From contig JAGQIK010000431.1 in assembly GCA_020431405.1 (NCBI GenBank), forward strand, positions 1 to 36,346: a stretch of 36,346 bases of DNA. Reading direction: 5' to 3'. The notes below the pieces were generated by a model. The model saw nothing but the letters and a program-made list of their open reading frames with translations, was not told where the DNA came from and did no database searches. The DNA is from Myxococcales bacterium (GTDB lineage Bacteria; Myxococcota_A; Polyangia; GCA-2747355). Every line of letters begins with the position of its first letter. Positions within the stretch are counted from its first letter, which is position 1. The position numbers were made by a program, and so were the translations under genes. Below, piece by piece: positions 1 through 36,346 of this stretch.

Positions 1-167
1 ACGGGCGGCAGCGTGGCCTGCGGGCCGAGCTGGGCGACGCGCGGACGCCGTGGCGGAGGCGGGCTTCGCGAGGGCGGACTCCGCGTCTCGGCCACCGGCT
101 CGGCGAGCTCGAGGGCGAGCTGCTGCTTTTTCGGGCCGCTGGGCATCGGACCCGAAGATTGTATCAT
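1..167 (-). CDS. Hypothetical protein, N-terminal fragment running off the window
   Basis: An open minus-strand frame starts at ATG 167 (or the in-frame ATG at 146) and stays open to the first base of the window, so only about 55 residues are visible. The visible part is rich in Pro, Arg, Ser, Lys and Gln (it contains GPKKQQLALELAEP and a run of prolines), which looks like a disordered N-terminal extension before a domain outside the window. No family can be named. There is no clear Shine-Dalgarno before either ATG. It would be divergent from the ABC exporter operon starting at 326. Confidence is low because the fragment is short and compositionally biased. Confidence 0.3.
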   Translation of the reverse strand, partial: MIQSSGPMPSGPKKQQLALELAEPVAETRSPPSRSPPPPRRPRVAQLGPQATLPP

Positions 168-193
168 GACAACAAGGCACGTCCCGTCCGGCT

Positions 194-230
194 GGCGCGG
201 CGTCGCGCGACATTGTGTCGCGCGCGCGCC
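194..230. promoter_or_regulatory. Strong inverted repeat in a divergent intergenic region
   Basis: Perfect 9-bp arms CGCGCGACA (204-212) and TGTCGCGCG (216-224) are separated by TTG. The stem can continue with GGCGCG (194-199) against CGCGCC (225-230) across a 4-nt bulge. It lies between the divergent starts at 167 and 326, where an operator is expected. As RNA it would be a very stable hairpin in a 5' leader. There is no U-tract, so an ordinary intrinsic terminator is less likely. Confidence 0.5.
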
Positions 231-325
231 GGGGCATCGACGCCGAACGCGCTGACATATCGCGGTCACGGGGGCGTAGCCGCGTGAAGGATCGAGGCAC
301 GTCGGTTGCTAGAGCAGCGGGGCAG

Positions 326-1213
326 ATGAACAAGCTTCGGGCAGCCCTGGCCGCGCTGCGGGCGCGCGGCGCCTTCGACCTGCTTTGGGTCGCCGGCTTC
401 GCCGTCTGCCTGACGCTGCTGTTGATGCGGCCGAGCGTCTCGGCGGTGACGGGCAAGGGTGTCGCGCTCGAGCTCGCCACCGGTGCTCAGCGGCGGGCGC
501 TCTACAGCGGCGACACCCGCGTGGCGACGATCGTCGAGCGCGTCGCGCGCGACGGCGAGAGCTGGCGCGTGACGCAGACGCTGCAGCTGCCCGGCGAAGA
601 CAAGGCCATCGGTCACATCAAGCTGCAGCTGTTCAAGGACCTCTCGCTCAAGCGCGTCGATATCGACGCCGACCTGAGCAAGCTGCCGTTTATCGGCAAG
701 GTCGACGGCGCGCTGGTCAAGCGCGCCACCGCGACGCTGCGCGACAAGCTCGGCGACCTGTTCGGCGCGGCGATCGGGCAGGCGCTGCCGCTGCTCGAGC
801 GTCTCGCCTCTGGGGTCGGGCGGGTTCGCATCGGCGGCACCTGCGAGACCCATCGCGGCAACTGCTGGTTGCGCGGGCGCATCGGCAAGCGCCCCTTCGG
901 CCGCGAGGTCAGCGTCGGACGCGGGCCGGTGCTCACCAGCGCGATCTTTCCGCTGCTGGCGCGCGGTGCGCTCGGGCGGCGCGCCGAGCTGTCGATCTTC
1001 GATCCGCTCACGCTGTCGACGCGCATGGTTGTTTTCAGCGTGGGCAAACGCGAGCGCATCAAGCTGCGCAGCGGCGAGCAGCGCGGGTTGCGGGTCGAGC
1101 AGAACGCGGGGCTGATGCGCAGCACGGTGTGGCTCGACAGCCGCGGGCACGTGCTGCTCGAGACGATGGGCTCGGCGGGCCTGCGCGTGGAGCACGAAGG
1201 ATGGATCGAATGA
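326..1213 (+). CDS. Membrane-anchored periplasmic protein, first gene of ABC exporter operon
   Basis: Protein of 295 residues. One hydrophobic segment near residues 19-35 (LLWVAGFAVCLTLLLM) is a signal anchor, and the rest is hydrophilic and probably periplasmic. I chose ATG 326 because it follows a purine-rich GCGGGGCAG and places the membrane segment near the N-terminus; the frame is open further upstream to 215. No catalytic motif is recognised. The C-terminal part (mutable beta-strand pattern ending in a WLDSRGHVLLE stretch) loosely resembles accessory domains of myxobacterial transglutaminase-like proteins, which is only an impression. Its stop overlaps the ATPase start by ATGA, so the three genes 326-3776 are probably translated together. 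A role as accessory or substrate-handling subunit of the exporter is inferred from context only. Confidence 0.8.
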   Translation: MNKLRAALAALRARGAFDLLWVAGFAVCLTLLLMRPSVSAVTGKGVALELATGAQRRALYSGDTRVATIVERVARDGESWRVTQTLQLPGEDKAIGHIKLQLFKDLSLKRVDIDADLSKLPFIGKVDGALVKRATATLRDKLGDLFGAAIGQALPLLERLASGVGRVRIGGTCETHRGNCWLRGRIGKRPFGREVSVGRGPVLTSAIFPLLARGALGRRAELSIFDPLTLSTRMVVFSVGKRERIKLRSGEQRGLRVEQNAGLMRSTVWLDSRGHVLLETMGSAGLRVEHEGWIE

Positions 1214-2034
1214 GCAAAGACGAGCATCCCGCGCTCGAGCTGCGCGGGCTGCGCAAGGTCTTCGGCAAGTTCGCCGCCGTCGACGGCATCGATCTGCGCG
1301 TCGAGCGCGGCCAGGTGTTCGGTTTTCTGGGGCCCAACGGCGCCGGCAAGACGACCACGCTGCGGCTGATCACCGGTCTGCTCGACCCCACCGCCGGCGA
1401 GATCCGCGTCTGTGGCGTGGACGCGATCAAGACGCCGCTCGAGGCCAAGCGCCGCATCGGCTTCATCAGCGACAGGCCCTATCTCTACGACAAGCTCACC
1501 GGCGCCGAGTTTTTGCGCTTCGTCGGCGGGCTGTGGGGCATGAGCAAGGACGACATCACCGCGCGCGGCGAGCGCTGGCTCGAGCGCTTCGACCTGTCGG
1601 GTTGGTCGGGCGAGCCGGTGGAGTCGTACTCGCACGGCATGCGCCAGCGACTGCTGCTCTGCAGCGCGCTGCTGCACGAGCCGGAGCTGATGATCATGGA
1701 CGAGCCGATGGTGGGGCTCGACCCGCGCGGCGCCGCGCGCCTCAAAGACGTCATACGCGAGCTCGCCGGCGCCGGCATCGCGGTGGTGCTCTCCACGCAC
1801 ACCCTCGACGTGGTGGAGCAGGTCTGTGACGCGCTGGCGATCATCAACCGCGGCGTCATCGTTGCCGAGGGCACCCTCGAAGAGGTCAAGCGGCAACACG
1901 GCCAGCGCGGCCGGCTCGAGGAGCTGTTCCTGCACGTCACCGAAGGGCAGCGCAATCCCGACGACCCGAGCTCGGCGGGGCCCAAGGCGGCTGCCGCGGA
2001 CGACGGCGACGACGGCGACGAGGCCGCCGCGTGA
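1210..2034 (+). CDS. ABC transporter ATP-binding protein
   Basis: Protein of 274 residues: the cytoplasmic ATPase that drives the permease encoded next. Walker A GPNGAGKT is at about residues 41-48. The signature loop reads YSHGMRQRL rather than LSGGQ, a variant common in ABC-2 type exporters. Walker B and the D-loop read MIMDEPMVGLDP, and the switch histidine follows in LSTHTLD. The C-terminus is an acidic, Ala/Asp-rich tail of about 25 residues. Start ATG 1210 overlaps the upstream stop (ATGA) and the stop overlaps the downstream GTG (GTGA), so translational coupling on both sides is likely. The substrate is unknown; the fold class is clear. Confidence 0.95.
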   Translation: MSKDEHPALELRGLRKVFGKFAAVDGIDLRVERGQVFGFLGPNGAGKTTTLRLITGLLDPTAGEIRVCGVDAIKTPLEAKRRIGFISDRPYLYDKLTGAEFLRFVGGLWGMSKDDITARGERWLERFDLSGWSGEPVESYSHGMRQRLLLCSALLHEPELMIMDEPMVGLDPRGAARLKDVIRELAGAGIAVVLSTHTLDVVEQVCDALAIINRGVIVAEGTLEEVKRQHGQRGRLEELFLHVTEGQRNPDDPSSAGPKAAAADDGDDGDEAAA

Positions 2035-3776
2035 GCGAGCCGCGCGCGCCCAGCGTGCTGTCGGTGCTGTGGCCGAAGGTCATCCGCAGCAAGCGGCGCT
2101 CGACGGCGCAGCGCCTGACGCGGCTGACCTTCGTCATCGTCGCGCTGCTCATCGCCTACGGCATCCACGCCGCGAGCGTCTGGTTTCTGCGCGTCTGCTA
2201 CAACGTCGAGGTCGTCGGGCCGCTGCTGCTGCGCCGCCTGCTCGACGTGATGCTGCTGGTGATGCTCAGCGTGCTGCTGATCAGCAACCTCGTCACCGCG
2301 CTGTCGAGCTTCTTTCTCGCCGACGATCTGGAGCTGCTCGTCGCCGCGCCAATACCGCCGCGCACGTTGTTCGCCGCGCGCTTCGTCGAGCAGGTGCTGC
2401 ACTCGTCGTGGATGGTGCTCGCCTTCGGCGTGCCGGTGCTGCTCGCATTCGCGCGCGTGGCCGGCACGCCGTGGACCTACGGCGCGCTGGTGGTGGCGGT
2501 GCCGCCGCTGTTGATGGTGCCGGCGGCGGTGGGCTCGCTGGTGACGGTGCTGCTGGTGACGTCGCTTCCCGCCGCGCGCGTGCGCGATCTGGTGGTGGCC
2601 TTCGTCTTCGTCGCTTTCATCGTGCTCTACATCGCGGTGCGGCTGGTGGAGCCCGAGCGCTTCATCAACCCCGAGGGCTTCGCCTCGATGGTGACGTTTC
2701 TGGCGTCGTTTTCAGCGCCCTCGGGGCCGTTTCTGCCATCGCACTGGGCCACCAGCGCTATCTCGTCGACGTTTCGCGACAGCGCCGAGCCTGCCGGTTG
2801 GCTGATGCTCGCCACGCTGTGGACGGGCGCCGGCGCGACCTTTGCCATCGCGTCGCTTTGTTTTCGACGCATGTTTCGCGCGGCGTTTTCGCGCAGCCAG
2901 GAGGGGCGCAAGGTGGCGCGGCTTTCGCGGCTGTGGTCGCGCCTCAAGGGCGAGCCGCTGCCGGAGGAGGGCGCCGAGATCCGCGCGCCCGGCCGGCGCG
3001 GCGCGCGCGTCGACTGGATGCGCGTCTTCGGGCGCGTGCTGCCGGCGGGCGCGGCGCGCGAGTTTCTGGTCAAGGACCTCAAGCTGCTGCTGCGCGACGC
3101 CTCGCAGTGGTCGCAGCTGGTGCTGCTGCTCGCGCTGGTCTTCGTCTACCTCTACAACTTTCGCTACTTTCGTTCGATGACCGAGAGCGGCCTGGTGGGG
3201 CCGCTGGCGCTGTTTCTGATCGGCATGGGGCTCTCCGGCTTCGTCACGGCGGCGGTGAGCGTGCGCTTTGCTTTTCCGCTCGTCTCGCTCGAGGGGCGCA
3301 TGATGTGGTTTCTGCGCGCGGCGCCGGTGGAGCCGCGGCAGATTTTGCGCGCCAAGGTGATATCCACCGTGCCGCCGCTGATCGTCGTCGCCGAGGTGAT
3401 GTCGATCGCGTCGTCTTTGATCCTCGGCGCCAAGACGCCGCTGGTGGTGCTCGGCGCCGTGGTGGCCGGGCTGACGGCGGCCTCGGTGGGCGCGCTGGCC
3501 ACCGGGCTGGGCGCCGTGCTGCCCGACTACCGCGCCGAGAGCGCCGCCAAGATCGCGGCGTCTTTCGGCGGCCTGGTCTGCATGAGCCTCTCGATCCTCG
3601 CCTCGTTCGCGCTGGTCGGTGCCGCGGCGTATCCGGCGCTGGTGCTGTTCTACGGGCGCACGCCCAACGTGATGGGGCTCGTCATCTCCGGCGTCGCGGG
3701 GCTCGTGGTGACGGCCATCTGCGTGCTGGTGCCGCTCAAGCTCGGCTCGCGCGCCATCGCCCGCTTCGAGCCTTAG
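2031..3776 (+). CDS. ABC exporter permease, large multi-spanning
   Basis: Protein of 581 residues with about ten or more hydrophobic segments across its length, for example near residues 30-55, 75-95, 130-160, 180-205, 350-375 and 385-420, and several after 440. A charged cytoplasmic region near residues 290-340 separates two hydrophobic halves. The size and two-half arrangement resemble the putative ABC exporter permeases near 540-580 residues that pair with a single ATPase, rather than the short ABC-2 permeases. It starts with GTG 2031, overlapping the ATPase stop by GTGA, so it is coupled to that ATPase. The gene ends nine bases before the convergent FMN reductase. Exported substrate cannot be read from the sequence. 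Confidence 0.9.
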   Translation: MSEPRAPSVLSVLWPKVIRSKRRSTAQRLTRLTFVIVALLIAYGIHAASVWFLRVCYNVEVVGPLLLRRLLDVMLLVMLSVLLISNLVTALSSFFLADDLELLVAAPIPPRTLFAARFVEQVLHSSWMVLAFGVPVLLAFARVAGTPWTYGALVVAVPPLLMVPAAVGSLVTVLLVTSLPAARVRDLVVAFVFVAFIVLYIAVRLVEPERFINPEGFASMVTFLASFSAPSGPFLPSHWATSAISSTFRDSAEPAGWLMLATLWTGAGATFAIASLCFRRMFRAAFSRSQEGRKVARLSRLWSRLKGEPLPEEGAEIRAPGRRGARVDWMRVFGRVLPAGAAREFLVKDLKLLLRDASQWSQLVLLLALVFVYLYNFRYFRSMTESGLVGPLALFLIGMGLSGFVTAAVSVRFAFPLVSLEGRMMWFLRAAPVEPRQILRAKVISTVPPLIVVAEVMSIASSLILGAKTPLVVLGAVVAGLTAASVGALATGLGAVLPDYRAESAAKIAASFGGLVCMSLSILASFALVGAAAYPALVLFYGRTPNVMGLVISGVAGLVVTAICVLVPLKLGSRAIARFEP

Positions 3777-3785
3777 GGCCGCGCG

Positions 3786-4418
3786 CTAGCGCCGGACGAG
3801 GTTCTTCGGCACGACGGGGGCGACGTGGCCGGGCTCGATGCCGGCGTCCGCGGTGATCTGCTCGACGCGCGCGATGCGCTGCTCGGGCGCCATCGTCGCC
3901 GTCTCGACGAGCAGGTCGGCGAGGGCCGTGATCGCGTCGATGGTCTCGGCGTCGGTGAGCTCGCCGGCGGCGTTGCACTTGGTCTTGGGCGCGGCGATGC
4001 TCAGTCGCGCGACCACGTGGGCGCCCTGCCAGGTCAGCGTGCGGATCATCTGCGCGAGGGCGAACTGCCCGCCGGTGGTGCCCGAGCTGATCACCGCGAC
4101 GGGCTTCGAGTAGAGCTCGCCCGAGCCGACGAGCCAATCGAGGGTGTTCTTGAGCACGCCGGCGATCCCGCCCGCGTACTCGGGGCCGGCGATGATCACG
4201 CCGTCGCTGGCGGCGATCTGGTCGCGCAGCTCGCAGAGGGCGGCGACCTCGTGGTCGCGATGGTCCCAGTTGAACGGCGGCACGTCGCCGAGCTCGCGCG
4301 AGTAGCTCGCCCGCGCGCGCGGCGAGCCCTGCAGGTGCACGCGCGCCACGTCGAGCGCCGCACGGTTGGCGGAACGCTGCTGCAGACTGCCGCAGACCAG
4401 CAACACGTCGAAGCTCAT
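3786..4418 (-). CDS. NAD(P)H-dependent FMN reductase family protein
   Basis: Protein of 210 residues with a flavodoxin-like fold. The N-terminal LLVCGSLQQRSANRA matches the phosphate-binding GSLRxxSxN loop of NADPH-dependent FMN and quinone reductases. The segment AGPEYAGGIAGVLKNTLDWL matches the family signature PEYNxxxPGxLKNaiDW. Such enzymes are soluble and reduce FMN, quinones, azo compounds or metals with NAD(P)H; the substrate here is unknown. It lies ten bases downstream of the small membrane protein gene on the same strand, so the two are probably cotranscribed. Gly replaces the usual Asn within the second motif (EYAGG), a common variation. No strong Shine-Dalgarno is seen. Confidence 0.9.
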   Translation of the reverse strand: MSFDVLLVCGSLQQRSANRAALDVARVHLQGSPRARASYSRELGDVPPFNWDHRDHEVAALCELRDQIAASDGVIIAGPEYAGGIAGVLKNTLDWLVGSGELYSKPVAVISSGTTGGQFALAQMIRTLTWQGAHVVARLSIAAPKTKCNAAGELTDAETIDAITALADLLVETATMAPEQRIARVEQITADAGIEPGHVAPVVPKNLVRR

Positions 4419-4428
4419 CGCGTGCGCG

Positions 4429-4902
4429 CTACATGCCGAAGAACAGCGCCCGCCCGATGGCCTGCCTGAACGGCCACGGGATCGCGACGAGCACGGCCAC
4501 GAGGGCCAGCCCGAAGTAGATCGCGATGCGCTTGTGGCGGTCGCGGCTGTCTTCGACCTTGCGCGCCTTGATGCGGCCGACGTGCACCAGCATGACGGCC
4601 ACCAGCGCGATGGTGATGTGCTCGACGGCCCAGAAGCGCAGCGGCTTGCTCTTCATGGCGGCGCCGAAGTTGGCGAAGGCGGCGCTCGTCTGCGGGCTGA
4701 GGATGAAGTACAGCGCGAGGCCGAAGAGCAGCTGCAGGTCGGTGGCGATGAGCGTAAACAGCGTGAGCTTGCTGTCTAGCGGGCGGTAGGGCTTGTCGCC
4801 GAGCCAGCCCATCAGCGCGCGCGCGGCCGTGAAGACCAGCAGCGCGAACATGATCCAGCGCAAGTACGAGTGAGCCGCGAGCACGATGGTGTAGGTCATC
4901 AT
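4429..4902 (-). CDS. Small four-helix membrane protein, cytochrome b-like
   Basis: Protein of 157 residues with four predicted transmembrane segments: near residues 5-25, 45-70, 80-105 and 120-145. The order and motifs (AHSYLRW near the start, FILSP after helix 2, VEHITIA in helix 3, IPWPFR after helix 4) match a family known mainly from Bacteroidetes that databases often label cytochrome B. Histidines in helices 1 and 3 could ligate haem, but this is inference. ATG 4902 and 4899 are both possible (MMTYT). The frame is open upstream to 4995 through a hairpin-rich region, which I exclude. It precedes the FMN reductase by ten bases, so a membrane redox pair is conceivable. Confidence 0.8.
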   Translation of the reverse strand: MMTYTIVLAAHSYLRWIMFALLVFTAARALMGWLGDKPYRPLDSKLTLFTLIATDLQLLFGLALYFILSPQTSAAFANFGAAMKSKPLRFWAVEHITIALVAVMLVHVGRIKARKVEDSRDRHKRIAIYFGLALVAVLVAIPWPFRQAIGRALFFGM

Positions 4903-5104
4903 CGCCCGCGTTGGTAGCAAAGGTTCGAGCCGGTGGCAAAGCCGGCGAGGAGCGCCGCAGGCTTGCGGCGCGACCGCGAGCGAAGCGAGCGACATCGGGG
5001 GTGAGGCGGCGACGAGCCGCCTCTAGCCGCCGAGGGGGGCTGGGACAGCCCCCCTAGAGTGATTCTAGGTCTCGGACGCGCGCCGCAGGCGCGTGATCGA
5101 GAAT
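4903..5104. promoter_or_regulatory. Intergenic region with three consecutive hairpins
   Basis: Three perfect stem-loops lie here between two minus-strand genes. The first has arms GAGGCGGC (5003-5010) and GCCGCCTC (5016-5023). The second has GGGGGGCT (5034-5041) and AGCCCCCC (5047-5054). The third has CGCGCC (5079-5084) and GGCGCG (5088-5093), enclosed by GATTCT (5061-5066) and AGAATC (5100-5105). They sit directly after the lipoprotein gene that ends at 5105 on the minus strand. They may end its transcript or stabilise the 3' end, although none has a T-run. The promoter of the membrane protein gene should lie nearer 4903-4980. Confidence 0.5.
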
Positions 5105-5884
5105 CTAGATGTTGCCGTTGATGACGCGCGCTTGGTTGATCAGCTCGCCCACCAGGGGGCCGGTGGAGGCGACCACACGCTCGCCGGGGGCTTCGCCGGC
5201 GTTGAAGTCGAAGGCGGCGACGATGCCGTCGCGCGGGGCGAGCACGGTGCTGGGGATGAAGCCGCGCGCGCTGGTGTAGGGCACCGCGAGCAAGCGCAGG
5301 TTGTCGATGCGCCCGCTGAAGCCGCGACCGCCGGCCTCCGTGACGCCGCCGACGGAGAGCATGCGGCCCATAGCGTCGTCGTAGGCGCCGGTGATCTCGG
5401 CGAGGCCGGAGAGGCCGCCGTTGACAAAGAAGCGCATCTCGCCGCGGTCGACGGAGAGCGCGAAGTGGTACCACTCGCCCGCCACGACGCGGGTGCCACG
5501 CGCCGTCGCGCCGGCGAGCTGCACACGCATCACGCCGTCACGAACCATCACCGCGAGGTCGTGCGACGAGAGGATCGTCTGGTCGACCGTGTCGTCGAGG
5601 CGCAGCCACATCTCGATGCTGAAGGTAGTGGCGCCGGCGAGCGAGCGCACGTCGACGTCGAAGCGGCTGTCCTCGGGGATGACGAGCAGGCGATTGCGGT
5701 CGGGGCGCTTGAGCTGGAGCGCGAGCTCTGCGGGGCGAATGCGTTTGCTGATGGTCACGCCGTCGGCGGTGCCGCCGACCTTTTCGACCGGAGTGGGCAA
5801 AACGGTTGGCGGGCCCTCGATGAACTCACCGCCGCAGCCGAAGGTCAGGGTGGCTAGTGACACGACAACGAGCGCTCGCCTCAT
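5105..5884 (-). CDS. Lipoprotein with LamG/concanavalin A-like domain
   Basis: Protein of 259 residues. A short hydrophobic signal ends at Cys17 (TFGC), a slightly atypical lipobox, so lipid anchoring in the envelope is expected. From about residue 75 to 240 the sequence follows the laminin-G/pentraxin jelly-roll pattern: TTFSIEMWLRLDD, then GEWYHFALSVDRGEMRFFVNG, then GRIDNLRLLAVPYT. Proteins with this domain usually bind carbohydrate or protein ligands; no catalytic residues are evident. ATG 5884 is fixed by an excellent Shine-Dalgarno GGAGGAGGA at 5888-5896; the open frame continues to 5908 but lacks such a site. Hairpins just downstream may end its transcript. Confidence 0.88.
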   Translation of the reverse strand: MRRALVVVSLATLTFGCGGEFIEGPPTVLPTPVEKVGGTADGVTISKRIRPAELALQLKRPDRNRLLVIPEDSRFDVDVRSLAGATTFSIEMWLRLDDTVDQTILSSHDLAVMVRDGVMRVQLAGATARGTRVVAGEWYHFALSVDRGEMRFFVNGGLSGLAEITGAYDDAMGRMLSVGGVTEAGGRGFSGRIDNLRLLAVPYTSARGFIPSTVLAPRDGIVAAFDFNAGEAPGERVVASTGPLVGELINQARVINGNI

Positions 5885-6024
5885 TTGTCCTCCTCCAGGG
5901 AAATCCAACGCGAAAGGTTCGCTGTGGAGGATCTGTTACAAAGGCGGTGCCAAGCCTAAGTGGTCGATAATTCGTTTCGAGCGTGGACCAAGCGGGGACA
6001 GTCGTGTCACGAGCATCACGCCCG

Positions 6025-6043
6025 GTGGGGACTGCCCCCCCAC
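6025..6043 (-). terminator. GC hairpin downstream of desaturase gene
   Basis: Arms GTGGGG (6025-6030) and CCCCAC (6038-6043) form a 6-bp stem with a 7-nt loop. It lies 57 bases past the stop of the minus-strand desaturase. A second hairpin, CGCGCGC/GCGCGCG (6094-6100 and 6104-6110), spans that stop codon. There is no T-run, so terminator function is only suggested. The rest of 5897-6099 shows nothing else I can name. Confidence 0.3.
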
Positions 6044-6099
6044 GGCGCACGCGGCGGGGGCGTGCGGAGATCTCGTCGGGCGCGTCAGATGAGCGCGCG

Positions 6100-6618
6100 C
6101 TAGGCGCGCGCCTCGGCGCGCTCTTGGCGACGCTGCCGGTCGGCGCGCTCGCGCTCGGTGCCGACGTAGGGCTCGCGGGTGCCGAGGATCTCGTCGAACC
6201 ACGGGCGCGTGACGCACCAGTTGGCGTCCGGGTTGGGTCCCATGTGATGGTCGTAGTGCCAGGGCAGGTGGCGGCGCGCCCACTCGGTGTCGAGGTGCGC
6301 GCGTTTGTGTTTGCGGTAGTAGTTGTACGCGCTGTACCACATGGCGCCGACGAAGAAGGGCGCCACGGGGAAGAACGGCACGCCGAGCATCACGCCGACG
6401 CCGAGCGCGACGGCTTCTTTGCCCTGGCCGTGCCAGCCGATGACGGAGCGCTCGTATGCGGGGTCTACATGGTCGTAGCGGTTGCACGCGCGATGATGCT
6501 CGTGCCAGTGGAAGGCCCAGAGGCTGCGCTTCTTCTTACCGAGCGCGTGCAGCACGTGCTTGTGAAAGGCCCATTCGACGAAGTTTGCTGCCAGCAGCCC
6601 GGCGGGGATTCCGATCAT
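6100..6618 (-). CDS. Short fatty acid hydroxylase / sterol desaturase family protein
   Basis: Protein of 172 residues, short for this diiron membrane family. Histidine clusters appear in the expected order: HKHVLH at residues 19-24, HWHEHH at 37-42, and HLPWHYDHH in the second half, the last containing a clear HxxHH. Hydrophobic stretches near residues 1-17 and 70-95 would place the His clusters on the cytoplasmic face. Family members hydroxylate or desaturate lipids, sterols or carotenoids with O2; the substrate is unknown. ATG 6618 has GAGG eight bases upstream. The gene is divergent from a TetR regulator across 62 bp containing a perfect palindrome, so it is a probable target of that regulator. 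Confidence 0.85.
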   Translation of the reverse strand: MIGIPAGLLAANFVEWAFHKHVLHALGKKKRSLWAFHWHEHHRACNRYDHVDPAYERSVIGWHGQGKEAVALGVGVMLGVPFFPVAPFFVGAMWYSAYNYYRKHKRAHLDTEWARRHLPWHYDHHMGPNPDANWCVTRPWFDEILGTREPYVGTERERADRQRRQERAEARA

Positions 6619-6645
6619 CTCTATTGCCTCGCGTTGCGAAAACCG

Positions 6646-6659
6646 TGACTATTTAGTCA
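6646..6659. promoter_or_regulatory. Palindromic operator candidate for the adjacent TetR regulator
   Basis: TGACTA-TT-TAGTCA is a perfect 14-bp palindrome with a 2-bp spacer. It sits in an AT-rich patch of a very GC-rich window, between the divergent starts at 6618 and 6681. A possible -10 for the plus-strand gene (CATATT, 6661-6666) follows at once. TetR proteins typically bind such palindromes in their own divergent promoters, so both autoregulation and control of the desaturase are plausible. Confidence 0.7.
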
Positions 6660-6680
6660 GCATATTCCTGGGCGCCCCCG

Positions 6681-7367
6681 ATGTCTAGCGAGACCGCGAA
6701 GAAACCGAAAAAAAAGACGCCGCGGCGGCACGGCCCTGCCGAGCGGCCAGGGCCCGAGGGCGGAAAGCGCGCCGAGAATCGGCGCCGCCGGCTGCGCGCC
6801 ATCGAGCGCGCGGGGCTCGAGCTGTTTCTCGAGCGCGGCGTCGAGAGCGTCACCATCGACGAGATCGTCGGCGGCGCCGGGATCGCCAAGGGCAGCTTCT
6901 ATCGCTACTTTCGCGACAAGGAAGACCTCGTCGAGGCGATCATGGCGCCGGTCGCCGAAGGCGTCACCGCCGCGCTGGCGAAGGCCGAGCAGGTGCTCGA
7001 CGAAGCGACCACCGAGGCGCAGCAGCGCGCGGCCTACTTCGAGCTCGCCGTGGCGTTGGCGCAGGCCTTCATCGCCAACCCCGACCCCGTGAAGCTCTAC
7101 CTGCAGGAGGGGCGCGGCCCGGCGGTGGGCGCGCGGCGTCCGCTGCGTCAGCTCGCCGACCGCGTGATGGAGCAGACCGTCAAGCTGACGCGCATCGCGC
7201 GCGAGCACGGTCTGCTGCGTCCATTCCCCGCACGAGTCAGCGCGCTGGCCGTCATCGGCGCCACCGAGCAGCTGACGTTCCGCGTGCTCAGCGGCGAGGA
7301 CCTCGGCGACCTGTCGAAGGTGCCTGGCGATCTGATCTCGCTGGTGATGGACGGGCTGCGGCCGTGA
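6681..7367 (+). CDS. TetR/AcrR family transcriptional regulator
   Basis: Protein of 228 residues. After a Lys/Arg/Pro-rich N-terminal extension of about 38 residues comes a typical TetR helix-turn-helix at roughly residues 40-90: AIERAGLELFLERGVESVTI, then EIVGGAGIAKGSFYRYFRDK. The C-terminal helical ligand-binding domain is not conserved enough to predict an inducer. It likely represses its own gene and the divergent lipid hydroxylase/desaturase through the palindrome at 6646-6659. A membrane-lipid signal is a reasonable guess from that neighbour but is not shown. The basic N-terminal extension is unusual. No clear Shine-Dalgarno precedes ATG 6681, and the leader from the possible -10 would be short. 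Confidence 0.9.
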   Translation: MSSETAKKPKKKTPRRHGPAERPGPEGGKRAENRRRRLRAIERAGLELFLERGVESVTIDEIVGGAGIAKGSFYRYFRDKEDLVEAIMAPVAEGVTAALAKAEQVLDEATTEAQQRAAYFELAVALAQAFIANPDPVKLYLQEGRGPAVGARRPLRQLADRVMEQTVKLTRIAREHGLLRPFPARVSALAVIGATEQLTFRVLSGEDLGDLSKVPGDLISLVMDGLRP

Positions 7368-7414
7368 AGGCGTCAGGCCTCGCGGCCCCGAGCACGCACT
7401 CGTTCCCGCACAAC

Positions 7415-7581
7415 GGCCACGGGCCACAGGCTACAGGCCACAGGCGGCGACTGCGAACGCGGAGCAAGCTTCGCAGCGGCGTTTGCCGCGATGCGTCGGC
7501 GGGAGCTGGCGAGACCCTCGCGTGGAGGCAAGCTTCATCGCACGCGTGAGATCTGTGGCCCGTGGCCCGTGGCCCGTGGCC
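7415..7581. repeat. GGCCCGTGGCC-type repeats, inverted, in convergent gap
   Basis: The 246-bp gap between two convergent genes holds GGCCACGGGCCACAG at 7415-7429 and its exact reverse complement CTGTGGCCCGTGGCC at 7553-7567, followed by two further GGCCCGT units and GGCCTTC up to 7584. The same 15-mer recurs at 10777-10791 in the next convergent gap. Short frames across this gap are not convincing genes. Confidence 0.75.
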
Positions 7582-7613
7582 TTCTGAGCTACCGTGCGCC
7601 AAGCCGAACGAGG

Positions 7614-8063
7614 CTAGCGTTCATCCGGGCGCAGCCACGGCACCATGTCGCTGCCGCGCAGCGGCTCGCCGTCCTCGCCGACGATCCGAAGGCGCGGGAT
7701 CGGGCGGCCCGTTTTGCGATCGAGCAGCACCAGCGGCTCGTTGCCTTCGCCGTAGATCCAGCGATCGCCCCACTGGCGCAGCGCGGTGAGCACCGTGGCG
7801 AGGTCCTTGCCTCGCGCCGTCAGCTCGTACTCGTAGCGCGGGCCGTGCTCGCCGGCGTCGATCTTGGCGAGCACGTCGTGCGTGACGAGGTGCTTGAGGC
7901 GCTGCGAGAGGATGTTCTTGGAGATGCCGAGGCGTGCCTCGAAGTCGGCGAAGCGGCGCACGCCGAGGAAGGCCTCGCGGATGATGAGCAGCGTCCACCA
8001 GTCGCCGAGCACCTCGAGGGCTTGGGCGATGGAGCAGCGTTGGTCGTCGAAGCGTCGTCGCAC
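7614..8063 (-). CDS. HxlR family winged-helix transcriptional regulator
   Basis: Protein of 149 residues. The opening RRRFDDQRCSIAQALEVLGDWWTLLIIREAF is reported here in part: DDQRCSIAQALEVLGDWWTL is the HxlR signature, with the conserved redox-sensitive Cys of this family. The winged helix follows (RRFADFEARLGISKNILSQRL, then YEYELTARGKDL). GTG 8063 begins just before the conserved region and follows GAGAGAG; ATG 8102 would add 13 residues but has no Shine-Dalgarno. The gene is divergent from the molybdopterin oxidoreductase at 8133, which it probably controls. HxlR proteins respond to aldehydes, quinones or oxidants; the signal here is unknown. Confidence 0.88.
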   Translation of the reverse strand: MRRRFDDQRCSIAQALEVLGDWWTLLIIREAFLGVRRFADFEARLGISKNILSQRLKHLVTHDVLAKIDAGEHGPRYEYELTARGKDLATVLTALRQWGDRWIYGEGNEPLVLLDRKTGRPIPRLRIVGEDGEPLRGSDMVPWLRPDER

Positions 8064-8091
8064 GGTGAGCTCTCTCTCGGCCTCCCGGAAA

Positions 8092-8103
8092 TATGGTTGC
8101 ATA
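8092..8103. promoter_or_regulatory. Possible HxlR operator, TATG-GTTG-CATA
   Basis: A short inverted repeat (TATG 8092-8095, CATA 8100-8103) lies in an AT-rich patch between the divergent HxlR and molybdoenzyme starts. The arms are only 4 bp, so this is a weak candidate. Its position just upstream of both genes is where an HxlR dimer would be expected to bind. Confidence 0.3.
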
Positions 8104-8132
8104 AAAGGACCAGATCGGCCAGCATCTCTTGC

Positions 8133-10427
<2,295 letters not shown>

Positions 10428-10431
10428 AGGG

Positions 10432-10453
10432 GGGCCTCGGGCTTCAGCGATCG
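10432..10453 (+). repeat. 22-bp element shared with 28140-28161
   Basis: GGGCCTCGGGCTTCAGCGATCG starts four bases after the stop of the plus-strand molybdoenzyme. An identical copy closes the heptamer array after the SGNH hydrolase gene, in the same orientation relative to the upstream gene and again in a convergent gap. Confidence 0.75.
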
Positions 10454-10514
10454 GCGCGTGCGTGCGGCGCCAGCCGTAGGTTTCAACTTGGAGTCGAAAC
10501 GGAAGTCTGGGGTT

Positions 10515-10588
10515 AAGGCCAAGGCCAAGGCCAAGTCGAGGTCGGGGTCGAAGTCGAAGTCGAAGTCGAAGTCGAAGTCGAAGTCGAG
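10515..10588. repeat. Hexanucleotide arrays AAGGCC and GTCGAA
   Basis: Three AAGGCC units (10515-10532) are followed by nine GTCGRR units (10535-10588), six of them exact GTCGAA. Read in one frame it gives Lys-Ser and Lys-Ala dipeptides, but no credible gene surrounds it. Hexamers of this kind can arise by replication slippage. Confidence 0.85.
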
Positions 10589-10737
10589 GACGCTCGGCGT
10601 ATCTCGTTGCGCGACGTGGCACGGCGCGAGGAGCACGAGCGTGGGACGCCTCCCCCCGACTCGCGAGTGGCCCATGCGCCTGCGCGGGCACACCCAACTG
10701 CGAAGCGCGAAGCGCGAGCCTACGGCACGACCTGTAG

Positions 10738-10808
10738 CCCGAAGCCTGAAGCCCGAAGCCTGAAGCCCGAAGCCCCCTGTGGCCCGTGGCCCTGAGCCCG
10801 TGGCCTTC
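10738..10808. repeat. 14-bp tandem repeat and GGCCCGTGGCC units
   Basis: CCCGAAGCCTGAAG is repeated twice (10738-10751, 10752-10765) plus a partial third. Then come CTGTGGCCCGTGGCC (10777-10791), identical to 7553-7567, and AGCCCGTGGCCTTC (10795-10808), nearly identical to 7571-7584. It lies immediately downstream of the minus-strand peptidase gene. With the two preceding entries it fills most of the 412-bp gap 10428-10839. Confidence 0.75.
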
Positions 10809-10839
10809 CCGCGTGCAACTTCACGCCGGCGTGCCGCGG

Positions 10840-12039
10840 CTAGTAGCGTCGTCGTCGTCGTCGCCCTCGGCGGCGGGCGCGGCGGCGGCGTAGGGCGGCG
10901 CGCCAGCGGCGCCAGGCGCGGCGGCGGCGGACTCTGCGTCTCCAGGCCCGGTAGCGCCAGCGCCAGCGCCAGCTGGGTCGCGATTCACCGCGCAGGATAT
11001 CGACGTGAAAGTGCGGGGGGCGCCGCTCGAGCTTGATCCAGCGCACGTAGAGCTGTCGGCGGGCGAGGCGAATGAAGGCGCCGCGCTCGCGGCGGTTCAT
11101 CGAGATGCTGCGAATGTCGACGGCGCCGGCGCGTAGGTGCGGCGAGAGGAAGACGCCGCGCTTGACCTGGCGTGCGATGGCGTCGCCCATGCGGCGCACG
11201 ATCTCGGCGTGGCTTTCGACCTGCTCGCGCCGGTAACGGTGGCGCTTGAGCCAGCGGCGCCGGTACCTGCGCGACCAGCGCCAGAAGCGGCGTGGCTTGC
11301 GCAGGCGGCCTTTGATGCGCTTGCGCTCGAAGCCGCTGCGATAGGCGCGCAGCACTTGCTCGAGCGGGTAGCGCTGCGCGTAGAGCTTGCGCAGGTTGTC
11401 GCCGAGCAGCAGCTTGACGTACATCGCGCGCGCTTGGCGCTCGGGGCTGCGCGTGCCGCTGGTGATGACCAGGCGCTGGCGAAAGCGCCTGTAGAAGCGC
11501 CGCGCGAGGTCGCGCACGCGAAGCTCGATGTCGGGCGCCAGCTCGACGCCCTCGCGCACGATGTAGCGCGGCGCGCCGTCGAGGCTTTCGACGAGCGTCT
11601 CGAGCGCGCGGACCTCGCGGTCCTCGAGCGTGCGCTTGCTGTCGTCGATCGCGCGCTCGCGCGCGGCGAGCAGCGCCTCGACCACCGCCTGCATCACGCG
11701 CTGCGCTTGGTCGCCGTACTCGCGCCGCACGTGGGTGACCACGTGGCGGTCGATCAACAGCAGCTCGGTCTGGCCCCACAGCCGCCCGTCGCGCTCGACC
11801 TGCACGCGCAGCGCCGCCTGGGCGCAGGGGCCGTGCTCGCACGGGATCACGCGCACGGAGTCGGCGCTGACCTTGGCCAGCTCGCCGAAGTCGCCGAGCG
11901 CCGAGTGCGGCGGCGCCGAGGGCGGCATCTTGATGCGCGCGTCGCGCCTGCTGCGTCTGCGCCCGCGCGCGACGGCTGGTGTCGCCACCGAGAGCAGCGA
12001 CACCAGCGCGAGCAGCGACGCGAGCGCGCGTTGGTTCAC
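10840..12039 (-). CDS. Exported M15-like peptidase with Arg/Trp-rich C-terminal tail
   Basis: Protein of 399 residues with an N-terminal signal peptide ending near residue 25 (PAVARG). The middle is unassigned and helical. VITSGTRSPERQ followed by SPHLRAGAVDIRS and PPHFHVDI matches the zinc-site layout of peptidase M15 D-Ala-D-Ala carboxypeptidases and MepA-like enzymes (HxxxxxxD, then HxH). A role in peptidoglycan trimming is therefore likely but not proven. The last 44 residues contain 27 Arg and 6 Trp, which is extraordinary. The start is GTG 12039, overlapping the upstream molybdoenzyme stop as GTGA, so the two are coupled. Why a cell-wall enzyme is coupled to a molybdoenzyme is unclear. 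Confidence 0.75.
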   Translation of the reverse strand: MNQRALASLLALVSLLSVATPAVARGRRRSRRDARIKMPPSAPPHSALGDFGELAKVSADSVRVIPCEHGPCAQAALRVQVERDGRLWGQTELLLIDRHVVTHVRREYGDQAQRVMQAVVEALLAARERAIDDSKRTLEDREVRALETLVESLDGAPRYIVREGVELAPDIELRVRDLARRFYRRFRQRLVITSGTRSPERQARAMYVKLLLGDNLRKLYAQRYPLEQVLRAYRSGFERKRIKGRLRKPRRFWRWSRRYRRRWLKRHRYRREQVESHAEIVRRMGDAIARQVKRGVFLSPHLRAGAVDIRSISMNRRERGAFIRLARRQLYVRWIKLERRPPHFHVDILRGESRPSWRWRWRYRAWRRRVRRRRAWRRWRAALRRRRARRRGRRRRRRY

Positions 12040-14249
12040 GGCGAGGAGGCGCTCTGGGCCGCGGGCTCGCTGGCCGGCCGCGCTCGCCGCTCTTCGAGCG
12101 GCTGCACGTCGACCTCGATGCCGTTGAGAAACGCCATGCCGGAGAGCGGCTCGATCACGGAGCGGTCGACGAGCTCGTTGTAGTTGGGCGTGGGCTCGGC
12201 GCTCGCCACGCGATTGCGTGCCTCAGTGTGGCCCCAGCCGTGCGGCAGGCAGACCACGCCGGGCATCACCTCGTCGGTGAGCCGCAGCTCGCACGTCACC
12301 GCGCCCGCCGCACCGACCACTCGCACACGCTGCCCGTCGGCGAGGCCGCGCGCCTCGGCGTCGCGCGGGTTGATGCGCAAGCGATGGCAGCGGCGCCGCA
12401 TCAGCGTGGGCGCGTTGTGCATCCAGGTGTTGTGCGAGCGCGGATCGCGGCGCCCGATGAGGCGCAGCGTCTTCGGCGACGAGACCTCGCCGCCTTCGCT
12501 GACGATACGCGTCAGCTGCTCGAGCCCTACCAGCAGCTCCTCGGGCACGAGATTCACGCGCCGGTCCTCGGTGCGCAGCCGTTCGCCGATCACGCCGGTG
12601 CGCGCCGGGCGCGCGTGCAGCCCGTGCGGCTCGGCTTTGATGCGCGCGAGGTTGAGGCCGTCGCGCCACGGCAGCAGCTTGTCGCCTTGTGGTCCGAGGC
12701 GGATCAGCAGATCGACGAGCAGCTCCGGCGTCAGCTCGCGGCCCACCGCGCGCAGCGCGCCTTCGGCGAAGCCGAGCAGTCGGCTGCCCAGCGGCGGCAG
12801 ACCCATCGCGCGCGTGAGGTCGGTGAAGATGCGCCACTCCTGGCGCGCTTCGCCCACCGGCGCGATCACCGGCTCGGTCCACTGCACGTAGGGCGAGGCC
12901 ATCAGCCCGAGGTGCGTCAGCGGCAGGTCTTCGCGCTCGAGAAACGTCGTGGCCGGCAGGAAGTAGTCGGCGTGCGTCGACGTCTCGTTGAAGTAGATGT
13001 CGATGCTGACGAGGCACTCGAGCTGGCGCAGCGCGCGCTGCATCGACGCGCTGTCGGCGATGGAGAGCGCGGGATTGCCTGCCGAGACCACCAGCGCGCG
13101 GATTTGGCCCTCGCCAGGCGTCAGGATCTCGTCGGCGAGCACGCCCGACGGCAGCTCGCCGAGCACCTCGGGGTAGTTGCCGATGCGGCTGCGGTGGCGC
13201 GCGTAGCGATCGAGGCCCGCCACGCGTGCGAGCTGCACTACGTCGACGGGGCTCTCGGCAAATACGGCGCCGCCGGGCTGGTCGAGCTTGCCGGCGAGCA
13301 CGTTGCAGACCTCGAGCGCCCAGCAGGCGTGCGTACCCCAGGTGCCGCAGGCGACGCGCCCGTAGGCGCAGCCGCTCGCCGCGCACGACAGCTCGCGCGC
13401 CAGCTGGCGGATCGTCTCGGCGTCGATGCCGGAGAGCGCCGCCGCGCGCTCGGGCGTAAACGGCTGGACCAGCCGCCGCAGCTTGTCGACGCCGCGCGCG
13501 TGCTTGCGCAGAAAGACGCGCGCCTCGAGCTCCTCTTCGAGCATCGTGCGCGCCATGGCGAGCAGCACGAAGACGTCCGAGTCGGGCCGAATGAAGTGGT
13601 GCTGATCGGCGATCTGCGCCGTCTCGGTGAAGCGTGGATCGACCACCACGAGCTTGCCGCCGCGCTTGCGAAGCTCGCGCAGGCGCGCGCGCACGTCGTG
13701 GATGTTGACGATCGTGCCGTGCGAGACCACCGGGTTGACGCCCCACAGCGACATGTAGCGCGCGCGCTCGACGTCCGGGATCGGCTGCAGGAAATGCGAG
13801 CCGTAGAGCAGATAGGACGCGAGGAAGTCGGCGGAGTTGTCCTGCGTGCCGGCGCCGAAGGCGTTGCGCGTGCCCACCGCCTCGCGAAAGGCGTGCGCCC
13901 ACAGTCGGTGGCTGTAGGAAAAGACGCTCGGGTTGCCGTAGTAGACGCCCACCGAGTGCGGACCGTGGGCGTCGCGGATGCCGCGCAGGCGCGCGCCGAT
14001 CTCCCGTACGGCCTCGTCATAGCCGATCGGCGAAAACGTGCCGTCGGCGTTGCGCTTCATGGGCCGTGTGACGCGATCGGGATCGTGCGTCACCTCGTTG
14101 AAGACCACGCCCGTCGGGCATGCGTGTCCGCCAGACAGCAGATGCTGCTCGTCGGGGCGCAGCTTGCTGACGCGGCCGTCCTCGACGGTGGCCACCATGC
14201 CGCAATAGGCCTCGCAGATGCGGCAGAACGTGACGTGTTGTCGTGTCAT
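12036..14249 (-). CDS. Molybdopterin-dependent oxidoreductase, [4Fe-4S], second copy
   Basis: Protein of 737 residues. Cys9, 12, 16 and 44 (Cx2Cx3Cx27C) form the [4Fe-4S] motif of the DMSO reductase superfamily. Domain features follow: SVGVYYGNPSVFSYSH, YMSLWGVNPVVSHG, VVVDPRFTETAQIADQHHFIRPDSD, VSAGNPALSIADSASM and TSTHADYFLPATT. The C-terminal cofactor-binding barrel includes NPRDAEARGLADGQRVRV and LPHGWGH. No export signal is seen. The protein is only distantly similar to the one at 8133-10427, so this is a different enzyme, not a recent duplicate. Its stop overlaps the GTG of the peptidase. No Shine-Dalgarno precedes ATG 14249; TAAGAT seven bases upstream could be a -10 of a leaderless transcript. 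Confidence 0.93.
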   Translation of the reverse strand: MTRQHVTFCRICEAYCGMVATVEDGRVSKLRPDEQHLLSGGHACPTGVVFNEVTHDPDRVTRPMKRNADGTFSPIGYDEAVREIGARLRGIRDAHGPHSVGVYYGNPSVFSYSHRLWAHAFREAVGTRNAFGAGTQDNSADFLASYLLYGSHFLQPIPDVERARYMSLWGVNPVVSHGTIVNIHDVRARLRELRKRGGKLVVVDPRFTETAQIADQHHFIRPDSDVFVLLAMARTMLEEELEARVFLRKHARGVDKLRRLVQPFTPERAAALSGIDAETIRQLARELSCAASGCAYGRVACGTWGTHACWALEVCNVLAGKLDQPGGAVFAESPVDVVQLARVAGLDRYARHRSRIGNYPEVLGELPSGVLADEILTPGEGQIRALVVSAGNPALSIADSASMQRALRQLECLVSIDIYFNETSTHADYFLPATTFLEREDLPLTHLGLMASPYVQWTEPVIAPVGEARQEWRIFTDLTRAMGLPPLGSRLLGFAEGALRAVGRELTPELLVDLLIRLGPQGDKLLPWRDGLNLARIKAEPHGLHARPARTGVIGERLRTEDRRVNLVPEELLVGLEQLTRIVSEGGEVSSPKTLRLIGRRDPRSHNTWMHNAPTLMRRRCHRLRINPRDAEARGLADGQRVRVVGAAGAVTCELRLTDEVMPGVVCLPHGWGHTEARNRVASAEPTPNYNELVDRSVIEPLSGMAFLNGIEVDVQPLEERRARPASEPAAQSASSP

Positions 14250-14276
14250 CGGAGTAATCTTAGCATCAGCATCAAC

Positions 14277-14282
14277 GGAGGA
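14277..14282 (+). promoter_or_regulatory. Ribosome binding site deciding a GTG start
   Basis: GGAGGA at 14277-14282 places the start of the first zinc-ribbon gene at GTG 14287, five bases after GGAGG. The ATG at 14311 and the longer upstream frame lack such a site. Only 37 bp separate the two divergent starts here, so the promoters must be compact or lie partly inside the genes. Confidence 0.7.
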
Positions 14283-14286
14283 CGCC

Positions 14287-15591
14287 GTGCCACCAACCGT
14301 CTTCAGCTACATGGTCAAGACCACCGAGTGCGCCAACTGCGGCGCGCCGGTGACCGGCAAGATCGGTACCTCCGTGCGCTGCGAGTACTGCTCGACGGTC
14401 AACGCGCTGCGCGAGCGCCGGCAGGACACGGCCGTGGCGGCGAGCAACCTCAGCGAGCCCGCGCGCATCGCGCAGCTGCGCGCGCAGGTGATCTCGCCCG
14501 ATGATCCGGCGCTGCCACAGCCGCCGATGGGCTACGAGCAAGTGGTCATGGGCGCGATCACCGATCCCGCGCAGCGCCAGAGCGCGCTCGCCACGCTGCG
14601 CCAGGAGTGGCAGCGCGTGCGCCAGCAGGCGACGCAGTACGGGCTCACGCCGGACATCGAGCGCCGCGTCTATCGGCTGGCGCTGATCATGGGCGACTGG
14701 TACCGGCTCGACAACGAGCACGCCCGTGCGCGCGCCGTGCTCGAGACCGCGCTCGACACGCTCACCGATCCCACGCAGCGCGACGTCGTGCGTAACCAGC
14801 TGGCGCGCGCCGCGCTCGCCGCCGGCGACGTAGAGGGCTACGCCGGCTGGATCGGCGACGTCAACGCGCAGCCGGTGCACCTGGTGGCCGACAGCGAGTA
14901 TCGCTGCAGCGTCGCCAAGCACGCCGCCTCGGAGAGCCGCTGGTACGACGTGCTGGCGGTGCTCGGTCGCACCAGCCTCGAGATCCCTATCTCACCGCAC
15001 CTGCTGCTGCTGGCCTACTGCCTGCGCTCGCACGCGCTGGCCGGCACCGGCGATCAGGAGGCGGCCAAAGGCCAGATCGCCGAGGCGGTTGCGCGCCCCG
15101 ACGTCTCGTCCGAGGTGATGCGCGTCTGCTGGACGTCGACGCCCGGCCCGGCGACGCCGCTGGCGCACGCCATGGCGGGGCAGGCCGGCCAGGCCACCGG
15201 CAACCGCGGCATGGTGATCCAGATCGGCGGCCTCGGCGGGCTGATCCTCAAGAGCATGGGCCACTCGGCGCAAGTGCAGCTTGGCGGCGCGCGCCCGCGC
15301 GTGCGCTCGAGCTCGACGCCTCAGCAGGCCAACGCGAGCAAGGTGATCCTGATCGTGGTGATCTCGATCGTGCTGACGACGATGATCGGCATCGGCGTAG
15401 CGGTCTTCACCTTCACGTCGACACTCAGCGACGGCATCAGCAAGAAGGCTGACGAGGTGCAGAAGCAGATCGGCGACAGGCTCAAAGGCCTCAAGGGGCT
15501 CTTGCCGCCGGCCGGCGACAGCAAGAAAAAGAAAAAGGAACCGCCCAGCCGTTCGAGTGACGACGATCCCTCGGTGACGCCCTCGATGTAG
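14287..15591 (+). CDS. Zinc-ribbon protein with helical repeats and one membrane segment
   Basis: Protein of 434 residues. An N-terminal zinc ribbon has Cys15, Cys18, Cys32 and Cys35 (CANC and CEYC). The middle, roughly residues 90-270, is helical with TPR-like features (DWYRLDNEHARARAVLETAL). A single transmembrane segment lies at about residues 353-376, followed by a Lys-rich tail (KKKKK) and an acidic end. The topology suggests a cytoplasmic zinc ribbon tethered to the inner membrane. The function is unknown. It is followed 42 bp later by another zinc-ribbon membrane protein; the two look like parts of one system. It is divergent from the molybdoenzyme at 12036-14249, with no evidence of a functional link. 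Confidence 0.85.
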   Translation: MPPTVFSYMVKTTECANCGAPVTGKIGTSVRCEYCSTVNALRERRQDTAVAASNLSEPARIAQLRAQVISPDDPALPQPPMGYEQVVMGAITDPAQRQSALATLRQEWQRVRQQATQYGLTPDIERRVYRLALIMGDWYRLDNEHARARAVLETALDTLTDPTQRDVVRNQLARAALAAGDVEGYAGWIGDVNAQPVHLVADSEYRCSVAKHAASESRWYDVLAVLGRTSLEIPISPHLLLLAYCLRSHALAGTGDQEAAKGQIAEAVARPDVSSEVMRVCWTSTPGPATPLAHAMAGQAGQATGNRGMVIQIGGLGGLILKSMGHSAQVQLGGARPRVRSSSTPQQANASKVILIVVISIVLTTMIGIGVAVFTFTSTLSDGISKKADEVQKQIGDRLKGLKGLLPPAGDSKKKKKEPPSRSSDDDPSVTPSM

Positions 15592-15633
15592 GGCCGACAA
15601 AGACCCGAACGCCTATGCGCGCTAGCCTCCGAT

Positions 15634-16965
15634 ATGGCTGATGCACGCTGCGCGCAGTGCGGAGGAAACGTCGCCGTTCGTCTGACGGGCCCGCCGCTGA
15701 GCTGCAGCTACTGTGGCAGTGACAAGCCGCTCGCGCCCGACGTCGCCGCGCGCGTCGAGACGCTGCGCGTCGACCTGGAGCGGCACAAGGGCCGGTCGCA
15801 GCAGCTTCTCGGTAAGCAAGTCTTCGCGGGCGTGGTCTCGAGCTCGTGGGTGCTGACGCTGCTGGTGATCCTATGGGGCGGCGTGATCACCGGCGCCGCC
15901 ACCTGCGAGCCGCTGCCCAAGGGACACACGACGTTCGCGACGCTCAGCGGGCCTCGACTGCGCGCGACCGATCCCACGTCGCGAGCGCTCGTCACTAAGT
16001 GGTGGCTGCTCTATCTCCCGCTCACCGGCTTCACCTTCAACCTGGCGCTATGGAGCGTGATGCGCCTGCGTGGACGCCGCGTGATCAGGGCGGCGCTTCC
16101 GCGCGCGCCGCGTGCTGCAGGCGCGCCGCTTCGCTGTCGCTGCTGCGCCGCCGACCTGCCCGAAGGTGGCGCGATCCGGCGCTGCGCGTTTTGTGATGCC
16201 GACCATGTCGTGCTGGGGAGCCGCTATCAGAAGGAACAAACGAGCCTCGCGCGGGAGCTCGATGCGCTGCAATCGCAGGTGGGCCGCACGCTCGCGGATC
16301 GCGATCGGACCGCGACCCGGGTGGCGGCGATCGGCACGTGGTCGCCGCTGATCGCGCTGCTCGCGATGCCCGCGGCGTTGTTCGTGCCTCGGACCTACCC
16401 GGTGCTATGGGCGCTGCCCGCCTCGTTCGTCGCGCTGACGATCCTGATGCTAGTCCTGACGGCCGCCGGCCCGTCACTGCCGCGCATCCGCTCGCTCGGT
16501 GCGCTCGGGGTCGGAGATCAGATCATTGTCGACACGCGGCGCTTTGTCGCCGTCGCCGCCGTCGAGGTGTGGCCGACGCTGACGTTTCCCGTCGTCCAGC
16601 GGCTGGTCGTGCTGCGCGATGCGCGAGATGACACCGCCGCACCGTCACACGCGGTGATCGTCGACTTCGACGCGGAGCGCGACATCCACAGCGCGCGGCT
16701 CTTCGAGATCAGCGCGGCGGGCACAGCCCTCAGCGCTCGCGACACGCAGGGCGAAAACGCGCTCAGACGCTACGCTGTCGAGCGCGCACCCGACGAGGGC
16801 TGGGCCGACTACCAAGCGTTGTGGATCGTTCCAACGATCGCGGCGAACGCCTTCAATGGCTTGCGCTGCTGGGCCGAAGCGCCGCAGGTCGGCGCCACGC
16901 CCGCGCATACTCTCACGCTCGCCGGCGTTGTCGCCGAGGAGAAGCTGACGCTGATCGGGGCGTGA
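15634..16965 (+). CDS. Double zinc-ribbon membrane protein
   Basis: Protein of 443 residues with two CxxC-CxxC zinc ribbons. The first has Cys6, 9, 24 and 27. The second, after two membrane segments, has Cys168, 171, 184 and 187. Transmembrane segments lie at about residues 65-88, 123-143, 235-250 and 257-278. The C-terminal 160 residues are soluble beta-rich sequence with no recognised motif. It probably works with the preceding zinc-ribbon gene. A role in sensing or assembly at the membrane is a guess. It ends nine bases before the convergent topoisomerase gene. There is no good Shine-Dalgarno; ATG 15634 is chosen because the first CxxC follows at once. Confidence 0.83.
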   Translation: MADARCAQCGGNVAVRLTGPPLSCSYCGSDKPLAPDVAARVETLRVDLERHKGRSQQLLGKQVFAGVVSSSWVLTLLVILWGGVITGAATCEPLPKGHTTFATLSGPRLRATDPTSRALVTKWWLLYLPLTGFTFNLALWSVMRLRGRRVIRAALPRAPRAAGAPLRCRCCAADLPEGGAIRRCAFCDADHVVLGSRYQKEQTSLARELDALQSQVGRTLADRDRTATRVAAIGTWSPLIALLAMPAALFVPRTYPVLWALPASFVALTILMLVLTAAGPSLPRIRSLGALGVGDQIIVDTRRFVAVAAVEVWPTLTFPVVQRLVVLRDARDDTAAPSHAVIVDFDAERDIHSARLFEISAAGTALSARDTQGENALRRYAVERAPDEGWADYQALWIVPTIAANAFNGLRCWAEAPQVGATPAHTLTLAGVVAEEKLTLIGA

Positions 16966-16974
16966 GGCGCTCTA

Positions 16975-19833
16975 CTACTTCTTCTTGGTCGACGCCTTCG
17001 ACGCCTTCTTCTTCGCGGCCTTCTTCTTGGTCGTCGACTTCTTCTTGGTCGTCGACTTCTTCTTCGTCGTGGCGGCCTTCTTGGTCGTCGACTTCTTCTC
17101 CGTCGTAGCGGCCTTCTTCTTCGAGGCGCCCTTCTTCTTCTTCGCCGCGCGCGGGTCTTCGCCCTTGTCGCGCATCTTCTGCTCGCGCGCCGCGATCAGG
17201 TCGAGCGCCTGGGCAAGGTCGACCGACTCGGGGTCGCGGCCGCGCGGGATCGTCGCGTTGACCTGGCCGTCGGTGACGTACGGGCCGAAGCGTCCGTTGC
17301 GCACTTCGATGGCCTTGCCTGTGACCTCGCTGACGCCGAGCTCCTTCATCACCTGCTGGCTGCGCGCGCGCCGCTCGCGCGGCTTGGCCAACAGCGTGAG
17401 CGCGCCGGCGAGGTCGATGGTGCGCAGGTGCTCGTGGTTTTCGAGGCTGCGCGTCTGCCGTTTGCCCTCGCCGTCGATGGTCTGCACGTAGGGACCGTAC
17501 TTGCCGTCCTGCACGGTGATCTCTTCACCGGAGTCAGGGTGCGGTCCGAGCACCTTCGGATAGGACAAAAGCTGCAGCGCCTGCTCGAGCGTGATCGTCT
17601 CGACGGTCATGCCCGGCCAGAGGCTCGCCATCTTCGGCTTGCCGCCCTTCTTGAGGTTGCCCTTGGGCGTCAGCTCCGGCTCGCCGAGCTGCACGTAGGG
17701 ACCGTAGGCGCCGGTCTTGAGGAACACCGTCTTGCCGCTCGCCTCGTCGACGCCGAGCTCGCGATTGGCGAGGTCCTGCTGCTTGAGCAGCTCGAGCGCG
17801 GCTTTGGCGTCGAGCTGGTCGGGCAGGATCGCCTCGGGCAGCGGCGCGCGCTTGTCGTCGTCGTCGACCTGCACGTAGGGGCCATAGCGCCCGACGCGCG
17901 CCGCGATGACGCCGCCGTCCTCGGTGCGCCCGAGCTCCACCGAGCAGATCTCTCTCGCGTCGATGTCGTCGAGCTTGATGCCCACACGCTCCTTGAGCCC
18001 GTGGCCGCTCGCGCCGTTGTTGCCGCCGAAGTAGAACGCCTTGAGCCACGGGCGCGCGTTCTTCTCGCCGCTCGAGATCAGGTCGAGGTCGCTCTCCATA
18101 CGCGCGGTGAAGTCATAGTCGACGAGCTCGTCGAAGTGCTTCTCGAGCAGCCGCGTGACGGCGAACGCGGTCAGCGTCGGCACCAGGGCGCTGCCTTGCT
18201 TCCAGACGTAGCCGCGGTCCTGGATGGTCTGGATGATCGACGCGTAGGTCGACGGGCGGCCGATGCCGCGCTCCTCGAGGTCTTTGACGAGGCTCGCCTC
18301 GGTGTAGCGCGCGGGCGGGTTGGTGGCGTGCGAGCGCGCCTCGATGTCGCGCGCGTCGATGCCGTCGCCCGGGTTCATCTTGGGCAGCAGCCGCTCCTGG
18401 TCGGCGAGCTCCGCCTCGGGATCGTCGGCGCCTTCGACGTAGGCGCGCAGATAGCCGGGAAAGAGGATCACCTTGCCGGTGGCGGCGAAGAGCGCCTCGC
18501 GCTCGGCCGAGCCCTCGCCGAGGTCGACGTGGACCTGCGTGGCGACGGTGACCTTGCTGCGCTCGCCGCGCGCGTCCTTCATCTGCGAGGCGACCGTGCG
18601 CTTCCAGACCAGCTCGTAGAGCTTGAGCGACTCGCCGTCGAGCTCGCCGCGCAGCTCGTCGGGCGTGCGGAACGTCTCGCCCGCCGGGCGGATCGCCTCG
18701 TGCGCCTCCTGCGCGCCCTTGGCCTTCTGCTTCGAATACGAGCGCGGCTCGGGGGGCAGGTATTCGTCGCCGTAGCGCTCGCGCACCAGCGACCTCGCCG
18801 CGTCTATCGCCTGCTGCGACAGCGTCGTCGAGTCGGTGCGCATATAGGTAATGTAGCCTTGCTCGTACAGGCGCTGCGCGACGCGCATGGTGCGCGCTGC
18901 GGTGTAGCTCAGCTTGCGGCTCGCCTCCTGCTGCAGCGTTGACGTGATGAACGGCGGCTGCGGGCGGCGCGTGAACGGCTTGGTGTCGATCTCTTTGACG
19001 CGGTAGTCGGTCTGCTCGAGCGCGCTGCGCAGCGCGTTGGCCGGCGTCTCGTCGAGCTGCAGCACGTTCTTTTCGCGCGCGCTCTGAGAGAGCTCGCCGG
19101 TGTTGGCGTCGAAGTGGCGCCCGGTGGCGAGCTGGCGGCCGCCGAGCTCGAACAGCTCGGCCTCGAAGCTGCCGCTGCTGCTGCCGCTCGGCTGCATCAT
19201 CGCCGCGACGCTCCAGTAGGTCGCGCTGCGGAACGCCATGCGCGCCCGCTCGCGCTCGACCACCAGGCGCGTGGCGACCGACTGCACGCGGCCTGCCGAG
19301 AGGCGCGGGCGGATCTTGCGCCACAAGATCGGCGACAGCTCGTAGCCGTAGAGGCGGTCGAGGATGCGGCGCGCCTCCTGCGCGTCTACCAGGCGTCGGT
19401 CGACCTCGCGCGGGTTTTCCAGCGCGCTCTTGATCGCGCTCTTGGTGATCTCGTGAAACACCATGCGCTTGACCGGCACCTTGGGCGCCAGCACCTCTTT
19501 GAGGTGCCAAGCGATGGCCTCTCCCTCGCGGTCTTCGTCAGTGGCGAGGTACAGGACGTCGGCGTCCTTGAGCAGCTCTTTGAGCTTCTTGACCTGCTGG
19601 CGCTTCTCGACCGGGATGACCCACAGCGGCGTGAAGTCGTTGTCGATGTCGACGCCGGTGCGCGCCCAAGACTTCTTGCGCAGCGAAGCCGGAATCTCGT
19701 CGGGCTTCGAGGGCAGGTCGCGGATGTGGCCGATGGATGACTCGACGGTGTAGCCGTCGCCTAGATATCGAGAAATCGTGCGAGCTTTCGCCGGTGACTC
19801 GACGATGACTAATGCCTTTGACACGGGGAGCAC
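16975..19833 (-). CDS. topA: DNA topoisomerase I (type IA)
   Basis: Protein of about 952 residues that relaxes negatively supercoiled DNA. The TOPRIM domain opens with KALVIVESPAKA and has the metal-binding DEDREGE at about residues 99-105. The catalytic Tyr lies in GYITYMRTDST at about residue 330. PRLSAGRVQSVATRLVVERE and RGIGRPSTYASIIQTIQDRGY are further family motifs. Instead of Cys4 zinc ribbons, the C-terminus carries repeated GRYGPYVQ/GAYGPYVQ/GKYGPYVQ/GRFGPYV modules, then about 55 residues rich in Lys, Thr and Ala, as in actinobacterial enzymes. AGGAAG eight bases upstream favours GTG 19833; GTG 19842 and GTG 19824 are alternatives. It converges with the zinc-ribbon gene with a nine-base gap. 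Confidence 0.97.
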   Translation of the reverse strand: MLPVSKALVIVESPAKARTISRYLGDGYTVESSIGHIRDLPSKPDEIPASLRKKSWARTGVDIDNDFTPLWVIPVEKRQQVKKLKELLKDADVLYLATDEDREGEAIAWHLKEVLAPKVPVKRMVFHEITKSAIKSALENPREVDRRLVDAQEARRILDRLYGYELSPILWRKIRPRLSAGRVQSVATRLVVERERARMAFRSATYWSVAAMMQPSGSSSGSFEAELFELGGRQLATGRHFDANTGELSQSAREKNVLQLDETPANALRSALEQTDYRVKEIDTKPFTRRPQPPFITSTLQQEASRKLSYTAARTMRVAQRLYEQGYITYMRTDSTTLSQQAIDAARSLVRERYGDEYLPPEPRSYSKQKAKGAQEAHEAIRPAGETFRTPDELRGELDGESLKLYELVWKRTVASQMKDARGERSKVTVATQVHVDLGEGSAEREALFAATGKVILFPGYLRAYVEGADDPEAELADQERLLPKMNPGDGIDARDIEARSHATNPPARYTEASLVKDLEERGIGRPSTYASIIQTIQDRGYVWKQGSALVPTLTAFAVTRLLEKHFDELVDYDFTARMESDLDLISSGEKNARPWLKAFYFGGNNGASGHGLKERVGIKLDDIDAREICSVELGRTEDGGVIAARVGRYGPYVQVDDDDKRAPLPEAILPDQLDAKAALELLKQQDLANRELGVDEASGKTVFLKTGAYGPYVQLGEPELTPKGNLKKGGKPKMASLWPGMTVETITLEQALQLLSYPKVLGPHPDSGEEITVQDGKYGPYVQTIDGEGKRQTRSLENHEHLRTIDLAGALTLLAKPRERRARSQQVMKELGVSEVTGKAIEVRNGRFGPYVTDGQVNATIPRGRDPESVDLAQALDLIAAREQKMRDKGEDPRAAKKKKGASKKKAATTEKKSTTKKAATTKKKSTTKKKSTTKKKAAKKKASKASTKKK

Positions 19834-19924
19834 TGGTATCACTTCCTAGCGGGCTGTCAAGCATCTCCGCCCAGCGGCCATGAAAAGCCGCCCAATAACA
19901 GCATGTTGCAAAGGCGGTGGTCCG

Positions 19925-19945
19925 GCGCCGGCGCTCGGCCGGCGC
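19925..19945 (-). terminator. GC-rich hairpin after the TPR lipoprotein gene
   Basis: Arms GCGCCGGC (19925-19932) and GCCGGCGC (19938-19945) form a perfect 8-bp stem with a 5-nt loop. It lies nine bases past the minus-strand stop at 19954 and upstream of topA. No T-run follows, so it may be a weak terminator or a 3'-end stabiliser. Confidence 0.45.
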
Positions 19946-19953
19946 GTCGCGCG

Positions 19954-21288
19954 CTACATCGAGGCCTGCTTGGGATTGATGGCGAGCGCCTGCGCGCGGA
20001 GCGTGGTGCCGCGCTTCGACGACGGTCCGTAGACCTTCGAGGCCACCCAAAAGAGCTCGGCGTTCTTCGCCGGCATGGCGAGCGCCTTGTCGATGGCGGC
20101 CTTGGCGCCGGCCTTGTCACCGGCGGCGAGCTGCGCTTCGGCGAGCATCACCAGCGCCGCGCTGCTGGGGCGCAGCTTGGCGTTGGCCGCCGCGAGCGTG
20201 ACCGCGCGCTTGGGGTCATTTCCGACGCCGAGATAGAAGTGCACCGCGTGGCCGTAGGCGGCCTCGGGGAAGCGCGCCAGCCACGCGGCGAAGCCCTTGG
20301 CGGCGATCGCCTCGTGGCGCGCGGCCGCCTTAGCGTCACCCTTCTTGCGATAGACCTCGGCGATGGCCGCCTGATACTCGGGGTTCTTCGAGCGCCCGAG
20401 CACGCCTTGGTAGATCGCGATGGCGCGATCGAGGTGGCCGAGGCGCATCTCGATCTCGCCCAGGTGCTCGGCGGCGAGCACCGAGTACGGCGATAGCGCG
20501 ACGGCCTCCTTGAAGTCGGCCTTGGCCTCGGCGAAGCGGCCGCGATGCATCAGCGAGATGCCGCGCATGACGCGGATCCAGGCGCGGCCCGACGGGTTGC
20601 GCTCGATCACGCGCAGCGCCTCGCTGAAACCCGCCGCCGCCTTGTCGTGTGCGCCGAGGGTGTCGTCGAGCACCGCGAGCAGCGACGCGGCGGCCGCCTT
20701 GCCGCGGCGCAGCTTGGCGAGCTTTTCGAGCAGCGCGCGCGCCTCGGCGTACTTGCCCACCTGCAGCGCGATCTCGGCGTGCAGCGGGAGCAGTGAGGAG
20801 GGCCGCTTCTTGGCCGCTTCGGCCACCTTCAGCGCTTCGCGCGCCGCCGGCAGCCGATGCAGCGCGAGCAACGAGCGCGCCTTGATCAACGCCACGCTGC
20901 CCGCGCGCGCGCCGTGACGCACCGCCGCCTCGCACAGCTCGATCGCCTTCTGATGGGGCCACAGCTCGGCGTTGTGGTGGCTCAGCGCTTGGTACAGCCC
21001 CGCCAGCGGGGCGTAGTAGATGTGCTGCTTGGGCGCCTTGGCGAGGCGCTCCGAGTAGAACTTGATCTGGCGCTGCAGATACTCGGGCGCCGTCATGTCC
21101 TTGGTCTGACGGATGCGCGTGTAGCCGGTGATGCGCTTGATCGTGCTCCCGCTCGCCGCCGAGCCCGCCGCTGCGGTGCTGCGCGACGCGCTGCCAGATG
21201 CGCTGCCGGATGTGCTGCCGCCGCGCTCGGTACAGCCGGACGCGGCGAGCAGCAGCAGCAATAGGTAGGGGAGGGCGTGCCGGGGCAC
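19954..21288 (-). CDS. TPR-repeat lipoprotein
   Basis: Protein of 444 residues. The signal peptide ends in LLAASGC with Cys19 as the lipidation site, followed by a Ser/Gly/Ala linker to about residue 48. The rest is tetratricopeptide-like helical pairs, e.g. YLQRQIKFYSERLAKAPKQH, ARALLEKLAKLRRGKA, LSPYSVLAAEHLGEIEMRLG and LDRAIAIYQGVLGRSKNPEY. TPR solenoids act as protein-binding scaffolds, here probably in the periplasm or outer membrane. The start is GTG 21288, four bases after the stop of the DUF4331 C-terminal-half gene, so it belongs to that operon. Partnership with the exported DUF4331 pieces is inferred from this spacing. Confidence 0.88.
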   Translation of the reverse strand: MPRHALPYLLLLLLAASGCTERGGSTSGSASGSASRSTAAAGSAASGSTIKRITGYTRIRQTKDMTAPEYLQRQIKFYSERLAKAPKQHIYYAPLAGLYQALSHHNAELWPHQKAIELCEAAVRHGARAGSVALIKARSLLALHRLPAAREALKVAEAAKKRPSSLLPLHAEIALQVGKYAEARALLEKLAKLRRGKAAAASLLAVLDDTLGAHDKAAAGFSEALRVIERNPSGRAWIRVMRGISLMHRGRFAEAKADFKEAVALSPYSVLAAEHLGEIEMRLGHLDRAIAIYQGVLGRSKNPEYQAAIAEVYRKKGDAKAAARHEAIAAKGFAAWLARFPEAAYGHAVHFYLGVGNDPKRAVTLAAANAKLRPSSAALVMLAEAQLAAGDKAGAKAAIDKALAMPAKNAELFWVASKVYGPSSKRGTTLRAQALAINPKQASM

Positions 21289-21292
21289 GTGC

Positions 21293-21961
21293 TTAGTGGG
21301 CGTCGGCCAGGTAGGGGAACGTCGACTTGAAGGCGACGTCGTTGGCGTCGACCTTGTCAGTGGTGATCGCTTTGCTGGTCAGCGCCGCCAGTGACGTGTT
21401 GACCACGTCCTCGTCGAGGCCGCGCCCGCCGAAGGCGCCGCTGATGCCAACCTCGACGCCGAGGTAGCCAGTGGTCGTGCCGGCCGTGTCGACCTTGAGC
21501 ACGTCGCCGCCGGCGACGAGCACCGCCTTGAGCGTGGCCGCCGTCAGGTCGACGCCGTTGACCTGCAGCGGCGAGGTGCCGAGGCCTGTCAGCGTGTCGA
21601 TCAGCGCGTTCATGCCATCGGCCACGGCGCCGCTTTTCAGCGCGTCGGGGCTGCTCTCGTTGAAGGTGTCCTTGGCCGTCTCGGCGGCGCCGAACAGCAG
21701 CACGCTGGAGATGCCAGGGCGGCCAGCGCGGTCGATCTGCGTGCCCGCGATGTTGGCGTCGACGTCGATGGGCGTGACAGCCATGTCGGTGCCCGCCTCG
21801 GTGGGCGCCGCTTCGCTGCCAGCTTCCTTGGGCGGCGCTGTCTCGGCGCCGGCTTCGGTGGGTTTCTTGGTGTCGGGTTTGGTGCCGCTATCGTCCGAGC
21901 AGGCGCCGAGCGCCAGCACGAGTCCGAGGCCACACGCGAAAAGCAGGGTCTTGTTGAGCAT
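21293..21961 (-). CDS. Lipoprotein with the C-terminal half of a DUF4331 domain
   Basis: Protein of 222 residues. The signal peptide ends in LALGACSDD with Cys21 as the lipidated residue, followed by a Thr/Ala/Glu/Pro-rich linker to about residue 65. Then comes AGTQIDRAGRPGISSVLL, with KDTFNESSPD and a closing FPYLADAH. These match the second half of DUF4331 proteins (pattern xQVDRxGRPxINTVLI, KDxFNxxxPxxD, FPYLxxPH). The first half is encoded just upstream at 21976-22590, so a normally single domain seems to be divided between two exported proteins. GGGAGGA upstream of ATG 21961 is a good Shine-Dalgarno. DUF4331 has no established biochemical function. Confidence 0.8.
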   Translation of the reverse strand: MLNKTLLFACGLGLVLALGACSDDSGTKPDTKKPTEAGAETAPPKEAGSEAAPTEAGTDMAVTPIDVDANIAGTQIDRAGRPGISSVLLFGAAETAKDTFNESSPDALKSGAVADGMNALIDTLTGLGTSPLQVNGVDLTAATLKAVLVAGGDVLKVDTAGTTTGYLGVEVGISGAFGGRGLDEDVVNTSLAALTSKAITTDKVDANDVAFKSTFPYLADAH

Positions 21962-21975
21962 GGGTCGGTCCTCCC

Positions 21976-22590
21976 TTATCGCGTGGTCGTGGCCCAGAGG
22001 CCGAGCTTGGTCTGCGAGGCGCCGCCTTGCAGCATCGCCTTGGGCATCTCGAGCACGATCGCCGAGACGTTGGTGCCCGCGAGCGGGTCTGCGCCGGTGA
22101 ACTTGTCGGTGGCCGAGCTGAGCGTGTCAGCGAGGCCGGTGAGGTCGATGAAGAACGGGTCGTCGGCGACGCCGGCCCAGAACTTCACGTTGCCCTCGGT
22201 GAGGACCTTGCCGATGTCGCCCTGGATGTCGACGTTGGGACCCTTGACGCGGATCTGCGTGCCCTTGGTGCGCACGCTGAACTTGTGGTCGCTCTTCTGA
22301 TCGTCGTCGGTGTCGACGTGGAAGTCGTAGCGGGTGGCGTCGTCGAAGCCTTGGTCCATGCCCGCAGGCGTGAGCGCCGCGACCGTCATCACCAGCACGA
22401 CGTTGCCGTTATCGGCGGGGCTAAGGAACGCGTAAAAGTCCGCGATGTCGGCCTTGACGTTCGCGGGCAGCTTGACCTTCGCGCTATCCGTGTGGTCGGC
22501 AGCTTCGATGGCGGGGGCTCTGACGAGCAGCAACCCCAAGGCCACGAGCGCACCGCCAACGGCCAGATACCGGGCGATCCTCATGAGCAT
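21976..22590 (-). CDS. Exported protein with the N-terminal half of a DUF4331 domain
   Basis: Protein of 204 residues with a Sec-type signal peptide ending near residue 30 (PAIEAADH). It continues with HTDSAKV, KADIADFYAFLSPADNGNVVLVMTV, FHVDTDDD, KFWAGVADDPFFIDLTGL and VSAIVLEMPKAML, ending at LGLWATTTR. This is the beginning and middle of the DUF4331 pattern (DIADxYAFxSP, FAGxRDDPFFxDL, NVSAIVLExP, LGVWATT) and stops where a normal member would continue with its second half. That half follows after 14 bases as a separate lipoprotein. AAGGA before ATG 22590 is a good Shine-Dalgarno. Unlike its partner it has no lipobox, so it is probably a soluble periplasmic or secreted protein. Confidence 0.85.
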   Translation of the reverse strand: MLMRIARYLAVGGALVALGLLLVRAPAIEAADHTDSAKVKLPANVKADIADFYAFLSPADNGNVVLVMTVAALTPAGMDQGFDDATRYDFHVDTDDDQKSDHKFSVRTKGTQIRVKGPNVDIQGDIGKVLTEGNVKFWAGVADDPFFIDLTGLADTLSSATDKFTGADPLAGTNVSAIVLEMPKAMLQGGASQTKLGLWATTTR

Positions 22591-22760
22591 CTAATCCTTT
22601 CAGTTAGGTTTCGTACTGCTTGCACACGTGCGCAGACCGCGCGCGCGCGCCGCTTCCAGCACAGGACGTCAGTCTCTGTCGGTTCGTTACGGGAGAGGCG
22701 AGTGTATGGTTCGGCGAGGGGGCGGGTCAACTAGACCCGCGGAGATGCAAATCTCTGCGA
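22591..22760. promoter_or_regulatory. Intergenic region: tandem hairpins and alternating CG tract
   Basis: Just past the minus-strand stop at 22761 lie two abutting hairpins: GCGGAGAT/ATCTCTGC (22739-22746 and 22751-22758, one mismatch, GCAA loop on the plus strand) and GCGGGTC/GACCCGC (22722-22728 and 22734-22740, perfect). They share two bases, so only one can form fully at a time. Nearer the DUF4331 gene is an alternating GC run at about 22639-22651. The promoter of the DUF4331 operon should lie here, but no consensus is clear. Confidence 0.45.
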
Positions 22761-24602
22761 TTACTGAACTTTGGGCTCGCAGATTCCTGATTCGCAGAAC
22801 TCGCCGGTGGGGCAGTCCTCGTTCTTGACGCAGGGCTTCTTGACCACCGTCTCGGTCCACTGCGCGATGTGGTTGCCGGTGTTGATGTCCTGCACGGGCA
22901 GCCAGAATCCCGGATAGCTCGGATCGGTATTGAGGTCGTCTTTGTAGGGCTCGATGGCTGCCATCCAGATCTGCGCGCGGCCGTCGCCGCTGAGGCGCAG
23001 GCCGTAGTCGCGGCGGCTGCTGAAGGTGACCCACATCAGGCGCCGGCCTTTGTACTTCTGCACGAAGGGGCTGAACTTGGGCCACGAGTTGCCGAGATCG
23101 CCCTGGCCGTTGGCGTTGGCGAGGAACACCGGCGCGCTGTTGGGCTGCGCCTTGACCAGCCACAGCTGGGCGTCGGGCGCGTCGTAGGAGCTGCCCGCGG
23201 CGCGGTTGAAGATCACGAACTGATTGTCGGGCGAGAAGGTCGGGTAGTAGTTGTTCTTGCCGCTGCTCTTGACCAGCGTCGCCGGGGCGGACCAGCTGCC
23301 GTTGGTCGCGTCATTGCGGATCAGCATCAGCGAGCCCTGCGAGACGCCCGGGTTGCCGACGGGGATCGGGATCGCCTGCTCGTCGAAGGCGTAGACCACG
23401 GTCTGTCCGTCGGCGGACCAGTCGGGCATCGTGCCGTTGGCGACGAGCGGCTCCTTGCCGATCACCGCCAGCGTCGTCGAGTCGCGCAGCACCAAGCTGT
23501 TGCCGTCCGACGTGATGATCTGGCTGGCGTCTGGGTTGAACGACATGAAGTTGGCGGCGCCGGCGGAGATCTCGGTGCGCGAGGCGACGTCGATGACCTT
23601 CAGCGGCGCCGGCGCGGGGATGTCGAGGCCGACGGCCATGCGCTTGCCGTCGCGCGAGAGCGCGTGACAGCCGACGCAGAACAGCGCCTTGGCCTGCGGC
23701 GCGGAGTAGAACAGCGTGGGCTTCTGCTTCGGCTTGCCGAAATCGTAGCGGATGATGCTGCCGGCGGCGTTCCAGTAGAACAGCCCACCCTGCACGTCCT
23801 CCTCGGCGACGAGCAGCTTGCGCGATGTCGAGGTGCCGACGCGCGTGCCGCCTTGGTCGGTGCCGCGCACGGTCACGTCGACGGCCTCGGCGCCGCGCAG
23901 CGAGCCGACGATGGTCGACCACAGGTTCTCGCTCGGCGTCAAGCCGCAGCCCACGCCGACCGTCTCGCACTGCGTGTAGATGCGGATGTCGGTGCCTGCG
24001 TTCTTGAGCGACAGCTCGAAGAAGACGAAGCCGGCGCCCGGCTTCCACTGAAACTCGAGCTCGAGCAGGTTGGGCGGGATCAGCACGCCATCGGCCGGAT
24101 AGACCAGCTCGTTGGACGTGCTCGGATCGTCGGGGCCTTCGAAGCGCTTGGCGACGTCGGCGGGCGCCGTGCCGGTGACGAAGACGCGCTTGTAGATAAC
24201 GGTCACCGAGGTGGTGGCGCGCACGCCCGTGGCGCTGTCGACCTCGACCTCGGTCTTGCCGCCGCGCTTGGTGCCCGAGACGAACTCGGCGCTCTTGAAC
24301 ACGCCGATGCTCGGGTCGAGCACGCCGAAGGTCACCGCCGTCGTGATCTCGCGCTCGCTGCCGTCGCGGAACTTGCCGAACGCCTTGTAGGCCTGCTTGA
24401 CGGGGTTTTCGTCCTTGAGCTCGAGCACCGCGTCGGCAGGCTCGATGCGGATCGACTCCAGCCCGTCGAGGTTGGGCGGCACCCCTTGGGTGTCACCGCC
24501 GCCGTCGTTGTCGACGAAGTTGCTCGTGTCGGCGCAGCCCAGCACGGGCACCAGCGCCGCCAGCGCGAAAACCATCGCGAGGCGATAAGTACCGCGAAAC
24601 AT
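22761..24602 (-). CDS. Lipoprotein with CxxCH motif and beta-propeller repeats
   Basis: Protein of 613 residues. The signal peptide ends at Cys23 (LVPVLGC). Residues 45-140 look like a bacterial Ig-like domain (LESIRIEPADAVLELKD). A single CVGCH at residues 309-313 is a c-type haem-binding motif. It is followed by TolB/PD40-like blades: DGKRMAVGLDIP, NPDASQIITSDG, MPDWSADGQTVVYAF, YPTFSPDNQFVIFN and WPKFSPF. The C-terminus carries a CVKNEDCPTGEFCESGICEP Cys module typical of myxobacterial surface proteins. It would be a periplasmic or surface protein, possibly haem-bearing. ATG 24602 has only a weak GGGGG upstream. Confidence 0.85.
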   Translation of the reverse strand: MFRGTYRLAMVFALAALVPVLGCADTSNFVDNDGGGDTQGVPPNLDGLESIRIEPADAVLELKDENPVKQAYKAFGKFRDGSEREITTAVTFGVLDPSIGVFKSAEFVSGTKRGGKTEVEVDSATGVRATTSVTVIYKRVFVTGTAPADVAKRFEGPDDPSTSNELVYPADGVLIPPNLLELEFQWKPGAGFVFFELSLKNAGTDIRIYTQCETVGVGCGLTPSENLWSTIVGSLRGAEAVDVTVRGTDQGGTRVGTSTSRKLLVAEEDVQGGLFYWNAAGSIIRYDFGKPKQKPTLFYSAPQAKALFCVGCHALSRDGKRMAVGLDIPAPAPLKVIDVASRTEISAGAANFMSFNPDASQIITSDGNSLVLRDSTTLAVIGKEPLVANGTMPDWSADGQTVVYAFDEQAIPIPVGNPGVSQGSLMLIRNDATNGSWSAPATLVKSSGKNNYYPTFSPDNQFVIFNRAAGSSYDAPDAQLWLVKAQPNSAPVFLANANGQGDLGNSWPKFSPFVQKYKGRRLMWVTFSSRRDYGLRLSGDGRAQIWMAAIEPYKDDLNTDPSYPGFWLPVQDINTGNHIAQWTETVVKKPCVKNEDCPTGEFCESGICEPKVQ

Positions 24603-24803
24603 ATTACCCCCAGCTCTAGTGCGACAAGGTGCGAACTCTACTGCATTCTCCTTACGTGTGCACGCACCGATGCAACGCCCGTGGCGCCGCTGCTACTGGC
24701 GAAGGTTCGGAGGCGAAAAAGTTGCCCACTCGCTGGCGGTGGCGCAGCTTGGGAACGTGGCCGCACCAGACGCTGGATGTCGCGGGGCCACGGGGGACCA
24801 CAC
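24603..24803. other. Divergent intergenic region without a recognised feature
   Basis: This 201-bp stretch separates the divergent starts at 24602 and 24804. It is slightly less GC-rich than its surroundings near 24610-24660 and around GCGAAAAAGTTGCC (24712-24725). It should hold both promoters, but I see no convincing -35/-10 pair, palindrome or conserved coding sequence. Confidence 0.4.
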
Positions 24804-25010
24804 ATGAATCGCCGTATGATGAGCGCCGAGGACGAGCGCGCTGTCGAGCTCTTCCGTCTTCGTTACACCCTGCGCCAGGCTGCCGAGCGCGGCGCGCGCA
24901 ATCAGGCCGCCGAGCACGCGCTGACGCGCTTGCTCGAGATGGCGCGCGACGCCGGCTCGCGTCTTCTGCTCTTCGAACACCAGCGCTGGCAAGTGCAGCT
25001 CAGCTTCTAG
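24804..25010 (+). CDS. Small hypothetical helical protein
   Basis: Protein of 68 residues, rich in Arg, Glu, Ala and Leu, predicted to be almost wholly helical (SAEDERAVELFRLRYTLRQA, AAEHALTRLLEMARDAGSRL). ATG 24804 follows GGGGGA with six bases of spacing; ATG 24777 in the same frame is an alternative. There are no cysteines, signal peptide or membrane segment. It ends 73 bp before the metallophosphoesterase on the same strand, so it may be the first gene of that run. No family is recognised; the assignment as coding rests on codon pattern, the Shine-Dalgarno and its place in the run. Confidence 0.5.
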   Translation: MNRRMMSAEDERAVELFRLRYTLRQAAERGARNQAAEHALTRLLEMARDAGSRLLLFEHQRWQVQLSF

Positions 25011-25083
25011 CTGGCGCTCTGCGCTGCACGCGTGGCGGGCCGCGGTCTTGTGCCCGTGGCCGCCTTCGTGCGAGAAATCGCCT

Positions 25084-25983
25084 GTGGGTCAGGCAACCGA
25101 ACAGAAGCGCGCCGGGGCCGAGCTTCCGGATCGCGTGCTGCGCCTGCCCGACCGCGGCAAGCTGCTCGTGTGCACCGACGTGCACGGCAACCTGCGCGAC
25201 TTCGAGTCGATGGTCGCGCGCTTCGACGAGCTCGATGCCGCGAGCGAGCAGCCGTTTCTGCTGTTCACGGGCGATCTGATCCACGGCCCCAACACGACCA
25301 ACGAGGCCGACTGGCCGACCTACCTCGGCAGCTACTATCGCGATCAGTCGGGCGAGGTGGTCGAGCGCTTCATCGAGATGTCTGCCGCGTTCCCGGGGCG
25401 TGTGGGCTGCTTGATCGGCAACCACGAGCACTCGCACGTGGGCGGACCGCACACGCCAAAGTTCTGGGACGACGAGACGGCCTATTTCGAGCAGTCCGTC
25501 GGTCCCGAGCGTGCAGCGCGCTACAACGCGCTGTTCGCCAGGCTGCCGCTGATCGCGGTATCGGCCGCTGGCGTGACCGTGACCCACGCCGCGCCCAACG
25601 CCCAGATCGAGGACATCTCCGAGCTGCAAGTTCCGTATGACGGATACGAGCACCTCGATATCAATGCGATGTACAGCGGCACCGCGCTGGCGCGCCTCCT
25701 ATGGTCGCGCGGGTGCAAGACCGAAGTGGCGCGCGAGTTTCTCGACGTGATCTCGCGCGATGGTCCGCGACAGCGCGTGGTCGTATTCGGCCATGACATC
25801 GTCGCGGAAGGATACGAACGCGTCGGCGACGAGCAGCTGCAGCTGTCGACGAGCTTTGGCGTCGACGACGCGTGCAAGTTCTACGTCGAGGTCGACCTGG
25901 CCAAACGCTACGAGAGTGCCAGCGACTTCGTCGTCGGCCGCGAGCTGCGCCGTCTCTATCCCGACGCGTCGCGTTCGTCGTAG
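25084..25983 (+). CDS. Calcineurin-like metallophosphoesterase
   Basis: Protein of 299 residues with the dimetal phosphoesterase motif set in order: TDVHGN (Asp32, His34), TGDLIHG (Asp64), GNHE (Asn113, His114, Glu115), a later His in THAAPN, and GHD near residue 239. This layout matches the PPP/bacterial serine-threonine phosphatase-like branch. No signal peptide is seen, so it is cytoplasmic. The substrate could be phosphoprotein or a nucleotide. GTG 25084 after GAGAA is chosen; the frame is open to GTG 25048, which would add 12 residues lacking family character. It is followed 48 bp later by the parvulin lipoprotein. Confidence 0.88.
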   Translation: MGQATEQKRAGAELPDRVLRLPDRGKLLVCTDVHGNLRDFESMVARFDELDAASEQPFLLFTGDLIHGPNTTNEADWPTYLGSYYRDQSGEVVERFIEMSAAFPGRVGCLIGNHEHSHVGGPHTPKFWDDETAYFEQSVGPERAARYNALFARLPLIAVSAAGVTVTHAAPNAQIEDISELQVPYDGYEHLDINAMYSGTALARLLWSRGCKTEVAREFLDVISRDGPRQRVVVFGHDIVAEGYERVGDEQLQLSTSFGVDDACKFYVEVDLAKRYESASDFVVGRELRRLYPDASRSS

Positions 25984-26031
25984 CGATCAGATCACGCGGC
26001 GATCGAAACCACCGCCGAGTCCGAGGGAACC

Positions 26032-27303
26032 ATGAAAACCGTTCGCCATCTCGTGATCGCGCTCAGCGCGCTGCTCGCATTCTCTGGCTGCAAGAAGGCC
26101 GGCAAAGGTGCAAGCGGAACCGCCGGCGGCAGCGGCGGCGGCGCCGTCAGCGGCACCGCCAAGAGCAAGGCCGGCACGGGCGGCGCCACGACCAGCGGCA
26201 GCGGCGGCGCGACGACCAACAGCGCAGCCAAGGGCCCCGACGACAACTCCGATGTGGCGAGCCAGCTCAAGGGGCCCACCGATCCCGCGCGTATGCCCAA
26301 GGCGCCCGACACGCCGCCGGCCGAGGTCGCCGCGCGCGTGATCGTCGTCAAGTACATCACCGCCAACGATCCGGGCGACGCCAAGCGCAACAAGGACGCC
26401 GCGTCCAAGCGCGCCGCGTTGCTGGCCAAGCTCGCGCGCCAGAAAGACTCGGACTTCGTCGCGCTCGCCAAGAAGTACTCCGACGCCGGCGAGGCGCCCG
26501 ACCGCGTCTACAAGATCGGCCCCGACAGCAAGCTGCCCTTCGCCAAGGTCGCGATGGCGCTCGGCGAGGGCCAGGTCTCGCACCCGCTCGGCACGCGCTA
26601 CGGCTACTACATCGTGATGCGCGACAAGCCGCAGGAGGTCTCCACGGCGCACATCCAGCTCGTCTACAAGGGCGCGGAGCTGGCGCCGGTGGCGTTCAAA
26701 CGCAGCAAGGAAGACGCCAAGAAGCTCGCCCAGAAGGTGCTCGCCAAGGCGCTCAAGGGCGGCAACTTCTCGGTGCTCGCCGCGACCTACTCGGACAGCC
26801 CGTCGAAGATGCGCGGCGGCGTGATCCGTCCGCTCTCCGAGGAGCGTCTCAAGAAGTACGCCAAGGGCTTCGATGCCTACTACAAGGCGGCGCTCGCCAC
26901 CGAGGTCGGCCAGGTGCACGACAAGGTCGTCGAGACCCCCTACGGCTTTCACATCATCAAGCGGCTGCCGCTCAAGAAGATCCTCGCGCAGCACATCCTG
27001 ATCGTGTTCAAGGGCTCGGCCGCCGCCGCCGCGCAGACCACCACGCGGCGTAAGGAAGAGGCGCGCGTGCTGGCGGGCAAGGTACGCCTCAAGGTGCTGC
27101 GCAAGAAGAAGTCGTTCGAGGAGCTGGCGCGCAAGTACTCCGAGGACGCCGGCTCGGCGCAGAAGGGCGGGATGCTGCCGCCGTTCGCGCGTGGCGAGAT
27201 GGTGCCCAAGTTCGAGCAGTTCGCCTTCGCGCTCAAGCCCGGCGCCGTCTCGGACGTCGTGGAGTCGCGCATGGGCTTTCACATCATCAAGCGCGTGCGT
27301 TGA
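26032..27303 (+). CDS. Lipoprotein with three parvulin (PpiC) peptidyl-prolyl isomerase-like domains
   Basis: Protein of 423 residues. The signal peptide ends in LLAFSGC with Cys20 lipidated, followed by a Gly/Ser/Thr/Ala linker to about residue 65. Three PpiC-like modules follow. Module 1 (about 100-200) has DFVALAKKYSDAG and YGYYIVMRD. Module 2 (about 205-320) starts STAHIQLVYKG and ends TPYGFHIIKR. Module 3 (about 325-420) starts AQHILIVFKG, contains FEELARKYSED and ends MGFHIIKRVR. Modules 2 and 3 retain the family HIL/GFHIIKR framework; module 1 is the most diverged and probably inactive. The likely role is folding or quality control of envelope proteins. GAGGGA precedes ATG 26032. Its stop overlaps the TTG of the next gene. 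Confidence 0.9.
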   Translation: MKTVRHLVIALSALLAFSGCKKAGKGASGTAGGSGGGAVSGTAKSKAGTGGATTSGSGGATTNSAAKGPDDNSDVASQLKGPTDPARMPKAPDTPPAEVAARVIVVKYITANDPGDAKRNKDAASKRAALLAKLARQKDSDFVALAKKYSDAGEAPDRVYKIGPDSKLPFAKVAMALGEGQVSHPLGTRYGYYIVMRDKPQEVSTAHIQLVYKGAELAPVAFKRSKEDAKKLAQKVLAKALKGGNFSVLAATYSDSPSKMRGGVIRPLSEERLKKYAKGFDAYYKAALATEVGQVHDKVVETPYGFHIIKRLPLKKILAQHILIVFKGSAAAAAQTTTRRKEEARVLAGKVRLKVLRKKKSFEELARKYSEDAGSAQKGGMLPPFARGEMVPKFEQFAFALKPGAVSDVVESRMGFHIIKRVR

Positions 27304-28088
27304 TCGCGGCGGACGACTGCTCCGCAGCCAAGGCGATCGCGGCGCCACCGCTCGCGCTGCTGACGCTGGTCTTGGCCGCCGTCGCGGTCACGCCGTCGCA
27401 GCTACGCGCCGCGCCGCGCGACCCGGCGGCACCCGCGGTGCTCCCGCGCTCGCGCGGCAGCAAGTGGTGGCTGGCGCGACATCGCGAGCTGCTCGGGCGC
27501 GTGGCGGCCGTGCGCAAGAAGAAGGCCGCGCAGCCCGCGGTCGTCTTCATCGGCGATTCGATCACGAGCGGCTGGGACAACACCGGCAGCGGCGTGTTCG
27601 CGCGCTTTTACGCCAAGCGCCACGGCATCAACCTCGGCGTCGAGGGTGATCGCACCGAGCACGTGCTGTGGCGCATCGCGCACGGCACGCTCGACGGGCT
27701 GACGCCGCGCGTGGTGGTGCTGCTGATCGGCACCAACAACGACGCTACGCACGGCTCGGCCGACATCGGGCGCGGCATCGTCGCGGTGGTGCGCGCCATC
27801 GAACACAAGCTGCCACGCACCAAGGTGCTGCTGCTGGCGATCTTTCCGCGCGACCGGCGCCCCAACCCACGCCGCGTCAAGCTCGCCCACGCCAGCCGCG
27901 TGGCCGCACGCGCGCTGCGCCGCGACGCCCGCGTGCGGTTCCTCGACATCAAGCACGCCTTCGTCGGGCGCGACGGCGTGCTCTCGCGCCACGTGATGTC
28001 GGACTTCTTGCATCTCACCGGCGCGGGCTACCGGCGCTGGGCCGAGGCCATCGAGCCGGCGCTGAAGAAGATGCTCGCCGCACGCTAG
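27300..28088 (+). CDS. Exported SGNH/GDSL-family hydrolase
   Basis: Protein of 262 residues with an N-terminal hydrophobic signal (residues 17-32) and probable cleavage near LRAAP. The SGNH blocks are all present: FIGDSITSGW with nucleophile Ser87, the Gly of LGVEGDRTEHVLWR, LLIGTNND with the oxyanion Asn, and SDFLHLTGAGY supplying the Asp-His pair. Spacing resembles the platelet-activating factor acetylhydrolase-like branch, which deacylates lipids or sugars. The substrate is unknown. The start is TTG 27300, overlapping the parvulin stop as TTGA with no separate Shine-Dalgarno. A heptamer repeat array begins just after its stop. Confidence 0.88.
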   Translation: MIAADDCSAAKAIAAPPLALLTLVLAAVAVTPSQLRAAPRDPAAPAVLPRSRGSKWWLARHRELLGRVAAVRKKKAAQPAVVFIGDSITSGWDNTGSGVFARFYAKRHGINLGVEGDRTEHVLWRIAHGTLDGLTPRVVVLLIGTNNDATHGSADIGRGIVAVVRAIEHKLPRTKVLLLAIFPRDRRPNPRRVKLAHASRVAARALRRDARVRFLDIKHAFVGRDGVLSRHVMSDFLHLTGAGYRRWAEAIEPALKKMLAAR

Positions 28089-28093
28089 CGGGG

Positions 28094-28161
28094 CCTCGGG
28101 CCTCGGGCCTCGGGCCTCGGGCCTCGGGCCTCGGGCCTCGGGCCTCGGGCTTCAGCGATCG
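28094..28161 (+). repeat. CCTCGGG x8 array ending in a shared 22-bp element
   Basis: Eight exact tandem heptamers CCTCGGG fill 28094-28149, followed by CTTCAGCGATCG (28150-28161). The last repeat plus this tail equals the 22-mer at 10432-10453. The array starts five bases after a plus-strand stop and lies in a convergent gap (28089-28195). The remainder of the gap shows nothing else. Confidence 0.9.
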
Positions 28162-28195
28162 CGGCGGGTGCGCCCACTTTGCACCGCGGCTGCTC

Positions 28196-30400
28196 TTAGC
28201 TCGGCACCTCGACGCCCGGCGAGTTGGCGCGCAGCAGGGCGATGTCGTCTTCGACGCCGGCGAATTCCTCGCACTTGTCGCGGCAGCCGAAGTGCAGCCA
28301 CCGGGTGCCCTTGCCGGTGAAGGTGTCGGTCTCGATGTCGCGCTCGACGCCCACACGAAGCTCGCCCTTGGGGATCTTCTGCTCGCAGACGATGCAGGTC
28401 GAGCGCCCGCTCTTGGCCAGCTCGGCGAAGGGAAAGCCCGAGCCCGACGACGACGCCGTGACGCCGCCGCCGCCGCCGCGCGCGGGTGCCGCGGCGCGCT
28501 TGGGCTGCTGCGCGGTGCGGGCGGGGCGATAGCGGTTGCCCTCGACGAGGATCTCGGCGTCGCGGACGATCTCGCTGAAGGTCACCGGATGCAGCTCGCC
28601 GAAGGTGATGGTTGGCCGCTCGCCCGGCTCGAGGCGCTCGCGCTGCTCGACCTCGACGGCGAGGTATTGCCAGGTGTCGATGGTCGCGCTGACGCCGCGC
28701 CCGTAGTAGCGGCCGTAGCCCATCGGGAAGCCGTAGTTGTCGCCTTCCATGTCCTGGTAGGGGTAGTAGCCGCGCTTGTAGAGGGCGCTCGCGATGGTAT
28801 CGAAGCGGATCGAGCGCTTGGCGAAGCGCTTGACCAGGCGCGCCTGTCGCCGCTCGGCGGGCTCGATGCTGTAGGTCGCGCGCGCGAGCTGCTCGAAGGG
28901 CTGCTCGATGGCGAGCGCGTCGAAGCGCGCGCGCCAGCGGTCGACGCGCTCGGGGCCGAGCTCGAGCGGGTGCGGCAGGCCGATGGTCTCGGCGGCGCCG
29001 GCGGCGGGTGCCGGCGCGTCAGCGAGGTCGAGCGCAGCGCCGTCCTCGTCGAGCCGGAACGCGCGCACGAGCTGCTCGCCGCTGAAGACGCCCCAAACCA
29101 GCCGGCGGGCGAGCGGACCGACGATCGGGTTCCACGCCACGTGGCGCAGAAAGTCGCCGCGCGAAAGGCGCGTGCCGTCGGCGAGCATCTCTTCGAGGCG
29201 CCAGCGCCGGATCGCGCGCTGGCGCTCGCCGAGGGCGACGGTAGCTTTGGTCGGCTGCTTGCCCTTGCCGATCTGCGGCAGCTCGCGTGGCGCGGCGCGG
29301 TCGACCATCAGCTCGACGCTGCAGCCGCGCTGCTTGGCGAGCGCGCGCAGCGTCTCGGCGCCGTCGAAGCGGCGCGAGTGGGTGCGCTGCAGCAGGGTGA
29401 CGAGACCGAAGATCTCGCTCACGGCGAGCTCGCTGCCGATGGAGGCGAGCAGCCGCACACCTTGCACGGCGCGCTGGTGCGACCAGTCTTCGAGGTTGTT
29501 GCCGAGGGTCGCGGCGGTGCGGTCGCCGCCGATGAGCCCCGCGAGTTGCTGCGCCCAGCGCTGCCCGGCGGGCTCTTTCTTGCGGATCCACTGGCCGAGC
29601 AGCGCCTCCGCGAGGGCGTCGAGGCTGTCGGCGGTAAACAGCTCGCGCAAGGCGTCGATGAGGCCGAGGTGTCGCTTCTTGTCGACCTCGGCCTTGAGCC
29701 CGACGAGAAGCTGCGCCGGATCGACGTCGAGCTCGGGTGCGGCGTCGGCGCCGGGCACGCGACGCGCGACGAGCTTGGGTAGACCGCGCGTGCTGAGCGC
29801 GACCTTGAGCCGCTTCTGGCCGGCGATGCCCGCGAGCACCTGCGCCCAGCGCTCCTCGGCGGGGCGGGCTAGGCGCGGCAGCTTGGCGCGCAGCGCGTCG
29901 GGCAGCGGGTGCTTGCCGGGATCGCCGACGCGAAGCTCGCTCAGCGTGGGCGGGGCCGAGGCCACCAGCGTCGCGAAGAGCGCGTCGTCGTCGAGCTTTT
30001 CGCGCGGGCTCTTGGGCTCCTCGATGGTCAGCGCGCGCATGAAGCGCGCCGAGGGCGAGCCGAGCAGCGTGGCGAGCGCCTCGCCGATCTCGGCGCCTTT
30101 GTGTCCGCGCACGGTGGCGCCATCGATGAAGCCGAGGCGCCACTCGACGCCGACGCGGCGCGACATCTTGGGCGGCGCCATCGGCCCGAGCAGCGCCTCG
30201 CGATGGGCGCGCAGCGTGTCGCGAGCGCGCCGATCCTGCGCTGGATCGCGGCCCTGCGCGAGCGCTCGGCAGTGCTGTGCGATGAGCTCGCCGCGCGGAT
30301 CACCGAGCCCCTGCAAGTAGTCGCCGTAGACTAGAAAGGCATTGATGTCGTCGGGGTCGGCCTCGATAGAGGCGATCAGCGCGAGGTGTTCGTCCGCCAT
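28196..30400 (-). CDS. TIGR02996 + DUF4132 + PARP-type zinc finger protein
   Basis: Protein of 734 residues without a signal peptide. Residues 1-50 (LALIASIEADPDDINAFLVY, then GDYLQGLGDPRGELI) match the TIGR02996 companion domain of Myxococcus and planctomycete proteins. The region around 400-600 carries DUF4132 features: RRLVWGVFSGEQLVRAFRLDEDG, HPLELGPERVDRW, EQPFEQLARATYSI and a KRGYYPYQD stretch. DUF4132 occurs in MolR/YehI-like proteins, often with WGR domains. The C-terminus has Cys669, Cys672, His703 and Cys706 (Cx2Cx30Hx2C), the spacing of a PARP-type zinc finger. ATG 30400 gives the canonical domain start; ATG 30460 is an alternative. DNA-end or nucleic-acid binding is inferred only from the finger. 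Confidence 0.85.
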   Translation of the reverse strand: MADEHLALIASIEADPDDINAFLVYGDYLQGLGDPRGELIAQHCRALAQGRDPAQDRRARDTLRAHREALLGPMAPPKMSRRVGVEWRLGFIDGATVRGHKGAEIGEALATLLGSPSARFMRALTIEEPKSPREKLDDDALFATLVASAPPTLSELRVGDPGKHPLPDALRAKLPRLARPAEERWAQVLAGIAGQKRLKVALSTRGLPKLVARRVPGADAAPELDVDPAQLLVGLKAEVDKKRHLGLIDALRELFTADSLDALAEALLGQWIRKKEPAGQRWAQQLAGLIGGDRTAATLGNNLEDWSHQRAVQGVRLLASIGSELAVSEIFGLVTLLQRTHSRRFDGAETLRALAKQRGCSVELMVDRAAPRELPQIGKGKQPTKATVALGERQRAIRRWRLEEMLADGTRLSRGDFLRHVAWNPIVGPLARRLVWGVFSGEQLVRAFRLDEDGAALDLADAPAPAAGAAETIGLPHPLELGPERVDRWRARFDALAIEQPFEQLARATYSIEPAERRQARLVKRFAKRSIRFDTIASALYKRGYYPYQDMEGDNYGFPMGYGRYYGRGVSATIDTWQYLAVEVEQRERLEPGERPTITFGELHPVTFSEIVRDAEILVEGNRYRPARTAQQPKRAAAPARGGGGGVTASSSGSGFPFAELAKSGRSTCIVCEQKIPKGELRVGVERDIETDTFTGKGTRWLHFGCRDKCEEFAGVEDDIALLRANSPGVEVPS

Positions 30401-30473
30401 CGCGGCATAGTATCGTATAGTGTCGGGCCCGCATTCGCGGTCATTGGGCCCCACGAGCACGGGCGGTAGATGT

Positions 30474-31649
30474 ATGGCTTATCGACGCAGACCTTATCTC
30501 GCAGGCTCCGCAGCCCTGGTAACTGCAGCCGCGCTGCTCGGCGCGTGCACCGAGGCCAACCCCGGCTTCAATGCGCGGCGCGACAGCACCAGCAGCGGCG
30601 CAGACGTCACCATCGACGCCGGCGTGATCCTCGACGACGCCAGGCGCGACGGCCCAGAGGTCACCGACGCGGTGCCGCCGCTCGCAGACACCACGGTGGA
30701 CCAGCCGCCGCCGCCAGCCAAGCCCGTCGGCGTCGACGTGCTCGTCGTCGTCGACAACAGCCCCGGCATGGAAGGCGAGCAAGCGCGCCTGGCCAATGAC
30801 ATCAAGAACCTGCTCGAGCAGCTCGACAAGCTGCCCGGCGGGCCGAGCTACCGCATCGGCGTGGTCACCACCGACATGGGCATCGGTCAGCCCAACATCA
30901 CGTCGAGCTGCGGCTTGGCCGGTGACGCGGGCCACCTCTTCATTCGCTCGCAGTGTGTCTCGCGGCCGCAGGGCGTCAACTACATCGAGGTGCGCGGCAA
31001 CAACGACAACGTGCAGGGCTCGCGCACCGACGCGCTCGACTGCATGCTGCGGCCCGGCGCCAGCGGATGCGGCTTCGAGCAGCCGCTCGAGGCGATGTAC
31101 GCCGCGCTGTCGGGCGCCAACCCGGGCTTTCTGCGGCCCGACGCGGCCCTCGCGGTGATCATCCTCGCCAACGAGGACGACTGCAGCGCCGCCGACAAGT
31201 CGCTCTATCTGCCGAGCTCGACGCAGTTCGGCCCCTACCGCAGCTTCCGCTGCTTCGAGTTCGGCGTGATCTGCGACGGCAGCAAGCCGGCGCGAGCGGC
31301 TGCCAAGTACCAGAGCTGCGTGCCTGGACAGAGCACGCTGCACCCGATCAAGGCGCGCTACGTCGACTTCCTCAGCAAGCTCAAGCCGGCCGGCTGGGTC
31401 TCGGTGCTCGTGCTCGCCGGTCCCAACGGCCCGCAGCCGATCCAGGTCAACGCCGAGGGCGGCAGCGGAAACACCCAGAGCTATGACGTCGCCGCGAGCT
31501 GTCAGTCCGGCACGCTGAGCGGCACGCCGGCGATCCGACTGCAGTCGTTCTCCGACGCCTTCGGGCCCCTCGGCGACTTCGCCAGCATCTGCCAGTCCTA
31601 CGGCAACGTCCTGCGCACCTTCGCGACGCGCATCCAGTCGGCCTTTTGA
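30474..31649 (+). CDS. VWA-like lipoprotein
   Basis: Protein of 391 residues. The signal peptide ends in ALLGACTEA with Cys25 lipidated, followed by an Asp/Pro-rich linker to about residue 85. A von Willebrand A-like fold begins at VGVDVLVVVDNSPGM, continues with LANDIKNLLEQL and RIGVVTTDMG, and has LAVIILANEDDCSAAD near residue 240. The metal site reads DNSPG rather than the full DxSxS. Numerous Cys pairs suggest disulfides. Such proteins are common surface adhesin-like lipoproteins in myxobacteria. It is divergent from the DUF4132 gene (73 bp) and overlaps the next gene by TTGA. Confidence 0.85.
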   Translation: MAYRRRPYLAGSAALVTAAALLGACTEANPGFNARRDSTSSGADVTIDAGVILDDARRDGPEVTDAVPPLADTTVDQPPPPAKPVGVDVLVVVDNSPGMEGEQARLANDIKNLLEQLDKLPGGPSYRIGVVTTDMGIGQPNITSSCGLAGDAGHLFIRSQCVSRPQGVNYIEVRGNNDNVQGSRTDALDCMLRPGASGCGFEQPLEAMYAALSGANPGFLRPDAALAVIILANEDDCSAADKSLYLPSSTQFGPYRSFRCFEFGVICDGSKPARAAAKYQSCVPGQSTLHPIKARYVDFLSKLKPAGWVSVLVLAGPNGPQPIQVNAEGGSGNTQSYDVAASCQSGTLSGTPAIRLQSFSDAFGPLGDFASICQSYGNVLRTFATRIQSAF

Positions 31650-33097
31650 CAGCGCACACGCTCTACGCGCAGCAGGCGGTGCTCGGCGCGGGTGACGCCC
31701 TCGAGATCGCGCCGGCGCTGATCCGTACCGCGGGCTCGCGCATCGTCAGCGTGGCGCGCGGAACGCGTGACGAGCTCGAGCGCGACGGCCAGTGGCCGAG
31801 CGACGTCGACGTCGACCTGCTCGACGAGCGCACGCTGCTGGCGCCGGCGTTTATCAACGCGCACACGCACCTGGCGATGGTGGTCTTTCGCGGCCTCGAG
31901 CTCGAGGCCATGCACGGCAACGTCGTCGAGGACCTCTACTACCGCGTCGAGCGCAACGTGACGGCCGCCGACGTGGAGGCCTTCGCGCGCCTCGGCGCCT
32001 ACGACTGTCTGCTCGGCGGCCAGGCGATGGTCTTCGACCACTACTACCACGGCGACGCTGTAGCGCGCGCTTGTCGCGACGTCGGAATCGGCGCCGTCAT
32101 CGCGCCCACGCTGCAAGACAGCGGCGGGCCCGGCGAAGCGCTGTGCGAGCAAGGCCTGCGCGAGACGGCGGACATCGACGCCGACTCGGCGCTCGCCGAG
32201 CGCGGCATCGTCAGCTGCCTCGGCCCACACGCCAGCGACACGGTCAGCGACGAGCTCTTCGCGCGCGCGCTGGCGCTCGCCGATTCGCGCTCGCTCCCGC
32301 TGCACCTGCACGCGGCGCAGTCGCTCGAAGAGCACCAGCGCAGCCACCAACGGCACGGCTGCTCGCCCTTCGCGCGGCTGGCGCGGCTGGGCGTGATGGG
32401 CGGCGCCGACGGCGACGCGACACGCCCCGGCGCGCTGCTGGTGCACGCGCTCTACGCCAGCGACGCCGACCTCGCGCTCGTCGGCGAGCGCGACATGCTC
32501 GGCTACTGCCCCTACGGTCAGGTCTGCTTCGATCACCCGGCGGCGGTCTTTCAGTGGCTCGACCTGCGCTGCCGCGTCGCGCTCGGCACCGACTGCGCCG
32601 GCGCCAACGACGGCATGAACGTACAGCAGGAGCTGCGCGCGGTGGCGGCGGCGTTCGCTTTTGGCACCGCGCACTCGAGCGCGCACCAGGCCTTCGAGCA
32701 GAGCGGCGAAGCCGAGGCGGCAAGCGCCGTGCGCGAGACGCGCCAGCGCTGGCTCGAGCGCGGCAAGCAGCATCTCGTGCCGGCGCGCCTGTTGGCCAGC
32801 GTCTGGTCGCAGCCAGGCTCACTGCACCCGCGCGCGCGCGCGGGCGTGATCGAGCCCGGCGCCCTCGCCAACCTGACGCTCTTCGACTGTGCGCACCCGG
32901 CGCTATGGCCGGCACGCGACCCGCTGCGGGCGCTGGTGTGGGGCGACGCGGCGAGCGCTGTCACGCACGTGCTGGTCGCAGGCCACTGGCGTGGCGAGCG
33001 CGGCAACTTCGCGCGCAGCCTGCTCGACAGCGACGACTATCGCGAGGCGCGCGCAGAAGCGGACCGGCGCCTCACCGAGCTGCTCGATCGCCTCTAG
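31646..33097 (+). CDS. Amidohydrolase superfamily protein (SAH/MTA deaminase-like)
   Basis: Protein of 483 residues with a TIM-barrel metallohydrolase layout. FINAHTHLAM carries metal ligands His73 and His75. HLHAAQS at 220-226 carries His222. LLVHALY supplies His267, and VALGTDCAGAND supplies Asp316. This is the pattern of S-adenosylhomocysteine/methylthioadenosine deaminases and chlorohydrolases. The Glu that normally follows in HxHxxE is Gln225, so a different chemistry is possible. No signal peptide is seen, so it is cytoplasmic. The start is TTG 31646, overlapping the upstream VWA lipoprotein stop as TTGA. Coupling a cytoplasmic enzyme to a surface lipoprotein is odd. It ends four bases before the convergent dockerin gene. 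Confidence 0.88.
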   Translation: MTAHTLYAQQAVLGAGDALEIAPALIRTAGSRIVSVARGTRDELERDGQWPSDVDVDLLDERTLLAPAFINAHTHLAMVVFRGLELEAMHGNVVEDLYYRVERNVTAADVEAFARLGAYDCLLGGQAMVFDHYYHGDAVARACRDVGIGAVIAPTLQDSGGPGEALCEQGLRETADIDADSALAERGIVSCLGPHASDTVSDELFARALALADSRSLPLHLHAAQSLEEHQRSHQRHGCSPFARLARLGVMGGADGDATRPGALLVHALYASDADLALVGERDMLGYCPYGQVCFDHPAAVFQWLDLRCRVALGTDCAGANDGMNVQQELRAVAAAFAFGTAHSSAHQAFEQSGEAEAASAVRETRQRWLERGKQHLVPARLLASVWSQPGSLHPRARAGVIEPGALANLTLFDCAHPALWPARDPLRALVWGDAASAVTHVLVAGHWRGERGNFARSLLDSDDYREARAEADRRLTELLDRL

Positions 33098-33101
33098 CGG
33101 C

Positions 33102-33863
33102 CTAGCGATTGAGACAGGTCGGACCTGTCGGTCCGCCGATGGCCGCCGAGATCGCGTTGGCGTCGGCGCTGCTGACCACGCCGTCGCCGTCGATGTCGGC
33201 CGCGAGCAGCTCGCACACGGTGGGGACCGTGCTGAGCGTCGAGAAGTGGATCGCGCGCAGCGCGTCGATGGGCGTGATCAGCGCGTCGCCGTTGGTGTCG
33301 CCGCAGGCGTTGCTGCAGCGGCTGCCGCACGACGGCGTGTTGGCGCGCCCGTCGACGACGGCGGCAAGGGCGCGCCGGTCGACGTCGTCGAGCTGTCCGT
33401 CGCCGTCGACGTCGCCGTTGGCTTGCTGGCAGGCGTTGGGCGGGGGGTTGTTGGCCAGCACGTTGACGAGCAGCGTCACATCGGTGGCCGTGACTTTGCC
33501 GTCGCCGTCGACATCGCCGCAGACCGCGCTGCATGGTGGCGCCGCGTCCACCGAGCTGTCGCGGGCGGGGGCGCTATCGACGCTGCCATCCCCGGCACTA
33601 TCGCTGGCCGTCCCATCACGCGGCGGCGACGCATCCGGTGACACGTCGCCTCGTGGCGCGTCGGTGGCATCCATGGCGGGGCGGGCGTCGGGGGCGTCGG
33701 CGTCGGCGCCGGCGTCGCCGAGCCAGCCGCGGCTGTCGGGATAGACCAACGCGTCCTCTTCGGTCTTGCCGTCGGGCAAGGCGCGCTGGCGTCCACCCGG
33801 GCAGCCCGTCGAGCACGCGATCAGCGCCGCGATCAGCACGACGCGATGAGATCGTGTAGTCAC
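33102..33863 (-). CDS. Lipoprotein with dockerin-type calcium-binding repeats
   Basis: Protein of 253 residues. The signal peptide ends in CSTGC with Cys21 lipidated, followed by an Asp/Ala/Ser/Pro-rich linker from about residue 50 to 110. Four dockerin-like EF-hand loops then follow: GDVDGDGKVTATDV, GDVDGDGQLDDVD, GDTNGDALITPID and ADIDGDGVVSSAD, forming two dockerin-like pairs. Cysteines precede each loop and may form disulfides. Dockerins bind cohesins in cellulosomes, but in other bacteria they serve as general Ca-dependent protein-binding modules. No cohesin gene is visible here. The start is GTG 33863 without a clear Shine-Dalgarno. Confidence 0.87.
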   Translation of the reverse strand: MTTRSHRVVLIAALIACSTGCPGGRQRALPDGKTEEDALVYPDSRGWLGDAGADADAPDARPAMDATDAPRGDVSPDASPPRDGTASDSAGDGSVDSAPARDSSVDAAPPCSAVCGDVDGDGKVTATDVTLLVNVLANNPPPNACQQANGDVDGDGQLDDVDRRALAAVVDGRANTPSCGSRCSNACGDTNGDALITPIDALRAIHFSTLSTVPTVCELLAADIDGDGVVSSADANAISAAIGGPTGPTCLNR

Positions 33864-33912
33864 CGGCAGGCGGTGATACGCGACGGCGCTGCGCTTTCGT
33901 CCCGCGTGCCGG

Positions 33913-34866
33913 TCACGCGGCGTCGACGTCCGTGTCGAGGGCGATCTTCTCGATCTCCTCGAGCGACTGCTCGCGCGCCTTCTGCAGCCGCGCCATGCGC
34001 TTCTGATACTGGCCCATGGCGTAGCCCATCATCTTCTGTGGCTCGAGGTCGTCGGGCAGCCGGCCATAGGCGTCGAGCTGCATCTGCATGCGCTCGTTGA
34101 CGAGCCCCATGGCGAGCGGCAGAAGCTCGTTCATGCGCGCCTCGACGTCGGCCCACAGCGACGCGTCGGCCGCCACCAGCCGCGAGATCAGATAGATGCC
34201 GTAGGCCATGTGGCGCGCTTCGTCCTGGCGCAGCAGGCGGATGCCTTCGACCAGCCCGGGCAGCACCGCCTCTTCGCCGAGCTCCTCCACCGAGTAGAGA
34301 AAGCCGTAGTAGCCCGTCTCGGCGAGCACGCCCTCGACGATCATGTTGTAGGTCACCGACGCGCGAAGCTGATTGCGCGGCGTGGGCTCGTCGCGCAGCG
34401 CCCACATGGTGCGCGGCAGCTCCTCGTAGAAGATGCGGCGATAGGTCGGGCCGTGAAAGCGCGACAGCGTCGACGCGTCGGCCTCGCAGACCTCGCGCAG
34501 ATAGCGCGCGAAGAGCTCGGTGTGCTTGGCCTCCTCGAAGAGGAAGGTGGTGAGGTACATCTCCTCTTCGATGCGGCCCTCGCGCGCGATGGCGCCGATC
34601 AGCGGCAGCAGGTCGAGCGTGACGGCCTCCTCGCCGGCGATGAACACCGAGATCGTGCCGAGCACCGCCTCGCGCTCCTCGTCGCCCATCGGGGCGTCGC
34701 CGTCTCGGCGCTGCCATGCGGCCGTGTCGCGGGCGAGGTCGATGCCCATCGGGTCCCACACGCCGAGGCGCTTGGCTTTCTGAAAGAGCCGCATGGGGAA
34801 CGCGTCGTGGCGAAAGGGGCGCGCGCCGGTGGTCACGAAGCCGTCGACGTGGTCGAAGTTGCTCAT
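33913..34866 (-). CDS. R2-like ligand-binding oxidase (R2lox)
   Basis: Protein of 317 residues of the ribonucleotide reductase R2-like ferritin fold, but of the R2lox type that binds a Mn/Fe cofactor and a fatty-acid-like ligand. The metal ligands expected from the family are all present: Glu79 (AGEEAVT), Glu112 and His115 (FEEAKHT), Glu178 (YNMIVEG), and Glu216 and His219 (DEARHM). Val82 and Tyr173 stand at the positions that form the Val-Tyr ether cross-link in characterised members. RRIFYEELP and ASVTYN are further signatures. It is cytoplasmic, and its substrate is unknown. ATG 34866 is chosen; ATG 34878 adds four residues. No Shine-Dalgarno is evident for either. Confidence 0.93.
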   Translation of the reverse strand: MSNFDHVDGFVTTGARPFRHDAFPMRLFQKAKRLGVWDPMGIDLARDTAAWQRRDGDAPMGDEEREAVLGTISVFIAGEEAVTLDLLPLIGAIAREGRIEEEMYLTTFLFEEAKHTELFARYLREVCEADASTLSRFHGPTYRRIFYEELPRTMWALRDEPTPRNQLRASVTYNMIVEGVLAETGYYGFLYSVEELGEEAVLPGLVEGIRLLRQDEARHMAYGIYLISRLVAADASLWADVEARMNELLPLAMGLVNERMQMQLDAYGRLPDDLEPQKMMGYAMGQYQKRMARLQKAREQSLEEIEKIALDTDVDAA

Positions 34867-34949
34867 GAAACGGATCATATCAGCGCGAGATGAGCCGTAG
34901 CGTGCGCCGTGCGACACTACCGAGCACCAGGCGAACGGGAGGGGAGCGG

Positions 34950-36346
34950 ATGCGCAGCACGTGGATCGCGGTGGCCATGCTTCTGACGCTGAGCAGCGGC
35001 AGCGGCTGCAGCGACAGCGGCGCGAGCGGGCTCGACTCGTCCGCCGACGCGCGCGGCGACGCCGATGGCGGCGCCAGCGATACGCGCTCGGACCAGGCCG
35101 ACGGACCGAGCGGGCCGCACTGGAGCGAGGCGCATTGCAAGACGCGCACGTGCTACTTCGTGATGAAGAGCGTGGCTGGCGCCGACGACGCCGCGTGCAA
35201 CGGACGTCACCCCGCTGACCTCGGCAGCACCGACGCCGACGGCAAGCGCGACTGTCCCTTCGCCAGCCTCGACGCGGTGCGCGGCATCCTCAACCCTGCT
35301 AGCGGCGCGGGCGCGCGAGGCGTCACCGTGTTTGTTGGCGCGGGCACCTACGCGCTCTACCCCTCGGGCCTCGCCATCCGCGGCGACGGCACGAGCGCCG
35401 ACGAAGCCGTGATCGTCACCGCCTACGACGGACAGAAGCCGATCATCGACGGCACGTGCCCCGCGACGTGCACGGTCCAGACGCCCTCTGGGCCGGTGAC
35501 GCGCGATCCGTGCTGTCAGCGCGCCTGCCCGAGCTGCAGCACCGATGCGCGCTGCAAGCCCGTGCAGGGCAGCGCCACACAGTGCGCGGTGCCCATCGAC
35601 CACGTCGAGCAGCTCGTCACTATCTCGGGCAGCTGGGTCCGCGTCGAGGGGCTCGACCTGCGCGGCTGCTGGGAGGACAACATCCGCGTCGCTTGGCGCG
35701 ACACGGGCGGCGCGCAGCCGACCATCATCCCCAACGAGCACATCTACATCGCCAACAACCGCATCGAAGGCTGCGAGGTCAACGAGAACATCAAGGGGCT
35801 GCGCAACGGCCCCGGCCCGGCGCACGGCGGGCCCGCTTGGGGCCCCGTGCACGTCGTCGGAAACGAGCTCTACGCGATGGCCTCGCAGGCGGTCGACGCC
35901 ACCGGCGTGCACAACTGGACGGTCGAGGACAACTACGCCCACGACGCCAAGACCGGGCAAGCCCCCTTCACCGACTACGACGGCGGCGGCATCGGCTTCA
36001 AGAACGGCAGCAGCGACGTGCGCGTGCGCAACAACTGGAGCGAGCGCAGCGACGGCTACGGCGGCGGCGGCTCGTCGGGCAGCTGCATCGGCGATACGAC
36101 GCCGCCGGCCGACTGGGGCTGTTTTCAGAAGTACGAGATGATCGACGCCCTGTTCGAAAACAACGTCGCCCTCGACGCTAGCCTGCGCGCCGCGCTCAAC
36201 GTCTTTCACTGCGACGGTTGCCGCTTCTACGGCAACTACGTCGTTGGCGGTGGCGAGGTGCCTGCGTTGCTGCTGATCGGCGACGTCTGTCCGGGGCCGC
36301 GCTGCGAAGCGCACAACCCGGGCCTGCTGCCGACCCGCGACCTGCG
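34950..36346 (+). CDS. Parallel beta-helix lipoprotein, 3' end outside the window
   Basis: The first 465 residues are visible and the frame stays open to the window end. The signal peptide ends in SSGSGC with Cys20 lipidated, followed by an Asp/Ser/Gly-rich linker to about residue 55. The sequence then has CPFASLDAVRGIL, GVTVFVGAGTYALY and KPIIDGT, the usual opening of right-handed beta-helix proteins. Repeating coils follow: HIYIANNRIEGC, VHVVGNELYAMASQAVDATG, TVEDNYAHDA, VRVRNNWSERSDG and FENNVALDAS. A Cys-rich insertion lies near residues 170-210. Such proteins bind or cleave polysaccharides; no catalytic triad is evident. GGGAGGGGAG at 34937-34946 supports ATG 34950. It is divergent from R2lox across about 83 bp. 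Confidence 0.9.
   Translation, partial: MRSTWIAVAMLLTLSSGSGCSDSGASGLDSSADARGDADGGASDTRSDQADGPSGPHWSEAHCKTRTCYFVMKSVAGADDAACNGRHPADLGSTDADGKRDCPFASLDAVRGILNPASGAGARGVTVFVGAGTYALYPSGLAIRGDGTSADEAVIVTAYDGQKPIIDGTCPATCTVQTPSGPVTRDPCCQRACPSCSTDARCKPVQGSATQCAVPIDHVEQLVTISGSWVRVEGLDLRGCWEDNIRVAWRDTGGAQPTIIPNEHIYIANNRIEGCEVNENIKGLRNGPGPAHGGPAWGPVHVVGNELYAMASQAVDATGVHNWTVEDNYAHDAKTGQAPFTDYDGGGIGFKNGSSDVRVRNNWSERSDGYGGGGSSGSCIGDTTPPADWGCFQKYEMIDALFENNVALDASLRAALNVFHCDGCRFYGNYVVGGGEVPALLLIGDVCPGPRCEAHNPGLLPTRDL

Follow-up and report, generated by a model that had tools for sequence, protein, structure and literature searches.

The window analysed here, a stretch of 36,346 nucleotides from a Myxococcales bacterium (contig JAGQIK010000431.1), carries on its minus strand two adjacent genes, A and B, that encode the two halves of a DUF4331 domain (PF14224) and are followed by a gene for a TPR lipoprotein. 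The features of this cluster are:

21976-22590, minus strand: gene A, DUF4331 N half; 204 aa; PF14224 at 86.1 bits and a match to the N-half HMM; predicted to be soluble and periplasmic
22501-22590, minus strand: predicted signal peptide of A; 30 aa, ending in IEA, without a lipobox; from the (-3,-1) rule
22492-22500, minus strand: predicted mature start of A, A-D-H, an X-X-His and hence possible ATCUN motif; conserved His column
21962-21975, minus strand: gap of 14 nt between A and B, containing the GGGAGGA ribosome-binding site of B
21293-21961, minus strand: gene B, DUF4331 C half; 222 aa; PF14224 at 42.4 bits and a match to the C-half HMM; predicted lipoprotein
21899-21910, minus strand: lipobox LGAC of B, residues 18-21 with Cys21; by pattern only
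21755-21898, minus strand: low-complexity linker of B, about 48 residues; from sequence
21296-21754, minus strand: C-half domain of B, approximately from GTQIDRAGRP to FPYLADAH; from alignments
19954-21288, minus strand: TPR lipoprotein gene, the partner of the DUF4331 family; 444 aa; Pfam TPR

Both A and B scored above the gathering score of PF14224 (27 bits). A matched the profile at an E-value of 3.9e-24 in two stretches, the best of which covers positions 159-236 of 421, and B matched positions 252-420 at 7.1e-11; laid out on the genome, the profile segments are 11-81 and 159-237 in A and 252-420 in B. These complementary extents (11-237 versus 252-420) bear out the initial annotation, in which A was read as the N half and B as the C half and an alignment to full-length DUF4331 was proposed: neither half alone reaches across the domain (1-421), and only the pair spans it. 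The profile stretch from about 82 to 158 likewise goes unmatched in most of the N halves listed for other pairs, and A therefore looks like a compact core and not like a damaged copy. The invariant residues of PF14224 are present in the window's rows, namely the Asp of 'D.D.Y' and Gly160 in the N half and GR and the Pro of FPY in the C half, and the invariant columns are common to split and single-chain rows. The idea that A and B are repeats of each other was rejected, the hhalign probability of N versus C being 5.4, and a search of both proteins against NCBIfam profiles returned nothing useful.

The two genes lie in different reading frames, and each has its own ribosome-binding site, as had been annotated: AAAGGA precedes the ATG of A, and GGGAGGA is found seven bases ahead of the ATG of B. 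The spacing of 14 bp and the lipobox and linker of B were likewise described correctly, and so was the position of the TPR gene, which begins with GTG four bases past the stop of B. No Shine-Dalgarno sequence was seen ahead of this GTG, and the TPR gene may therefore be translationally coupled. Elsewhere in the same genome (G000:C305, locus L067), furthermore, there is a full-length paralogue of DUF4331 encoded by a single gene.

DUF4331 was present in 22 of 59 relatives and in 114 of the 377 genomes of the window's phylum. From these matches we chose 97 loci (the window, L041-L076 and L100-L159), to which 15 loci of other phyla were added; they contain 61 split modules, 48 single-chain modules, three N-only and six C-only modules, counts that are not frequencies because the loci were picked for their DUF4331 matches. 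The search for the same split in relatives, suggested in the initial annotation, thus yielded 61 adjacent N|C pairs. Apart from one Croceicoccus plasmid, their sources are 53 genomes of the window's phylum, which belong to 20 family codes. The N-only and C-only modules sit at contig ends, except for L066, in which a C half with a divergent lipobox was identified by eye (this locus is outside the 61 pairs), and for three extra C-half ORFs in L127. A scan of contigs with B as the query hit only single-chain relatives from actinomycetes.

In terms of sorting signals, nearly all of the split pairs have the same topology, with an N half bearing an ordinary signal peptide and a lipoprotein C half. 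A lipobox-like pattern occurs in only one of the 61 N halves (L064), where it lies within the signal peptide. Among the 61 C halves, a lipobox was recognised in 55 under a strict pattern and in 59 once the pattern was relaxed. The intergenic gap has a median of 11 nt, with 57 of 60 measurable gaps between -4 and 36, and the relative frames of the two genes are divided 35, 14 and 12, so that there is no conserved recoding site. Of the 58 split loci that offer at least 1.6 kb of space, 46 have a TPR gene of one family immediately downstream of the pair and the other 12 have none there; a lipobox was found in 54 of 81 TPR proteins by a crude pattern count.

An unrooted tree was built from the concatenated N and C columns of 107 modules, L125 and L061 having been dropped for too few columns. 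The split and single labels change three times on this tree, compared with a mean of 35.3 in shuffles, and 57 of the 59 split rows cluster together, along with three single-chain rows (L049, L117 and L168). The other two split rows, L041 and L063, stand apart on a long branch, and from this position the split may have had two origins; a single clade for all split rows was not rejected (p-AU 0.0785). A more careful tree retained 98 of the 107 rows after nine were removed by hand, namely the long L161, L165 and L157, the near-copies L037, L039, L040, L062 and L128, and the permuted L160. In this 98-row tree, the three single chains are nested among split rows with supports of 100/95, 100/96 and 100/99, and support for the entire main split group is just 79/72. 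The nested genes are:

L049:5712-7244; L117:5111-6346; L168:3896-5068: nested single-chain DUF4331 genes, probable re-fusions

No internal signal peptide was found in any of the three, and they are best read as re-fusions, a direction that is beyond the proof of an unrooted tree; read in this way, they would imply a functional link between the halves. The L049 protein also has extra hydrophobic stretches at its C-terminus. Distances between N halves and those between C halves correlated at 0.86 in split pairs and at 0.89 in single chains, with none of 1000 permutations as high in either set, which is what joint inheritance of the units predicts. Because the tree is unrooted, the choice between fission and fusion rests on phyletic spread: single-chain DUF4331 is known in Actinomycetota, Cyanobacteriota, Pseudomonadota and the window's phylum, and split pairs were seen in one phylum and on one plasmid, the pair of which falls among those of that phylum in the tree.

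The single chain of L067 was modelled by AlphaFold (111 rows) with a mean pLDDT of 90.4 and a pTM of 0.92. A aligns to its residues 1-249 and the C-half rows resume at the strand 261-273, and the gene boundary therefore falls between the neighbouring strands 240-255 and 261-273, which in this model are taken for a hairpin. As a surrogate for a split pair, the natural in-frame pair L100 was modelled as one chain, with Gln in place of the stop codon and an alignment of 81 split rows only. AlphaFold folded this chain into a compact unit (pLDDT 90.8, pTM 0.89), in which confidence is low mainly near the second signal peptide and the linker. When the L100 model was compared by VIA-align, all of the 50 listed rows started at residues 4-16 and ended at 312-332, from which an Ig-like sandwich would span the N half (1-178) and continue in the C half. 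VIA-align gave Ig-like arrangements only, all of them weak (Z of 6.6 or less), and they point to a common arrangement, not to kinship. Foldseek against the PDB gave nothing at an E-value of 0.001 or better, and the search by sequence found no solved relative (best E 0.18). The one-chain surrogate, a prediction that carries no inter-chain score, supports the docking of the halves. Reassembly with B as the anchor, as envisaged in the initial annotation, accordingly draws its backing from structure prediction and from the single chains nested in the split clade.

The C half has been rearranged even further on plasmid pCME4A9I of Croceicoccus marinus (L160:4576-5322), where it is circularly permuted in the order of second part, linker and first part. 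Residues 72-157 of this protein correspond to 134-219 of its closest non-permuted relative, L124, at 71% identity, and residues 156-248 correspond to 31-123 of the same protein at 54%; the identical permuted protein occurs in the records of two strains (L160 and L169). Judging from these alignments, the fold of the C half can evidently withstand being cut anew, as would suit a unit whose cohesion depends on packing and not on chain order. The Croceicoccus pair (WP_157668277.1 / WP_232469106.1) resembles that of the window in having the same split and a TPR gene next to it, with HupE/UreJ coming after the TPR gene in Croceicoccus, but differs in the permuted C half. Both proteins are labelled 'DUF4331 family protein' in RefSeq, the split being unremarked in the annotation. 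In L127 (G379:C4), tandem extra copies of the C half were observed after the TPR gene (8365-9114, 9179-9820 and 9579-9923), the first of which is a complete lipoprotein and the last of which, in two frames, looks broken. Tandem duplication of this kind could be a route to permutation.

Cleavage of A at IEA|ADH, as predicted by the (-3,-1) rule only, would leave X-X-His at the free N-terminus. A free N-terminal X-X-His constitutes the ATCUN motif, which binds Cu(II) and Ni(II). His was found in 102 of the 104 filled rows of the A-D-H column and at this site in 106 of 112 aligned N domains. Placing this His at mature position 3 satisfies the (-3,-1) rule for 101 of the 112 rows, whereas the figures for positions 1, 2 and 4-8 range from 2 to 41. 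In L119, the pair nearest to that of the window, the N-terminal His is missing, and the residue in L056 is Arg. Four forms have no obvious signal peptide (L162, L163, L166 and L168): L163 and L166 are annotated to start with M-S-H-H, L168 reads M-S-D-H without annotation, and the annotated start of L162 lies upstream. An initiator Met is typically removed ahead of Ser.

Genes of nickel-permease families were found around DUF4331, namely HupE_UreJ_2 at several loci of the window's phylum and in Croceicoccus, HupE_UreJ, accompanied by DUF4198, on a plasmid of Pseudomonas, and NicO, scoring above the cut-off, in Streptomyces and Nostoc, where it comes after genes of the TPR family; NicO matches at two Nonomuraea loci were below the cut-off. 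A permease was present in only 3 of the 61 split loci, and none adjoins the split cluster of the window, where the gene after that for the TPR protein encodes topoisomerase I. The paralogue with a single chain (L067), elsewhere in this genome, has both TPR and HupE_UreJ_2 genes nearby. Most of the HupE/UreJ-type genes (L067, L051, L137, L160 and others) begin with His right after a signal-like stretch, as published anglerases do; this His1 pattern was seen in 20 of 21 HupE-like ORFs, among them the doubtful L142, a cut ORF whose match is confined to the membrane domain. According to a recent paper (PMC12537917), HupE/UreJ-2 and DUF4198 proteins have N-terminal-His metal sites.

In comparison with known systems, single-chain DUF4331 (PF14224, including L067) shares with the window's pair the two-part domain, the invariant residues, a nearby TPR gene and the X-X-His start, but is made from one gene as one chain without a lipobox, and a HupE/UreJ permease and a gene for a beta-propeller are frequent in its clusters. 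In chaperone-usher pilins, an Ig-like sandwich is completed in the periplasm by a strand of another chain (donor-strand complementation); the pilin strand comes from a transient chaperone and then from the next subunit, whereas in DUF4331 it would come from a dedicated, co-encoded half. Subunit IIa of B-type cytochrome oxidases (PMC3128077) is similarly a small separate subunit that supplies a piece absent from a homologous longer subunit, but this piece is a transmembrane helix and not, as in DUF4331, part of a beta-sandwich of two separately exported and differently sorted proteins. Anglerase-HupE/UreJ-2 and DUF4198 proteins, whose genes occur beside DUF4331, are comparable to it as exported beta-sandwiches with an N-terminus exposed by signal peptidase, which is where they bind metal according to PMC12537917. 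That paper places their His at position 1, whereas DUF4331 has it at position 3 with a putative metal role, and defines anglerases by His1 and a fused HupE/UreJ-2 membrane domain; A fits neither, having His3 and no membrane domain, and DUF4331 was unfused to permease in the loci read.

We consider an old gene fission with non-covalent reassembly of A and B to be the best explanation of these observations, with a probability of roughly two in three. An old fission would have cut one DUF4331 unit between two neighbouring beta-strands, giving rise to the chains A and B. Each chain would then be exported alone, A being cut by signal peptidase I to a soluble form with the mature start A-D-H and B being lipidated so as to tether the unit via its linker. 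In the periplasm, the unit is predicted to reassemble without a covalent bond, the first strand of B pairing with the last strand of A and another strand of B completing the beta-sandwich of A. Together with the co-encoded TPR lipoprotein, this unit would most likely capture Ni(II)/Cu(II) by its free X-X-His terminus.

Alternatively, the halves might be two independent proteins that have separate jobs and make no common fold, the N protein being soluble and the C protein a lipoprotein. Their separate export with different sorting signals and the extra C halves of L127, which have no N halves, would suit such independence, but the halves are always adjacent and co-inherited, the invariant residues of both are common to single chains, single chains are nested in the split clade, and the joint model of the one-chain surrogate is confident; we thus regard independence as unlikely. 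Quite unlikely in our view is an ancestral two-gene state, from which single-chain DUF4331 would have arisen by fusion with nothing having been split in the window's lineage. The three single chains within the split clade show that fusion occurs, and the tree is unrooted, but the occurrence of single chains in four phyla, against split pairs in one phylum and on one plasmid, speaks for the opposite direction. As for a recent frameshift, a sequencing error, or a programmed frameshift or read-through giving a fused protein, the mere 14 bp between A and B is what would be expected, yet the two-gene layout is conserved in 61 pairs that use all three relative frames, and the extra signal peptide, lipobox and linker of B are absent from single chains. 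We consequently rejected this explanation as extremely improbable, in agreement with the initial preference for gene fission over a simple frameshift.

Even when old fission with reassembly is accepted, the role of the unit is a separate matter. There is close to an even chance that X-X-His is structural only and that the unit serves otherwise, for example as an envelope scaffold for the TPR lipoprotein: TPR genes are its commonest neighbours, most split pairs have no adjoining permease, and the sequence search offered no relative with a solved structure. A structural His accords less well with the preference of the predicted cleavage for His3 over seven other positions, with the M-S-H-H starts of the two leaderless forms and with the nickel-permease families that adjoin DUF4331 in several phyla. 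Capture of Ni(II) or Cu(II) via X-X-His is hence suggested only tentatively, as a role with somewhat less than an even chance. More doubtful is the broader proposal of a widespread secreted two-chain class for metal capture, in which fission within a beta-sandwich would have given the halves different fates: on a soluble chain the X-X-His Ni/Cu site would be freed by signal peptidase I, and a lipidated chain would complete the fold by donating strands, the working site being assembled only at the membrane surface; in this proposal, natural re-fusion and circular permutation would show how freely the DUF4331 fold tolerates cutting.

Our literature search found no paper naming DUF4331 or PF14224 and no described function; a control search for DUF4198 returned 10 papers. 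What the analysis adds to the initial annotation is the age and clade-wide extent of the split, the presence of a full-length paralogue in the same genome, and a wider cluster that points to metal handling; the X-X-His mature start, the nickel-permease neighbours and the circular permutation in Croceicoccus are new here. Split, single, re-fused and permuted DUF4331 form a natural series for examining the tolerance of a beta-sandwich to cutting, and the same series bears on the reasons that a cell may have for giving two halves different sorting signals. With its X-X-His start and nickel-permease neighbours, DUF4331 furthermore becomes a testable candidate for metal uptake.

Several other genes in the window may also be mentioned. 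Upstream of the pair, the minus-strand gene at 22761-24602 encodes a protein of 613 aa with PD40 propeller repeats, a CxxCH motif and a Cys-rich end, and its match to TIGR04201 is weak and below the cut-off. On the plus strand, two adjacent ORFs of about 460 aa each at 14209-16965 have no Pfam match at 0.001, and the gene at 26032-27303 encodes an exported-looking protein with PPIC-type rotamase domains in three matched stretches.

Follow-up and report, generated by a model that had tools for sequence, protein, structure and literature searches.

Human PARP1 senses DNA breaks through zf-PARP zinc fingers, two of which cooperate in the recognition of a nick, and its other break-binding module is the WGR domain. 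MolR, a protein of the DUF4132 family, was originally assigned a function in molybdate use. In the PARP1 fingers, R18 (R122 in Zn2) reaches into the minor groove, and F44 forms a stack with the exposed base (PMC4678113, PMC8150716). In two surveys, bacterial PARPs consist of WGR and a catalytic domain, and zf-PARP goes unmentioned (PMC4245714, PMC5966428), and we found no paper dealing with bacterial fingers in the open literature on zf-PARP. The molR gene is among the known LexA-regulated genes of Escherichia coli (PMC11039860, PMC3978071, PMC4576408), and dra0166, a DUF4132 gene of Deinococcus radiodurans, is strongly upregulated on DdrO depletion (PMC8533742).

The gene described here joins parts of both systems. 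It lies in a 36,346-nt window, by which we mean the whole stretch of DNA that was analysed (contig JAGQIK010000431.1 of assembly GCA_020431405.1), from a Myxococcales bacterium of the class Polyangia. Its 734-aa product is a new architecture made from known domains, inside a prokaryotic zf-PARP population that is hardly mentioned in the open literature searched.

Results

A DUF4132 protein that ends in a PARP-type zinc finger

The gene occupies positions 28196-30400 of the window on the (-) strand, with its ATG at 30400 and its TAA at 28196-28198. The frame has no internal stops and its GC content by codon position is 0.75/0.50/0.92, as expected for genes here; it is a real, intact gene. The product begins with a TIGR02996 module (residues 5-46; 30263-30388, (-); NCBIfam 33.8 bits, cut-off 29.05), which is predicted to be helical (pLDDT 71-89). 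A helical region (residues 228-370; 29291-29719, (-)), recognised by tblastn against plasmids and modelled as helices with pLDDT of about 60-77, lies ahead of the DUF4132 domain (residues 392-545; 28766-29227, (-); Pfam 108 bits, cut-off 27), which covers profile positions 30-179 of 179. These are followed by a linker of low complexity with abundant Pro, Ala, Gly and Ser (about residues 626-655; 28436-28525, (-); pLDDT below 50 over residues 621-653), by the PARP-type zinc finger (residues 660-711; 28268-28423, (-); Pfam zf-PARP, PF00645, 45.6 bits, cut-off 39.3, E 1.3e-11) and by a C-terminal tail (28199-28267, (-)) with a predicted helix and an 'L..NS' motif that recurs after finger 2 of stand-alone two-finger proteins. 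An earlier note, made from the DNA letters, had named TIGR02996, DUF4132 and zf-PARP rightly, since each scores above its curated cut-off.

Homology of the YehI/MolR type spans about residues 240-624 (tblastn against plasmids), and the helical region together with DUF4132 can therefore be regarded as the body of the protein. Unlike MolR/YehI, however, the protein lacks an N-terminal WGR, carries TIGR02996 and zf-PARP, and its DUF4132 is without the first 29 profile positions. The full-body model was poor (pLDDT mostly below 50 in the DUF4132 body) because few sequences, those of the window and some others, were fed to it, and weak helical-repeat fold matches of the body were disregarded since the underlying model was too poor. 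The 734-aa protein is not a PARP enzyme. Pfam scans of it found neither the ADP-ribosyltransferase domain PF00644 nor WGR, and a PF00644 search of the whole genome gave no match, control genomes being equally silent.

In the ORF lists of the window the gene is solitary, having neither a repair operon nor an informative neighbour around it, and ORF lists likewise revealed no repair partner common to the surroundings of this gene, of its paralogue and of the two-finger genes. A LexA-like pattern matched once in the 36-kb window, far from the gene and no more often than chance, and not at all near the gene.

The finger matches those of PARP1 in sequence and predicted fold

The Cx2Cx30Hx2C finger that the earlier note had placed at the end of the protein is present, with C669, C672, H703 and C706 as ligands. 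Its profile search returned zf-PARP, and sequence and fold searches gave nothing else credible. When the PDB was searched with the finger sequence, only PARP1 fingers were recovered (E down to 2e-16), together with DNA ligase III weakly (E 0.059); judged by these scores, the zf-PARP identity is far beyond chance. Nine sequences went into a model of residues 647-734, which reached a mean pLDDT of 84.8, and PARP1 fingers top its PDB matches. The top 28 rows of Foldseek (probability at least 0.98) and the top 19 rows of VIA-align were all PARP1 and ligase III fingers, the best VIA-align match being 3ode_A (Z 8.8, 79 aligned, rmsd 2.6), compared to Z of 4.7 or less for unrelated rows. The predicted fold is thus PARP1 Zn1/Zn2-like. 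The ligase III finger shares the zf-PARP fold, but it is the weaker match (E 0.059, Z 4.8) and the window protein has no ligase domain.

Sequence alignment equates R666, R682 and F694 with R18, R34 and F44 of PARP1, so that the likeness to Zn1/Zn2 (PF00645) extends from the Cx2C...Hx2C ligands and the predicted fold to these three residues. In contrast to PARP1, the window protein has one C-terminal finger on a non-PARP body, is without ADP-ribosyltransferase, WGR or BRCT, and has Gly at the position of V48, which is hydrophobic in PARP1; the sister proteins have Ala or Gly there. Among 116 prokaryotic fingers, the ligands (PARP1 numbering) are kept in 116 (C21), 114 (C24), 113 (H53) and 113 (C56), and they are intact in all four DUF4132-finger fusions described below. 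Equivalents of R18 and R34 are each found in 116 of 116 fingers, metal-less ones included, which points to a constraint on DNA contact. The F44 position is Phe in the four fusions, while elsewhere both loop length and residue vary.

One two-finger protein, G211:C79 (L056:1076-1759 (-)), has lost three of four ligands per finger: each finger lacks the His and the second and last Cys but retains the first Cys together with R18 and R34. By its sequence, it apparently has metal-less PARP fingers with the fold signature preserved.

The fusion recurs within the class

A survey of the architecture found the DUF4132-finger fusion four times in the class. Two cases are in the genome of the window, where the zf-PARP loci number four (the window gene, C168, C485 and C495). 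The C168 paralogue (1118 aa) combines HEAT-like repeats, TIGR02996 (27.7 bits, just below the cut-off), DUF4132 and zf-PARP, and shares 38% identity with the window protein over residues 9-731. The third fusion (G321:C96) belongs to another family of the class and has a TIGR02996-like stretch read by eye; in the fourth (G149:C98), HEAT repeats replace TIGR02996. In whole-protein scans two of the four fusion fingers fell below the Pfam cut-off (33.7 and 33.8 bits), with their ligands intact.

The two other loci of the genome are of different build. C495 encodes a stand-alone two-finger protein, and C485 a zf-PARP-TIGR02996-DUF3553 protein. The latter type, also seen in G330 and G320, shares the finger family and a TIGR02996-type module with the window protein, but its finger is N-terminal and of type 1 and there is no DUF4132; a protein of this group in G304 has no DUF3553 match.

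Two other arrangements were noticed. A second recurrent architecture joins zf-PARP, TIGR02996 and an LRR-like region (L041:4995-6914 (+), L126, L129 and L120); profile matches place a C-terminal DUF3553 in at least two members, and the rest were read by eye. Three genomes of the class also have PARP-type fingers joined to ankyrin repeats (L051:6847-9657 (-), L128:3046-4590 (-) and L136:3067-4059 (+), the third read by eye).

Most PARP-type fingers of the class are in stand-alone two-finger proteins

The earlier note had called bacterial PARP-type fingers scarce, which does not hold for this lineage: in profile searches 78 of the 317 genomes in the class had zf-PARP, versus 18 of 282 genomes sampled from the phylum. 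In the class it is mostly carried by stand-alone two-finger proteins of 170-220 aa. Beyond the class, such proteins were seen in a Proteobacteria MAG, an Obscuribacterales MAG, a bacterium MAG and a Hodarchaeota MAG, bearing in mind that MAG contigs can be misbinned. The contig assigned to Hodarchaeota (Asgard) encodes tandem zf-PARP in a 266-aa frame (L093:5971-6768 (+)), in which no PARP catalytic domain is visible.

The finger-1 and finger-2 profiles of 48 tandem proteins were well separated. All four DUF4132-fused fingers scored higher with the finger-2 than with the finger-1 profile (73 versus 51 bits for the window finger, and 76 versus 46, 59 versus 45 and 89 versus 39 for the others). 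By sequence, the window finger leans toward the second-finger type of the tandem family; this is a leaning and not proof of descent because the tandem protein of the same genome was among the 48. The stand-alone proteins resemble the window protein in their second finger and in a similar tail motif, but differ in their 170-220 aa length, their two fingers and the lack of DUF4132.

In the class, DUF4132 is joined to WGR in some proteins and to zf-PARP in others

Among the DUF4132 frames of the class, at least 27 have WGR and 4 have zf-PARP, and none has both among the matches listed; WGR and DUF4132 were paired by the same contig, strand and frame length in two match tables. In profile searches of the genome of the window, the WGR and DUF4132 loci never coincide, WGR being found on other proteins, and the remaining DUF4132 proteins have neither WGR nor zf-PARP. 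One of the WGR proteins of this genome (L145:541-1794 (-)) continues, by eye, into a stretch like the core of an ATP-dependent DNA ligase.

In E. coli, a gene pair of the MolR type, typed by domains and not by the annotated molR name, is WGR-DUF4132. YehI, which adjoins MoxR, DUF5682, VWA and SWIM genes, has DUF4132 and no WGR, and therefore the N-terminal WGR is not general to the MolR/YehI family.

Discussion

The 734-aa protein is probably a DNA-break-docking variant of the MolR/DUF4132 family, with a C-terminal PARP1-type finger instead of an N-terminal WGR as its break module. From the conserved contact residues, the WGR of sister DUF4132 proteins and the LexA/DdrO regulation of relatives we infer its break binding, its damage role and an effector step. 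By analogy with PARP1, the finger would grip DNA beside a nick or end, with R666 inserted into the minor groove, like R18, and F694 stacked against the exposed base pair, like F44. The flexible linker would let the TIGR02996-helical-DUF4132 body dock at the break, where it may serve the response to DNA damage or stress, either as a scaffold or as an effector. The DNA-damage or nucleic-acid response role put forward in the earlier note is plausible on the same grounds, damage regulation in E. coli and Deinococcus included, although no SOS-like box is near the gene. Other points that count against break docking are the single finger compared to two in PARP1, the solitary position of the gene, the Gly at V48, the molybdate assignment of MolR, the poor body model and the other DUF4132 proteins of the genome, which have neither module.

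A less probable account is that the finger, while keeping the PARP fold, has been put to new use as a general docking module for nucleic acids or proteins, on a scaffold unrelated to breaks that would serve, for example, transcription or MoxR/vWA-type machinery. The great diversity of zf-PARP partners (ankyrin, HEAT-like, LRR, TIGR02996-DUF3553) would fit such reuse, as would the metal-less G211 protein, with its fold signature kept, and the MoxR-DUF5682-VWA-SWIM cluster beside YehI. However, R18 and R34 persist in every one of the 116 fingers, even the metal-less ones, DUF4132 is elsewhere often joined to WGR, which is also a break binder, and no MoxR-type gene was seen near the window gene.

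It is unlikely that the protein is a phage-defence or conflict component sensing the DNA ends of invading genomes. A large multi-domain stand-alone architecture of patchy distribution and the family tie, via YehI, to MoxR-VWA gene clusters are what such a component might show, but none of six proteins scanned matched a PADLOC model, no defence genes were noticed around the window gene, and phage records hold no relatives of the window or the two-finger protein. Viral contigs gave none either, and a PHROGs search returned only a DUF4132-like family without assigned function. Very improbable, and already disfavoured, is a functionless remnant left by horizontal transfer of a eukaryotic PARP. Among solved structures the nearest relatives are indeed eukaryotic PARP1 fingers; against this origin stand the intact frame and strong third-position GC of the finger codons, several prokaryotic paralogues with conserved ligands, and a separate family of prokaryotic two-finger proteins, in which finger 1 and finger 2 are types of their own and to whose second type the window finger leans.

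Under the preferred break-docking reading, the finger fusion is a clue to the role of DUF4132/MolR. That a quarter of the genomes in one class have zf-PARP, on proteins that lack PARP activity, provides a candidate DNA-break sensor of prokaryotes that can be tested, and the range of fusions suggests that bacteria combine break sensors of the PARP style with partner proteins of quite other kinds. These prokaryotic proteins are also material on the origin of the fingers of PARP1. Tentatively, and with considerable doubt, we propose that prokaryotes may use zf-PARP and WGR as interchangeable sensors on DUF4132, TIGR02996, HEAT and ankyrin partners, in a PARP-free break-signalling network, and that the bacterial/Asgard tandem two-finger unit may be related to the source of the eukaryotic PARP1 F1-F2 pair.

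The window has two further features. Two ORFs (7491-10427 (+) and 12036-14249 (-)) resemble molybdopterin-dependent oxidoreductases by eye; their presence in the window of a MolR-family gene, about 14 kb or more away, is probably a coincidence. Between the end of a GDSL-type hydrolase gene (28088) and the end of the finger gene lies a perfect tandem array of the 7-mer GGGCCTC (8.6 copies, 28091-28150).
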